A stretch of DNA of 57,840 nucleotides from Flavobacteriales bacterium. Lineage in GTDB: Bacteria; Bacteroidota; Bacteroidia; Flavobacteriales; UBA7312. The translations under genes and the position numbers were made by a program. The number at the start of each line of letters is the position of its first letter. The first letter of the stretch is position 1. Under the pieces are notes generated by a model. The model saw nothing but the letters and a program-made list of their open reading frames with translations. It did not search any database and was not told the origin of the DNA. Positions 1-57,840 of this stretch are shown here, piece after piece. Where the stretch lies: positions 1-57,840 of the forward strand of contig JADHMO010000010.1 of assembly GCA_016779995.1 (NCBI GenBank). The letters are read 5' to 3'.

Positions 1-68
1 AAGGCTGAAATTTCTTTTTGTACGTTTCTTTGTACGCATTCCAAAAAACGGTTAATTTTTGACATAAA

Positions 69-94
69 AAAAGTGCGTGATTAAACGCACTTTT
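69..94. terminator. Bidirectional hairpin terminator after tRNA-Met
   Basis: A 10-bp perfect stem (69-78 with 85-94) encloses a 6-nt loop and is flanked by A-runs and T-runs on both strands. On the minus strand it follows the tRNA directly and looks like its intrinsic terminator. Bases 1-68 hold no gene or other feature that I can recognise. Confidence 0.75.
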
Positions 95-123
95 CTAGGT
101 TAAAAAACCGATTTTGTTTTTAG

Positions 124-196
<73 letters not shown>

Positions 197-270
197 ATGT
201 GAGGGCAAATATACATTAATTATATGTTTTTGCTAAAAAAATCCACATTTTATAAGGATACTAAAAAGTG

Positions 271-278
271 TACTTTTG
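271..278 (+). promoter_or_regulatory. Promoter -7 element for the ABC-F/era/der operon
   Basis: TACTTTTG matches the Bacteroidota -7 consensus TAnnTTTG exactly. It ends 7 nt before the ATG at 286, so the mRNA should be leaderless or nearly so. It lies downstream of the alternative GTG at 268, which rules that start out. Confidence 0.7.
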
Positions 279-285
279 CAGACTT

Positions 286-2241
286 ATGATTTCGGCGAAT
301 AACATATCGGTCTATTTTGGTGGTCAAGAGCTTTTTGACAAGGTTTCTTTTATGGTCAATAAAGGCGACCGCATTGGATTAGTCGGAAAGAACGGTGCTG
401 GCAAGTCTACTTTATTGCGAATACTCTCTGGTGAGCAATCTCCCAATGAGGGTAGCATTTCTACTCCTAACGATTCTACATTGGGTTATTTACGTCAAGA
501 TTTGGATTTTGAGGAAGGACGTACGGTACAGCAGGAAGCCGAATTAGCCTTCAAAGAAATCAAAGAGCTAGAAGAAAAAATAAACGCTATTAATCTAGAA
601 ATGAGTGAGCGTACCGACTACGAATCCGAAGGCTATATGCAGCTCATTACCGACCTCAATGAATTGAACGAGCGATTTGGCTTATTGGGTGGTTATACCA
701 TACAGTCTGAAATGAGTCAAGTACTATTGGGTTTAGGCTTTCAATTGGATGATTTTTCTCGACAGACCAATGAGTTTAGTGGGGGTTGGCGTATGCGACT
801 AGAACTTGCTAAAATACTATTGAGTAAGCCCGATGTATTATTACTCGATGAGCCTACCAATCACTTAGACATTGAATCTATAGTTTGGTTAGAAAGTTGG
901 CTCAAAAACTACTCAGGAGCAGTTGTTTTAGTTTCTCACGACAGAGCTTTTTTAGATGCTGTTACCAACCGAACCATTGATTTGATTTTGGGTAAAGCCA
1001 ATGACTATAAGGCGAGTTACAGTAAGTATGTAGAACTTAGAAAAGACCGACAAGAAAAGCAAATACAGTCTAAGAAAAACCAAGACAAAGAGGTTAAACA
1101 GACTAAGATGCTGATAGATAAGTTTCGCTACAAGAAAAGTAAAGCTGCTTTTGCTCAAAGCTTAATCAAGAAGTTGGATAAAATGGAGATGATAGAAGTG
1201 GAGCAAGATGAAACGGCTAGTATGCATTTTAAATTTCCTCCTGCTCCACATTCTGGAAAAGTCACATTGAAGGTCAATGAGGTATCTAAAAGTTATGATG
1301 AATTAGAAGTCTTAAAAGGCATTGACCTATTGTTAGAAAGGGGCGAAAAAATAGCTTTTGTAGGAAAAAATGGTGAGGGTAAAACTACTTTAGCAAAAAT
1401 AATTGTAGATAGTATTCCTTTTGAGGGTCAAGTCGAATACGGGCACCAAGTCAAAGTAGGCTATTACGCTCAGAATCAGTCTGAGTTGCTAGATGAGAAT
1501 AAGACCATTTTACAAGTGGTTGAAGATGCCGCCGACGAGCATAGCCGACCAAGAGTAAGGGATATGTTAGGTTCTTTTTTATTCAGTGGTGATGCCGCAC
1601 AAAAGAAGATAAAAGTCTTGTCTGGTGGGGAGAGAGCTAGGGTGGCTCTATGCAAATTGCTGCTAGAACCTGTCAATTTATTGATAATGGATGAGCCAAC
1701 GAATCATTTGGATATGGTATCCAAAGACATTTTGAAAAACGCTCTAAACAACTATGATGGTACGCTAATTATTGTTTCTCACGATAGGGATTTTTTACAA
1801 GGGCTGAGCGAAAAAGTTTATGAGTTTAAAGCTAAAGGCATAAAAGAATATTTGGGTGATATCAATGAATTTTTGAACGCCAAAAAAGTCATGGACTTCA
1901 AGCAGTTTGAATTAGAAAATAAGCAAAATGCATCTTCTCCAAAATCTAAGGATACGGAGAATAAAGTCAGCTATCAAGAACGTAAGCAATTGGATAAAGA
2001 CATTAAGAAAACGTCTAATAAAGTAGGTAATTTGGAGCGTTCGGTAGAGTCTTTAGAAAAGGAACTGAAAGCATTAGATGCAGAATTGTCACAGCCAGAC
2101 CGATACAAAGAGTTATCTTCGCAAGCAGGATTCTTTGAATCATATCAAGAAAAGCAAAAACAATTGGCGCAATACATGTCCGATTGGGAGCGCAATCTTG
2201 AACGCTTAGAAGAATTAAAACGCAAACGAGACACTATCTGA
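286..2241 (+). CDS. ABC-F family ATPase (Uup/EttA-like ribosome-associated factor)
   Basis: This 651-residue soluble protein has two ABC ATPase domains in tandem and no membrane segments, the layout of the ABC-F family, whose members act on ribosomes. Domain 1 has a Walker A (GKNGAGKST), the signature FSGGW and a Walker B followed by LLDEPTNHLD. A charged linker follows. Domain 2 has GKNGEGKTT, the signature LSGGER and IMDEPTNHLD. The C-terminal 90 residues are a charged coiled coil, as in Uup. An in-frame GTG at 268 lies upstream of the -7 promoter element, so the ATG at 286 is the start. It is the first gene of an operon with era (1-nt gap) and der. Whether it is closest to Uup, EttA or YdiF is not settled by eye. 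Confidence 0.93.
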   Translation: MISANNISVYFGGQELFDKVSFMVNKGDRIGLVGKNGAGKSTLLRILSGEQSPNEGSISTPNDSTLGYLRQDLDFEEGRTVQQEAELAFKEIKELEEKINAINLEMSERTDYESEGYMQLITDLNELNERFGLLGGYTIQSEMSQVLLGLGFQLDDFSRQTNEFSGGWRMRLELAKILLSKPDVLLLDEPTNHLDIESIVWLESWLKNYSGAVVLVSHDRAFLDAVTNRTIDLILGKANDYKASYSKYVELRKDRQEKQIQSKKNQDKEVKQTKMLIDKFRYKKSKAAFAQSLIKKLDKMEMIEVEQDETASMHFKFPPAPHSGKVTLKVNEVSKSYDELEVLKGIDLLLERGEKIAFVGKNGEGKTTLAKIIVDSIPFEGQVEYGHQVKVGYYAQNQSELLDENKTILQVVEDAADEHSRPRVRDMLGSFLFSGDAAQKKIKVLSGGERARVALCKLLLEPVNLLIMDEPTNHLDMVSKDILKNALNNYDGTLIIVSHDRDFLQGLSEKVYEFKAKGIKEYLGDINEFLNAKKVMDFKQFELENKQNASSPKSKDTENKVSYQERKQLDKDIKKTSNKVGNLERSVESLEKELKALDAELSQPDRYKELSSQAGFFESYQEKQKQLAQYMSDWERNLERLEELKRKRDTI

Positions 2242-2242
2242 T

Positions 2243-3127
2243 ATGGAGCATAAAGCAGGATATGTAAATATTATAGGCAACCCTAATGTTGGGAAATCTA
2301 CACTGATGAATGCTTTGGTAGGCGAGCGATTGTCCATTATCACATCAAAGGCACAGACTACAAGACACCGTATATTGGGTATCGTTAATGACGAGCAACA
2401 CCAAATTGTATTTTCTGATACACCAGGTGTAATGAATCCAGCCTATAAGTTGCAAGAAAATATGATGGACTTTGTGCACGGTGCTTTTCAAGATGCCGAT
2501 ATATTGTTGTACATGGTAGAGACGGGAGAAAAAGGGCTTAAAGACGAGAAACTTTTCGAGCGTTTAAAAAACACCGATTTACCCATTTTACTGTTGCTAA
2601 ATAAAATTGATAGGGTAGAGCAAGACTTCGTCAAAGAGCAGATTTTATTTTGGAAAGAATTGTTGCCTAATGCCGAGATACACCCTATTTCGGCTCTCAA
2701 CAAATTCAATTTAGATTTGGTTATGGCAAGAATAAAAGCCTTACTTCCTGTATCGCCACCATATTTTGAAAAAGATGCTTTAACCGATAAGTCGGAACGC
2801 TTTTTTGTTAGCGAAACTATTAGAGAGAAAATACTCAAATACTACAAAAAGGAAATTCCATATTCTGTAGAAATTGAAGTAGAAGAATTTTTTGATGAAG
2901 AAGACATCATAAAAATAAGAGCGATAATTTTTGTGGCTAGAGAATCACAAAAGGGGATTATTATAGGGCATAAGGGTAGAGCCTTGAAGAAAGTGGGCAC
3001 CTTAGCTCGTAGAGATATGGAAACTTTTTTCCAGAAAAAGATATTTTTGGACTTATATGTCAAGGTCAATAAAGATTGGCGTGATGACGATAAACAGCTG
3101 AAGCGATTCGGCTACAATAACCAATAG
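2243..3127 (+). CDS. era: GTPase Era
   Basis: Era is an essential GTPase that binds the 3' end of 16S rRNA and helps mature the 30S subunit. The 294-residue length is typical. The N-terminal G domain shows G1 (GNPNVGKST, about residue 12), a TTR switch I, G3 (DTPG) and G4 (NKID). The C-terminal quarter is a KH RNA-binding domain with a [11 protein letters not shown] core. The start lies 1 nt after the ABC-F stop codon and der begins 2 nt after its own stop, so the three genes should be co-transcribed and form a ribosome-assembly unit. Confidence 0.97.
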
Positions 3128-3129
3128 AA

Positions 3130-4434
3130 ATGGGAAATATAGTAGCAATAGTTGGACGTCCTAATGTAGGGAAATCAACCTTTTTCAATAGGCTGATACA
3201 AAAGCGACAAGCCATAGTGGATTCGGTCAGTGGTGTCACTCGCGATAGACACTACGGCAAGACAGATTGGAATGGCAAGGAGTTTTCTGTCATTGATACG
3301 GGTGGATATATTGTTGGTTCGGACGATATCTTTGAGGGCGAAATACGCAAACAAGTGGACTTGGCTATTGAAGAAGCGAATGCCATACTCTTTTTAGTTG
3401 ATGCCCAACAAGGTGTTACCGATATGGATATGACGGTAGCCAAACACCTAAGGAAATCCGATAAGCCTGTTTTTCTTGTAGCTAATAAAGTGGATAACGG
3501 TCAGATTATGCAAGAAGCCGTAGAACTGTATGCCTTAGGCATGGGCGATTATTTCTGTATATCTTCTATCAATGGTAGTGGAACAGGGGAGTTGCTTGAT
3601 GAATTAATAGCTAAATTGCCTGATGCTGTAGCTGAGGAAGAAAGCGATTTGCCTCGATTTGCTATTGTAGGACGACCTAATGTGGGCAAGTCCTCTTTTG
3701 TCAATGCCCTGGTGGGTGAGGAAAGGAATATCGTTACTGATATTGCTGGAACAACACGAGATTCATTAGACACCCACTATACTAAGTTTGGACACGATTT
3801 TGTCCTAGTTGATACGGCTGGTGTTCGTAAGAAGAAAAAAGTCAGTGAAGATTTGGAGTTTTATTCTGTCATGCGTTCCATACGTTCGATAGAATATTCA
3901 GACGTCTGTTTGTTGCTTATTGATGCTACACTAGGTTTTGAATCACAAGACCAAAGTATTTTTCATTTGGCAGACAAAAACAGAAAAGGCATTGTTATAT
4001 TAGTCAATAAATGGGATTTGGTGGATAAAGATACCCATACAACCAAAGCCTATGAGGCGGCAATACGAGAAAAAATAGCTCCCTTTACCGATGTGCCTAT
4101 TTTGTTTATTTCGGCACTAACCAAGCAACGTTTGTTGAAAGCTCTAGAAATAGCCATTAAAGTTTCTGAAGATAGAAAAGCACGTATTAGCACTTCTAAA
4201 TTGAATGATGTGATGTTGCCTTTTATAGAGCAAAACCCACCACCAGCTACCAAAGGCAAATACATACGCATTAAGTTTTGCACACAATTGCCAACCAAGA
4301 CTCCAACCTTTGCCTTTTTTGCCAATTTACCGCAGTATATTAAAGAGCCGTACAAGCGTTACATAGAAAATAAGCTCAGAGAAAGTTTTGACTTCAGCGG
4401 AGTTCCCCTTCAGATTTTCTTTAGGAAGAAGTAG
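3130..4434 (+). CDS. der: Ribosome-associated double GTPase Der (EngA)
   Basis: Der acts in late 50S subunit assembly and is the only universal bacterial protein with two adjacent G domains. Both are visible in its 434 residues. The first has GRPNVGKST near residue 9, DTGG and NKVD. The second repeats GRPNVGKSS near residue 180, DTAG and NKWD. The last 90 residues form the KH-like domain seen in the family and end in FRKK. It closes the operon with the ABC-F gene and era. Downstream it runs into the tandem repeat array at 4439, which may act as its terminator. Confidence 0.97.
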
Positions 4435-4438
4435 ATAA

Positions 4439-4662
4439 CCTTTGTCTTCGGCTCCGCTCAGACAACAGAATAATACCGATGTCTAAATAAACAGCCTTTG
4501 TCTTCAGCTTCGCTCAGACAAAAGAATAGTACCGATGTCTAAATAAACAGCCTTTGTCTTCGGCTTCGCTCAGACAACAGAATAGTACCGATGTCTAAAT
4601 AAACAGCCTTTGTCTTCGGCTCCGCTCAGACAACAGAATAATACCGATGTCTAAGTAAACAA
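4439..4662. repeat. Four 56-bp direct tandem repeats
   Basis: Four head-to-tail copies start at 4439, 4495, 4551 and 4607, each exactly 56 bp and differing at only a few positions. Each unit carries the arm TGTCTTCGGCTCCGCTCAGA followed by CA (variants in copies 2 and 3), itself bounded by TGTCT/AGACA, and an AT-rich half ending in aataaacag. The array lies between the convergent genes der and the surface-protein gene. The last unit continues into an inverted arm at 4667-4688. Confidence 0.95.
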
Positions 4663-4688
4663 CCGATGTCTGAGCGGAGTCGTAGACA
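4611..4688. repeat. 78-bp inverted-arm element, left copy
   Basis: The 22-nt arms at 4611-4632 and 4667-4688 are inverted copies of each other with two mismatches, around a 34-nt centre. I count 76 of 78 positions identical to the copy at 7405-7482, in the same orientation. Transcribed, it would fold into a long hairpin, so it may act as a terminator as well as being a dispersed REP-like or MITE-like repeat. Confidence 0.9.
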
Positions 4689-4712
4689 GAGGACAGAGAT
4701 GTTTGTTCAGTC

Positions 4713-7340
4713 TTACAGTTTTATCCTTAGCTCACCCGTAGTAGTGCGATAGACATCACCAGCACTAAGCCCACCAGTACCCGCTGCAGCATCATCGGCA
4801 TAGACAGGTAAATTGGTCAAGTTAAGCTCACTAGCTTTGACTGTACCATTGACATCTAAACGTTCTGTGGGTGTAGTAGTGCCTATGCCAACAAATCCTG
4901 AGGCTGCATTACCATAAAATAATGCATCAGTAGTTTCAGAATAAGCTTGTCCCTCTATTTCAAACTCGCAAGCATTGAAAACAGCATCTCCATTTGAAGT
5001 ATTTACGCCGTCAGGGAATATATATCGCACTTCATCAGCTACTACATTGGGTACGTCAGCAGTAGTCCAAGCCGAAGGCCCTGATGCAGCTGCTATAGTA
5101 CCACTAGTATACACGTGAACTCCATCTTTATATAATCTAAATTCACCACCACCAGTTCTTAAATTCCAACTTCCTGTTCCAGAAGATTGTGCTTGAATTC
5201 GAATTGAAGTGATGTAGTATTTAGTATTAAAGGTGTAGCCAAAGCCCCAATCTATATCGGTTGTAGTGCGATTTAAGTGGAAAGAACCTGCTCCACTTTC
5301 TGTAGCGTCGTTAAATAAAGTTGAATTAGCACCATATTGTCGTGTGGCATTATATAACCCAAAATTGGCATTATTATATGCCTCGTCGTTAGTGACTATT
5401 TCTTGTGCCGTGCCAGTCGGACTAGCTTCTTGACCAAAATATTGAACATCACCACCATCATAAATACGCATTCGTTCGGTATCATTGGATTTGAAAACTA
5501 AATCTTGGGCATCGGTAGTTCCTAAGAAATTAGTATCAGCAATAGACGCATTTCCTCTTAAATCCCAAGGAGATAGATTCATTTTTTTTAATAGTCCATC
5601 ACTTCCTACGACTACCATTTCATCACTCGTTGAACCAGTTGTCATTTCAGTTATTTTAGCATCTCCTGCTACGTGCAAATTTGCAGAAGGTGTTTTGGTG
5701 CCAATACCTACACTTTTGGCAGATACGTCTGCAAAAAATACATCAATAGCATCATCATCCGATTGTACTCCCATTATCTCCCACTCACAGGCATTGAAGA
5801 CGCCATCTCCTCCGGGTGTAGTGTTCCCAACACCGAAACGATAGGTTATATGGCTAGCTTCTACGTTTATGGAGTCAAAGGTGGTCCATTCTGAGGCTGA
5901 AGTTGGTGATGTTATGACAGGGCTAGTATAAACTAATTCGTTGTATTTATACAGGCGAAATCTAGCAGAACCTATGTGTTCATATCCAGTACCATCTGAC
6001 TGGGCTCGAAAACGAAGTTTAGTAATGTAATAGTTTTTAGATAAGGTATACTCAATACCCCATGGGTCTGAACTCTGTACACGTGTGGCGTGGAAGGAGT
6101 TTGTGCCTCCTTCAATAGCGCCATTAAATAGGGTAGATTCAGCACCATTAGAATGGGTAGCATTGAAATAACCAAAACTAGAACTGCTAAAAGCTTCGAA
6201 ATCTGGGATGATTTTACCTTCACTACCAATCGGTAAACTGGCTAGGACGGATACATCGCCATAGCGTTGGGCTATATTAGTGGTATCTTCCTTATCTACT
6301 GACCAAGCATCTCCGTCCCCTGTTTCTGACCTTGGCGATTTTCTTAAAATGCCTTCCGAATTAACCAACACAACTTCATCCTCGTCCAACCCTACTGCCA
6401 TAGAAGTTATTTTCACTCCTCCATCTACATGCAATCGTTCTGTTGGGGTGTTTGTACCTATTCCAACCCTATTTAACTCAACATCGGCAAAAAATATGGT
6501 AACATCAGGATTTATTTCCTCGACATAAATTTCCCATTCACAGGCATTGAATCTGTAGTCTCCTCTATTGGTTGTTTTTCCTGCTTCAAAGATGTAGCGA
6601 ATTTCATCGGCAATGACATCTGGAAACTCATTTGGTGTATACTTCGATACCCCATCGGCAGAGGCAATTTCATCACTAGTATAGACTAGTGTTCCTCCTC
6701 TATACAGTTTGAACTTACCACCACCCGTTCTTTCGTAGAAATTTCCATCGTCTCCTTGAGCACGAAAGCGAGTACTCACAATGTGGTATGCCTTAGTGAA
6801 TTTGTAACCAAAGCCCCAGTCGGCAGTACTTCCTGGTGTTTTATCGCAGTGAAAAGAATTGGCTGCCTCCTCTACATCTTTATCAAACATAGTGATGATA
6901 CCCCCAAAATCAATCGAACTATTATATGTGCTAACACTATTGGTGTTAAGTGCTTCAAAACCGGGGATTACTTCTTTACCCTCGCCTGAAGCAATGGAGT
7001 CTTCATTGAATACTTGCACATCACCGTGTCTTATGGCTAAGCCAACGGTATCTTCTTTGTGAACTGACCAAGCATCGCCATCCATTCCTACACAATCCCA
7101 TTCGGCATCGCTTCTAAAAAAGACGCAATTGCTATCGGTATTGTACACAATCATTCCAGCTTTCCAATCGCTTTGAGCATTGATTTGTGCCATAGTTAAT
7201 CGTGGTAAATACAAAGCCTTATCGGTAGATTGTAGTTCTATGATAGACCTAGGGTCTGGGTTGTTTGTTCCAAAACCTTTTTGTGCGTATGTTATCTGTG
7301 TAAAAGCTAGTAGCGTAGCTAAGAAAAGTAATTTTTTCAT
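4713..7340 (-). CDS. Large modular secreted surface protein, tail-fibre-like repeats
   Basis: The function is unknown. The 875-residue product starts with a signal peptide (MKKLLFLATLLAF...TYAQ) and a segment common in Bacteroidota surface proteins (IIELQSTDKALYLPRL...IVYNTD). Three related modules of about 230 residues follow. Each contains the pattern YN...NSFH...WG(F/I)(G/E)Y...YxI(V/T)...RxRAQ...FRLY...VYTS, a segment ending FNACEWEI or FNACEFEI, and a link VGIGT(N/K/T)TPxxxLxVxG. The C-terminus is the frequent end GLSAGDVYRTTTGELRIKL. The VGIGT...P linkers resemble those of trimeric fibre proteins. I see no T9SS sorting domain and no catalytic motif. A TATATTTG promoter lies 26 nt upstream of the ATG. 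The gene is bracketed by the 78-bp repeats, which is unlike any neighbour. Confidence 0.85.
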   Translation of the reverse strand: MKKLLFLATLLAFTQITYAQKGFGTNNPDPRSIIELQSTDKALYLPRLTMAQINAQSDWKAGMIVYNTDSNCVFFRSDAEWDCVGMDGDAWSVHKEDTVGLAIRHGDVQVFNEDSIASGEGKEVIPGFEALNTNSVSTYNSSIDFGGIITMFDKDVEEAANSFHCDKTPGSTADWGFGYKFTKAYHIVSTRFRAQGDDGNFYERTGGGKFKLYRGGTLVYTSDEIASADGVSKYTPNEFPDVIADEIRYIFEAGKTTNRGDYRFNACEWEIYVEEINPDVTIFFADVELNRVGIGTNTPTERLHVDGGVKITSMAVGLDEDEVVLVNSEGILRKSPRSETGDGDAWSVDKEDTTNIAQRYGDVSVLASLPIGSEGKIIPDFEAFSSSSFGYFNATHSNGAESTLFNGAIEGGTNSFHATRVQSSDPWGIEYTLSKNYYITKLRFRAQSDGTGYEHIGSARFRLYKYNELVYTSPVITSPTSASEWTTFDSINVEASHITYRFGVGNTTPGGDGVFNACEWEIMGVQSDDDAIDVFFADVSAKSVGIGTKTPSANLHVAGDAKITEMTTGSTSDEMVVVGSDGLLKKMNLSPWDLRGNASIADTNFLGTTDAQDLVFKSNDTERMRIYDGGDVQYFGQEASPTGTAQEIVTNDEAYNNANFGLYNATRQYGANSTLFNDATESGAGSFHLNRTTTDIDWGFGYTFNTKYYITSIRIQAQSSGTGSWNLRTGGGEFRLYKDGVHVYTSGTIAAASGPSAWTTADVPNVVADEVRYIFPDGVNTSNGDAVFNACEFEIEGQAYSETTDALFYGNAASGFVGIGTTTPTERLDVNGTVKASELNLTNLPVYADDAAAGTGGLSAGDVYRTTTGELRIKL

Positions 7341-7365
7341 TGTTTCATATTTTCTTTAAGTGTGG

Positions 7366-7373
7366 CAAATATA
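7366..7373 (-). promoter_or_regulatory. Promoter -7 element for the 875-residue surface protein
   Basis: On the minus strand this reads TATATTTG, an exact TAnnTTTG match, 25 nt upstream of the start codon at 7340. Confidence 0.6.
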
Positions 7374-7404
7374 CAAATTTATCAGAATAGTATATATTTT
7401 TTGT

Positions 7405-7482
7405 TGTCTTCGGCTCCGCTCAGACAACAGAATAATACCGATGTCTAAGTAAACAGCCGATGTCTGAGCGGAGTCGAAGACA
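7405..7482. repeat. 78-bp inverted-arm element, right copy
   Basis: The 22-nt arms at 7405-7426 and 7461-7482 are inverted repeats with one mismatch. The whole element matches 4611-4688 at 76 of 78 positions in direct orientation. It lies between the end of metK and the promoter of the surface-protein gene, both read on the minus strand, where its hairpin could terminate metK transcription. Confidence 0.9.
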
Positions 7483-7492
7483 GAGGGGTATT

Positions 7493-8782
7493 TTACAATC
7501 CGAAAGTTGCTTTCACCTTATCCACATAATCCAATTTTTCCCAAGTGAAAGTTTCTAAGGTCATTTCCTTAGTTTGCCCTTCTACATTGAAAGAGAACGT
7601 TTTAGTTTGTGGTGTTCTTCCCATATGTCCGTAGGCTGCTGTCTCTTGATAGATAGGGTTTTTAAGTTTTAGACGTTCTATGATAGCTGCCGGACGCATA
7701 TCAAAAATGTTTTCTATAGCTTTAGCAATCTCCCCATCAGAAAAATCTACTTGGGCAGTACCATAAGTATCTACAAAAATTCCCATGGGTTTAGCTACGC
7801 CAATAGCATAGGACACTTGCACCAATACTTGTTTGCACAATCCTGCAGCTACTAAATTTTTAGCAATATGACGAGTAGCATAGGCTGCCGAACGGTCTAC
7901 TTTAGAAGGGTCTTTTCCTGAAAAAGCACCTCCACCGTGTGCACCTTTACCACCATAAGTATCCACAATAATTTTTCGTCCTGTTAGCCCTGTATCGCCA
8001 TGCGGACCGCCAATTACAAATTTACCAGTAGGATTAACGTGGTATTTTTCGTCACCAAACAATTGTTGTTGGCGTTCTTCCAATTGAGCTTTTACTCTAG
8101 GGATAAGAATGGTTTTAACATCTTTCTCTATTTGCTTTTGCATACTGTCTTCAGCTTCCTTTATTGCGCTTGGGCTCGAGTCTTTTGGCAAAATGAACTC
8201 ATCGTGCTGGGTAGATACTACAATAGCCTCGATGCGAATAGGCTGGTGGTCGTCGCTATATTCTATAGTAACCTGAGATTTAGAATCAGGTCTTAGGTAG
8301 GTCATCTCTTTACCTTCACGTCTAATTTCTGCCAATTCTATTAGAATACGGTGCGATAAATCTAGGGCTAAAGGCATATAGTTGTCGGTTTCGTCTGTGG
8401 CATAGCCAAACATCATACCTTGGTCACCAGCACCTTGTTCTGCATGCAAACCTTTGTTGGCTTCTACGCCTTGGTTGATGTCTGCCGACTGTTCGTGTAT
8501 AGCAGAAATTACACCACAGCTATCGGCATCAAATTGGTACTCCGATTTGTTGTAGCCAATCTTGTGAATAACCTGTCTTGCTATCTTTTGTACATCTACA
8601 TAGGCCGAAGTCTTGACTTCTCCACTAAGTACGGTAAGACCCGTAGTTACTAGAGTTTCACAAGCCACTTTAGAGTCTTGGTCTTGGGCTAAAAAATTGT
8701 CCAGTAGAGCATCTGATATTTGGTCAGCTACTTTGTCTGGATGTCCTTCTGATACGGATTCTGAGGTGAAAAAATAAGCCAT
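7493..8782 (-). CDS. metK: S-adenosylmethionine synthetase MetK
   Basis: MetK makes SAM from methionine and ATP. The 429-residue protein shows the family motifs in order: [11 protein letters not shown] at the N-terminus (ATP/magnesium site), [12 protein letters not shown] in the central domain, the glycine-rich [13 protein letters not shown] and the loop [19 protein letters not shown]. It is longer than the E. coli enzyme (384 residues), mostly through inserts in the central domain. It is divergent from metH. Its leader carries a predicted SAM-II riboswitch (8838-8890), which would make this gene sensitive to its own product. Confidence 0.98.
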
Positions 8783-8837
8783 CTTTAATTGTCTTTATGT
8801 TAAAAAATTCAAGTGAAGATAGCCGATGCGATTCATT

Positions 8838-8890
8838 CCTGTTTTAGCATTTTTTAGGAGTGGTTGCAATCAGCCAAATTTATCCACTTG
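8838..8890 (-). ncRNA. SAM-II (SAM-alpha) riboswitch upstream of metK
   Basis: Read on the minus strand, this is an H-type pseudoknot. P1 pairs AGTGG (8884-8888) with CCACT (8859-8863). P2 pairs TTTGGC (8873-8878) in the P1 loop with GCTAAA (8843-8848) in the 3' tail. The segments ATTGCAA just before the 3' strand of P1, and GCTAAAACAGG at the end, correspond to the conserved parts of known SAM-II aptamers as I remember them, and the 10-nt spacer between P1 and P2 fits. It lies 12 nt downstream of an exact -7 promoter element and about 56 nt before the metK ATG. High SAM would be expected to lower metK expression. A covariance-model search was not run. Confidence 0.8.
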
Positions 8891-8902
8891 TTAAATCGTT
8901 GG

Positions 8903-8910
8903 CAAAATTA
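8903..8910 (-). promoter_or_regulatory. Promoter -7 element for metK
   Basis: On the minus strand this reads TAATTTTG, an exact TAnnTTTG match placed just upstream of the SAM-II pseudoknot, so the aptamer would be transcribed almost from its first bases. Confidence 0.65.
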
Positions 8911-8971
8911 GAAAAATATTTTCAAGAAAAATAATTTCATTAATTTTTTGCATTATAAATTATTTTGGGCT

Positions 8972-8979
8972 TACCTTTG
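8972..8979 (+). promoter_or_regulatory. Promoter -7 element for metH-metF
   Basis: TACCTTTG matches TAnnTTTG exactly and ends 6 nt before the SAM-I aptamer. A TTTG at 8947-8950 lies 21 nt upstream and may be the -33 element. Confidence 0.65.
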
Positions 8980-8985
8980 CACCAA

Positions 8986-9087
8986 CTTATCAAGAAAGAC
9001 GGAGGGAATGGGCCCGATGATGTCTTAGCAACCCTGACCAAGCAGGGTGCTAACTCCCACTTCGAATAGTCGAAGACAGATGAGAAT
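8986..9087 (+). ncRNA. SAM-I (S-box) riboswitch upstream of metH
   Basis: The conserved S-box core is plain: TTATCAAGA at the 5' end, GGAGGGA, GGCCCGATGA, GCAACC...GGTGCTAA and a closing GATGAG. P1 is formed by 8986-8992 with 9081-9087, with a mismatch. P3 is ACCCTG (9031-9036) with CAGGGT (9043-9048). P4 is CTTCGA (9060-9065) with TCGAAG (9070-9075). About 55 nt separate the aptamer from the metH ATG. A weak hairpin with a T-rich tail at 9121-9141 in that interval could be the expression platform. The expected effect is repression of metH and metF when SAM is high. Confidence 0.95.
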
Positions 9088-9120
9088 AATCCATTCCATT
9101 TTCAACATCTTTCATGATAG

Positions 9121-9142
9121 GTCTTAGTTAAAGACTTATTTT
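9121..9142 (+). promoter_or_regulatory. Possible riboswitch expression platform hairpin
   Basis: GTCTT (9121-9125) pairs with AAGAC (9131-9135) and is followed by ttatttt and then the metH ATG. The stem is only 5 bp, so it is a weak terminator or start-region sequestering hairpin at best. Apart from the two promoters, the two riboswitches and this hairpin, nothing else was recognised in the 360-base gap between metK and metH. Confidence 0.35.
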
Positions 9143-12100
9143 ATGAAAAAGAGCATTGAGGACATTCTACAAGAGCGTATTTTAGTATTAGATGGTGCTA
9201 TGGGTACTATGATACAGCCTTATGATTTACAAGAGTCAGATTTTAGAGGTCAGCGTTTTATTGACCACCCTTGTAACCTCAAAGGTAATAACGATTTATT
9301 ATCGCTGACAAGACCTGATATAATCAAAACTATTCACGCCGAATATTTTGAAGCTGGTGCAGATATTATAGAAACGAATACGTTTAGTGGTACTAGCATA
9401 GCCCAAGCCGATTATCAATTGGAAGGTAGTGTTTATGATATCAATTTTCAATCCGCTAAGATTGCCAAAGAAGTGGCTACAGAATTTACTGCCAAAGACC
9501 CACAAAAACCTCGTTTTGTAGCTGGTGCTATTGGTCCTACTAACCGAACTGCCTCTTTATCTCCTGATGTCAATAATCCTGCCTTTAGAGCAGTAAGTTT
9601 TGATGAATTAAAGGTGGCCTATGCTCAACAGGTGAGTGCCTTAATAGATGGTGGGGTTGATATTTTATTAGTGGAAACCGTTTTTGATACCCTCAATTGT
9701 AAAGCGGCTTTGTTTGCTATTGAAGAAGTGTTTGAAAGCAAGGCATACCGATTGCCCATTATGGTATCTGGCACCATTACCGATGCTAGTGGTCGAACAC
9801 TTTCTGGTCAGACGGCTCAAGCCTTTCTAACTTCTATTGCTCATATTCCCTTACTTTCTGTGGGCTTTAACTGTGCCTTAGGGGCATCAGCTATGAAACC
9901 CCATATCAAAGACTTATCAGACCAATCTGATTTTTATGTGAGTGCTTATCCCAATGCTGGACTACCTAACGAAATGGGAGGATATGATGAATCGCCACAA
10001 GCTATGGCTAGTCAGCTCGAAACTTTTGTCAAAGATGGTTTGGTTAATATTGTTGGGGGCTGTTGTGGTACCACGCCCGAACACATACAGGCATTTGCTG
10101 ACATGGTCAAAAAGTATCCTCCTAGACCAAAGAAAAAACAAGTACCTTACCTAAAACTTAGTGGCTTAGAGCCTTTGGTTTATACTTCGGAAACCAACTT
10201 TTTGAATGTGGGGGAACGTACCAACGTAACGGGTTCTCCTCGTTTTAGGAAACTCATTAAAGCCGATGACTATGAAACGGCTTTGTCGGTGGCTCGTCAA
10301 CAAGTCGAGGCAGGAGCTCAAGTGATAGATGTCAATATGGACGATGGATTGATAGAAGGCCAACCAGCCATGGTGCATTTTCTTAACCTTATTGCCTCTG
10401 AACCAGACATTTGTAAAGTACCCATTATGATAGATTCTTCCAAATGGGAGATAATCGAATCGGCATTACAATGCATACAGGGAAAAGGTATTGTCAATTC
10501 TATTTCTTTGAAAGATGGCGAAGATGCTTTCATACAACGTGCCAAATTAGTGAAGCGTTATGGCGCAGCAGTTATTGTTATGGCATTTGATGAAGATGGT
10601 CAAGCCGATAATTATCAGCGTAGGATTGAAATTTGCCAAAGAGCCTATCATTTATTGGTAGAAAAAGTTGCTTTTCCCCCTCAAGACATCATCTTTGACC
10701 CTAATATTTTGACGGTAGCTACTGGCTTAGAAGAACACAACAATTATGCCCTTGATTTTATACGAGCAACGCAATGGATTAAAGACAACTTGCCACTAGC
10801 TAAAGTGAGTGGAGGTGTCAGTAATATTTCTTTTTCTTTTAGAGGCAATAATACGGTCAGAGAAGCCATGCACTCGGCCTTTTTGTATCACGCCATAAAA
10901 GCAGGTCTAGACATGGGAATTGTCAATGCTGGTATGATAGAAGTCTATGAAGAAATTCCTAAAGAATTGTTAGAACGAGTGGAAGACGTTTTATTGAATA
11001 GACGAGCTGATGCTACTGAGCGTCTTTTAGAATTTGCCGAAACCGTCAAAGACCAAAAGAAAGCGAACAAAGTCAATGACTTAGAGTGGCGTAAGCAATC
11101 GGTTGAAGAACGTTTAAAACACGCTTTGGTCAATGGTTGGATAGAATACATAGAAGAAGACACTGAAGAAGCTCGACAACAATTGGACAAACCTTTGCAA
11201 GTGATAGAAGGGCCCTTAATGGACGGCATGAATGTTGTTGGCGACTTGTTTGGTAGCGGTAAAATGTTTTTGCCACAAGTAGTCAAAAGTGCTAGAGTAA
11301 TGAAAAAGGCCGTAGCTGTTTTAGAACCTTATATGCTAGAAGAAAATAGTCAATCAACAAAAGCAGGAAAGGTCTTGTTAGCTACCGTCAAAGGAGATGT
11401 GCATGACATTGGAAAAAATATTGTGGGCGTGGTCTTAGCTTGTAATAACTACGACATTATTGATTTGGGTGTTATGGTACCTATGGAAAAAATACTAGAA
11501 GAAGCCCAAAAACATCAAGTCGATATTATTGGTCTAAGTGGACTCATTACTCCTTCATTAGACGAGATGGTACAAATAGCCAAAGCTATGAAACATCAAC
11601 AGATTGATATTCCCTTATTGATAGGTGGTGCTACCACTTCACGAGTGCATACGGCTGTGAAAATAGCACCCCATTATGACAAGGCTGTACACGTCATAGA
11701 TGCTTCTCGTTCTGTCAATGTAGCCAATCAAGTTAGCCAAGACCACTATTTTGAAGATTTAAGTAAAGAATATACCAAACTAAGGGATAATTACTTGAAT
11801 CGTAAAACAGCAAAAACCTATCTTCCTATTGATATTGCTAGACAAAATAAACTAGCCATAGAGTGGAACAAAGAGGACTTATATCTGCCCAAAAAACTAG
11901 GTGTTGAGGTTTTTGATACTATTCATTTAGAGGAAATAATTCCTTATATCGATTGGACACCATTTTTTCAAAGTTGGGAATTGCACGGTAAGTTTCCAGA
12001 TTTGTTAAACGATGAGCTTATTGGTGAACAAGCACAAGAATTGTATGCCGATGCCCAAGCTATGCTTAACAACATTGTTTCTGAAAAGTGGCTTAAGGCC

Positions 12101-12793
12101 AAAGCCGTAATAGGAATATGGCCTGCCAATAGTAAGGATGATGACATTCATTTGTTTACTGACGAAAGTAGAAATGAAAAGCTCAAAGAAATTCATACTT
12201 TACGACAACAAACTCAAAAATCGGTCAAAGCTAACAACCTTGCATTGGCAGATTTTATCGCACCCAAAGACAGTGGTCTTTCCGATTATTTAGGGGCTTT
12301 TGTTTGTACAGCAGGTTTAGGAATAGAAGAACACATAAACCGATTTGAACAAGAAAACGACGATTACTCTAGCATTATGCTAAAGGCTCTTGCTGACCGA
12401 TTGGCAGAAGCCTGTACCGAATACATGCATTGGCAAGTTAGAACTAAACTTTGGGGTTATAGCCATCAAGAAGCTTTGGATAATGAAAGTTTGATTAAAG
12501 AAAAATACCAAGGAATACGCCCAGCACCAGGTTATCCTGCTTGTCCTGACCACACTCAAAAAGTTAGCATTTTTGAACTTCTCAATGCGACCAATAACAT
12601 AGGCGTTTCTTTGACGGAGAGTTTAGCGATGTATCCAGCAGCATCGGTTAGTGGTTTGTATTTCTCGCACCCTCAGTCCAAATACTTTGGCTTGGGTAAA
12701 ATACAAAAAGACCAAATTGAAAGTTTAGCACAACGCAAGGGCACAACCCTTGAAGAAGTAGAAAAATGGTTAGCACCAAACCTAGCCTACTAA
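9143..12793 (+). CDS. metH: Cobalamin-dependent methionine synthase MetH
   Basis: MetH transfers a methyl group from methyltetrahydrofolate to homocysteine through cobalamin. The 1216-residue protein contains all four classical modules. The homocysteine-binding barrel (about 1-330) has DGAMGTMI and the zinc-ligand motif GGCCGT. The pterin-binding domain (about 345-630) has [11 protein letters not shown]. The cobalamin cap and Rossmann domain (about 645-880) has [11 protein letters not shown], where the His is the lower cobalt ligand. The SAM-dependent reactivation domain (about 900-1216) has [12 protein letters not shown]. It is a full-length single polypeptide, not the split form seen in some Bacteroidota. 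The gene is under a SAM-I riboswitch and 16 nt upstream of metF, which makes its methyl donor. Confidence 0.98.
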
Positions 12794-12809
12794 TATTAAA
12801 AATTAAAAA

Positions 12810-13763
12810 ATGAAGATAACCAACCACTTAAAAGAAGCTCAAGAGACATTATTTTCCTTTGAGTTATTACCTCCCTTAAAGGGGCAAGGCATACAATCTA
12901 TTTTTGATGCTATTGACCCTCTTATGGAGTTCAAGCCTCCTTTTATCGATGTTACTTATCATAGAGAAGAGCATATCTATAAAAGCAAAGCCAATGGACT
13001 GTTGGAAAGAAGAGCTGTTCGTAAACGACCCGGAACAGTTGGTATTTGTGCTGCTATAATGAACAAGTATCAAGTAGATACCGTACCTCATATTATTTGT
13101 GGTGGCTTCAACAAGGAAGAAACCGAAAACGCCTTAATCGACCTGAATTTTTTGGGCATAGATAACGTCTTAGTATTGCGTGGTGATCCCATAAAATCTG
13201 AAATTTATTTTAAGCCAGAAGAAGATGGACATGCATACGCCAGTGAGTTGTTGCAACAAGTATCGAATATGAATAAGGGAATACTTTTAGAACCCGAAAT
13301 AGCCCAAGATTATAAAACAGACTTTTGTATTGGGGTGGCTGCCTATCCAGAAAAACACTTTGAAGCTCCTAATATGAAATCAGATTTACAATATTTGAAA
13401 CAAAAGGTAGATTTAGGAGCCGAATACATTGTTACTCAGTTGTTTTTTGACAATAAAAAGTATTTTGACTTTGTAAAAGAATGCCGAGCCATAGGGATTG
13501 ATATTCCTATAATACCAGGTATTAAACCCATCTCAACCAAAAAACAATTGACGCTTTTGCCACAACGTTTTCACATTGATATTCCTAGCGATTTGTCCGA
13601 TGGTATCAGCCAATGTAAAGATAATAAAGAGGCGCGTCAGTTTGGAATAGAATGGGCTATTGAACAGTGTAAAGAATTGAAGGCAAGTGGTGTGCCTTGT
13701 TTGCATTTTTATACCATGGGCAATTCTGACAATGTGTATAAGATAGCCTCAGAATTATTTTAG
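12810..13763 (+). CDS. metF: 5,10-methylenetetrahydrofolate reductase MetF
   Basis: MetF reduces methylenetetrahydrofolate to methyltetrahydrofolate with FAD, supplying the methyl donor for MetH. The 317 residues show the conserved N-terminal FELLPP, the central LRGDP with the preceding NVL, and IGVAAYPEKH in the FAD/folate barrel. The ending is a typical barrel segment, PCLHFYTMG. It is 16 nt downstream of metH and most likely co-transcribed under the same SAM-I switch. Its stop codon overlaps the convergent gldA stop in the shared tetranucleotide TTAG (13760-13763). Confidence 0.97.
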   Translation: MKITNHLKEAQETLFSFELLPPLKGQGIQSIFDAIDPLMEFKPPFIDVTYHREEHIYKSKANGLLERRAVRKRPGTVGICAAIMNKYQVDTVPHIICGGFNKEETENALIDLNFLGIDNVLVLRGDPIKSEIYFKPEEDGHAYASELLQQVSNMNKGILLEPEIAQDYKTDFCIGVAAYPEKHFEAPNMKSDLQYLKQKVDLGAEYIVTQLFFDNKKYFDFVKECRAIGIDIPIIPGIKPISTKKQLTLLPQRFHIDIPSDLSDGISQCKDNKEARQFGIEWAIEQCKELKASGVPCLHFYTMGNSDNVYKIASELF

Positions 13764-14455
13764 GCTGTCAGTTGTTGAAAATAGGATTCTAAATCTACCT
13801 TTTTGGCTTTGAGGGATTCGAGCTGTTCGTCGGCAACAATTTTGCCTTTATTGATAATAATAACTCTATTGCACATTTTTTCTACTTCCTGCATGATGTG
13901 GGTAGACAACATAACGGTTTTATTCTTACCACTATTTTTGATGAGGTTTCTTATTTCTACCAACTGATTAGGGTCTAATCCTGTGGTAGGTTCATCCAAA
14001 ATAAGGACTTCAGGTTCGTGTATCAATGCCGCTGCTAAACCTACTCTTTGACGGTATCCTTTAGATAATTCTCCTATTTTTTTGTGTTGCTCTGGACTTA
14101 ATCCAGTTAGCTCTATCATATCACTTACACGTTCTTTAGAACAGCCGTATAAATCGGCTATAAAACCCAAGTATTCTTTAATGTACATTTCTAAATACAA
14201 GGGGTTATGCTCGGCTAAGTAGCCTACTTTTTGGCGTACGCTTAATGGGTTTTCCTCCACATTTTCTTGGCATACCTCGACTTGCCCCTCATCAGCAGTT
14301 AAGTAGGTGGTAATGATTTTCATTAGTGTAGATTTACCAGCCCCATTAGGTCCTAAAAAGCCCACAATCTCACCTTTCTTAACTTCCAAAGAAACCGATT
14401 GCAGAGCGGCTTGTTGGCCATAATACTTGCTAACCTCTTTAACTTGAATAGACAT
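13760..14455 (-). CDS. gldA: Gliding-motility-type ABC transporter ATPase GldA
   Basis: This 231-residue ABC ATPase closely resembles GldA of Flavobacterium johnsoniae as I remember it, for example FLGPNGAGKSTLMKI, TTYLTADEG, VGYLAEHNPLY, LSKGYRQRVGLAAALIHEPEVLILDEPTTGLDPNQLVEIR and MLSTHIMQEVE. Walker A, the signature (LSKGYRQR), Walker B and the H-loop (STH) are all intact. In F. johnsoniae GldA works with GldF and GldG, which are not in this window. A longer reading frame from a TTG at 14473 exists, but that stretch contains a promoter-like TATCTTCG just before the ATG at 14455, so I use the ATG. The gene lies 23 nt downstream of the ClpP-like lipoprotein gene. Confidence 0.88.
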   Translation of the reverse strand: MSIQVKEVSKYYGQQAALQSVSLEVKKGEIVGFLGPNGAGKSTLMKIITTYLTADEGQVEVCQENVEENPLSVRQKVGYLAEHNPLYLEMYIKEYLGFIADLYGCSKERVSDMIELTGLSPEQHKKIGELSKGYRQRVGLAAALIHEPEVLILDEPTTGLDPNQLVEIRNLIKNSGKNKTVMLSTHIMQEVEKMCNRVIIINKGKIVADEQLESLKAKKVDLESYFQQLTA

Positions 14456-14478
14456 AGTGCGAAGATAAGTCAATTGAC

Positions 14479-15054
14479 TTAATTTTTTATCACTCCATAA
14501 CGAATCATTTCATCGTATGTCAACCAATGTATAGAATCAGCACTAGCAGACTGTAGTGTGAACCAATAAAATGAGGTGTCTATGTTGATACTCTTGTAAA
14601 AGCCTAAAAACAAATGGTGAGAGCTATCTTCTCTAGCTATGTTTGCACCATCTTCAAACCCATCACTCCACGAGTGAACACCAACTTTGGCACCTTGTTC
14701 AATACTTCTTTGTTGTCCAGCAAGAAAAAAATCTACACCACCAGAAGCTATGATAGATTTTGAAGTTAAATGCGTGTTTAGTTTTTTATCATTTATCAAA
14801 TAGCAAGATTTAATGTTATAATCGTCATCAATAGAGCCAGGAACATCTAGTAGTGTTAGTGTCTTTAGCTGAGGGTTTTTATCAATAAGGTTTTCCAATC
14901 GGTGGTATGCTTTTTTCCCGAGTATCCCATGAACGTATGCTGTGTCATTTCTGATTTTAAATTTGGCTGAAGTGGCTCCATATTTAACATAATTAGAAAC
15001 TTCACACTGACTAAATAAGAAAATAATAAAAAGTAATTTCAGGTAGTTTTTCAC
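14479..15054 (-). CDS. Probable lipoprotein with a ClpP/crotonase-like fold
   Basis: This 191-residue protein has a short hydrophobic N-terminus ending LFSQC, which may be a lipobox, so it is probably periplasmic. The central part (about residues 64-130) has a beta-strand followed by ASGGVDFFLAG..R, then GAKVGVHSW. That spacing, with Ser104 and His127, resembles the Ser and His of ClpP-like serine hydrolases and of predicted periplasmic Clp-fold proteins. No clear catalytic Asp was identified. It is divergent from rsgA and precedes gldA on the same strand. Function unknown; the fold is an inference from one motif. Confidence 0.7.
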   Translation of the reverse strand: MKNYLKLLFIIFLFSQCEVSNYVKYGATSAKFKIRNDTAYVHGILGKKAYHRLENLIDKNPQLKTLTLLDVPGSIDDDYNIKSCYLINDKKLNTHLTSKSIIASGGVDFFLAGQQRSIEQGAKVGVHSWSDGFEDGANIAREDSSHHLFLGFYKSINIDTSFYWFTLQSASADSIHWLTYDEMIRYGVIKN

Positions 15055-15107
15055 TAGGCTTCATTTTTTTCAAATATAAGCAAATGCAAATACACCAATT
15101 AAGATAG

Positions 15108-15115
15108 TATATTTG
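15108..15115 (+). promoter_or_regulatory. Promoter -7 element for rsgA-dtd-mazG
   Basis: TATATTTG is an exact -7 match that ends 5 nt before the ATG at 15121. The alternative GTG start at 15115 lies inside it and cannot be used on this transcript. Confidence 0.7.
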
Positions 15116-15120
15116 TGCTA

Positions 15121-16053
15121 ATGCAAGGGGTTGTTATAAAATCTACAGGAAGTTGGTATATCGTCAAAACAGATGATGGTGAATTATTGAATTGCCGTAT
15201 TCGTGGTAAGTTTCGTATGCAAGACATAAAAAGTACCAATCCAATTGTGGTTGGCGATAAAGTTTTGCTCAGTCAAGAAGAAGATTCCTTTCTAATTGAT
15301 GAATTGTTTGATAGAAAAAATATCATCGTCAGAAAATCGGTGAATCTCTCTAAACAAACACATATTCTAGCCTCTAATATAGACCAAGCTATTTTAGTCG
15401 TAACGATGCAAAGTCCTCAAACTTCGACGGGATTTATAGACCGTTTTTTAGTGTCTGCTCAAGCTTATGGCGTGGACGTAGTTATACTATTCAATAAAAC
15501 CGATTTATACGATAAAGCAACTTTAGCTCTCTTGGAAGAAAGGCGTTCTATTTATGAGAAGATTGGCTACCGTTGTTTATCCAAAAGTACTCTAAATGAT
15601 GACTTCTCAGATATTAAGGAATTGATGAAATCTAAAGTCAATGTAATTTCTGGACACTCAGGAGTGGGCAAGTCCACCTTATTAAACAGTATTCAGCCCA
15701 ATTTAAATATTACTACCCAAGAAATTTCTGAACAGCACCAACAAGGACAACATACCACAACTTTTTCAGAAATGCACGACCTCGATTTTGGAGCATCTAT
15801 CATTGATACGCCCGGTGTCAGAGGTTTTGGGCTAATAGAAATGGATAAGTATGAGCTAGGCGATTACTTTGTAGAATTTTTTAAGCTAAAATCAGATTGT
15901 AAGTTCAATAATTGTTTGCATATCAACGAGCCTAAATGTGCTGTTAAATTAGCTCTAGAAAATGGTGAAATAGCACCTTCTCGATATAAAAACTACCTCA
16001 ATATGCTAGAGCAAGATGAAGAAAGTTTTAGAATAAACCGTTACGAAAAATGA
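15121..16053 (+). CDS. rsgA: Ribosome small-subunit GTPase RsgA
   Basis: RsgA is a late 30S assembly factor with a circularly permuted GTPase domain, so G4 (NKTD) comes before G1 (GHSGVGKST) and G3 (DTPGVRGFG), as seen here. The N-terminal 70 residues form the OB-fold domain. The C-terminal zinc-binding region has CKFNNCLHINEPKC. The length of 310 residues is normal. The ATG at 15121 follows the promoter -7 element by 5 nt, so translation is probably from a leaderless mRNA. It overlaps dtd by ATGA, which suggests translational coupling. Confidence 0.96.
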   Translation: MQGVVIKSTGSWYIVKTDDGELLNCRIRGKFRMQDIKSTNPIVVGDKVLLSQEEDSFLIDELFDRKNIIVRKSVNLSKQTHILASNIDQAILVVTMQSPQTSTGFIDRFLVSAQAYGVDVVILFNKTDLYDKATLALLEERRSIYEKIGYRCLSKSTLNDDFSDIKELMKSKVNVISGHSGVGKSTLLNSIQPNLNITTQEISEQHQQGQHTTTFSEMHDLDFGASIIDTPGVRGFGLIEMDKYELGDYFVEFFKLKSDCKFNNCLHINEPKCAVKLALENGEIAPSRYKNYLNMLEQDEESFRINRYEK

Positions 16054-16502
16054 GAGTAGTCATACAAGGTGTTTCGGAGGCTTCAGTCAGTATAGACGGT
16101 CAGATTTATAGTCAGATTCAACAAGGTTTACTCATTCTATTGGGTATAGAACATTCGGATACGGAACAAGATGTTGAATGGCTCAGTAAAAAAATAGCCA
16201 ACCTCCGTATTTTTGCCGATGAGAATAATCAGATGAATAAATCTGTTATTGATGTCAAGGGGCAATTATTGGTAGTCAGTCAATTTACTTTACATGCCAA
16301 AACTAAAAAAGGCAATAGACCTTCATTTATTGAGGCGGCACGTCCAGAGGTTGCTATACCTCTTTACCAAGCCTTTATAAAACGCTTGAGTGAAGACTCC
16401 CAAAGCCAAGTTCTGACTGGCCAATTTGGAGCTAATATGCAAGTTAATTTGTGTAACGATGGCCCTGTAACCCTACTAATCGATTCAAAAAACAAAGAAT
16501 AA
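16050..16502 (+). CDS. dtd: D-aminoacyl-tRNA deacylase Dtd
   Basis: Dtd removes D-amino acids (and misacylated glycine) from tRNAs. The 150 residues match the family in length and motifs: MRVVIQGVSEASV at the N-terminus, VVSQFTL (the SQxT active-site motif), KGNRPSF and NDGPVT near the C-terminus. Its start overlaps the rsgA stop by 4 nt, and its stop overlaps the next start (TAATG). Confidence 0.96.
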   Translation: MRVVIQGVSEASVSIDGQIYSQIQQGLLILLGIEHSDTEQDVEWLSKKIANLRIFADENNQMNKSVIDVKGQLLVVSQFTLHAKTKKGNRPSFIEAARPEVAIPLYQAFIKRLSEDSQSQVLTGQFGANMQVNLCNDGPVTLLIDSKNKE

Positions 16503-16825
16503 TGTCAATACAACAATTACAACAACAGGTAGATGAGTGGATAAAAAAATACGGTGTTCGCTATTTTAATGAACTGACTAATATGGCAATACTCTCTGAA
16601 GAAGTGGGAGAGGTGGCACGAATTATGGCACGTAAGTATGGCGAACAATCCTTTAAAGAAAGCGATAATTCTGATTTAGGTGAAGAACTTGCCGATGTTC
16701 TTTTTGTGTTGCTGTGCATAGCCAATCAGACCGATGTGAATTTGCAAGAATCTTTTGATAATAAACTGAAAATCAAGACGATGAGAGATGCTAATCGTCA
16801 TCTAGGAAACCCCAAATTAAAATAA
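16502..16825 (+). CDS. MazG-like nucleotide pyrophosphohydrolase
   Basis: This small 107-residue all-alpha protein has the MazG pattern EExGExxR followed by EELADVLFVLLCIAN, which supplies the acidic residues for magnesium. Enzymes of this group hydrolyse NTPs or dNTPs to the monophosphate. Only one MazG domain is present, as in the short family members of Bacteroidota. It is the third gene of the operon with rsgA and dtd. Its substrate cannot be told from sequence. Confidence 0.9.
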   Translation: MSIQQLQQQVDEWIKKYGVRYFNELTNMAILSEEVGEVARIMARKYGEQSFKESDNSDLGEELADVLFVLLCIANQTDVNLQESFDNKLKIKTMRDANRHLGNPKLK

Positions 16826-16830
16826 TTTGC

Positions 16831-16838
16831 TATATTTG
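16831..16838 (+). promoter_or_regulatory. Promoter -7 element for the small membrane protein pair
   Basis: TATATTTG lies in the 173-nt gap after the mazG-like gene. The leader to the ATG at 16999 would be about 155 nt, long for this genome, and contains a 23-codon open frame at 16860-16931 of doubtful meaning. Confidence 0.5.
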
Positions 16839-16998
16839 AACCGAATTAAACATCTTTTCATGAAAAAACAGAGTCCTTTAAATACCCTCTATTTCTTTCA
16901 ATACTTTTCATTATACTTTATATCAATATGATGATATGATTTCCTATTGTTCGATATCTTGAATTAAGATAACCCACTAACTACTTAAACTTAAAATT

Positions 16999-17379
16999 AT
17001 GAAACCATTTACAAACTTATATTATTCTAATAAATACCGATTTACTTTTTTATTACTGACCTTCCTGTTTCTCTTGCTTTTTATAATAATAAATCGCTCG
17101 TTTGTCTTTTTATTCTTTTTTGTCAATATGCTATATATCTTCTTGATGTATATCAATAAACCTGTACTAGTCATTACTGACAAAGCATTGATTCAAAATG
17201 GATTTTACTTCAAAAAAATGAAGATAAATGAACTCGTTAATATTATTATTAATGATTCTTATGTCATTTTTCTAACAGAGAACGATGACTTAAGACTAAA
17301 TCTCAAGTATTTAGATGATAAAACCAAAGATAATTTGCTGCAATTTATTGGAGAACAATCTTTAGAAAACTATGTTTAA
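16999..17379 (+). CDS. Small membrane protein, unknown, PH-like tail
   Basis: Not recognised. The 126 residues start with a short cytoplasmic stretch, then two closely spaced hydrophobic helices (about residues 15-32 and 34-52). After that comes an 70-residue soluble part with the pattern VLVITDKALIQNG...KINELVNIII...IFLT, reminiscent of bacterial PH-like domains in small membrane proteins. The next gene encodes a protein of the same design and overlaps it by 8 nt, so the two probably form a pair or hetero-oligomer. Confidence 0.7.
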   Translation: MKPFTNLYYSNKYRFTFLLLTFLFLLLFIIINRSFVFLFFFVNMLYIFLMYINKPVLVITDKALIQNGFYFKKMKINELVNIIINDSYVIFLTENDDLRLNLKYLDDKTKDNLLQFIGEQSLENYV

Positions 17380-17794
17380 TATGTTGAAAGTATACTACTC
17401 AAAGCGTCATAAGAAAAAATGGTTGTTTATCTTAGGGATTTTATCAGTAATCTATATTCTGTCTAATTTCTTTGTCACTCCGCCTTTTCTTCTTCATATA
17501 CTACTCTTTTCTTACCTCGTTCTAATCGTGATTTCTTTGTTTCTTCCTTATTTGCATATACAAGGTGATTGTATTAAAAGCGGTAATAATTTGACGAAAA
17601 CACTGAAGATATCAAAATTGAAAGGCGTTTTTATTGAAGAAGGAGAATATGTATTTAGAGAAAAAAACAAATTGCTTTACATAGACTTAGAGCTAGTAAG
17701 TCAAGAGGATAAAAAGAAAGTCATTAAATATCTGAATGAAACTAAACTGTTGAAATCTACCTACGATGCAGTAGAAGACTTGTTTAAGCTGTAG
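17372..17794 (+). CDS. Small membrane protein, paralogue of the preceding gene
   Basis: Not recognised by function. The 140 residues follow the same plan as the upstream protein: a basic N-terminus with YYSKRHKKK, two hydrophobic helices (about 19-35 and 39-58), then a soluble part LHIQGDCIKSGNNLTKTLKISKLKGVFIEEGEYVF. An alternative ATG is at 17381. It overlaps the previous gene by 8 nt, and its 3' end overlaps the convergent bioB end by 11 nt. Confidence 0.7.
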   Translation: MFNMLKVYYSKRHKKKWLFILGILSVIYILSNFFVTPPFLLHILLFSYLVLIVISLFLPYLHIQGDCIKSGNNLTKTLKISKLKGVFIEEGEYVFREKNKLLYIDLELVSQEDKKKVIKYLNETKLLKSTYDAVEDLFKL

Positions 17795-18878
17795 TTTTCT
17801 TAGCGGCTATAGCTTTTTCTTTAGCCGTTTCATTGCGTTCAATAGTATGATTGGGTCTATTCCATTTGACGTTACCTCTTGTCGAAAGGCACTTCTTGTA
17901 GCTTTCTTTGGTAGTTGGTTGTTTTCCATCGACGAAAGGTTCTTTAGGTTGTATGCCTAAAATGTCAAAGAGTTTCATGTCTTGATTGATATCTGGGTTG
18001 GGCGTAGTTAATAGCTTATCTCCAGCAAAGATAGATGATGCTCCAGCCATAAAGCATAAAGCTTGACCTTCATCACTCATTTCGGTTCTTCCTGCAGAAA
18101 GTCTGACTACAGCTTTTGGCATCACTATTCGAGTAGTAGCCACCATTCTTACCATTTCCCAGATAGATATGGTTTCTTGGTCTTCTAGTGGTGTACCTTC
18201 TACTGCTACTAATGCATTGATGGGCACAGACTTAGGTTGAGGGTTCATATTGGCCAAAGTGACTAACATATCGCATCTATCTTCTACTGACTCTCCCATA
18301 CCAACGATACCACCTGAGCATACACTAATACCTGCCTTTGACGCATTTTCAATCGTTTTTATTCTATCTTCATAATCTCTGGTAGAAATAATTTCTTTGT
18401 AGTGTTCTTCAGAAGTGTCTAAGTTGTGGTTATAAGCATAAAGCCCAGCATCAGCTAAACGTTGTGCTTGTTCTTCAGTCATCATACCTAATGTACAACA
18501 TACTTCCATTTCTAAACCATTGACTGTTTTTACCATTTCAAGGACTTGGTCGAACTCTTCGTTATTTTGAATGTTACGCCATGCCGCACCCATACATAAG
18601 CGTGATGAACCGTTAGCTTTTGCTCTTAAGGCCTGTGCTTTGACTTGTGATACACTCATCAAGTCGTTGGTTTCTATATCAGTATGGTATCTTGCAGCTT
18701 GAGGACAATAGCCGCAGTCTTCAGGACAACCGCCAGTTTTAATGGATAATAAAGTGCTAATCTGAACTTCAAGAGGATTATGGTTTTGTCGGTGTACTTG
18801 TGCCGCCTCAAATATCAAGGCCATTAAGGGTTTATTGTAAATATCTAAAACGTCTTGTGTTGTCCAACTCTTATTCAT
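17784..18878 (-). CDS. bioB: Biotin synthase BioB
   Basis: BioB is a radical SAM enzyme that inserts sulphur into dethiobiotin. The CxxxCxxC cluster motif appears as C51, C55 and C58 (GGCPEDCGYCPQ), with the [2Fe-2S] ligand motifs CMGAAWR and CCTLGMM further on. The frame extends to a TTG at 18899, but that overlaps the -7 promoter element at 18897-18904. The ATG at 18878 gives 364 residues and the usual start MNKSWTTQDV. It follows the ketoacyl synthase gene on the same strand but seems to have its own promoter as well. Its 3' end overlaps the small membrane protein gene by 11 nt, convergently. Confidence 0.97.
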   Translation of the reverse strand: MNKSWTTQDVLDIYNKPLMALIFEAAQVHRQNHNPLEVQISTLLSIKTGGCPEDCGYCPQAARYHTDIETNDLMSVSQVKAQALRAKANGSSRLCMGAAWRNIQNNEEFDQVLEMVKTVNGLEMEVCCTLGMMTEEQAQRLADAGLYAYNHNLDTSEEHYKEIISTRDYEDRIKTIENASKAGISVCSGGIVGMGESVEDRCDMLVTLANMNPQPKSVPINALVAVEGTPLEDQETISIWEMVRMVATTRIVMPKAVVRLSAGRTEMSDEGQALCFMAGASSIFAGDKLLTTPNPDINQDMKLFDILGIQPKEPFVDGKQPTTKESYKKCLSTRGNVKWNRPNHTIERNETAKEKAIAAKKTTA

Positions 18879-18896
18879 ATCGTTTGCTTTATGTAA

Positions 18897-18904
18897 CAAA
18901 TATA
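18897..18904 (-). promoter_or_regulatory. Promoter -7 element for bioB
   Basis: On the minus strand this reads TATATTTG, 18 nt before the bioB ATG. It lies just before the stop of the upstream ketoacyl synthase gene, so bioB can be transcribed separately from the rest of the cluster. Confidence 0.65.
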
Positions 18905-18908
18905 GCTT

Positions 18909-20078
18909 TTAATCTGTTTTTTGAACTATAATACTTACGGCATTTCCTCCAAATCCTACAGCATTTACCATTATGCTTTTAGGTGCTATATTTTTTTGTT
19001 CTATATCCGTTGGGTAGGGGAAAGCAATAAGGGATTGTTTATTGAGCATATCTATAGCTAAGTCTAAACTTAGTCCGCCCGATGCTCCGAAAGTATGACC
19101 GCTATGGTGTTTTGTGCTTATTAGGTGTGGGCTATTTTCTCCAAATACTGTTTTGATAGCTTTTAGCTCAGCTTGATCGCCTTGAGTTGTGCCAGGGGCG
19201 TGCATTACAATAGCATCGACTTGGCTTAGACGACTGTCTTCCAAAGCCATTTGCATACTCTTTCTGATGCAATCAGCATCGGCTGATAAGGATGCTGGAT
19301 GTTTGATGTGTTCTGTTGCATAGCCCAAACCAACTATTTTGGCTAATGATTTTTGTCCTTTATTTTTCTCTAAACAAAAGACGGCTGAGCCTTCGCCCAA
19401 TACCATGGTGTTGGACTTGTAGCTATCATTTAGTGGGGAGCATGGCCATTCGCTATCAATATTCTTGGTATATATGCCTAACGCTCTCATTTGAGCTATG
19501 GTAAAATCACTTAATGGTGCTTCGCTACCACCCGCAATAAAACGTTCTGTAGTTCCACTTTTTATCCAAATACAAGCGTTGAGTATGGAGTGTAAGGCTG
19601 TACTACAAGTTATGGAGTGTGATAGTGTAGCTCCTTGAGTACCTAAATCGAAGGCTAGCCATGAGGCAATATTTCCTAAGGTTGTGGTGGGAGATACTAA
19701 AGGCGTCATTCTATCATTGGGCGATTCTATAAAATGGCGGTGGTATTTTTCGAAAAGTTGGGTCGCACCTCTTGATGAGCCCATATTAATCCCCACCTTG
19801 GAAAAGTTATTCCAGCCACTTTGTTTTAGTGCTTGTCTGCCTGCCATTATACCCAATAGAACGCTTTTGTCTAATCGGCGATAATGGTTATTTTCTTTTC
19901 TTAAATGTTGCAATTCATCTTCCGTTTCTGATTGTAATTTAGCGGTTGGCGTATCTCTATCATTAAAACAGCACATTGTAATGGCTGTTTCTTTGCTCTG
20001 ATATTTTTTCCAAATACTATCCTTGTCGTGACCAAGTGCCGACACTGAGGATTTTGAAATGATGAGTATATCTTGCAT
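18909..20078 (-). CDS. Beta-ketoacyl synthase in the biotin operon
   Basis: This 389-residue thiolase-fold protein is a divergent KAS I/II (FabB/FabF) homologue. The catalytic set is intact: Cys158 (ITCSTALHS), His293 (MHAPGTTQGD), Lys323 and His327 (STKHHSGHTFGASGG), with the C-terminal NAVGFGGNAVS loop. It lies between bioA (18-nt gap) and bioB on the same strand. Known enzymes of this fold condense malonyl-ACP with an acyl primer. No bioC or bioH is in the cluster, so a role in making the pimeloyl chain is a fair inference, but unproven. It could instead serve another lipid or polyketide pathway. Confidence 0.9.
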   Translation of the reverse strand: MQDILIISKSSVSALGHDKDSIWKKYQSKETAITMCCFNDRDTPTAKLQSETEDELQHLRKENNHYRRLDKSVLLGIMAGRQALKQSGWNNFSKVGINMGSSRGATQLFEKYHRHFIESPNDRMTPLVSPTTTLGNIASWLAFDLGTQGATLSHSITCSTALHSILNACIWIKSGTTERFIAGGSEAPLSDFTIAQMRALGIYTKNIDSEWPCSPLNDSYKSNTMVLGEGSAVFCLEKNKGQKSLAKIVGLGYATEHIKHPASLSADADCIRKSMQMALEDSRLSQVDAIVMHAPGTTQGDQAELKAIKTVFGENSPHLISTKHHSGHTFGASGGLSLDLAIDMLNKQSLIAFPYPTDIEQKNIAPKSIMVNAVGFGGNAVSIIVQKTD

Positions 20079-20096
20079 AGGTTCAAAGATACATTT

Positions 20097-21359
20097 TTAG
20101 ACCTTTTCCAAAGCTTTCAAAATGCTATTATAAACGGTTTGTAATTCTTGATGGCTTATACAGTATGGAGGGATAATATATAGGACATTGCCTAGAGGAC
20201 GAAGTAAGACGCCGTCTTCAATAAAATGTTGGTAAAGCAATTGCTTAACATCACTAGAATAGCCACTTTCTTTACTCACAATATCCATTGCTAAAATGGT
20301 GCCACATTGCCTGAGGTTTTTCACTTTGGGGTGCATAGCAATTTGCTGAGCAAAAGTATTATGTGACTTAGAAATGCTTTTTATTTGCTCTTGACATTCT
20401 TCTCGTTCTAATAATTCTAGACTAGCTATGGCGGCAGCACACCCTAGAGGATTGCCAGTAAAGGAATGTCCGTGAAGGAAAGCTGTGCTAAGGTCATTTC
20501 CTAAAAATGAATCAAAAATAGCCTGACTGCAGCTAGTCAGAGAAATAGGTAAAGCGCCACCTGAAAGACTTTTAGAAAGACACATTAAATCGGGAGTTTC
20601 GATAAGTTGATTACAAGCAAAATAGCTGCCTGTCCTACCAAAGCCAGTCATAACTTCATCGGCAATGCATAAGACATCGTATTGCTTACATAATGCTATC
20701 ATTTTGTTGAGGACTTGAGCAGAATACATGCGCATACCAGCCGCACCTTGTACCAAGGGTTCGAAAATAAAACAAGCTACTTTACCCCCTTCTAATTTTT
20801 CTTTAAGAGCTGTAAGAGTTTCTTCTTCCTCATTGGGAAAGGGTAGGTGTTCGACTTCAAAAAGATAATCTTCAAACGGTGCAGAAAAAATACTTTTAGC
20901 ACCTGCCGACATTGCACCAAAGGTTTCGCCATGATAGCCCCCTTCCAGAGCTAATATTCTATGCCGTTCTATTCCTTTGTTTTTCCAATACTGAATACAC
21001 ATTTTTAAGGCTATCTCTACAGCTGAAGAACCATCGCCAGAAAAGAAAAATTTGTGTTGATTGATGGGTAAATGCTTACTTAATTTAGCACATAGAGTAG
21101 TGGCTGCTTGGTGGGTAAAACCTGCAAACATAAGGTGCTCTATGGTGTCGAGTTGTTGGCTCACTTTTTGGCTTATGTAGGGGTGGGCATGCCCGTGTAA
21201 GTTGACCCACCAAGAAGAAATAGCATCGATATATGTTTTGCCATTTTCATCTATCAATAATGTGCCTTCCCCTCTAACGATAGGAATGGGGTTTTCGGCA
21301 GTTTTCATCTGTGTGAAGGGATGCCATATATACTTTTTGTCGTCAGATGAAATGCTCAT
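20097..21359 (-). CDS. bioA: Adenosylmethionine-8-amino-7-oxononanoate aminotransferase BioA
   Basis: BioA transfers the amino group of SAM to KAPA, giving DAPA. The 420-residue class III PLP aminotransferase has the start IWHPFTQMKT and ISSWWVNLHGHAHP (substrate site), GDGSSAVEIALKM, GGYHGETFGAMSAG, the PLP-binding Asp234 in IADEVMTGFGRTG and the Schiff-base Lys263 in LSKSLSGG. Its ATG overlaps the bioD stop by 4 nt. It uses SAM, so it links the biotin cluster to the metK locus upstream. Confidence 0.97.
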   Translation of the reverse strand: MSISSDDKKYIWHPFTQMKTAENPIPIVRGEGTLLIDENGKTYIDAISSWWVNLHGHAHPYISQKVSQQLDTIEHLMFAGFTHQAATTLCAKLSKHLPINQHKFFFSGDGSSAVEIALKMCIQYWKNKGIERHRILALEGGYHGETFGAMSAGAKSIFSAPFEDYLFEVEHLPFPNEEEETLTALKEKLEGGKVACFIFEPLVQGAAGMRMYSAQVLNKMIALCKQYDVLCIADEVMTGFGRTGSYFACNQLIETPDLMCLSKSLSGGALPISLTSCSQAIFDSFLGNDLSTAFLHGHSFTGNPLGCAAAIASLELLEREECQEQIKSISKSHNTFAQQIAMHPKVKNLRQCGTILAMDIVSKESGYSSDVKQLLYQHFIEDGVLLRPLGNVLYIIPPYCISHQELQTVYNSILKALEKV

Positions 21360-21973
21360 GAAGTTAAATGTTTAAAGTGTTGAGCAACTGCTTTAATGGT
21401 GTCTTTGTTGATGTCTTCAATTGGTGGTATTCGTCCCAATGTAGGAAGTCCTGTTTTGGATAAGATAATGTCTTCCGTATCCTTGTTTTCTTCTCCATTA
21501 AATAGAATGCCTTTTATACTTAACCCTCTTTTTTGTAAGGCTTCTACACTCAATAGTGTGTGGTTTATACTTCCCAAATAATGTTGGCTGATGAGTATAG
21601 TTTCAGCATTAAAAAGAGGAATTAAATCAATGATACAATCGGTATGATTTAAAGGCACTAATAGTCCTCCAGCTCCTTCTATGATTAGTGTGTTTTCTGT
21701 TGATGGGACTTTACAATTGGACAGTTGTATTTCAAGACCTTCTCTTTGTGATGCTGCGTGTGGCGACATAGCGGCTTTTAGTCGATAACTTTCTTGATGA
21801 AACTGACTTTTAGTATTTGAAATTAAATTGAACACTTTTTGTGTGTCACTGTTTTCCAATTCACCAGCTTGTATAGGTTTCCAATAGTCTGCTTCTAGAG
21901 CTTCTACCAATACGGCTGAACTAATAGTTTTGCCAATTTCTGTACCTATGCCTGTAACAAAGTATCTCATCAT
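21356..21973 (-). CDS. bioD: Dethiobiotin synthetase BioD
   Basis: BioD closes the ureido ring of dethiobiotin from DAPA, CO2 and ATP. The 205-residue protein has the P-loop variant GIGTEIGKT at the N-terminus (residues 8-16), the motif YWKPIQAG with the catalytic Lys, and EGAGGLLVPL in the middle. It overlaps both bioF upstream and bioA downstream by 4 nt, so the three are tightly coupled. Confidence 0.95.
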   Translation of the reverse strand: MMRYFVTGIGTEIGKTISSAVLVEALEADYWKPIQAGELENSDTQKVFNLISNTKSQFHQESYRLKAAMSPHAASQREGLEIQLSNCKVPSTENTLIIEGAGGLLVPLNHTDCIIDLIPLFNAETILISQHYLGSINHTLLSVEALQKRGLSIKGILFNGEENKDTEDIILSKTGLPTLGRIPPIEDINKDTIKAVAQHFKHLTS

Positions 21974-23031
21974 TCAATGTCATTAATAATTTGGCAAAGT
22001 TTAAGAATTTCATCCTTAGTATTGAAAGCATGTAAGCATATCCTTAAACGTTCCTTGCCTTCTTCTACCGTTGGGTGCAAAATAGCTCGTACATCAAGGT
22101 GCTGTGTTGCTAAGAGTTCGGCTATTTTTTTGGTCTTGTCATTACCTCCAATCAGCACACATTGTATAGCCGATGAGCTTTCTATCAGTCTTTTGTTTTG
22201 GCAATTCGACTTAAAATAGGCGATGTTGTTTTGCAGTTGTATTCGTTCTTTTGCAGTTGTAATGTGTTGGTATGCCCAGCTTATTCTTTTTATTGAATGA
22301 GGAGCTAATGCCGTAGTGTAAATGAATGGTCTTGAAAAATTAACCAAGTAGTCTATCAATATCTGACTGCCCACAACGGCTGCACCATGACTTCCTAATG
22401 CTTTGCCAAAAGTATATATTCTAGCGTAGGCATCTTGACATAGCCCTTGTCCTTTAGTCCCAAAAACTCCGAAAGCGTGGGCTTCATCTACAATCAATTT
22501 AGCATGGTATGTCTGGCATAAAGAGGATAGTTCTTCTAAAGGGGAGAAATCACCGTCCATAGAATAAACACTTTCTACCACCACAAAAATTTGCCCACTG
22601 GCTTGTTTCATCTTTTCTTTAAGATGATTAAGGTCGTTGTGTTTGAAAGCAAAGCTACGAGCCAATCCTAAACGTATGCCATCACGAATAGAAGCGTGGC
22701 ACAGTTGGTCGTATATAACGGTATCTTCTTTTTGGGGAACGCACGAAAAAAAACCAAGGTTGGCATCGTAGCCAGAATTGAATATCAGAGCCGATTCAGT
22801 ATTATGGTAGTTGGCGATTTCTTGTTCTGTTTGTAGGTGCAAATTGCTCGTCCCACTAATTAATCGACTGCCTGTAGCACCCATGGGGTGCTCATTTGGA
22901 TGATGTAGTTTAGCATATCCCAAATAGTCATTAGAACAAAAGTCGATTAAATCTGAACTTGTCTTCAGCTGACGTAAAGCATTTTTGCCTTGCCTTTCAG
23001 AGAGTTTATTTTTTAATTTTTCCTCGAACAT
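21970..23031 (-). CDS. bioF: 8-amino-7-oxononanoate synthase BioF
   Basis: BioF condenses pimeloyl thioester with alanine to KAPA. The 353 residues carry the alpha-oxoamine synthase motifs: FCSNDYLGYA at the N-terminus, GSRLISGTSNLH, VDEAHAFGVFG around residue 181 and the PLP Lys210 in YTFGKALGSHGAAVVG. It is the first gene of the operon bioF-bioD-bioA-ketoacyl synthase, with an exact -7 element 8 nt upstream of the ATG. At 353 residues it is slightly shorter than E. coli BioF (384). Confidence 0.95.
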   Translation of the reverse strand: MFEEKLKNKLSERQGKNALRQLKTSSDLIDFCSNDYLGYAKLHHPNEHPMGATGSRLISGTSNLHLQTEQEIANYHNTESALIFNSGYDANLGFFSCVPQKEDTVIYDQLCHASIRDGIRLGLARSFAFKHNDLNHLKEKMKQASGQIFVVVESVYSMDGDFSPLEELSSLCQTYHAKLIVDEAHAFGVFGTKGQGLCQDAYARIYTFGKALGSHGAAVVGSQILIDYLVNFSRPFIYTTALAPHSIKRISWAYQHITTAKERIQLQNNIAYFKSNCQNKRLIESSSAIQCVLIGGNDKTKKIAELLATQHLDVRAILHPTVEEGKERLRICLHAFNTKDEILKLCQIINDIE

Positions 23032-23039
23032 TACAAGTT

Positions 23040-23047
23040 CAAATATA
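23040..23047 (-). promoter_or_regulatory. Promoter -7 element for the biotin operon
   Basis: On the minus strand this reads TATATTTG and ends 8 nt before the bioF ATG. No BirA-type palindromic operator was recognised around it. Confidence 0.65.
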
Positions 23048-23104
23048 GCATAAATTAAAGGTTGTGATTTAGTGAATGCTAATATTTGAAGCCTGTAGGA
23101 ATAC

Positions 23105-24292
23105 TTATTTTCTACTTTCTAACTTATCCAAACGTTTCTTAAAATTTTGAAGTTCATTTTTAAGTTCAGTATTTTCATTTTTGAGTTCATTGATAAGTGC
23201 TTGTTGTTCTTGAATTCCTTTAATTGCCAAAGGAATAAAATCATTATATCTAACACTATATGTGCCATTTTCATTTCTAACAAAACCTTGATCTAAATAA
23301 CCAACATCCTGAAGGTTTGTAATTAGTTTTTGAGCAATAAAGCCAATTTCTCTTCCCAAAGGTTCAGTGTCTTCATTAGTTTTTCTAATATAATCTACGA
23401 CTTCAAGTTTGTTGATTAGATTTAAACCATAGCTTAAGGGTTTAATATCACGTTTCCATGTCGAATCTGAAGATACACTCCAGGCAACTTGCATAGCACC
23501 ATATTGAATATTACTGTTTCCAATTCTAACTCTATTATTATAATTATCTCCAATATCTGCACGATTTCCAATACCTATATTATTACTTCCAGTAGTAACA
23601 GAATATAATGTACCATATCCAATTGCAGTATTTCGATATCCAGTTGTGATATCTTCCAAACTACTTGCCCCTAAACCACAATTTTTATAGCCAGTACTGT
23701 TTGAGTATAAAGAATAGCTTCCTACTGATACATTTTCATATCCTTGGGTGTTTTCAATCATAGCTTTATTGCCAATAGCTGTGTTTCTTACTCCAGTAGT
23801 ATTATATCTTAATGCTCTCGTGCCAACAGCTGTATTTCTATATCCAGTAGAGTTAAGTGCACCTGACTTATATCCAATAAATACATTAAGTTCTTGATTG
23901 GAGGTGTTTGCTAAACTTGTTTCTTCGCCTATAGAAATAGAACCATTAGAGTTTAAAAACTCTAGTCTTGAGGGTTTCATTTTGAAAGCATTGATGTTTT
24001 GAATGGTAACGTCTACTATGTCGTTGTCCATGCCATTATCAACGATGATATAGGTGTCTTTATCTCTATCTATTAATGAACCAACAGGAAGCCAATTAGT
24101 GCCGTCAAATTTATAGACTTTTTTATCAGTTTGATTATAAGCTAGATTGCCACTCGTTGAGTTATTAATTGCATTCAAATTTGTAACATTTGATATGTTA
24201 TGAAGTTTAATAAGTCGGTAACCATCAGAAATTTGTGATTGAGCTTTGAAAAAGAAAAGTAATACTAAAGGAGTAATAAGTAGATTTTTCAT
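23105..24292 (-). CDS. Secreted fibre protein with a C-terminal S74 (endosialidase chaperone-like) domain
   Basis: This 395-residue protein has a signal peptide (MKNLLITPLVLLFFFKAQSQ) and a segment shared by Bacteroidota surface proteins (SGNLAYNQTDKKVYKFDGTNW). Then come about six repeats of 17-18 residues of the type (S/T)TGYRNTAVGxxAL, at about 150-260. Such repeats resemble trimeric beta-helix head repeats. The end is an S74-type intramolecular chaperone: SSDSTWKRDIKPLSYGLNLINKLEVVDY, then GREIGFIAQ, and a C-terminal coiled coil (about 365-393). S74 domains trimerise phage tail spikes and then cleave themselves off. Here the protein is probably displayed on the cell surface. No phage genes are near. 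Confidence 0.85.
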   Translation of the reverse strand: MKNLLITPLVLLFFFKAQSQISDGYRLIKLHNISNVTNLNAINNSTSGNLAYNQTDKKVYKFDGTNWLPVGSLIDRDKDTYIIVDNGMDNDIVDVTIQNINAFKMKPSRLEFLNSNGSISIGEETSLANTSNQELNVFIGYKSGALNSTGYRNTAVGTRALRYNTTGVRNTAIGNKAMIENTQGYENVSVGSYSLYSNSTGYKNCGLGASSLEDITTGYRNTAIGYGTLYSVTTGSNNIGIGNRADIGDNYNNRVRIGNSNIQYGAMQVAWSVSSDSTWKRDIKPLSYGLNLINKLEVVDYIRKTNEDTEPLGREIGFIAQKLITNLQDVGYLDQGFVRNENGTYSVRYNDFIPLAIKGIQEQQALINELKNENTELKNELQNFKKRLDKLESRK

Positions 24293-24327
24293 AGGGCAAT
24301 AGGAATTTAATGTGTAGCTAATATATA

Positions 24328-24360
24328 AAAAAAGAGGGATACTTAGTAGCCCTCTTTAAA
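24328..24360 (-). terminator. Intrinsic terminator of atpD-atpC
   Basis: AAAGAGGG (24331-24338) pairs with CCCTCTTT (24350-24357) around an 11-nt loop. On the minus strand the stem is followed by a run of seven T, right after the atpC stop codon. Confidence 0.85.
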
Positions 24361-24379
24361 TTATAAGTAATATGAAATG

Positions 24380-24616
24380 CTATTCTGCTAAAACAATAAT
24401 CTTATTATTTTGCATTTCTATAACACCGCCGTTGATTTCAAAAAGTTCGGTTTTGTTATTGCCGTCAATAACTCTTACATGGCCTTTTGTTAGGGTAGAT
24501 ATAATTGGGGCGTGATTATTCAATACCTCAAATTTACCATTAGTTCCAGGCAATTGAACTGAATTCACTTCGCCTTGAAAAACTTTTTTCTCAGGTGTTA
24601 TTATTTCTAGTAGCAT
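24380..24616 (-). CDS. atpC: ATP synthase F1 epsilon subunit AtpC, short form
   Basis: The 78 residues form only the N-terminal beta-sandwich of the epsilon subunit: LLEIITPEKKVFQGEVNSVQLPGTNGKFEVLNNHAP is followed by GHVRV and ending in IIVLAE. The C-terminal helical pair that inhibits ATP hydrolysis in E. coli (about 135 residues in all) is missing, as in many Bacteroidota. It starts 6 nt after the atpD stop. The other ATP synthase genes are not in the window. Confidence 0.95.
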   Translation of the reverse strand: MLLEIITPEKKVFQGEVNSVQLPGTNGKFEVLNNHAPIISTLTKGHVRVIDGNNKTELFEINGGVIEMQNNKIIVLAE

Positions 24617-24622
24617 AATTTT

Positions 24623-26194
<1,572 letters not shown>

Positions 26195-26242
26195 CACGAA
26201 TTATTTAGTTTGTCGCAAAGATTTATTCAATAAATTAATTAG

Positions 26243-26250
26243 TACTTTTG
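26243..26250 (+). promoter_or_regulatory. Promoter -7 element for ribF
   Basis: TACTTTTG, an exact -7 match, lies 35 nt before the TTG start codon of ribF. Confidence 0.6.
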
Positions 26251-26285
26251 AACAAGGTTTTAACATTCAAAACAGTACGTAAAAT

Positions 26286-27212
26286 TTGAAGGTATATCAT
26301 TCCATTTCTGATTTTCAAAATGTCAGTCGTCCTATCTTGACAACAGGAACTTTTGACGGGGTTCATTTTGGTCATAAAATCATTATCGATAGGCTTAAAG
26401 AAATCGCCAACAATCAAAATGGAGAAACTGTTTTATTGACTTTTTCGCCTCATCCGAGGATGGTTTTGTTTCCAGACGACCATAATTTGCAATTGATTAA
26501 CACCTTGGACGAAAAAATAAAGTTGTTAGAACAGGCTGGGATAGATCATTTGATAATTCATCCTTTTACTAAGGCTTTTTCTAGGACTACTTCCATGCAA
26601 TTTGTTAGAGATATCATAGTCAATGAGCTAAACACCCACAAACTTGTTATTGGTTATAACCACCATTTTGGTAGAAATCGAGAAGGTTCTTTTGAACACC
26701 TCAAGGAATATGCTCCATTATACGGTTTTGAGGTGGAAGAAATTTCTGCCCAATTGATTGATGATGTGAGCATTAGTTCAACTAAAATACGCCAAGCTCT
26801 CTTGTCTGGAGATGTGTCCAAAGCCGCAGATTATTTGGGTTATAATTATACTTTGCAGGGTCAAGTCATTGAAGGGCAACAGATTGGTAGAACACTTGGT
26901 TTTCCTACGGCCAATCTAATGGTTGTCGATGAAAGTAAACTTATTCCTAAAGATGGTGTTTATGCTGTCCATGTGGAGGTCAAAGGACAACTTTTTAAGG
27001 GCATGATGAATATTGGAAATAATCCAAGTTTTACATCCAAAAAACACAGTATTGAAGTGCATATTTTTGATTTTGATTCGGATATTTATAATGAACAAAT
27101 TGAGGTTCGCTTCATAAAACGCATAAGAGAAGAAATAAGTTTTGAAAATCTTGATGCTTTAAAAATTCAGTTGGAAAAAGATGAGGATACTGCAAAAGCT
27201 ATTTTGAGTTAG
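26286..27212 (+). CDS. ribF: Bifunctional riboflavin kinase/FAD synthetase RibF
   Basis: RibF phosphorylates riboflavin to FMN and adenylylates it to FAD. The N-terminal half is the nucleotidyltransferase, with TGTFDGVHFGHK near residue 20 and ISSTKIRQALLSGDV around 160. The C-terminal half is the flavokinase, with GRTLGFPTANL and GVYAVHVEVKG...MNIGNNPSF. The length of 308 residues is usual. The start is a TTG: no in-frame ATG precedes the conserved N-terminus, and the product MKVYHSISDF fits the family from its first residue. Confidence 0.95.
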   Translation: MKVYHSISDFQNVSRPILTTGTFDGVHFGHKIIIDRLKEIANNQNGETVLLTFSPHPRMVLFPDDHNLQLINTLDEKIKLLEQAGIDHLIIHPFTKAFSRTTSMQFVRDIIVNELNTHKLVIGYNHHFGRNREGSFEHLKEYAPLYGFEVEEISAQLIDDVSISSTKIRQALLSGDVSKAADYLGYNYTLQGQVIEGQQIGRTLGFPTANLMVVDESKLIPKDGVYAVHVEVKGQLFKGMMNIGNNPSFTSKKHSIEVHIFDFDSDIYNEQIEVRFIKRIREEISFENLDALKIQLEKDEDTAKAILS

Positions 27213-27255
27213 GCTAAAATTTTTGTAACTTCGGTATCAATTTTTTAAGCCCTTT

Positions 27256-28275
27256 ATGAAAAAACTAACTTATCAGGCAATGCTATGTCTAGTATTGTCA
27301 TTATTCTCTTGTCAAAAAGACATTCCTATTGAGCCTCTTCTAGAGCCTGTTTTTCATTCTCATTTACCAGCATTTCCTCTAACGCATTTATACATTATCA
27401 ATAGAGAGTATGAGATACTAAATCAAGATTTACAGTTTAATTCAAGGGAGGAGTATTTAGAAAAGCGATTGATAGAATTATTTCCTCAAACCGCCTACAG
27501 AGGTATGGTTCAAGAGGCTATGATTGAAAGTCAAAATTATGAGCAATCTTATAATCTATTTACAGAAAGTTTAGCTCATTATAGCGACTTGATGCAGGAA
27601 GTAGATTCTTCCTTAATAGATGAGTCTATTCCAGCTTATTTTTCTGTAGAAGATGATATGAATTTTACCCAGCTTACTGCTCAAGAAATTGAAGATTTAG
27701 CGGCTTGGGACAATATTGCATTGGCACAATTCAATAAAAGTCAGATGGATAGTTTGTTTACAGCTCCTAATCGATTTTGGACGAATAATAGGCTTACAAT
27801 TCCTATTGTTATTCCAATAACTTTAGCGGTTAAGTTTTCTGTGTTTAGAATTTTTCAGTCTATGTCACGTTCATACCAGCAATCGGAGTTTTATTTTCCT
27901 GATGAATTATGTGGTGGTTGTAAAGGAGATGCTTTTAGACACGTTTTTATGAGTATGCAATTGAGACGTTATTTAGGACGTACCGCTTCGGCAATGATAA
28001 TGATGGCTTACGAACAATTTAACCCCAACAGTAGAGATAGCGATAAATACATGGATTTACATAACAACAAAGTAGGAAGGGGTAAAAAATATTGGGCATT
28101 TAGAGGAGCTTATTTTAAAGACCGTTACAATTGGGAAAGATGGGCAGTAAATGCCAAAAACTTCATTAATAATCCTAAAAATGGGGAAGATATGACTTGG
28201 GAAGATGGAAATTTGGAACGTTGCAAATCGGAGGCTGCTGAGGTATCTTCCTTAAAATATATTTTCTACAAATAA
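27256..28275 (+). CDS. Predicted lipoprotein with a DUF6973-like C-terminal domain
   Basis: The 339-residue protein has a lipobox (LSLFSC, Cys at about residue 19) and is probably anchored in the periplasm or outer membrane. Its N-terminal half is unrecognised and acidic. The C-terminal half has CGGCKGDAFRHVFMSMQLRRYLG and later YMDLHNNKVGRG. This combination of a RHxxxxxxL helix and an MDLHNN segment matches my memory of the DUF6973 family. The function is unknown, although the conserved His and Asp residues suggest a metal site. It is followed by a strong terminator. Confidence 0.75.
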   Translation: MKKLTYQAMLCLVLSLFSCQKDIPIEPLLEPVFHSHLPAFPLTHLYIINREYEILNQDLQFNSREEYLEKRLIELFPQTAYRGMVQEAMIESQNYEQSYNLFTESLAHYSDLMQEVDSSLIDESIPAYFSVEDDMNFTQLTAQEIEDLAAWDNIALAQFNKSQMDSLFTAPNRFWTNNRLTIPIVIPITLAVKFSVFRIFQSMSRSYQQSEFYFPDELCGGCKGDAFRHVFMSMQLRRYLGRTASAMIMMAYEQFNPNSRDSDKYMDLHNNKVGRGKKYWAFRGAYFKDRYNWERWAVNAKNFINNPKNGEDMTWEDGNLERCKSEAAEVSSLKYIFYK

Positions 28276-28277
28276 AA

Positions 28278-28310
28278 ACGCCCTTTGAGCAATGTCAAAG
28301 GGCGTGTATT
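28278..28310. terminator. Strong terminator between convergent genes
   Basis: ACGCCCTTTG (28278-28287) pairs perfectly with CAAAGGGCGT (28296-28305) around an 8-nt loop. T-rich sequence follows on the plus strand and the reverse complement has a short T-run, so it probably serves both the lipoprotein gene and the TonB receptor gene. Confidence 0.85.
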
Positions 28311-28326
28311 TTAAGTCCTTTTAGTT

Positions 28327-30531
28327 TTAGAAGCCTAAGGACAGTCCTATTAGGAAGTTGCGTTTAGCTTGAGGGAAATACCCTGCCATATCGTAACCTC
28401 CCTCACTATTAGCTGTAACGTAAGGGTCGTCAGGTCGAGGGTCGTAGCCATCGGATTTAAAACGATAAACCCAAGCATTATTCACGTATTTTTCGTCCAA
28501 CAGGTTATTGACTTGAAGGCTAAGTCTTGCCGATTTAAACAGTTCACTTTCTATGTCCCATATTAGTCTGGCGTGATGAACCAAATAGGCGTCTAACTTA
28601 CGATCATCACTAGATGTGTTGTCTATAAATTGCTCGTCCACATATTTAGAGATGAATTGCACCTCTATGTTGTCTTTAAATTGGTAGTCCAGCTGACTAG
28701 CCCATATCATATCTGGTGAAAAGGCTATGGTTGTATTGGAGTAGCTTTTACTTTCTTGCCCCCAAGTGTCCCAATTGTCCACGTATTCGGTATAGTGTGC
28801 GATGGTGTTTTCGCTAAAAGTAGCATTAGCAGACCAAGACCATTTCGGATTTATTTTTATACCAGCTTCTAATTCTATACCTTTTCTTTCGCTGTAGTCC
28901 ACATTTTCTCTGGTATATTCTCCCACATCATTAATTTTACCTGTTAATATCAATTGATTTTCATAAATCATGTAATAAGCGGTTGCCGAGAAGGCAAAAT
29001 TAGAACCTTCCATTTTATAGCCCACTTCGGTATCGTACAAGGTTTCGTGAAGTGGTCTGGAGTTAGGCGATGACTCGACAAAATCCGAGCGATTTGGTTC
29101 TCTATTGGCAATGGCAAAAGAGGCAAAGGCAGAGCTTTTATTATCAATTTGATAGTAGGCTCCAAACTTGGGGTTAAAAAACTCAAAATTGACCGTATCG
29201 TTGCGTTCTGCTCCATTTTCGTCTTTACCTAAAAAAGAGTAGTCAATTTGTCGGTGTTGCAAATCGGCATAAACGGTTACATCATCGCTGTATTGGTAAT
29301 GACCTTTAGCATAAAGGTTAAAGTCTGTTTTTATACCATCGTTATCGTAATAGATGTGGTCAATTTGGCTGTTGCTGGCGTATTCTGCCCAACGCACTAC
29401 ACCATAATGCCTACCTTCGTAAGTATTCCAACCACCACCTATAGTATAGTCTAATTTGTCTTTTCTATTGTTGTAAGAAAATACAGCCCCATAAAAATCA
29501 TTGTCTAGCCATTTTCTTCTAATGAGGTCGGTTTCAGTAAGGGTATCTTTACCAACAATGACATTATTTAAACCATAATCGGCAAAGTCTTGCCCATTCT
29601 TATATTGTTCGTAATAACCTTCACCGTGAGTGAAGTGTAAGCCTAAATTGAACGTTCCACTATTTGCTAATTGCTTGTTGTAGTGCAGCATATAGTGGTC
29701 TTGCCAATAGTTATCGGTTTCATTGTCATAGGTGTAAGAGTTATAGGTTCTCAAGCTATCGTTATCTAAATAGGATAGAGGCACACCATTCCAAGCCTGA
29801 TAGGTTTTTTCTTTTCCAGAAATTACGCTCAATTTTAGCACCTCATCAGTACCGTAGTAAGCTCCAGATAGGTACAGAGATTTTAAATCAGATGTGGCTC
29901 GGTCGATGTAGCCGTCAGAGCTGATTCTTGACAACCTGCCATCGAGAGTAAATTTATCGGCAAGTAGTCCTGTGCCAAACTCCACATTATTTTTGAGAGT
30001 ACTGTATGAGCCTATGGTATTGCTAGTCGTGGCATAGGGTTTAGCTCTTAGCGATTGGGTTTTTAGATTGATACTAGCCCCAAATGCTCCAGCACCATTA
30101 GTAGAAGTTCCTACGCCCCTTTGTATTTGTATATCTTCTACCGATGAGGTAAAGTCAGGCATATTGACCCACCATACCCCTTGCGACTCAGGGTCATTGA
30201 GAGGAATACCATCAATGGTTACATTGATACGTGTAGGGTCACTACCACGAACCCTAAAACCCGTGTAGCCGATACCTGCTCCAGCATCGGAAGTGGTAAC
30301 TACCGATGGGGTTAGCGACAACATATAAGGAATATCTTGTCCTAGGTTTTGCTCGTCCAACTGTTGGGCACCGATGTTGCTGTAGGACATGGGTGTTTGT
30401 GGTGTGGCTCTGAGTGCATTGATGTGGACTTCTTGCAAGTCCGGATACACAATTAGTGTATCTTTCTGTTGGGCATTTAACCCTAAGCTAATGGCTAAAA
30501 AGCCCCAGCTTAAAAACGATTTGATTGTCAT
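28327..30531 (-). CDS. TonB-dependent receptor under TPP riboswitch control (thiamine-type uptake)
   Basis: The 734-residue outer membrane receptor has a signal peptide ending LGLNAQ, a plug domain (about 35-160, with GFRVRGSDPTRINVTIDGIPLNDPESQGVWW and VQRGVGTSTNG) and a 22-strand-type barrel ending in an aromatic C-terminus (FLIGLSLGF). Its leader carries a TPP riboswitch, so the substrate is most likely thiamine, its phosphate or a pyrimidine precursor. No PnuT-type inner membrane permease, the usual partner in Bacteroidota thiamine operons, is found next to it in this window. A terminator at 28278-28310 lies downstream. Confidence 0.92.
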   Translation of the reverse strand: MTIKSFLSWGFLAISLGLNAQQKDTLIVYPDLQEVHINALRATPQTPMSYSNIGAQQLDEQNLGQDIPYMLSLTPSVVTTSDAGAGIGYTGFRVRGSDPTRINVTIDGIPLNDPESQGVWWVNMPDFTSSVEDIQIQRGVGTSTNGAGAFGASINLKTQSLRAKPYATTSNTIGSYSTLKNNVEFGTGLLADKFTLDGRLSRISSDGYIDRATSDLKSLYLSGAYYGTDEVLKLSVISGKEKTYQAWNGVPLSYLDNDSLRTYNSYTYDNETDNYWQDHYMLHYNKQLANSGTFNLGLHFTHGEGYYEQYKNGQDFADYGLNNVIVGKDTLTETDLIRRKWLDNDFYGAVFSYNNRKDKLDYTIGGGWNTYEGRHYGVVRWAEYASNSQIDHIYYDNDGIKTDFNLYAKGHYQYSDDVTVYADLQHRQIDYSFLGKDENGAERNDTVNFEFFNPKFGAYYQIDNKSSAFASFAIANREPNRSDFVESSPNSRPLHETLYDTEVGYKMEGSNFAFSATAYYMIYENQLILTGKINDVGEYTRENVDYSERKGIELEAGIKINPKWSWSANATFSENTIAHYTEYVDNWDTWGQESKSYSNTTIAFSPDMIWASQLDYQFKDNIEVQFISKYVDEQFIDNTSSDDRKLDAYLVHHARLIWDIESELFKSARLSLQVNNLLDEKYVNNAWVYRFKSDGYDPRPDDPYVTANSEGGYDMAGYFPQAKRNFLIGLSLGF

Positions 30532-30555
30532 TGTTTTGATAAATTTCGTTAAACA

Positions 30556-30582
30556 CTACCACTGGCACGGAGTTGCTGGTGG
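30556..30582 (-). promoter_or_regulatory. Possible expression-platform hairpin of the TPP switch
   Basis: On the minus strand CCACCAGC and GCCAGTGG flank a loop and form an imperfect stem between the aptamer and the receptor start codon. It might sequester or release the start region, but I see no T-run that would make it a terminator. Confidence 0.3.
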
Positions 30583-30596
30583 ATAATTATGTAAAA

Positions 30597-30670
30597 CTCC
30601 CTTCCCTTCCAAGAATTACCTTGGCAGGTTCGATGGGTATAATCTCAGCCTGTGAAGGCACCCCGTAAAG
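30597..30670 (-). ncRNA. TPP (thi-box) riboswitch
   Basis: On the minus strand the aptamer contains the conserved ACGGGGTGCC, the GGCTGAGA T-ATACCC core, GAACCTG and the closing GGAAGGGAA, with the variable stem CCAAGG...CTTGG between the last two. This is the standard thi-box order. It begins 7 nt after an exact -7 promoter element. High TPP should turn the downstream TonB receptor off. Confidence 0.95.
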
Positions 30671-30676
30671 ACGGCA

Positions 30677-30684
30677 CAAATTTA
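30677..30684 (-). promoter_or_regulatory. Promoter -7 element for the TPP riboswitch and TonB receptor
   Basis: On the minus strand this reads TAAATTTG, an exact -7 match just upstream of the aptamer. Confidence 0.65.
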
Positions 30685-30731
30685 GTTTTTAAATTATTTT
30701 TTTGCTAATTTTAAGGCAAAATCTTAATGCT

Positions 30732-31460
30732 ATGAAAACACGAATTTACACCCCTATTGCCCCAATAGTTATAGTTGGGGGACAGATTAGCCGAGTCAAT
30801 CCAGTTTTTTTACTCATAATATTTCTACTCTTTTTTTCTTCTTGCAAGAAAGACCCTATCCCTGATACCTCTGGCGACCAATACCTGTATTGTTATATAG
30901 ACGATGAGTTGTTCGAAGCCGATTTTAGCTACCAACCAAGTAGTGGTAAAGGAGGGGGTGGTTATATATCTGGTATAGGCTTTCGTAACATTAGGGACAA
31001 AGATACCATAGCGGGTTTGGAAGAATGGGAACACCCTTACCAAACTTTGGAAATTGATGTTGCTTCTGTTTATCCTTATGAAGTGGGGGGTGGGCTGTAC
31101 ATACAGCTCAAAGACGTCTATAATCACACCGACTTTCAAATGGTACAGGGCTATTGTCAGCCCCGACCCTATCCCATTCAATACGCCGAACTGGATACCA
31201 ATTTTGCTTTTTACGACGTGTCAGGAGATTATAAAAACACCTGTTTTTATTTTTGCACTAGTAATATTTATAGCGGTTGGGTGCGTCTTACTAAGCTGAT
31301 TAATACCAAAGAATTAGTACACATAGAGGGTGAATTTGAACTCACCTTGCATTTTAGTCAAGTTAGAGGTTCTGGAGCTCCTTTTGCTAATCCCCCTCAA
31401 AGCGTAACACTCACTGGCGGTCGATTTTACAAAAAATATATAAAACCCATTAATTTTTAA
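30732..31460 (+). CDS. Predicted lipoprotein, first copy of a tandem duplication
   Basis: This 242-residue product has an unusual 38-residue N-terminus (MKTRIYTPIAPIVIVGGQISRV...) ahead of the hydrophobic stretch and lipobox LLFFSSC. The rest is a beta-rich domain shared by Bacteroidota lipoproteins with the pattern YCYIDDELFEADF near its N-terminus and VTLTGGRFYKK at the C-terminus. Nearly all of it is duplicated in the next gene, 679 bp downstream. The frame extends to a TTG at 30702, but the ATG at 30732 starts the more usual MKT. The function is unknown. Confidence 0.8.
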   Translation: MKTRIYTPIAPIVIVGGQISRVNPVFLLIIFLLFFSSCKKDPIPDTSGDQYLYCYIDDELFEADFSYQPSSGKGGGGYISGIGFRNIRDKDTIAGLEEWEHPYQTLEIDVASVYPYEVGGGLYIQLKDVYNHTDFQMVQGYCQPRPYPIQYAELDTNFAFYDVSGDYKNTCFYFCTSNIYSGWVRLTKLINTKELVHIEGEFELTLHFSQVRGSGAPFANPPQSVTLTGGRFYKKYIKPINF

Positions 31461-31464
31461 AACT

Positions 31465-32127
31465 ATGAAAACAGTATTTACATTAGCATTTTTATGTTTT
31501 TTTGCTTTCTTTTTTTCTTCTTGCAAGAAAGACCCTATCCCTGATACCTCTGGCGACCAATACCTGTATTGTTATATAGACGATGAGTTGTTTGAAGCCG
31601 ATTTTAGTTACCACCCCAGTAGTGGTAAAGGAGGGGGTGGTTATATATCTGGTATAGGCTTTCGTAACATTAGGGACAAAGATACCATAGCGGGTTTGGA
31701 AGAATGGGAACACCCTTACCAAACTTTGGAAATTGATGTTGGTTCTGTTTATCCTTATGAAGTGGGGGGCGGGTTGTACATACAGCTCAAAGACGTCTAT
31801 AACCACACCGACTTTGAGATGGTGCAGGGCTATTGCCAACACAGACCCTATCCCATTCAATACGCCGAACTGGACACTAATTTTGCTTTTTACTATGCAT
31901 CAATCAATAATGGAGTTCGTTCCTTTTGCTCAAGGGATGATTATAGTGGTTGGGTGCGTCTTACTAAGCTGATTAATACCAAAGAGCTGGTACACATAGA
32001 GGGTGAATTTGAACTCACCTTGCATTACAGCGAAACGATTTCTCAAAATTTTGGTGGTAATCCCCCTCAAAGCGTAACACTCACCGGCGGTCGATTTTAC
32101 AAAAAAGTATATAAAACCCATTCATGA
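31465..32127 (+). CDS. Predicted lipoprotein, second copy of a tandem duplication
   Basis: The 220-residue protein begins with a normal lipoprotein signal (MKTVFTLAFLCFFAFFFSSC). From KKDPIPDTSGDQ onward it is nearly identical to the preceding gene, except in two blocks: after NFAFY (DVSGDYKNTCF against YASINNGVRSF) and before PPQSVTLTGG. It starts 4 nt after the stop of copy one, so the pair is co-transcribed. Copy one looks like a derivative with a replaced leader. The function is unknown. Confidence 0.85.
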   Translation: MKTVFTLAFLCFFAFFFSSCKKDPIPDTSGDQYLYCYIDDELFEADFSYHPSSGKGGGGYISGIGFRNIRDKDTIAGLEEWEHPYQTLEIDVGSVYPYEVGGGLYIQLKDVYNHTDFEMVQGYCQHRPYPIQYAELDTNFAFYYASINNGVRSFCSRDDYSGWVRLTKLINTKELVHIEGEFELTLHYSETISQNFGGNPPQSVTLTGGRFYKKVYKTHS

Positions 32128-32187
32128 AAATAGGAGTTAACACTCTTTTTTAGTGATACACTTTACCTTTCCTTCAACAAAAATCGT

Positions 32188-32712
32188 TTAAACTAGATTT
32201 TCAGTTTGTTTCAAAAAATATCGTTTAGTTATATCAATAGCCACTTGAGTTCTGTTTTTTCCAGATACTAAAGCGAATGGCTTGTTGAGGGCTTTCAATT
32301 CCTTTTTATAGATGGCTAACAATTCCTGTCTGTGATTGGGGTGTTCTCGCATGCCATCGTTTTGCCAAGGGAGGTCAATATCACATAACAGATAGTAATC
32401 GTAATGTCTTTCTTGTATTTGTTCTAAAATCCAAGGGTGGCAGTTATCGTATTTAAATTCACTCCATACCTTGCAGACGATGAGGTCGGTATCCAAGAAA
32501 AGATAGGGGCTATTTTGGGGTATAGCATCTTCTATCTCAATTTGTTTTTTAGCAATTTGTAGTATGTCTTTTGGAGTGTATGGGGCGGATAGTTGAGCAA
32601 TATACTCTCTTGCGTACTCTTGACGATACGGACAATTAAAGTGTTGAGCCAAGGCTTTGGTAAGTGTGCTTTTGCCAGTACACTCAGGGCCTATAACCAC
32701 TACTTTTTTCAT
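32188..32712 (-). CDS. NadR-like P-loop kinase (ribosylnicotinamide kinase-type)
   Basis: This 174-residue kinase has the Walker A GPECTGKST at residues 8-16, then YREEYAREYI-like residues QEYAREYIAQL, the Walker B-like LFLDTDLIVCKVW and a lid helix segment LLCDIDLPWQNDGMREHPN. This is the kinase domain of NadR (AAA_28), without its adenylyltransferase domain. In NadR it phosphorylates nicotinamide riboside. In this place, next to a DUF77 gene and close to a TPP-controlled receptor, a thiamine kinase role is possible but inferred. It begins 2 nt after the end of the DUF77 gene. Confidence 0.88.
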   Translation of the reverse strand: MKKVVVIGPECTGKSTLTKALAQHFNCPYRQEYAREYIAQLSAPYTPKDILQIAKKQIEIEDAIPQNSPYLFLDTDLIVCKVWSEFKYDNCHPWILEQIQERHYDYYLLCDIDLPWQNDGMREHPNHRQELLAIYKKELKALNKPFALVSGKNRTQVAIDITKRYFLKQTENLV

Positions 32713-32714
32713 AT

Positions 32715-32975
32715 TTATATGCTGGGTTTTTCTTGCAAATGGGCGTTGACAACTTTCATATTAAATACCACCTTTTGCTCGAGTAAAAAACTATTTTTCA
32801 TTTCTTTTTGTATGGCTGTCATGACGTTGTCGTAATCGCCAAATACCTGTGTACTCATACCGTTAGTTTCTAAAGAAATGAAAGGGTGTCTTTTGAGGCG
32901 TTTAATAAAAAATGTAATGGGTTCGATGTAATTGACATCAAGGGGGTACATGCTAATTTCTACTGAGCATTTCAT
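32715..32975 (-). CDS. Thiamine-binding (DUF77/YkoF-like) small protein
   Basis: The 86-residue protein has the ferredoxin-like pattern of the MTH1187/YkoF family: VEISMYPLDVNYIEPITFFIKRL at the start, LETNGMSTQVFGDYDNVMTAI in the middle and KVVFNMKVVN at the end. Members bind thiamine or its pyrimidine precursor. The start codon at 32975 lies 23 nt inside the 3' end of the GGGP synthase gene, so translation is probably coupled. The next gene on the strand is the NadR-like kinase. Confidence 0.85.
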   Translation of the reverse strand: MKCSVEISMYPLDVNYIEPITFFIKRLKRHPFISLETNGMSTQVFGDYDNVMTAIQKEMKNSFLLEQKVVFNMKVVNAHLQEKPSI

Positions 32976-33726
32976 TGTTTTTCATGGTGTTGTAATGTTG
33001 GATAGATTGGGCAATTTCTTCCAATAAATTAGGGTTTTTTTCTATACTATTTCCTACGACTACGATGTCAGCACCAGCTTTACAATTGGCTATGGCTTTT
33101 TCTCCACTACAAATACCGCCACCAATGATTAGGGGAGCATCAATGGCTTGGCTAACCATATTTATCATGGATTCTGAAATAGGATTGGTAGCACCACTAC
33201 CACCGTCCATAAAAATAAGTTTGAGACCTAGCATTTCTCCTGCCATAGCAGTACACATAGCTACATCGTTTTTATCGTGAGGGATAGGTGTGGTATTACT
33301 CATATAAGAAACGGTGGTTGGCTTACCACTGTCTATAAGTATATAGCCAGTAGATAATACTTCTAAGTTAGAGTGTTTGAGCAAAGGGGCAGAAATGACT
33401 TGATTGCCAATAAGCATATCAGGATTTCTTCCAGAAATAAGTGATAAGAATAAAATGCCGTCAGCATCTTTATTGACTTGCATAGAATTTCCTGGAAAAA
33501 TAACTACTGGAATAGAACAATTGGACTTAATAGTTGAAATGCAAGTTGCAAAATTACCATTTGTCAATAAGCTACCGCCTACAAAAATTAAGTCCACTTT
33601 GGCGGCAACAGCTCTTTCCACAACTTGTACTAACTCATTTGTACTTTGTTTGTCGGGGTCTATTAAAACGGCAAAAAGTTTCTTCCCTTTTTGTTTATTT
33701 GATGTTATGAAATTGTAAATATTCAT
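32953..33726 (-). CDS. Geranylgeranylglyceryl phosphate synthase family protein
   Basis: This 257-residue TIM-barrel prenyltransferase resembles archaeal GGGP synthase and Bacteroidota group II members. The key motifs are FAVLIDPDK, LIFVGGSLLT, PVVIFPGNS, TGYILIDSG, FMDGGSGATNPI and the phosphate-binding IIGGGICSGEKA...GADIVVVGNSIEKN. In bacteria the enzyme makes ether-linked prenylglyceryl phosphate. The -7 element TACATTTG at 33732-33739 leaves only 5 nt before the ATG. Its end overlaps the start of the DUF77 gene by 23 nt. Confidence 0.92.
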   Translation of the reverse strand: MNIYNFITSNKQKGKKLFAVLIDPDKQSTNELVQVVERAVAAKVDLIFVGGSLLTNGNFATCISTIKSNCSIPVVIFPGNSMQVNKDADGILFLSLISGRNPDMLIGNQVISAPLLKHSNLEVLSTGYILIDSGKPTTVSYMSNTTPIPHDKNDVAMCTAMAGEMLGLKLIFMDGGSGATNPISESMINMVSQAIDAPLIIGGGICSGEKAIANCKAGADIVVVGNSIEKNPNLLEEIAQSIQHYNTMKNNEMLSRN

Positions 33727-33731
33727 TAATG

Positions 33732-33739
33732 CAAATGTA
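33732..33739 (-). promoter_or_regulatory. Promoter -7 element for the GGGP synthase gene
   Basis: On the minus strand this reads TACATTTG, an exact match 5 nt upstream of the ATG, which predicts a leaderless mRNA for a cluster of three genes. Confidence 0.7.
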
Positions 33740-33740
33740 A

Positions 33741-34304
33741 CTAATCAAAATAATACACTAGCCAATGTTCTTTAAATTTTTCGTAATTTAAGTTGTATTG
33801 TTTGTCTAATAAGGAGCATTCCAGTTGGTTTTTTGATATGTTATGAATTCTTAAATCTTCATTAAAAATCAGCTTTCCCTTTTGGTGTATTTTAAATAAG
33901 CACTCTTTAGCACACCACATTAAGGTTGCCATTTTATCGTCTTTAGCTAGATTGAGTTCCTCTTGACTGAGAAATTTATGTCTGATACCAAAGGCTTTAG
34001 GGCTAATAGGCTCAAGGTCTATGGCAGCAAGTTTATTTGCACTAATGAATGCCAACAATTCTTTAGAGTGAGACAAAGAAACGGCTTTGCCATTAGATAG
34101 GTTTGGCGCGCCATAGCTATTGTATGATAAATGGCTTTTGGGATAGAGGTGTTGAATTAAAAATTCTTTGGCTTCAATTTCTTTCTCACGCTTTGTTTTT
34201 TGAAGGTATTCAGCCCTTGAAAGATGCCTTAAGCACAAGGTCTCAATGGATTCTATAACAAGCTGAAATTGAGACGTTTTTTTATAAAGTGAAAAATCTA
34301 TCAT
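33741..34304 (-). CDS. 4'-phosphopantetheinyl transferase superfamily protein
   Basis: The 187-residue Sfp/AcpS-superfamily protein has the typical motifs GAPNL, VSLSHSKELLAFI, AIDLEPIS with the metal Asp, KFLSQEEL, and WCAKECLFK with the second metal-binding Glu and the Lys. It attaches phosphopantetheine to acyl or peptidyl carrier proteins. The open frame extends 7 codons upstream to a TTG, but the ATG at 34304 is chosen, since MIDFSLY is a normal start. It is divergent from ahcY and followed by the GGGP synthase gene. Confidence 0.9.
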   Translation of the reverse strand: MIDFSLYKKTSQFQLVIESIETLCLRHLSRAEYLQKTKREKEIEAKEFLIQHLYPKSHLSYNSYGAPNLSNGKAVSLSHSKELLAFISANKLAAIDLEPISPKAFGIRHKFLSQEELNLAKDDKMATLMWCAKECLFKIHQKGKLIFNEDLRIHNISKNQLECSLLDKQYNLNYEKFKEHWLVYYFD

Positions 34305-34342
34305 TGAACGAGCAATATAAGTCAAATGAGGAGTTAATTTTG

Positions 34343-34350
34343 TATTTTTG
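34343..34350 (+). promoter_or_regulatory. Promoter -7 element for ahcY
   Basis: TATTTTTG, an exact -7 match, lies 18 nt before the ahcY ATG. No SAH riboswitch was recognised in the short leader. Confidence 0.6.
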
Positions 34351-34368
34351 TACCCTAAAATTTAACAA

Positions 34369-35682
34369 ATGGAATCTAAAGTGGAAAAATTAGCTTATAA
34401 AGTGAAAGACATTGCCCTAGCAGAATGGGGTAGAAAAGAAATTAAATTGGCAGAAGCAGAGATGCCCGGCCTAATGTCCTTGAGAGAAGAATTTGGTCAA
34501 GAAAAACCTCTTAAAGGCGCACGTATTGCAGGTTGTTTGCATATGACTATTCAAACGGCTGTACTAATAGAAACACTCATTGAGCTCGGTGCTGAAGTGA
34601 GTTGGTCTTCATGTAATATTTTTTCCACTCAAGATCATGCTGCATCAGCTATTGCAGCTGCCAACATTCCAGTGTATGCTTGGAAAGGCATGAACGAAGA
34701 AGAATTTGACTGGTGTATAGAGCAAACATTATTTGCTTTTGAAGGCGGTAAGCCCCTAAATATGATTCTTGATGATGGTGGTGACCTCACAAATATGGTG
34801 TTTGATAGATATCCTGAATTAGCTGAAGGCATTAATGGTCTTTCTGAAGAAACAACAACAGGAGTGTTGAGGTTATTTGATAGAGAAAGAAACGGTACTT
34901 TATATACCCCAGCTATAAATATCAACGATTCAGTAACAAAGTCTAAGTTTGACAATAAATATGGTTGTAGAGAATCCTTAGTGGATGGAATCCGTAGGGC
35001 TACTGATGTAATGATAGCAGGAAAGGTAGCAGTTGTAGCTGGTTTTGGAGATGTTGGTAAAGGCTCTGCTGAATCTTTGAGAGGAGCAGGAGCAAGAGTA
35101 ATCGTAGCAGAAATTGACCCTATATGTGCTCTACAAGCCGCTATGGAAGGTTTTGAAGTAAAGAAAATGATGGATGCTGTGCCAGAAGCTGATATTATTG
35201 TTACTGCAACAGGCAACAAAGATATTGTTAGAGGTGAGCATTTTGAAATTATGAAAGATAAAGCCATCGTCTGTAACATTGGTCACTTCGACAATGAGAT
35301 AGATGTTGCTTGGTTAAATGATAACTGGGGAGAGACTAAAGATACCATCAAGCCTCAAGTTGATAAATATACTGTTGGCAATCACGATATTATTTTGTTG
35401 GCAGAAGGTCGTTTAATCAATCTTGGTTGTGCTACTGGTCATCCATCTTTTGTGATGTCTGCTTCTTTCACCAATCAAGTGATTGCTCAAATGGAGTTGT
35501 GGAATCACATCGATAAGTATGAAAAGAAAGTCTACACACTACCTAAACACCTTGACGAAAAGGTAGCTCGTCTGCACTTGGCTAAGATTGGCGTAGAATT
35601 AGATGAGCTAAGTAATGAACAAGCAAAATATATTGGTGTGCCTGTTGCTGGTCCTTACAAACCAGACTATTACAGGTACTAA
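34369..35682 (+). CDS. ahcY: Adenosylhomocysteinase AhcY
   Basis: AhcY hydrolyses S-adenosylhomocysteine to adenosine and homocysteine, closing the SAM cycle. The 437-residue protein shows [16 protein letters not shown]-like residues ([15 protein letters not shown]), NLDDGGDLT-like ILDDGGDLT, the NAD-binding [25 protein letters not shown] and the C-terminal PDYYRY with the conserved Lys. Its length matches the bacterial enzyme. It works together with MetK and MetH in this window, although it lies 25 kb away from them. Confidence 0.98.
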
Positions 35683-35701
35683 ACTTGTAAATTCAAAAAA
35701 T

Positions 35702-35739
35702 ATATCATAATCTTGTTAAACCTAACAAGATTATGATAT
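35702..35739. repeat. Perfect 17-bp inverted repeat over a start codon
   Basis: ATATCATAATCTTGTTA (35702-35718) is perfectly complementary to 35723-35739 with a 4-nt loop. The second arm ends in the first two bases of the ATG at 35738 of the T9SS protein gene. There is no T-run, so it is a poor intrinsic terminator for ahcY. It may mask the start codon or mark a processing site. Confidence 0.85.
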
Positions 35740-37495
35740 GTTAAAATCCACTACATTTTTTCTGATTTGCAGCTTTTTTAGTGTACAGCTTTTTGCTCAA
35801 TGTGTGCCCGATGAAAGTTTTGTTCCAATAGGTGCTAATTATGGTTTATCACCAGATACATTAGCTACGGCTTATGTTAATCAAAGTTATAACCAAGACT
35901 TAACTTTTGTTTTACCTCTTGACACTTTAGTTGAAATAGAAGGTTTTGGCGAAAACCTAATTGCTTTTGAAGATTATCACATCACTTCTATATCCTTGCC
36001 AATAGGTTTGTCATGGGAATGCAACAATTCTCAGAATAATTGCCATTATGACCCTACAATCAGTCAGTACGGTTGCGTTAATCTTTACGGCGTACCATTG
36101 GAATATGGTGAATTTAATGTTGACGTTAATGTTGTGGCAACTCACGAATTGTCTTGGGCGGTAGGCACTGAGGAAATCAGTTTCAGTTTACCTTTAACCA
36201 TTCTTCCCAATATTTCTGCCAATAGTGGTTTTGCTATGACTAACTTTTCAGGTTGTGCGCCCCTCACCGTTGATTTCATCAATAATAACCCAGACCTAGC
36301 TGCCTATTCGTGGGATTTTGGCAATGGTAACGTATCCAATTTAGAAAATCCAAGTTCGCAATTGTACACAGAGCCGGGTGTTTATGAAGTGCATTATACG
36401 GCTCATTCTTCAATCGAACCTTTCTATTTCTTAACTTCTATACAAGTCAGTAATGCTTCAGGATGGGGGCAAGATGCTGAGGACGTTTTTGGCGATCCAG
36501 ACCCATATTTTTATCTGTTTGATGAAGAAGGTAATCAGATTTATTCTTCTAGTGTTCAGGTCGATAATTCTTTTCCCGTTTCATGGGATTTAGACAATAT
36601 ACTATTAACTAATCAAAGCTATTCTGTACAAGTCTGGGATCAAGATGGTGTCTTTACGGGTGATGATAATCTGGGATCTGTTAGTTTTGATGGATACTCC
36701 AGTTCTTCAACCTTAACCAATGGCGATTTGGTGGTGGAATATACTATTTTGGAAGTTCAGCCAACGCCATTTGCTGATGTTGTCGATACTATATATGTCT
36801 ATGATTCTCCAAATCAGCCTAGCTTTTCTTATGATGAAGAAAATGTTATTCTTTCTTTAGATTCGGACTCATTAGATGTGAGTTATCAATGGTATTATAT
36901 CAATAGTCCTATTCCAAACGCTAATAATACCACTCACATTCCTAGCAACTCTGGATTTTATTATGTCTTAGCGACTAATGATTTTGGTTGTTCTACTCCT
37001 TCACAAGATGAAATTATTGTGGTTTGTGATGATTTTGCTCCTGAGCTAGAATTGAATTCGGATACTATAAGTTATATGCAGTCTTCCATCTTCGAATACC
37101 AATGGTTTTATGAAGGGGAACAGATGTTAGATCAAAGCTCGTCATATATCATTGCCGAGCAAGAAGGCACTTATAGTTTGCTTTTGCTTGATCAGTGGGG
37201 CTGTAAATACAATTCTAATGAAGTGTTTTTTAGTCTGGCATCTCTTTATGATTATAATCTAAATAAGCTATCAGTTTTTCCTAATCCAGCTTCCAATTAT
37301 TTAGATGTTAAAATTGATGATGAGCAGTCATTTTACCTCTTAGAGTTATTCGATATGCAAGGTCGAAAAGTACTCAGTCAGCAATTATGGGACGTCAAAA
37401 ATCGTCTTGACATACAACATTTAGAAAGAGGTACTTATATGTTAAAGGCGTATTCTAAAGGACAGCAATTAACAAAGCGTATCGTTCTGAATTAA
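35738..37495 (+). CDS. T9SS-secreted protein with PKD and C2-like domains
   Basis: The 585-residue protein starts with a signal peptide (MLKSTTFFLICSFFSVQLFAQ). A central PKD domain (about 165-235) has the motif YSWDFGNG and EPGVYEVHYT. A C2-like segment follows (about 240-330): DPDPYFYLFDEEGN...YSVQVWDQDGVFTGDDNLG, with the acidic loops that usually bind calcium. The C-terminal 80 residues are a T9SS type A sorting domain: LSVFPNPASNYLDVKI, MQGRKVLSQQ, LERGTYMLKAYSKG. So the protein is exported across the outer membrane and probably adhesive; I see no enzyme domain. Its start lies in the hairpin at 35702-35739. Its stop overlaps the convergent gene by 4 nt. Confidence 0.88.
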   Translation: MLKSTTFFLICSFFSVQLFAQCVPDESFVPIGANYGLSPDTLATAYVNQSYNQDLTFVLPLDTLVEIEGFGENLIAFEDYHITSISLPIGLSWECNNSQNNCHYDPTISQYGCVNLYGVPLEYGEFNVDVNVVATHELSWAVGTEEISFSLPLTILPNISANSGFAMTNFSGCAPLTVDFINNNPDLAAYSWDFGNGNVSNLENPSSQLYTEPGVYEVHYTAHSSIEPFYFLTSIQVSNASGWGQDAEDVFGDPDPYFYLFDEEGNQIYSSSVQVDNSFPVSWDLDNILLTNQSYSVQVWDQDGVFTGDDNLGSVSFDGYSSSSTLTNGDLVVEYTILEVQPTPFADVVDTIYVYDSPNQPSFSYDEENVILSLDSDSLDVSYQWYYINSPIPNANNTTHIPSNSGFYYVLATNDFGCSTPSQDEIIVVCDDFAPELELNSDTISYMQSSIFEYQWFYEGEQMLDQSSSYIIAEQEGTYSLLLLDQWGCKYNSNEVFFSLASLYDYNLNKLSVFPNPASNYLDVKIDDEQSFYLLELFDMQGRKVLSQQLWDVKNRLDIQHLERGTYMLKAYSKGQQLTKRIVLN

Positions 37496-37902
37496 TTGGA
37501 CACATATATATATGTGCCGTCAAAACTGGTGTTGTATTGTTTTAATGGAAGTAGAGCAGGACCGCTAAAAGGAGTGCCGTCATCAAGCAAAAAATTGGAA
37601 TTGCAACAGCTATCTGTCAAAAAACTTGGATTTATTTCATTATTTAACTGAACTACCTCGCAATCATTCGAAGGTCTGTATGAACACGCCCTTTCATAAG
37701 CGACATACTCATTACTGTTTTTATGATAAATTATGATTCCTCTTATGCCATAAATCTCTTGAGTATAAATGGCACTACCTACACCGCCTAATTCGGATGC
37801 TTGTATTCTAAAGCTGACTGGCACATTAGGTATAGTATTCTCATCTTTTACGCATGATGAGGCTATAGAAATCAATAAAAATAATGTAAAATATTTGTTC
37901 AC
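37492..37902 (-). CDS. Lipoprotein with a degenerate Rieske-like fold
   Basis: The 136-residue protein has a lipobox (ISIASSC, Cys at about residue 17). Its C-terminal part follows the layout of small Rieske proteins: YVAYERACSYRP, then TDSCCNSNFLLDDGTPFSGPALLPLKQY and DGTYIYVSN. A Rieske centre needs C-x-H and C-x-x-H. Here the first site has Cys-Ser-Tyr and the second Cys-Cys-Asn-Ser, so both His ligands are absent. It is unlikely to hold a Rieske cluster, though an alternative Cys-based metal site is possible. It converges on the T9SS gene, with a 4-nt stop overlap. Confidence 0.7.
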   Translation of the reverse strand: MNKYFTLFLLISIASSCVKDENTIPNVPVSFRIQASELGGVGSAIYTQEIYGIRGIIIYHKNSNEYVAYERACSYRPSNDCEVVQLNNEINPSFLTDSCCNSNFLLDDGTPFSGPALLPLKQYNTSFDGTYIYVSN

Positions 37903-38028
37903 TAAAAGGGTGTTAAATTCATAATGTAAGTTTACAAATTTTTTGAGTTAACTTTTAGATAATCTTTATTTAATGTATATATTTACAGACTTTTGTTAAG
38001 CAGAATATGAATAGAATTTTATAAAACT

Positions 38029-41000
38029 ATGTTCAATAAATTATACTTGCTTCTAGTGGGCTTGATTTTTACTAGCTCATCTATCTTCGCTCAGTCGGGC
38101 TCTTTAGAAGGAAAAATTACTGATAAAAATACTGGAGAAACGGTACCCTTTGCCAATGTTGTTGCCAAAAGAAATGGCAACCAAGTTGCAGGTGTTACTA
38201 CTGATTTTGATGGTAATTATACCATTAAGCCTCTTGATCCTGGTACTTACGACCTAATCGTATCTTTTGTGGGATATGGTCAAGTGACTCTAGAGGGGAT
38301 TGTGGTTTCTTCCAACAAAATAACATTTAGAGATGTTCAATTATCTGAGGGTATTGATATTGAAGAAGTAGTTATTAAAGATGAAAAACCACTTTTAGAT
38401 CCCGATAACTTGGGAGGTAAAACGGTAACTAGTGAAGAAATTCGTTCTATGCCTACTCGAAGTGTGACTTCTGTTGCCGCTACGGCAGCTGGTGTTTACC
38501 AATCTGATGAAGGTTCTTCTGTTAATGTTAGGGGTTCTCGTTCAGAAGCAACAGACTATTATGTCGATGGTGTTAAGGTAAGAGGAAGTTTAGCTTTACC
38601 ACAAAGTGCCATTGAGCAAATTACGGTTATGTCAAGTGGTCTATCTGCTATGTATGGTGATGCTACAGGTGGTATAATTAGTGTAACGTCAAAAGGTCCA
38701 TCAAACCAATTGTACGGTGGTGCTGAAGTTGTTTCTTCTCACATGTTTGACGATTATAATTATGGTCTTCTCGGTTTTGGTTTGTCAGGACCAATCTATA
38801 AAGAAATTAAGGAAGACGGTTCTAAAGGTAGAGCTATCTTAGGTTACTTCTTAGCTGGTGAATTTAGAAACATCGACGATGCTAGTCCTTCAGCAGTAGG
38901 GGTTTGGAAAATAAAAGACGATAAACTAGAGGAGTTGAAAGAAAATCTTTTTGTTGCTGTACCTAATCAACAATCTTCTTCCATTGGTTTATTGAGTAAC
39001 GCTACTTTTTTAAGAGCCGATGATTTTGAAAATGTTCAAGCGAAAATGAATACTAACTCTAGTGGATTCAATTTATCTGCTAAATTAGACTTCAAGCCAA
39101 CACTCAAAACAAATCTAACTTTAGGAGGTGCAGTAAGTCATTCCGTTGATCATCCATTTGTTTACACTTATTCTTTACTGAATTGGCAAAATAATTCTGA
39201 AGAAGAAAGAAACACTTGGAGAACATACGCTAGATTTACGCAACGTTTTGGTGCTCAAGAAGGTGATGAGGAGTCTGCTTCTAATATCAAAAATGCTTAC
39301 TACAATATTACTGTAGATTATACTAGAAATGATTTTGAAAGAAGAAATCCAAATCATGGACAAGACTTATTTAGATATGGTCACGTGGGTAAATTCAATA
39401 CTTATAAAGATAGATTCTACACCTTTGGAGAAGATACTGCAAGTGGTGTAAATGGATTTATTCATAGAGGCTTTATTGATACCTTAATGACTTTTGATGG
39501 TAGCAATTCATCTAATCCTGATTTAGCAGCTTATACTCAACAATACTATGATATGTTTAGTGAAAACGAATTGCAAAGTTTGTCTTTCGGAGGTAATGGT
39601 AATAGAGGAGTAATAAGAACAGCTAATGATTTAGGAGAACTAGGACTTCTTAACGGTCAAGGCCCTAGAAATGTATATTCTTTATACTATAACTATGGCG
39701 ATCAGTACGGTTCTTATGGAAAACAACAAGCAGAACAATTCTCTATACGGGCAAATGGTTCGGCCGATATAAAGGACCACGCTATTCAATTTGGATTTGA
39801 ATATGAGAAAAGAACGGATAGAAGCTGGTTTGTTGCTCCAAACTCACTCTGGGGTCTGGCTAGACAATTAACCAATTTCCATATTTTAGAATTAGACTTA
39901 GCCAACCCACAATTCAATGCTTTGGGTACCTACGACCAAGTGTACTACAATCGTTTAGTTAATACGAATGCTCAATCTCGTTTTGATGCTAGTTTGAGGG
40001 AAAAATACAACATAGCACCTGATGAGTTTATCGATATAGATTCGTATGACCCTGATCAATTATCTATAGACATGTTTAGTGCCGATGAGCTAAACGAAAA
40101 TGGCTTAGTATCTTATTATGGTTATGACTATAAAGGTGATGAATTGAATTCTGCCGCATCTATTGAAGATTTCTTTTCTGAAAAAAATGACAAGGAAGAT
40201 TTCACAAGAAACATAGGTGCTTTCGAACCTATCTATACTGCTGGTTATATACAAGACAAATTTGCTTTTGATGATTTAATTTTCAGTATCGGTTTACGTG
40301 TAGATCGTTATGACGCTAACCAATCTGTTTTAGCTGATGAATATTGCTTGTATGATACTTATACTGCTAGTTCAAATGTACCATTACTTAGTGGGGATTA
40401 TACAAGACCAGCAGGTATTGGTGATGACTATGTAGTTTATGTCAATGATCTAGATAATCCTACTGAGGTAGTTGGTTATCGTAACGGTCAAGATTGGTTT
40501 GATGAGAATGGAGAGGCTATTACTGACCCAAAAATACTGGCTCAAGCTTCAACAACAGGTCAGATTACACCATATCTTGTAAATTCTGAAGATAGTATAC
40601 CTGTCTTTAAAGATTTCGAGCCTCAAACTGATTTTTCACCAAGGATTTCCTTTTCTTTTCCTATTTCTGATGAGGCGCAATTCTTTGCTCACTACGATGT
40701 CTTGACACAAAGACCTCCAACAGGAAATAGGTTAAACCCTATCAGTTACTTATATTTAGCAGAAACGGTAAATGCATTTGTTAACAACCCTAACTTGAAA
40801 TCTGAAAAGACAGTTGACTTTGAATTAGGATTTGCTCAAACCCTGAATTTAAATTCATCATTAACACTATCTGCATTTTACAGAGAGTTAAGAGACATGA
40901 TTCAAGTGGTTAAGACCAATTACTCTTATCCAGTTTCATACTTGACTTACGGAAACATTGACTTTAGTACGGTAAAAGGTTTTTCTGCTTTGTATGAAAT

Positions 41001-41691
41001 GAGAAGAAGTGGAAACGTATCTATGTCTGCTAACTATACCTTGCAATTTGCAAACGGTACAGGTTCTTCATCATCTTCAGCTTTGAGCTTAGTAAATACG
41101 GGACAACCAAACTTAAGAACAACTATTCCTTTAAGCTATGACCAAAGACATGCTTTCAATTTAAGTATGGACTACAGATTTGATAGTGGTAAAGATTATA
41201 ATGGACCAGTTTGGTTCAACAAGCAAGTATTGGCTAACGCTGGTGCTAACTTTATCATCATTGCTGGTTCGGGTACCCCTTATTCTAGACAATCTAATAT
41301 TACACAAGATGGGGCTTTTGGAATAAACCAACGATCAACTTTAGATGGAAGTTTGAATGGTTCACGTAATCCATGGACAGTTAGAATTAACACAAAAATC
41401 AACAAAAGATTCTCCCTTGATGTCGGTCAATTGGATAATAAAAAGAAATTAGGGTTCAACGTTTACTTACAGGTACAAAACCTTTTGAATACAAAGAATG
41501 TTAGATCGGTTTACCGTGCAACAGGAAACCCTGATGATGATGGTTACCTATCTGATGCTTCAGCTCAGACAGATATTAACGCTCAGAATGACCCACAGTC
41601 ATTTAGAGATATGTATATGATGAAGATTAACAACCCATCGAATTACAGCTTGCCAAGAATGGCACGTTTAGGAATAGAAATTAACTTTTAG
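38029..41691 (+). CDS. Large TonB-dependent receptor with CarboxypepD_reg-like domain
   Basis: The 1220-residue receptor has a signal peptide (ends SSIFAQ), a carboxypeptidase-regulatory-like beta-sandwich (about 24-112: GSLEGKITDKNTGETVPFANV...TTDFDGNYTIKPLDPGTYDL), a plug domain (about 120-230: VNVRGSRSEATDYYVDGVKV, ASAMYGDATGG-like LSAMYGDATGG) and a very large barrel ending MARLGIEINF. It is 450-500 residues longer than simple siderophore receptors. It is the first of three co-directional genes with gaps of 21 and 19 nt. The partners (a 1373-residue secreted protein and a PorV/PorQ-like protein) suggest a dedicated system, not ordinary nutrient uptake. Confidence 0.92.
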   Translation: MFNKLYLLLVGLIFTSSSIFAQSGSLEGKITDKNTGETVPFANVVAKRNGNQVAGVTTDFDGNYTIKPLDPGTYDLIVSFVGYGQVTLEGIVVSSNKITFRDVQLSEGIDIEEVVIKDEKPLLDPDNLGGKTVTSEEIRSMPTRSVTSVAATAAGVYQSDEGSSVNVRGSRSEATDYYVDGVKVRGSLALPQSAIEQITVMSSGLSAMYGDATGGIISVTSKGPSNQLYGGAEVVSSHMFDDYNYGLLGFGLSGPIYKEIKEDGSKGRAILGYFLAGEFRNIDDASPSAVGVWKIKDDKLEELKENLFVAVPNQQSSSIGLLSNATFLRADDFENVQAKMNTNSSGFNLSAKLDFKPTLKTNLTLGGAVSHSVDHPFVYTYSLLNWQNNSEEERNTWRTYARFTQRFGAQEGDEESASNIKNAYYNITVDYTRNDFERRNPNHGQDLFRYGHVGKFNTYKDRFYTFGEDTASGVNGFIHRGFIDTLMTFDGSNSSNPDLAAYTQQYYDMFSENELQSLSFGGNGNRGVIRTANDLGELGLLNGQGPRNVYSLYYNYGDQYGSYGKQQAEQFSIRANGSADIKDHAIQFGFEYEKRTDRSWFVAPNSLWGLARQLTNFHILELDLANPQFNALGTYDQVYYNRLVNTNAQSRFDASLREKYNIAPDEFIDIDSYDPDQLSIDMFSADELNENGLVSYYGYDYKGDELNSAASIEDFFSEKNDKEDFTRNIGAFEPIYTAGYIQDKFAFDDLIFSIGLRVDRYDANQSVLADEYCLYDTYTASSNVPLLSGDYTRPAGIGDDYVVYVNDLDNPTEVVGYRNGQDWFDENGEAITDPKILAQASTTGQITPYLVNSEDSIPVFKDFEPQTDFSPRISFSFPISDEAQFFAHYDVLTQRPPTGNRLNPISYLYLAETVNAFVNNPNLKSEKTVDFELGFAQTLNLNSSLTLSAFYRELRDMIQVVKTNYSYPVSYLTYGNIDFSTVKGFSALYEMRRSGNVSMSANYTLQFANGTGSSSSSALSLVNTGQPNLRTTIPLSYDQRHAFNLSMDYRFDSGKDYNGPVWFNKQVLANAGANFIIIAGSGTPYSRQSNITQDGAFGINQRSTLDGSLNGSRNPWTVRINTKINKRFSLDVGQLDNKKKLGFNVYLQVQNLLNTKNVRSVYRATGNPDDDGYLSDASAQTDINAQNDPQSFRDMYMMKINNPSNYSLPRMARLGIEINF

Positions 41692-41712
41692 TCTAAGATA
41701 AATAGTATAGAC

Positions 41713-44700
41713 ATGAACAAAATAGTATTAGTCGTTATAGCAAGTATATCTTCTTTAACAATACTCGCTAAAGAAAATGTAGGAACTTCGAGTTCTGATT
41801 CTCAGACAAGCTTGGCTAGGGTGGCAGCAGATTGTACACCTTCACAAGCTATGACGGATTTGAATATCAACAACGTTAGGACTACCATTATGGGTGGTGG
41901 TGATATGTGGTGGAACTTGAGTGATGCTAGATATGAAATTCCTAAAAATAGTAACAAACATTCCATGTTTGCTGGCGCTTTATGGATTGCTGGTATTGAT
42001 GCTGGTGAGCAATTAAAGGCAGCAGCCATGACTTATCGACAGTCAGGAAATGACTTTTGGACTGGACCCCTTGATGAAAATGGTGATATCAGTGCAGAGA
42101 CCTGTGAGAATTACGACAAACATTTTAGTATTACTCGTCAAGAAGTGGATGAATTCATTGCTTGGTTCAATGACAATTCTGCTTATCCTGATTATACAAT
42201 ACCTAATAGTATTGTCAATTGGCCTGGAAATGGTATCGATGGTGATTACCAGTTTTTAGCTCCTTACTATGATGCTAATGATGATGGTGAATACAACCCT
42301 AATGATGGAGATTATCCTAAATATGATATTGATGGTGACTTAGATTGTAATGAAGATGACCTTATTTATGGTGACCAAACTTTATATTGGGTATTCAATG
42401 ATAAAGGAAATATACACTCCGAAACAAGTGCTGATCCTATTGGTTTAGAAATTCGTGCTCAAGCCTTTGCTTTTGCTACTAATGATGAAATCAATAACAT
42501 GACATTCTACAACTATAAAATTATCAACAAAGCAACCATTCAATTAAACGATGCTTATTTTGGTCAGTGGGTTGACCCCGATTTAGGAAAGTATGATGAT
42601 GATTATGTAGGTTGTGATGTAGCTCGTGGTTTTGGATATTGCTACAACGGTGACGATAACGATGAAGGAGCTACTGGTTATGGAACAACTCCTCCTGCTA
42701 TTGGTGTGGATTTCTTCCAAGGTCCATTAGCAGATCCTGATGATGGTATTGATAACGATAGAGATAGTATCATTGATGAGCCAGGAGAGCAAGCAATTAT
42801 GTCTCGCTTTGTATATTATAACAATGACTTTACAGTAACCGGTAACCCTGAAAATGGTCAGCACGTTTATAACTATTTATTAGGTAAATGGAAAGACGGA
42901 TTGGATATTACTTATGGTGGTACAGGTCGTGGTGGTTCTACGCTTGCCAAATTTATGTTCCCGGGTGATACAGACCCTTATGGATGGGGTACAGACGGAC
43001 TAATTACTTCAGACGACTGGGACGAGCCAGAAGGATGGACAGAAAAGAATTCTGGTAATGACCCTGCTGACAGACGTTTTGTACAATCTGCAGGACCTTT
43101 TACACTAGAGCCTGGTGCGGTTAATAGAATTACTACTGGTGTAGTTTGGGCAAGAGCTACAGCAGGTGATAACTTAGCGTCTGTTGAGTTAATTCGTTTA
43201 GCCGATGATAAAGCACAAGCCTTATTTGATAACTGTTTCCAAGTATTAAATGGTCCTGATGCTCCAGATGTTAGAGTTATTGAATTAGACCAAGAATTGG
43301 TATTAAACTTATCAAATGGCCCAACTTCTAATAACTTCTTAGAACAATACATAGAGTTTGACCCACTAATTATTTCACCTCCAGGTCAAGATTGGGATCC
43401 ATATTTTAGATTCCAAGGCTATCAACTGTATCAGTTAGCTTCTGTTTCTGTTAGTGTGACGGATTTAGACAACCCTGATTTAGCTCGTCTTGTATATCAA
43501 TGTGATTTAGAAGATACAGTTGAGAATTTGATTAATTACAATTTTGATGTTTCTATTGGGGCAAATGTACCATCTCTTGAAGTGGCAGCGTCCAATCAAG
43601 GCATTCAACATTCTGTTTCTATAACTGAGGATCAATTCGCCTTACAGAACAAAAAATTGGTTAATAATCAAGCGTATTACTTTATGTCTGTTGCCTACGG
43701 ATATAATAAGTATAAAGATTACGACCCAACTAATCCAGATAAACTTGATGGTCAGCAAAAACCATACAAAGCAGGTCGTAAAAACATTAAGGTTTATACT
43801 GGTATTCCTCACAAACCGTTTACAACAGTCTATAATGCAGAAGTTGGTGACGGTGTAGAGATTAAGAAAATTTACGGTGCTGGTAACGGTGGCTTTGCAC
43901 TTGCTCTTACTGAAGAAACAGAAAGCGAAATACTAACTTCAGCTAATCACGAATCTGAAGAACCTGTTTATCAAGCAAACTTAGGACCTGTTGATATTCA
44001 AGTGATAGATCCGAGACACCTTACTCAGTCTGAGTTTGCACTCAAGATGTATGGAGAGGTTTATAATGCTTCTTCTTCTGACCCAAGACACATTGTTTTA
44101 GACCAGAATGTAAGTAAATGGGAATTAGTGAATTTGAATACCAATGAGAGTTACGTTTCCGACGCAACTATTGGTGATGGTAATCAGCAGTTATTCAACG
44201 AATTTGGTTTTTCTATTGAAGTCAATCAAGAAAACCCTCCTGCTTGGGATTACGTATCCAATTCTGCTAATTACGATGAGAGCAACCGTTTAATTTCATC
44301 TTCTATAGAGTTTAGTGATGATTACAATCCTTGGTTAGGTGGCGTTAGAGATGTCGATGAGGAAGACGGAGAAACATCAGTCAATAACACCTACCTCTGG
44401 GGTAGAAACTGGATACGTGCTGGTTCATATTCGGCTGCTGCAAATACTGTATTTAACGATATTGACGGTGATCCTGATGGTGTATTCGAAGATGTTGTTA
44501 ATGGTACTTGGGGACCTTACAGATTAGTCTCCCCATACATTGATGGTCCTGGTTATTCTATTAACACAAACTTCAGCGGAGATTATAGTTTCCCTCAATC
44601 ACAATTAGGGAATAGAATGAGGAACCTACAAAGTGTCAAGGTTGTTATTACAAATGACAAGTCCAAGTGGTCAAGATGTGTAGTCTTAGAATCACAAGAC

Positions 44701-45834
44701 AATCCAGCCTTTGCAAAAGGCGGTGTTGCTAAACTTGATCCACGTTCTGATGAGTCCGTTGATAAAGATGGTAACCCTGATGGTACAGGAACTGGTATGG
44801 GTTGGTTCCCAGGTTATGCTATTAACAAGGAGACGGGTGAGCGTTTAAATATTATGTTTGCTGAGGACTCTTGGCTGAGTTCCGATAACGGTGACGATAT
44901 GTTATGGAACCCATCAACTCGAGTTCAAACTCAAATACCTACTTGGGCAAATGGAAGTTATTATTTAGGTGGTAAGCACTTTATCTATGTACATTCCTCA
45001 AAATACGATAGATGTGCACAAGCTATGATAGATTTAGAGTCAGCTACTTCTAAGTTAAGTTTCTTTAGAGAAATGATGTGGACATCTGTTCCATTATTAA
45101 AGGAAGGTTATGATTTATTATCCTCTGACGTAACTATTAATATTGATGTATCTAGAGAGTATAGAGAAATGGTTGAAGTAGATGACACAGAGTTTACAGA
45201 AAATATTTCTATCACGACTACACCTACTCCATTAAAAGAATTCTTAAATAACTACGATAGATTGTATGCCTATGAGATTACTTCAATTTCTGCGACTGAC
45301 TCTGTTAAGGTTAATGATGATTGGAGACAAGCCAACAGTTTAGGTGATATGTATTACGTAGATAAAGTGAGTGGAGGAACTCAAAGCTCTCCAGTAAATA
45401 TGACCGTTTCTTACAAGAAAGTTAATTATCCAAATTACCGTTTTTCTACAGAAGGGATAGCACCTACAGTAATGACTGAAGCAAGTCAAGTAGATTCGGT
45501 TATGGATTTAATTAATGTTGTACCTAACCCATACTATGCTTATTCTACTTATGAAGGTGTAGAAAATGGAGGTCAATTAGATACTAGAGTAAGAATTACT
45601 AACCTGCCGGATGAATGTGTTATTTCTATATACACCATCAACGGTTCGTTAATCAAACAACTGAATAAAGATAGTGAAGGTTCTGCATCAATCGATTGGG
45701 ACTTAAAAAATCAAAAAGGTATTCCTATTGCTAGTGGAGCATATATTATAAATGTTAGTGTTCCTAGTATAGGTAAAGAAAGAAATTTAAAATGGTTCGG
45801 TGTGTTACGTCCAATTGACTTAGACACCTTTTAA
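41713..45834 (+). CDS. Giant secreted protein with a FlgD/T9SS-like C-terminal domain
   Basis: The function is unknown. The 1373-residue protein has a signal peptide (MNKIVLVVIASISSLTILA). The N-terminal half begins with MTDLNINNVRTTIMGGGDMWW and ...KHSMFAGALWIAGIDAG, and contains acidic, calcium-site-like runs such as NGDDNDEG, DDGIDNDRDSIIDEPGEQ and DANDDGEYNPNDGD. The C-terminal 105 residues form a FlgD/T9SS-type beta-sandwich: VVPNPYYAYSTYE, VISIYTINGSLIKQL, IDWDLKNQKGIPIASGAYIINV and the end LKWFGVLRPIDLDTF. This terminus recurs in my memory of homologues that follow TonB receptors. It lies between the receptor (21-nt gap) and the PorV-like gene (19-nt gap). Confidence 0.88.
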   Translation: MNKIVLVVIASISSLTILAKENVGTSSSDSQTSLARVAADCTPSQAMTDLNINNVRTTIMGGGDMWWNLSDARYEIPKNSNKHSMFAGALWIAGIDAGEQLKAAAMTYRQSGNDFWTGPLDENGDISAETCENYDKHFSITRQEVDEFIAWFNDNSAYPDYTIPNSIVNWPGNGIDGDYQFLAPYYDANDDGEYNPNDGDYPKYDIDGDLDCNEDDLIYGDQTLYWVFNDKGNIHSETSADPIGLEIRAQAFAFATNDEINNMTFYNYKIINKATIQLNDAYFGQWVDPDLGKYDDDYVGCDVARGFGYCYNGDDNDEGATGYGTTPPAIGVDFFQGPLADPDDGIDNDRDSIIDEPGEQAIMSRFVYYNNDFTVTGNPENGQHVYNYLLGKWKDGLDITYGGTGRGGSTLAKFMFPGDTDPYGWGTDGLITSDDWDEPEGWTEKNSGNDPADRRFVQSAGPFTLEPGAVNRITTGVVWARATAGDNLASVELIRLADDKAQALFDNCFQVLNGPDAPDVRVIELDQELVLNLSNGPTSNNFLEQYIEFDPLIISPPGQDWDPYFRFQGYQLYQLASVSVSVTDLDNPDLARLVYQCDLEDTVENLINYNFDVSIGANVPSLEVAASNQGIQHSVSITEDQFALQNKKLVNNQAYYFMSVAYGYNKYKDYDPTNPDKLDGQQKPYKAGRKNIKVYTGIPHKPFTTVYNAEVGDGVEIKKIYGAGNGGFALALTEETESEILTSANHESEEPVYQANLGPVDIQVIDPRHLTQSEFALKMYGEVYNASSSDPRHIVLDQNVSKWELVNLNTNESYVSDATIGDGNQQLFNEFGFSIEVNQENPPAWDYVSNSANYDESNRLISSSIEFSDDYNPWLGGVRDVDEEDGETSVNNTYLWGRNWIRAGSYSAAANTVFNDIDGDPDGVFEDVVNGTWGPYRLVSPYIDGPGYSINTNFSGDYSFPQSQLGNRMRNLQSVKVVITNDKSKWSRCVVLESQDNPAFAKGGVAKLDPRSDESVDKDGNPDGTGTGMGWFPGYAINKETGERLNIMFAEDSWLSSDNGDDMLWNPSTRVQTQIPTWANGSYYLGGKHFIYVHSSKYDRCAQAMIDLESATSKLSFFREMMWTSVPLLKEGYDLLSSDVTINIDVSREYREMVEVDDTEFTENISITTTPTPLKEFLNNYDRLYAYEITSISATDSVKVNDDWRQANSLGDMYYVDKVSGGTQSSPVNMTVSYKKVNYPNYRFSTEGIAPTVMTEASQVDSVMDLINVVPNPYYAYSTYEGVENGGQLDTRVRITNLPDECVISIYTINGSLIKQLNKDSEGSASIDWDLKNQKGIPIASGAYIINVSVPSIGKERNLKWFGVLRPIDLDTF

Positions 45835-45853
45835 TATTTAATTGTAATTAGAA

Positions 45854-46885
45854 ATGATACGATCATTAAAATACTTTGGGGTTTTGCTATTAGCTTGTGC
45901 TTTTACAACCAATCTATCAGCTGGAAACCCAGATCGAGTTGGTTCTGCAGGAGCTAGTCAATTATTGATTAACCCTTGGGCAAGGTCTTCTGGTTGGGGC
46001 GGTTCAAATATAGCTTCAGTGAGAGGTTTAGAGTCATTGTACGGCAACGTAGCTGGTCTAGCTTTTACGGATAAAACAGAGCTTATATTTTCTCGTTCTT
46101 CATGGATTGCTGATGTGCCAATTAATTCTTTTGGTTTCTCACAACGCATGAGTGAGTCATCGGTGTTAGCAGTAGCTATATCTTCTATTTCTTTAGCTGA
46201 TATTATGATTACTACTGAATTGCTTCCTGATGGAGGTTTAGGTACTTATAGTATATCTGCCACAAACTTAAACGTTGGTTACTCCAAAGCCTTTTCTAAC
46301 AGTATTTATGGTGGTTTCGTCATGAAAGCTATCATTGAAGGTACGTCGGATGTTACAGCAAGTGGTATAGCCTTAGATGCAGGTATTCAGTACATCACAG
46401 GAGAGAATGATCATATAAAATTTGGTATTGCACTAAAAAATGTTGGGCCGACTATGATTTTTGACGGTGATGGTATTTCCTTTAGAGGTCAAGCTCCAGA
46501 TGGAGAATATACTATGACTTTAGAACAAAGAACTAATGCTTTTGAATTACCTTCCTTGTTGAACATAGGACTAGCGTATGACGTTCCGGTTTTGCCAGAT
46601 AACCACCGTTTAACAACAGCAGGTACGTTTACTTCAAATTCATTTCAGAATGACCAATTCCGTTTTGGACTGGAGTATTCTTTCAAAGAGTTAGTATCTG
46701 TTAGAGGAGGTTATGTATATGAAGATGGTTTGTCCGAAGGTAGTACCGATTTGACAGGTTTATCGGCTGGTTTTACAGTTGAATTACCTTTAAGTGGTGA
46801 AACAACATTTGGTGTAGATTATTCCTTACGTGCCGCCGATCATTTTGGATTGTTGAATACCATAGGTGTTCGTATAGATCTATAA
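45854..46885 (+). CDS. PorV/PorQ family outer membrane beta-barrel
   Basis: The 343-residue protein has a signal peptide (MIRSLKYFGVLLLACAFTTNLSAG) and the PorV/PorQ-type start RVGSAGASQLLINPWARSSGWGGSNIASVRGLESLYGNVAGLAF. The rest is a beta-barrel with alternating strands ending LLNTIGVRIDL. PorV is the outer-membrane shuttle that carries T9SS cargo from the translocon to the attachment complex. Here the gene closes the three-gene cluster, so it may serve the 1373-residue protein specifically. It is followed by a terminator at 46914. Confidence 0.88.
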   Translation: MIRSLKYFGVLLLACAFTTNLSAGNPDRVGSAGASQLLINPWARSSGWGGSNIASVRGLESLYGNVAGLAFTDKTELIFSRSSWIADVPINSFGFSQRMSESSVLAVAISSISLADIMITTELLPDGGLGTYSISATNLNVGYSKAFSNSIYGGFVMKAIIEGTSDVTASGIALDAGIQYITGENDHIKFGIALKNVGPTMIFDGDGISFRGQAPDGEYTMTLEQRTNAFELPSLLNIGLAYDVPVLPDNHRLTTAGTFTSNSFQNDQFRFGLEYSFKELVSVRGGYVYEDGLSEGSTDLTGLSAGFTVELPLSGETTFGVDYSLRAADHFGLLNTIGVRIDL

Positions 46886-46913
46886 ATAAAAATAAATTTT
46901 GTAATTTAGTAGG

Positions 46914-46943
46914 GAGAGAAGGCTTTTCTAGTCTTCTCTTTTG
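46914..46943 (+). terminator. Terminator after the TonB/secreted protein/PorV-like cluster
   Basis: AGAGAAG (46915-46921) pairs with CTTCTCT (46933-46939) around an 11-nt loop and is followed by TTTT. It separates the three-gene cluster from greA. Confidence 0.75.
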
Positions 46944-46964
46944 AATTTTTTAATACATTGAAAA

Positions 46965-47438
46965 ATGTCTGAAATTGTATATTATACTGAAGAAGGATTG
47001 GAAAAACTCAGGAAAGAGTTAGAACATCTGAAAACAACAGAACGACGTAATGTAGCTCGACAAATTTCGGAAGCACGAGACAAAGGTGACCTTTCTGAAA
47101 ATGCTGAGTACGATGCCGCTAAGGAAGCCCAAGGACTTTTGGAGGCCAAGATTGCTAAAATGGAATCGGAATTCTCTAAAGCTAGAATATTAGATGAATC
47201 ACAAATTGATGTTTCTAAGGTTTTGATTATGTCTAAGGTAACTATCAAAAATGTCCAAAATGGTGCAACTATGTCTTACGAATTGGTTCCTGAAAGTGAA
47301 GCTGACCTCAAATCCAAGAAAATTTCTGTAAGCTCACCTATAGCCAAAGGCTTGTTAGGTAAAGAAGTAGGGGATATTGCTGAAATTCAAGTTCCAAACG
47401 GTTTGATGAAATTCGAAATTGTTGATATCAGTCGTTAA
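46965..47438 (+). CDS. greA: Transcription elongation factor GreA
   Basis: GreA rescues backtracked RNA polymerase. The 157 residues have the N-terminal coiled coil (YTEEGLEKLRKELEHLKTTERR) with the acidic tip ARDKGDLSENAEYDAAKEAQ, whose Asp and Glu bind magnesium in the polymerase channel, and the C-terminal FKBP-like domain (YELVPESEADLKSKKISVSSPIAKGLLGKEVGD). It overlaps the next start codon by 1 nt (TAATG). Confidence 0.97.
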   Translation: MSEIVYYTEEGLEKLRKELEHLKTTERRNVARQISEARDKGDLSENAEYDAAKEAQGLLEAKIAKMESEFSKARILDESQIDVSKVLIMSKVTIKNVQNGATMSYELVPESEADLKSKKISVSSPIAKGLLGKEVGDIAEIQVPNGLMKFEIVDISR

Positions 47439-47830
47439 TGCCATCTATCTTCACCAAAATAGTAAATGGAGAAATTCCTTGTTATAAAGTAGCTGAGAAT
47501 GATGAGTTTTTGGCATTTCTCGATATTTTCCCATTAGCAAAAGGGCATACATTAGTTATCCCTAAGCGTGAAACGGATTACATTTTTGATATAGAAAGTG
47601 ACGAATACGCTCGTTTGTGGCAGTTTGCCCAAAAAGTAGCTAAATCACAAAAGAAAGTTATTACTTGTGAGCGTATTGGTGTAGCTGTAATTGGATTAGA
47701 AGTCCCTCATGCACACATACACCTTATTCCAATTAATGGGGTTCAAGACATCAATTTTTCTAAACCTAAATTATCTCTTGCTAAAGAAGAAATGCAAGAG
47801 ATTGCTGATTCTATTGCCGAAGTATTTTAG
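47438..47830 (+). CDS. HIT family hydrolase
   Basis: The 130-residue protein carries the histidine triad HAHIHLIP near residue 93, plus the N-terminal [15 protein letters not shown] and the [17 protein letters not shown] segment of the HinT branch. Members hydrolyse nucleotide phosphoramidates or adenylylated compounds. It shares an operon with greA. Its stop overlaps the convergent ruvC stop by 4 nt. Confidence 0.95.
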
Positions 47831-48384
47831 CCTAATCTATCAGGGTTATCTTTGAGGAAGGAGCTCCAGCCAGAATACGATTTATCGCCACTAATTTTTC
47901 CATTTTGAAAATAATGACAAACGGCGGCCGCCAAGCCATCTGAAGCATCCAAATGCTTAGGCATTTCATCAATTTTTAATAGACTTTTTAGCATAGCTGC
48001 AACTTGTTCTTTAGAGGCTGTTCCTTGACCAGTAATAGACATTTTTATTTTTTTAGGAGCATATTCAAAAATGGGGATATCCCTGTACAATCCAGCAGCC
48101 ATAGCGACACCTTGGGCTCTTCCTAGTTTTAGCATAGATTGTACATTTTTGCCAAAGAAAGGTGCTTCTAATGCCATTTCATCGGCTTTATATTCATCTA
48201 TCAATGCTAATGTTCGCTCAAAAATACGTTTTAGCTTATCGGCATGGCTATTCAATTTGGATAAATGTAAAACCCCCATTGTTATCAATTCCATTTTATT
48301 TCCCTTGACGTGTATGAGTCCATAACCCATAATAGTAGTTCCGGGGTCAATACCTAAAATAATTCGGTCTGTTTTACTTTTCAA
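47827..48384 (-). CDS. ruvC: Holliday junction endonuclease RuvC
   Basis: RuvC resolves Holliday junctions with RuvAB. The 185 residues begin with the catalytic [12 protein letters not shown], then LALEAPF with the second acidic residue, [12 protein letters not shown]-like [18 protein letters not shown] and the final acidic motif [12 protein letters not shown]. The start is a TTG at 48384, since no in-frame ATG precedes the conserved N-terminus. Its neighbours do not include ruvA or ruvB. Confidence 0.95.
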
Positions 48385-48403
48385 TTTCGTATTATTGTTG
48401 CCG

Positions 48404-49375
48404 ATGCAAAGTAGTAAAAAAATAAGTGCTTTTATAAAGCTAAGTATAGTTTGCTTAGCCGTATGGTTTTTGTATCAAAAAGTCTTTTCTAATGAAAGTT
48501 ATTCGGAAGTTAAAACTCAGTTTTTATCTATTCTAAGCGAGGGGAGTTACATTGAGCTAGTAGTAGTTTTTTTTCTAATGTTTGTCAATTGGTCAATAGA
48601 TGCTATTAAGTGGCAATTTTTAGTATCTAAGTTGGAGAAAGTTTCTTTTTGGTTGGCTTTAAAAGCTGTTTTTTTAGGAATAACGGTATCCATTTTCACA
48701 CCCAATAGGGTAGGTGAGTTTGGTGGTCGTGTATTTTGTTTGCAGCAGGCCGATAGAATAAAAGCCGTTTTGGTTACTATTTTTGGAAACATCACTCAAT
48801 TAGTGACAACCATCATATTTGGAGTTTTAGCATTTCTTTTTTTTAGCTCACAATACACCTATTTATTATTTACAAAAAGTGATTACGGTATTTACATCTT
48901 GCTTGTATTATCTGTTGTGGTGCTTACGGTTATAATGTATTTATTGTACAATGTTTCGCAATTATCATCACTATTTTCTAAATGGAAGTTTTTAGAAAAA
49001 TATAAATCTTACGCTCCAGTATTTTCTTTGTTTTCATTAAAAGATATTTCAAAGGTTTTGTTTTTGAGTATGCTTAGGTATGGTGTGTATTCTTTTCAAT
49101 TCTATTTACTTATAAGGTTTGTCAATATTGAAATCAACCTTTTGCAGTCTTTGACAATGAGTGCCCTCACTTTTTTAAGTATGTCTATCATACCAACTAT
49201 CGCTTTAACGGAACTTGGTGTTCGTGGTTCGGTAGCTATTTATTTCTTTGGTTTCTTGTCATCAAATGCCATAGGGATAATGACGGCGTCTTTTGCATTA
49301 TGGATTATTAACTTGGTAGTACCTGCAATAATTGGCGTCTTCTTTGTCTATCAACTCAAATTTTTTAGAAAATGA
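48404..49375 (+). CDS. Multi-span membrane protein, UPF0104/flippase-like (LPG synthase TM domain family)
   Basis: The 323-residue protein has about seven or eight hydrophobic segments in the pattern of the UPF0104 family, including [30 protein letters not shown], and [16 protein letters not shown]. Family members lie in the bacterial inner membrane, some acting in phospholipid or polyprenyl-lipid transfer. The ORF also begins at a TTG (48395), but I take the ATG. The next gene, a glycosyltransferase, overlaps it by 4 nt, so the two are likely to act on the same lipid-linked substrate. Confidence 0.85.
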
Positions 49376-50436
49376 TGGAAGTGCTACTGATTTTCATTGT
49401 TTTGATTTACTCCTATCAAATTTATCTTTTTTATAAAGGTTGGCATAATCTAGAGCCTTTCGAAAGCGATGTCAGTACTAAGGTATCTGTTGTTATAGCT
49501 CTAAGAAATGAAGAAGAAAACATTCCTTTTTTGTTAGAAGACTTATCCAAACAAGACTATTCATCTGACTGTTTGGAGTTCATATTAGTTGACGATTTTT
49601 CTGACGACAATTCCTATGACATACTCAAGCAGTCCAATTTACCTTTAAAGGTATTGCGTTCCAAAGAAGAAGGCAAGAAAGCGGCTATCAGTAGTGGTGT
49701 AGCCGTAGCTCAATACGATATTATTTTGACAACCGATGCCGATTGCCGTTTGTCTTCTAATTGGGTGAAACAGATGATAGCACCCTTTAGCGATGATAGT
49801 ATCCACTTAGTTTCTGGCCCTGTATCTTACACCAATTTAAATACAGTATTTGATAAGTTTCAAGCTATAGAATTTATGAGTTTGATTGGTTCAGGTGCTG
49901 GAGCAATTGGCGCAAACAAAGCCTTTATGTGCAATGGGGCTAACATGGCTTTTCGTAAATCCATTTTTGCAGATACTAAAGGACACATAGCCTCTGGTGA
50001 TGATGTTTTTCTATTGCATCACGTAAAAAAATCTAGAGCTAAAATTGTCTTTGTTAAGGAGCAATCAGCTATAGTGTTTACAAGCCCCAAGGCAAGTCTA
50101 AAAGCCTTTTTCAACCAGAGAAAACGTTGGGCAGCCAAAAGCTCGTCTTATACAGATGCTACTGCCCAGTGGATAAGTGCTGTGGTTTTTCTAATCAATT
50201 TAGCACTGATATTGCTTTTGTTTTCGGCTAAATTTAATTTGTTTTTAGTTGTATTCTTCACTAAACTCATTGTTGACTATCTTTTTGTCAAGTCCTTGTC
50301 TCGATTTTTCTTTTATGAAAAATACTTATCTTACTATTGGTTTATGGCTTTTTTGTATCCTTTTTATATTGTTTGGGTAGCAGTCAGCTCACAGTTTAGT
50401 TCCTTTGAATGGAAAGAAAGAAAACACCAACGATGA
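49372..50436 (+). CDS. Membrane-bound family 2 glycosyltransferase
   Basis: The 354-residue protein has a short N-terminal membrane anchor, then a GT-A fold typical of GT2: VVIALRNEEENIPFLLEDLS, the acidic EFILVDDFSDDN, TTDADCRLS (DxD) and a Q-x-x-RW-like QRKRWAAKS. Three or four membrane helices follow (about residues 265-345). It starts inside the stop of the UPF0104 gene (ATGA) and overlaps the ABC permease gene by 4 nt when the ATG at 50433 is used. The sugar is unknown. Confidence 0.88.
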   Translation: MMEVLLIFIVLIYSYQIYLFYKGWHNLEPFESDVSTKVSVVIALRNEEENIPFLLEDLSKQDYSSDCLEFILVDDFSDDNSYDILKQSNLPLKVLRSKEEGKKAAISSGVAVAQYDIILTTDADCRLSSNWVKQMIAPFSDDSIHLVSGPVSYTNLNTVFDKFQAIEFMSLIGSGAGAIGANKAFMCNGANMAFRKSIFADTKGHIASGDDVFLLHHVKKSRAKIVFVKEQSAIVFTSPKASLKAFFNQRKRWAAKSSSYTDATAQWISAVVFLINLALILLLFSAKFNLFLVVFFTKLIVDYLFVKSLSRFFFYEKYLSYYWFMAFLYPFYIVWVAVSSQFSSFEWKERKHQR

Positions 50437-51482
50437 ATAGTTTATCTCAAATAGCTTGGTCTAAATTTAAAAAAGACCTTTTGGGAGTTACGGCTTTGTG
50501 TGCTATTATTTTAGCAGTTGTGGTAAGTATTTTTGGGTATCATATTTTTCCTGATTCTACACCTTATGCCAACCAAATGCACTTGGAACTTTCCAAGCAA
50601 TCACCTGGCTTTGAAGTTGATATTATTTTATTAGCTAAAGATGATGTAGAGCAAATTGGTTTTTTTGAAAAAATGATTTTTGGTCAAGAAAATCCTTACA
50701 AGGAAATTCCTATTTCTGAATTTAAGGAAGTGAATGGTATATTGTACTATACTGCTTTTGGAACCAATTATGAACAAGTATTAGAGAGTGAGGATTATAG
50801 CCTAATAAAACGCAACTATATCCTTGGTACAGATTCTTTTGGTAGAGATTTGCTAAGTCGTATTTTATGTGGTACTCGAGTAAGTCTGTCGGTAGGTTTT
50901 ATTGCAGTTTTAATCTCTTTAGTGATTGGCATAACCTTAGGAGCTATGGCGGCTTATTTTAGAGGCAAGGTAGATGCCGTTATAATGTGGTTAGTCAATG
51001 TTGTCTGGTCCATTCCTACTTTATTGATGGTTATAGCTATTTCTTTAGCCTTAGGCAAAGGCTTTTGGCAAGTCTTTGTAGCTGTCGGACTGACTATGTG
51101 GGTGGAGGTAGCTCGTATAGTTAGGGGTGAGGTCTTGAGTATCAGAGAGAAAGAATACGTAGAAGCGGCTCAATCCTTAGGCTTTGGACATTTTAGGATA
51201 ATCTTTAAGCACATATTGCCCAATGTGATGGGCGCAGTAATTGTCATCTCGGCTGCTAATTTTGCTTCTGCTATACTCATAGAATCGGGACTCAGCTTTT
51301 TAGGTATTGGTGCACAGCCCCCTATGCCATCTTGGGGAACAATGATAAAAGACCATTATGCCTATATCGTAATGGGAAAATCATACTTAGCTATTTTTCC
51401 AGGTTTAGCTATTATGTATTTGGTGTTGTCTTTTGTTTTGGTGGGTAATGCCCTAAGAGATGCTCTTGATGTTCGTCATTAG
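50433..51482 (+). CDS. ABC transporter permease, OppC/DppC type
   Basis: The 349-residue permease has an N-terminal membrane segment, a soluble periplasmic stretch, then a domain of five helices with the DppC-type sequences ILGTDSFGRDLLSRILCGTRVSL and the coupling-loop EAAQSLGFGHFRIIFKHILPN. No ATPase or binding protein is next to it. A frame from 50409 would start inside the glycosyltransferase gene. The ATG at 50433 overlaps that gene's stop as ATGA and is used here. Confidence 0.88.
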   Translation: MNSLSQIAWSKFKKDLLGVTALCAIILAVVVSIFGYHIFPDSTPYANQMHLELSKQSPGFEVDIILLAKDDVEQIGFFEKMIFGQENPYKEIPISEFKEVNGILYYTAFGTNYEQVLESEDYSLIKRNYILGTDSFGRDLLSRILCGTRVSLSVGFIAVLISLVIGITLGAMAAYFRGKVDAVIMWLVNVVWSIPTLLMVIAISLALGKGFWQVFVAVGLTMWVEVARIVRGEVLSIREKEYVEAAQSLGFGHFRIIFKHILPNVMGAVIVISAANFASAILIESGLSFLGIGAQPPMPSWGTMIKDHYAYIVMGKSYLAIFPGLAIMYLVLSFVLVGNALRDALDVRH

Positions 51483-52810
51483 AACAGTAAAAGACCAAGT
51501 ACAAATATTAAGCCCCCAACCAATAATAAAAGTAAACTGTAAGGTAAAATATCTTTTGCTTTTAAGCCTGTAATCCCTAGCAATGGCAATGCCCAAAACG
51601 GTTGTAACATATTAGTGAGTTGGTCGCCATAAGCTAGTGCCATTACGGCTTTCCAATAGGGTACATTGAGCTGACTAGCGGCTTCAATAATAATGGGTCC
51701 TTGCACTCCCCACTGACCACCTCCGCTAGGAACAAAAACATTAACTATTCCTGCGCTTATAAAGGCAAAGATCGGGAAGGTGGTAGCGTTGGATATACTG
51801 ACAAAGAAATCGGAAAATACACCAACTAAACCTGAACTATTCATAATGCTCATAATACCAAAATATAAAGGAAACTGTATGAGGATTCCACTCGCTCCAC
51901 CAATAGCTTGATTAACACCTTTTAGAAAGTGATTAAAATTCTTGTGCAACAGTATGCCTAAGCCCAACAAAAACAGATTGATGAAGTTTGGAGTAATAAA
52001 AGAAAGGGACAGTTGATGTGGTAAAATTAGGGCTTTGTATAGGCAGTACAAGATTATAATACCTCCAAAGACATAGGCTAGAATGTTAGAATGGTCTAGG
52101 CGTTCAGCACCTTGTATTTCTTGATGTTCATCTTCAATAGGTACTGAGCTTAATTGGATGATTTTAGACTCGCTTTTTTTACCGAGCAGATACATTAGAC
52201 ACGGTAAGACTATCAGTAACACTAGACTAATGCTAATATTCATACTAGAAAAAATAGTTTCGGATTGAGAAATAACGCCCATCTTTTCTTCCAAAAAATG
52301 ACCTTTCTCAGCAATTTTGATAGGTGCAGAACCAGATATACCACCATGCCAAACCATTAAGCCAGAATATCCAGCCGCACCAATAAGTGGATAGTTCAGT
52401 GGGATATTATTTTTAGTGGCATGTTCTCCTACTTTTCGAGCAAAGATAGCACCAAACACCAAGCCCAATCCCCAATTGAAAAAGCTAACTAATAAAGTCA
52501 GTAAAGTAACCCAAGCTGCAGCCTGAGCCGTATTACTACAAAATAGTGTGGCTTTATCTATCCAATGACTTATTGTTTTAGTAAGTGCTAAAACATGACC
52601 CAGCACGAGCATCAGCATCATTTGCACTGCAAAAACTAAAAGGGGAGAGTTCCACAATCCTTTTTCCCAATAATTGAGTAGTGATAAAGGTGTTTCTTGA
52701 TTTGGACTTAGAAAATAGGCTAAAACAAAAGTGACTAAAGTAAGTACTACTGCTATTGTAAACGGTGCAGGTAGTAAAGCCTTAAATACACGGATTAGCC
52801 GAGCAGACAT
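51479..52810 (-). CDS. Short-chain fatty acid transporter, AtoE family
   Basis: The 443-residue membrane protein has about twelve hydrophobic segments with the AtoE-family residues FFNWGLGLVFGAIFARKVG, GYSGLMVWHGGISGSAPIKIAEKGH and NVFVPSGGGQWGVQGPI. AtoE takes up acetoacetate and other short-chain fatty acids. It lies on the minus strand, and its stop overlaps the ABC permease stop by 4 nt. It starts only 3 nt after the DUF3127 stop, so it may be co-transcribed with the flavin reductase and DUF3127 genes. Confidence 0.9.
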   Translation of the reverse strand: MSARLIRVFKALLPAPFTIAVVLTLVTFVLAYFLSPNQETPLSLLNYWEKGLWNSPLLVFAVQMMLMLVLGHVLALTKTISHWIDKATLFCSNTAQAAAWVTLLTLLVSFFNWGLGLVFGAIFARKVGEHATKNNIPLNYPLIGAAGYSGLMVWHGGISGSAPIKIAEKGHFLEEKMGVISQSETIFSSMNISISLVLLIVLPCLMYLLGKKSESKIIQLSSVPIEDEHQEIQGAERLDHSNILAYVFGGIIILYCLYKALILPHQLSLSFITPNFINLFLLGLGILLHKNFNHFLKGVNQAIGGASGILIQFPLYFGIMSIMNSSGLVGVFSDFFVSISNATTFPIFAFISAGIVNVFVPSGGGQWGVQGPIIIEAASQLNVPYWKAVMALAYGDQLTNMLQPFWALPLLGITGLKAKDILPYSLLLLLVGGLIFVLGLLLF

Positions 52811-52813
52811 CTT

Positions 52814-53173
52814 TTAGAATGGTAGGTCGTCTTCTTCAGCGTCAGAAGCTTCTAATGGTGCTTGAGGCATAGCGACGTCTTCTACAACGGCCGCTGCTGC
52901 TCTGTTGATTCTCCAAGCATCGATATTGTGATAATATTTACCATTGTACTCTCTAGAAGAAAGATTGAAAGAAACTTCTATTTCAGTACCAGGCTGAATG
53001 CCATCTATCATAGCGATTTTATCCTCGCCAAAAAGACTGAAACATACTTCTGGATTGTATTGTGCGCCAGTATCAATAACAAAAGATTGTTTTTTCCATT
53101 CTTTTCCTGCTTTACTTGTGCCACTTTCTACATCTAATGCTTTGACTAATTTTCCTGTAATTGCTAAACTCAT
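52814..53173 (-). CDS. DUF3127 protein with an SSB-like C-terminal tip
   Basis: The 119-residue protein has an OB-fold-like pattern: ITGKLVKALDVESGTSKAGKEWKKQSFVID, CFSLFGEDKIAMIDGIQPGTEIEVSFNLSSREYNGKYYHNIDAWRI. A disordered acidic tail follows, ending EEDDLPF. This tail resembles the conserved end of bacterial SSB, which binds SSB-interacting proteins. DUF3127 is common in Bacteroidota with no assigned function. The gene overlaps the flavin reductase stop by 4 nt. Confidence 0.9.
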   Translation of the reverse strand: MSLAITGKLVKALDVESGTSKAGKEWKKQSFVIDTGAQYNPEVCFSLFGEDKIAMIDGIQPGTEIEVSFNLSSREYNGKYYHNIDAWRINRAAAAVVEDVAMPQAPLEASDAEEDDLPF

Positions 53174-54075
53174 GTTCTATTTAATTTATCTATCAATAAT
53201 GTTTTCCAAGCCTCACTTATGCGGCCTTTTTTTAATAATTCTTTAGCACGATAATGCAAAGCTTCTCTGGCTTCTTCATCTTTAGCACTAAAATTTAGTA
53301 TTTCTTTTATAGTATAATTTTCTTCTTTATATTTTTCTACTTCTTCTAAACTTGGTATAGATTCCATATTACCCAACATACCTAAGTCGTTTCCTGTAAG
53401 AATATAGCTGTTTCTAATTCGAGATGGAATTTTATCAATACCAATTCCTAAGTTACGTATAGGCTTCTCTACTTCAAACAGTGCATCTTGTGATGAACGG
53501 CAATACCAATTGCCACCCATTCGACCTACTAAATCAATTTTATTAGGGTCAATAGCACCCATATCGTTTAGTATGTTATCGTTGATGTGCAACATCTTGA
53601 TTTCACAAATGACCAAATTTCCAGCTCCTCCTTCTTGTCCTAATGAGATAACCTCATTAACGACACATTCCATTTGAACAGGTGATTCTTTCACTCTAAA
53701 TGGCTTTACTAATTCAGAAGCAAGTGGTGTCAGACCAGATTTAATAAATTCGTTGACACCAGATTCATATTCTGTACTTGAAAGTGAAGTCTGTTGCACA
53801 ATGTCATAAGACACTACATTGATAACGACTTCTTTATTATCTAACACATTTTCCAAAGTATGCTTAGTCGTGTTGTTGCGTACTCGTCGTGCTGGAGAAA
53901 AAATAGCAATAGGAGGGTTAGCACTAAACACATTGAAAAAACTAAAGGGGCTAAGGTTAGGATTACCATACTGATCCAGCGTACTTGCTAGTGCAATAGG
54001 GCGAGGACCAACTGCACCCAAAAGGTATTGGTGTAATTCGCCAACAGGAATATCTTTAGGTTGTATGTGTAACAT
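53170..54075 (-). CDS. Flavin reductase-like FMN-binding protein
   Basis: The 301-residue protein belongs to the DIM6/NTAB flavin reductase-like family: VGPRPIALASTLDQYGNPNLSPFSFFNVFSANPPIAIFSPARR at the N-terminus, and the FMN-binding VINVVSYDIVQQTS. The C-terminal 100 residues are extra and helical. Its substrate is unknown. It is the first gene of a unit with DUF3127 and perhaps atoE. An exact -7 element lies at 54098-54105. Confidence 0.9.
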   Translation of the reverse strand: MLHIQPKDIPVGELHQYLLGAVGPRPIALASTLDQYGNPNLSPFSFFNVFSANPPIAIFSPARRVRNNTTKHTLENVLDNKEVVINVVSYDIVQQTSLSSTEYESGVNEFIKSGLTPLASELVKPFRVKESPVQMECVVNEVISLGQEGGAGNLVICEIKMLHINDNILNDMGAIDPNKIDLVGRMGGNWYCRSSQDALFEVEKPIRNLGIGIDKIPSRIRNSYILTGNDLGMLGNMESIPSLEEVEKYKEENYTIKEILNFSAKDEEAREALHYRAKELLKKGRISEAWKTLLIDKLNRT

Positions 54076-54097
54076 AAAGGTTAAAAATGATTCTTAA

Positions 54098-54105
54098 CAA
54101 AAGTA
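54098..54105 (-). promoter_or_regulatory. Promoter -7 element for the flavin reductase/DUF3127 genes
   Basis: On the minus strand this reads TACTTTTG, an exact -7 match 22 nt before the ATG at 54075. Confidence 0.6.
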
Positions 54106-54174
54106 ATATTTTGACTGTAAAATTAAGGCAGGATATAGAATAAATATTTTTTAAGTAAAATTGACTAAAAACTA

Positions 54175-54182
54175 TATATTTG
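54175..54182 (+). promoter_or_regulatory. Promoter -7 element for tRNA-Leu
   Basis: TATATTTG, an exact -7 match, ends 14 nt before the tRNA, a usual distance for a tRNA promoter. It also shows that TAnnTTTG promoters serve stable RNAs here. Confidence 0.65.
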
Positions 54183-54196
54183 CAATCCATTTTGCT

Positions 54197-54278
54197 GCGG
54201 ATGTGGTGGAATTGGTAGACACGCTAGACTTAGGATCTAGTGCCGCGAGGCGTGGGGGTTCGACTCCCTTCATCCGCA
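54197..54278 (+). tRNA. tRNA-Leu (anticodon TAG)
   Basis: GCGGATG pairs with CATCCGC in the acceptor stem. The anticodon stem CTAGA/TCTAG encloses CTTAGGA, so the anticodon is TAG. A long variable arm (about 12 nt) marks a class II tRNA. The T-loop is TTCGACT. CCA is not encoded. A strong terminator follows. Confidence 0.97.
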
Positions 54279-54282
54279 CACT

Positions 54283-54314
54283 AAAGCAACTCCAACTGGA
54301 GTTGCTTTTTTTTT
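54283..54314 (+). terminator. Intrinsic terminator of tRNA-Leu
   Basis: AGCAACTCCA (54285-54294) pairs perfectly with TGGAGTTGCT (54297-54306) and is followed by a run of eight or nine T. The remaining bases of the gap before 54447 hold only the promoter and palindrome listed next. Confidence 0.93.
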
Positions 54315-54410
54315 AGTCCCAGCTTTCCAAAGTTTTATTTTATGTAAATACTCTAAAAATAAGGTTGATTTTATTAGAAATTAACATATGTAATTTTGAT
54401 TTAATATTAA

Positions 54411-54431
54411 AAAGTGTAGATTTGACACTTT
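54411..54431 (+). promoter_or_regulatory. Palindrome overlapping a -7 promoter element
   Basis: AAAGTGT (54411-54417) and ACACTTT (54425-54431) form a perfect inverted repeat around the promoter -7 element TAGATTTG (54417-54424), upstream of the secreted-protein gene at 54447. A regulator bound here would block the polymerase directly, or the repeat may be coincidental. Confidence 0.4.
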
Positions 54432-54446
54432 ACTAATTATTGTATT

Positions 54447-57400
54447 ATGAAACCACTATATACTTTGTTGATTGTTTTGATGCCATTTGTTGGTTTATCT
54501 AAATCAGAATCTAACACTTTTTCTGAGCCAATTTCTGCATCTGTTGTTGTAAATGAGATTAATTCGCTAGACTACATAGATCCTTCTCTTAATAATCCAG
54601 AGCCAGAAGGCTTTAATGTCACATTTTCTGTAAATACTGCTAACATAATAGTAGGCCCTAACGGTATGTATATAGGCGGTGGTATGTTTGGTGACGCTAT
54701 GGCATTACCATTATCTGATGATGATGGCGATGGCATTTGGACAGGCGTAACTTACATTAGCAATGGCGCAACTGGCAACTACACCTTGCTAAATAGCCCA
54801 AATAATGGCGGCGACTGGGGCGCTAAAGAAAATATAGCTGGTCTTCCTTGTGCTGATGCGGCTAACTGGAACGATAGAATTTTACCTGCTATCAATTCAG
54901 ACACGACTTTATTACATTGTTTCGAAACTTGCGAGACCGATGGCACATGTCCAATTATTTCAGGTTGTACTGATGAATCAGCTATGAACTACAATCCAGC
55001 AGCTTCAGAAGATGATGGTAGTTGTGAGTTTTTAGTTGATGGAGAATCTCCTTACTGTGATACTCAAATCTATCACTTTATGAATCCTGTTGAAGTCGCA
55101 TCTTCTATATTTATTTCTGTAGGTAACAACGGTGCAAACTCAATTATTATTCAAGTGGAATCTGCTGATGCTGATCCTGTAGATGATTTAGTCATCAATA
55201 GTGCAACTGGTGGATACACACTAGGAGTAATGAGTTCAAGTAATGGTGTATTAACTAACACCATGACATGGAATTCTGATGTCAGTTTAGTAGATATTAA
55301 TATATTATGGAGTAAGCAATCTTTTGGAGGTAATTGGATGTGGTCTCAAAGTAACGTTGCAATAAATGTAAACGATACTTGCGATATTACTACTTCAACA
55401 GTTGTTTTAGGTTGTACTGACCCTGTTGCTTCTAACTATAATGCAGAAGCGACTACAGAAGATGGTAGTTGCGAGTATGAAGCTCAAGCTTCACCATATT
55501 GTGATACTCAAATTTATCACTTTGCGAATAATATTGAAGTAGCATCATCGGTATTTTTGTCTATTGGCAATAATGGTCCAAACTCAATTATTATCCAAGT
55601 TGAATCGGCCGATGCTGACCCTATAGATGATTTGATTATTTACAGTTCTACTGCTGGATATGCTCTTGGAGAATTATCTTCAAATAATGGCGTATTTAGT
55701 AATACAATGACATGGAATTCTGATGTCAATACCGTAGATATTAATGTGTTATGGAGTAAGCAGTCTTTTGGTGGAAATTGGCAGTTGAGTCAAAATAATA
55801 TGACAATAAATGCAAACGATACTTGCGATATTTCTATTACTCCAAATATTTCAGGTTGTACCGATGCTACGGCGGTCAATTATAATCCGGAGGCTAACTT
55901 GGATGATGGTTCTTGCGAGTTTTGTATAGACCCTAACCTCATTGACCCCAATGCGTTTTGTTTTGAGATTTACGAGCCTGTTTGTGGGTGTAATAATGTG
56001 ACTTATTCCAATTCTTGTTATGCTGAAAATAGTGGTGTTGTCAATTGGTTTGCTGGCGAATGTTCTTCTCTCAATGTATTTGGTTGTACAGATGAAACAG
56101 CCTCTAATTACAATCCTGACGCCATAATTGATGACGGTTCATGTGTTGCTTGTCAAGAACTTGCTACAATTAATTTTAGTGTTGATGCTAGTTACCTTAT
56201 TTCTGCAGGCTATGATAATGTTTTAATCAATGGAAGTTGGGATGCTTTTGGCGACTCTAATCAGTATTGGGGAGCATGGGGTGTTACTCTTGCAGATGAC
56301 AATATGGACGGTGTTTATACCGGTTCTTTAACCTTAGAGCCAGGCTTTTATGAATATGTGCATGCCTTAAGTGGCCCTGCAGATGGTTATTCTGGATGGG
56401 GAATTATTGGTTTTGCCCCTGATGATTGTGCTTTAGGAATAAACCCTGAAAATGGTGATGATGCGCCCAATTATTATTTTGACGCTCAATGTGGTCAAGT
56501 CATTGATTTGCCAACCATTTGTTTTGGTGAATGTTCAGAGTGTATTGGTGGTGGCTTAGGCTGTACCGATGAGGCTGCAGGTAATTATGACCCTTTTGCT
56601 ACCATTGATGATGGCTCGTGTGTGCTTTGTGAAGAACCAGCAGTGATTAACTTCAATGTTGATGCAAGTGGTGTAGTTAGCGAGGATTATGATAATGTAA
56701 TGATAAATGGTAGTTGGGATACTTTCGGAGATTCTAGTCAATATTGGGGCTCTTGGGGGGTAACACTTACTGACGATGATATGGACGGTATTTATTCGGG
56801 CTCATTAGAATTATCTGAGCCGGGATTATATGAATATGTACATGCTTTATCTGGAGCTGCTGACGCTTGGTCTGGTTGGGGACTAATCGGTTATGCTCCA
56901 GATGATTGTGCTTTAGGAACAAATCCTGAAACTGGCGATGATTCTCCTAATTTTTATTTTACTGCCGAATGTGGGCAAATAATTGATTTGCCTGTCGTTT
57001 GTTTTGGCGAATGTAACGATTGCTATACCACAATAACTTCGGGCTGTACTGACCCTTTAGCAGATAATTACAACCCAGGAGCTATCGAAGATGATGGCAG
57101 TTGTAACTATTGTGGTGAACTTCAAGTTTCTATCTTGAGCACTCAGGACGTCAGCTCTTATGGTGCTTCTGATGGAAATATTATTGCAACAGGAATTAAT
57201 GGAACTAACAATTACGATATCAATGTATTTGATTTAAATGGTATTCAACAAAATCCATTTGCCTTGTCTGCTGGTGATTATATTGTAGCTGTAACGGACA
57301 TGACATTAGACTGTACTGTTGAAGCTGAATTTTCAATTTATGTATTGATCATTGATATAGCTGGTTGTACCGATGAAAACGCTACAAATTACAATCCTGA

Positions 57401-57840
57401 GGCTGCTTTTGATGACGGTTCTTGCCAATATGCTGAAAACCCTTGTGACATTACGCCAACAGGCTTATTGGTCGATGATATCATTCATAATAGGGTAGTG
57501 TTCAATTGGTCTGAGCCTAATGCTGCACCATCACATTATATGATTCGTTACCGTGAAGTGGGGACTTCTTCGTGGACAGTAATGACGGCAGGACCTGTCA
57601 ATACCAACCCCTTTAATGGAACGTCTAGAACACGTTACTTTATGGAGCCAGGGACTACTTACGAGTGGTCAATGAGAGCGAGAGTACTAAACGAAGATGG
57701 TTCTATAAACTGTCAGTCGCCTTGGTCGGCAAGTTCACAATACACCACACTAGATGCTTGTGCTAACTTAGAGAACTTATCGGCTTCTACGGAGGCTAAT
57801 TGGGTGACTTTAAGTGCCGATGCGCCTGATGCATCTTGGG
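54447..57840 (+). CDS. Giant cysteine-patterned secreted protein with Kazal-like and FN3 modules (3' end outside window)
   Basis: The frame is open from the ATG to the window edge: 1131 codons with no stop, so the protein is longer. The N-terminal helix MKPLYTLLIVLMPFVGLSKS is a signal peptide. Seven copies of the repeat GCTDxxAxNYNPxAxxDDGSC are spread through it. Between them lie two copies of a domain that starts SPYCDTQIYHF, two copies of one with the motif NGSWDxFGDSxQYWG, and an N-terminal relative of the latter. A Kazal-like module (EPVCGCNNVTYSNSCYAENSGV...GEC) follows repeat 3. A fibronectin type III domain (about residues 1012-1100) comes near the edge. Proteins of this type in Bacteroidota normally end in a T9SS sorting domain. 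Function unknown; adhesion or polymer binding is likely. Confidence 0.88.
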   Translation, partial: MKPLYTLLIVLMPFVGLSKSESNTFSEPISASVVVNEINSLDYIDPSLNNPEPEGFNVTFSVNTANIIVGPNGMYIGGGMFGDAMALPLSDDDGDGIWTGVTYISNGATGNYTLLNSPNNGGDWGAKENIAGLPCADAANWNDRILPAINSDTTLLHCFETCETDGTCPIISGCTDESAMNYNPAASEDDGSCEFLVDGESPYCDTQIYHFMNPVEVASSIFISVGNNGANSIIIQVESADADPVDDLVINSATGGYTLGVMSSSNGVLTNTMTWNSDVSLVDINILWSKQSFGGNWMWSQSNVAINVNDTCDITTSTVVLGCTDPVASNYNAEATTEDGSCEYEAQASPYCDTQIYHFANNIEVASSVFLSIGNNGPNSIIIQVESADADPIDDLIIYSSTAGYALGELSSNNGVFSNTMTWNSDVNTVDINVLWSKQSFGGNWQLSQNNMTINANDTCDISITPNISGCTDATAVNYNPEANLDDGSCEFCIDPNLIDPNAFCFEIYEPVCGCNNVTYSNSCYAENSGVVNWFAGECSSLNVFGCTDETASNYNPDAIIDDGSCVACQELATINFSVDASYLISAGYDNVLINGSWDAFGDSNQYWGAWGVTLADDNMDGVYTGSLTLEPGFYEYVHALSGPADGYSGWGIIGFAPDDCALGINPENGDDAPNYYFDAQCGQVIDLPTICFGECSECIGGGLGCTDEAAGNYDPFATIDDGSCVLCEEPAVINFNVDASGVVSEDYDNVMINGSWDTFGDSSQYWGSWGVTLTDDDMDGIYSGSLELSEPGLYEYVHALSGAADAWSGWGLIGYAPDDCALGTNPETGDDSPNFYFTAECGQIIDLPVVCFGECNDCYTTITSGCTDPLADNYNPGAIEDDGSCNYCGELQVSILSTQDVSSYGASDGNIIATGINGTNNYDINVFDLNGIQQNPFALSAGDYIVAVTDMTLDCTVEAEFSIYVLIIDIAGCTDENATNYNPEAAFDDGSCQYAENPCDITPTGLLVDDIIHNRVVFNWSEPNAAPSHYMIRYREVGTSSWTVMTAGPVNTNPFNGTSRTRYFMEPGTTYEWSMRARVLNEDGSINCQSPWSASSQYTTLDACANLENLSASTEANWVTLSADAPDASW

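Follow-up and report, generated by a model that had tools for sequence, protein, structure and literature searches.

SAM-II and SAM-I riboswitch aptamers in the divergent metK-metH region of Flavobacteriales

The 360 bp that separate metK and metH in a marine Flavobacteriales bacterium (UBA7312; assembly GCA_016779995.1, genome size 1.96 Mb) carry a SAM-II aptamer on one strand and a SAM-I aptamer on the other, and this arrangement of two known riboswitch families is real and conserved. We consider it likely that the region works as a divergent regulatory unit, in which two independent cis-acting OFF-switches for SAM act by a translational block at the start codon. The analysis covers positions 1-57,840 of contig JADHMO010000010.1, and this whole stretch of 57,840 nucleotides is called the window.

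Genes, promoter-like boxes and aptamers

On the minus strand metK (methionine adenosyltransferase, 7493..8782) was identified with the NCBIfam model TIGR01034 at 508.7 bits (cutoff 309.4). On the plus strand metH (cobalamin-dependent methionine synthase, 9143..12793) matches TIGR02082 and NF007024 far over the cutoff and is followed by metF (methylenetetrahydrofolate reductase, 12810..13763; TIGR00676 with 320.2 bits, cutoff 293.7). Between the metK ATG at 8782 and the metH ATG at 9143 lie 360 bp, exactly the span that the first-pass annotation had claimed. Using cmscan we located the SAM-II aptamer RF01726 upstream of metK (8834..8893, minus strand), covering model positions 1-60 of 60 with 65.0 bits (gathering threshold 44; E 2.7e-10 for the window), and the SAM-I (S-box) aptamer RF00162 upstream of metH (8984..9086, plus strand), covering model positions 1-108 of 108 with 76.2 bits (gathering threshold 44.4; E 3.8e-16 for the window). 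Each is the single match of its class in the genome. Each also follows an exact TAnnTTTG box, a promoter-like element of the -7 type: 9 nt separate TAATTTTG (8903..8910, minus strand, read 8910-8903) from the SAM-II aptamer, and 4 nt separate TACCTTTG (8972..8979, plus strand) from SAM-I. The combined divergent two-aptamer pattern has 1 match in the window with 0.00 expected.

The first-pass annotation had read the locus as two unrelated folds on opposite strands that serve the SAM-making and the methionine-making arms of one pathway, each a few bases after an exact -7 box. The Rfam and NCBIfam searches bear out both the folds and the gene identities, and its coordinates are accurate to within a few bases. 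It had also called for an Rfam search of the region, in which SAM-II scores well over threshold on the minus strand (65.0 against 44), and had named a missing SAM-II match or lost P1/P2 covariation in relatives as outcomes that would speak against it. For SAM-II the P1 covariation is kept: across 58 relatives one P1 pair covaries perfectly (U-A in 46, A-U in 12, zero broken). Five of the six presumed pseudoknot pairs are invariant in the same relatives and the sixth is G-C in 39, A/C in 15 and U/C in 4. The aptamer stands upstream of metK in 58 of 58 and the TAnnTTTG box upstream of the aptamer in 55 of 58. For SAM-I, 4 of 26 consensus pairs were changed on both sides among 26 sequences, P1 was never broken, and the aptamer lies upstream of metH in 21/21 pairs. 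Chance matches are ruled out for either aptamer by the scores, the uniqueness in the genome and the conservation.

The comparison of the locus in related genomes, likewise proposed at the outset, showed that the arrangement is conserved. SAM-II towards metK and SAM-I towards metH occur divergently in at least 21 sampled Flavobacteriales genomes including that of the window, in four families and with the aptamers 48-136 nt apart; in 20/20 relatives tblastn put metK on the SAM-II side and metH on the SAM-I side.

Several other observations concern the surroundings of the locus. Hsp90_CRE, ceN49, ncr952 and SAM_alpha were also reported by Rfam in this region, with scores far under gathering, and were rejected. 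We also rejected a plasmid origin: the only blastn matches to plasmids are short and confined to the query's metK end, with the leaders uncovered. Adjoining metK, a minus-strand frame (4713-7340) encodes an 875-aa protein with internal similar repeats and a signal-like N-terminus, which is probably secreted or surface-exposed.

Predicted alternative pairings in the two leaders

In each leader we found two alternative pairings with statistical or comparative support. That the RNAs bind SAM, that the switch works in the direction given here and that hiding the start codon is what controls expression are inferred. One transcript would begin just upstream of the SAM-II pseudoknot and run into metK, the other just upstream of the SAM-I aptamer and run into metH-metF. 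Each leader would hold, 3' of its aptamer, a switching element with two mutually exclusive partners. If SAM is missing, the element would pair with the aptamer's 5' portion (P1 strand and core), so that the aptamer is destroyed and the start codon open. If SAM is present, the aptamer would be locked and the freed element would pair at and around the AUG and block ribosome entry; SAM binding thus probably hides the start codon in both RNAs. High SAM would then lower SAM synthase as well as methionine supply, at the level of translation. The phylum Bacteroidota is said to depend little on Shine-Dalgarno pairing.

For metK the putative switching element is AUCGGCUAUCUUCACUUG (8810..8827, minus strand). 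It is complementary to the SAM-II aptamer at two places: UUCACUUG can pair with the P1 5' region CAAGUGGA (8883..8890, minus strand; partner 8810-8817) and AUCGGCU with GGCUGAU in the core. The predicted anti-aptamer duplex is found in most loci and in the window 0/200 shuffles were as good; all duplex controls used mononucleotide shuffling, and because of kinship among the loci the counts are not independent. With SAM bound the element would instead give GGCUAUCUU (8816-8824) to a helix with AAGAUGGCU (8777..8785, minus strand), which includes the metK start codon. Across 8 members of the window's family 94.4% of the cells of this helix are paired, compared to 40-54% when the partner is slid. 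One of its pairs shows compensatory change (C-G in 5, U-A in 2, A-U in 1), and the hairpin forms in 7 of the 8 leaders when these are folded without the aptamer. The covariation of the anti-aptamer pairing itself is weak in the same 8 members: of 500 shuffles, between 26 and 82 did equally well.

A further comparison comes from N20, a variable base of the aptamer (G, A or U). Of 58 SAM-II leaders, 50 form their best duplex with the base native to their own genome, against a mean of 31.9 and a maximum of 43 when N20 was reassigned among genomes, a contrast uncorrected for kinship. The relatives grouped as f64 instead have GCCAAAUC, an element of different sequence but equivalent role; it imitates the pseudoknot strand and can pair with GAUUUGGC in the aptamer loop. 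For metK of one genome (G633) no significant anti-aptamer was found (47/200 shuffles as good). The predicted probability that positions -10..+6 of the window metK are unpaired is 0.27 with the aptamer occupied versus 0.65 with it free, and over the SAM-II loci this occupied-versus-free comparison gave 18/21 (p 0.0009).

For metH the candidate element is AUCUUUCAUGAUAGGUC (9107..9123, plus strand), which is the complement of aptamer nucleotides 8985-8999 (duplex -15.5 kcal/mol, 0/200 shuffles as good) and also the 5' arm of a start-codon hairpin. This hairpin, UUUCAUGAUAGGUCUU-AGUUA-AAGACUUAUUUUAUGAAA (9109..9155, plus strand), has a predicted fold of -17.2 kcal/mol, and with the downstream part folded alone the probability of an unpaired AUG is 0.03. 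Every SAM-I leader (21 of 21) contains a stretch nearly complementary to ACUUAUCAAGAAAGA, the 5' strand of the aptamer, with 0-3 of 200 shuffles as good. In the closest relative with the divergent arrangement (G002) the hairpin differs inside its stem and is still paired there (AGGUUAUUU/AAAUAACUU compared to AGGUCUU/AAGACUU), and in another relative (L127) the hairpin passes through the AUG as GUCUUAUA-AAAU-UAUGAGAC. The two states of the window leader, aptamer-plus-hairpin and anti-aptamer, are near-equal at -50.7 and -49.6 kcal/mol; a difference of ~1 kcal/mol is what a ligand-tipped switch would need. The occupied-versus-free comparison gave 16/20 for the SAM-I loci (p 0.011); in several f64 loci the shift in accessibility is slight. 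The unconstrained fold of the window leader closes the AUG in both states (0.03 and 0.09), which leaves the duplex and the forced-fold comparison as the support for the ON state. The predicted start-codon switching has weaker support for the metH leader than for the metK leader.

A separate observation concerns the metH match of G002 (G002:C8:79029-82670, L190), which was reported with one in-frame TAG. This could reflect an assembly error or a broken gene, or the match may simply include the normal stop as its last codon.

Control mode and alternative explanations

The first-pass annotation had suggested that the two classes may differ in control mode, SAM-II being mostly translational and SAM-I mostly transcriptional. 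We found no support for this distinction, as neither leader has a terminator and both have the anti-aptamer and the start-codon-pairing alternative. The terminator scan returned no terminator-like site in either window leader, and at E <= -6 we found none in the 20 SAM-I and none in the 21 SAM-II leaders of the conserved pairs; among the 58 SAM-II leaders there was one terminator-like site. Because terminator-like structures are missing from the window and from the conserved-pair leaders, both switches are most likely translational. A split in which SAM-II blocks metK translation while SAM-I terminates metH-metF transcription at a hairpin before the AUG seems unlikely to us. It could draw on a weak terminator-like feature of the window SAM-I leader, a hairpin followed by UUAUUUU right before the AUG (-5.9 kcal/mol), and on the precedent of Firmicutes, in which riboswitch control is mostly transcription attenuation (PMC2258182). 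However, this is a short tract with an interruption, the scan does not match it, no conserved-pair SAM-I leader (0/20) reaches the terminator cut-off, and the hairpin of relatives such as L127 spans the AUG.

Each aptamer could serve its own gene or genes while the shared short promoter region adds coupling, through divergent initiation or a shared regulator, and makes one balanced unit. The tight spacing would fit such coupling (64-70 nt in all f64 loci but one, 76-90 nt in f1), as would the promoter-like boxes that stand back to back in the majority of the divergent loci. Two compact divergent promoters explain the spacing, though, and it reaches 121-136 nt in G456 and G414; the parts are also separable, SAM-II being cleanly missing from five f64 genomes in which the metK-metH region is retained. 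We therefore regard coupling as improbable. Even less credible is the idea that one of the two aptamers has decayed or shifted its ligand and no longer senses SAM. Close variants of a SAM aptamer are described as spermidine binders (PMC10853860), yet here the core positions vary little, if at all, across the related pairs, the scores are high and both aptamers stand upstream of SAM or methionine genes.

Within the preferred reading of two start-codon switches, a more specific version can be held only tentatively. Here the pair would be a selected dual-sensor unit whose members differ in affinity or folding kinetics, so that SAM-II (metK) and SAM-I (metH) respond at different SAM levels, both by start-codon occlusion. 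If so, the two leaders would determine how much SAM is made relative to the methionine supplied.

Relation to known systems and distribution

A few SAM-II examples were reported in the Bacteroides group by Corbino 2005 (PMC1273637), and the family RF01726 goes back to Weinberg 2010, who based it on Bacteroidetes and marine sequences (PMC2864571). The SAM-II of the window belongs to this long-loop family and phylum; it differs from the known cases in that it adjoins a SAM-I on the opposite strand and that its proposed platform is an anti-aptamer element which would also pair with the start codon. The SAM-I aptamer matches RF00162 over the full length and lies upstream of methionine synthesis genes. 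Unlike the attenuation typical of Firmicutes, it has no terminator platform that we could find, and a start-codon hairpin would take its place. Translational control by SAM-II in one leader is known from metA and metZ of Sinorhizobium meliloti (PMC9373788), where the Shine-Dalgarno is masked or a terminator used, whereas in the window the AUG itself lies inside the predicted helix. Tandems of SAM-II with SAM-V and of SAM-II with SAM-I/IV likewise bring two SAM aptamer classes into proximity, and a 2022 review lists same-transcript tandems with SAM-II followed by SAM-I/IV in seven cases and the reverse in two (PMC9481103). Those tandems share one transcript and one gene set; the window pair falls outside the definition of tandem riboswitches, with opposite strands, two transcripts, metK and metH as separate genes and separate promoter-like boxes.

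The survey of Barrick and Breaker 2007 found both classes in no single species (PMC2258182). In the main text of open-access papers we found no description of both classes in one genome and none of a divergent SAM-II/SAM-I pair. Rfam-annotated genome databases already contain both matches implicitly; the pairing, its lineage and the common start-codon-occlusion logic appear undescribed. What the locus would add is the proposed platform, start-codon occlusion via an anti-aptamer element. It also offers a natural setting in which two unrelated folds for one ligand stand side by side within the same cell and pathway, so that the question why a genome keeps two solutions becomes directly testable.

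Flavobacteriales genomes as a rule carry both classes, which one lineage group joins in a single divergent region. Of 296 genomes of this order, both classes occur in 165, SAM-I alone in 10, SAM-II alone in 37 and neither in 84, an association inflated by shared ancestry, so that its p-value is not to be taken literally. In a phylum-wide sample SAM-I was also present in 57 of 63 SAM-II genomes. The exact arrangement pattern was found in 25 contigs over 84,980 species, all of them marine Flavobacteriales MAGs or single-cell genomes by their titles; one MAG contributes two contigs and the species are thus somewhat fewer.

Relatives also show the loss of one sensor. Of the 10 genomes in the window's family, 8 have SAM-II and 2 have SAM-I, and the divergent arrangement is common to the window genome and G002. 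Apart from a partial match in G003, metH has no match in the other sampled family members, some of whose genomes are incomplete. The window genus's other four genomes (G006, G007, G008, G009), one of them 99% complete, are without a metH match, a pattern that suggests the cobalamin-dependent route to methionine has been lost; G008 has no SAM-II match either. As SAM-I is absent where metH is absent, its loss in this family follows that of metH. Conversely, the five f64 genomes without a SAM-II match (L157-L161) keep metK-metH and SAM-I; their metK leaders, read directly, show no aptamer core, and in 4/5 the promoter-like box TATCTTTG stays although the aptamer is missing. Since SAM-II alone and SAM-I alone are each absent in some relatives, the sensors can be lost separately.

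SAM-II and SAM-I also occur as more distant pairs. In one genome (G618; L154, 1502-2740) they lie 1.4 kb apart with a 412-aa ORF between them, which by eye is a PLP-dependent methionine/cysteine enzyme, and the other distant pairs have unrelated ORFs in between.
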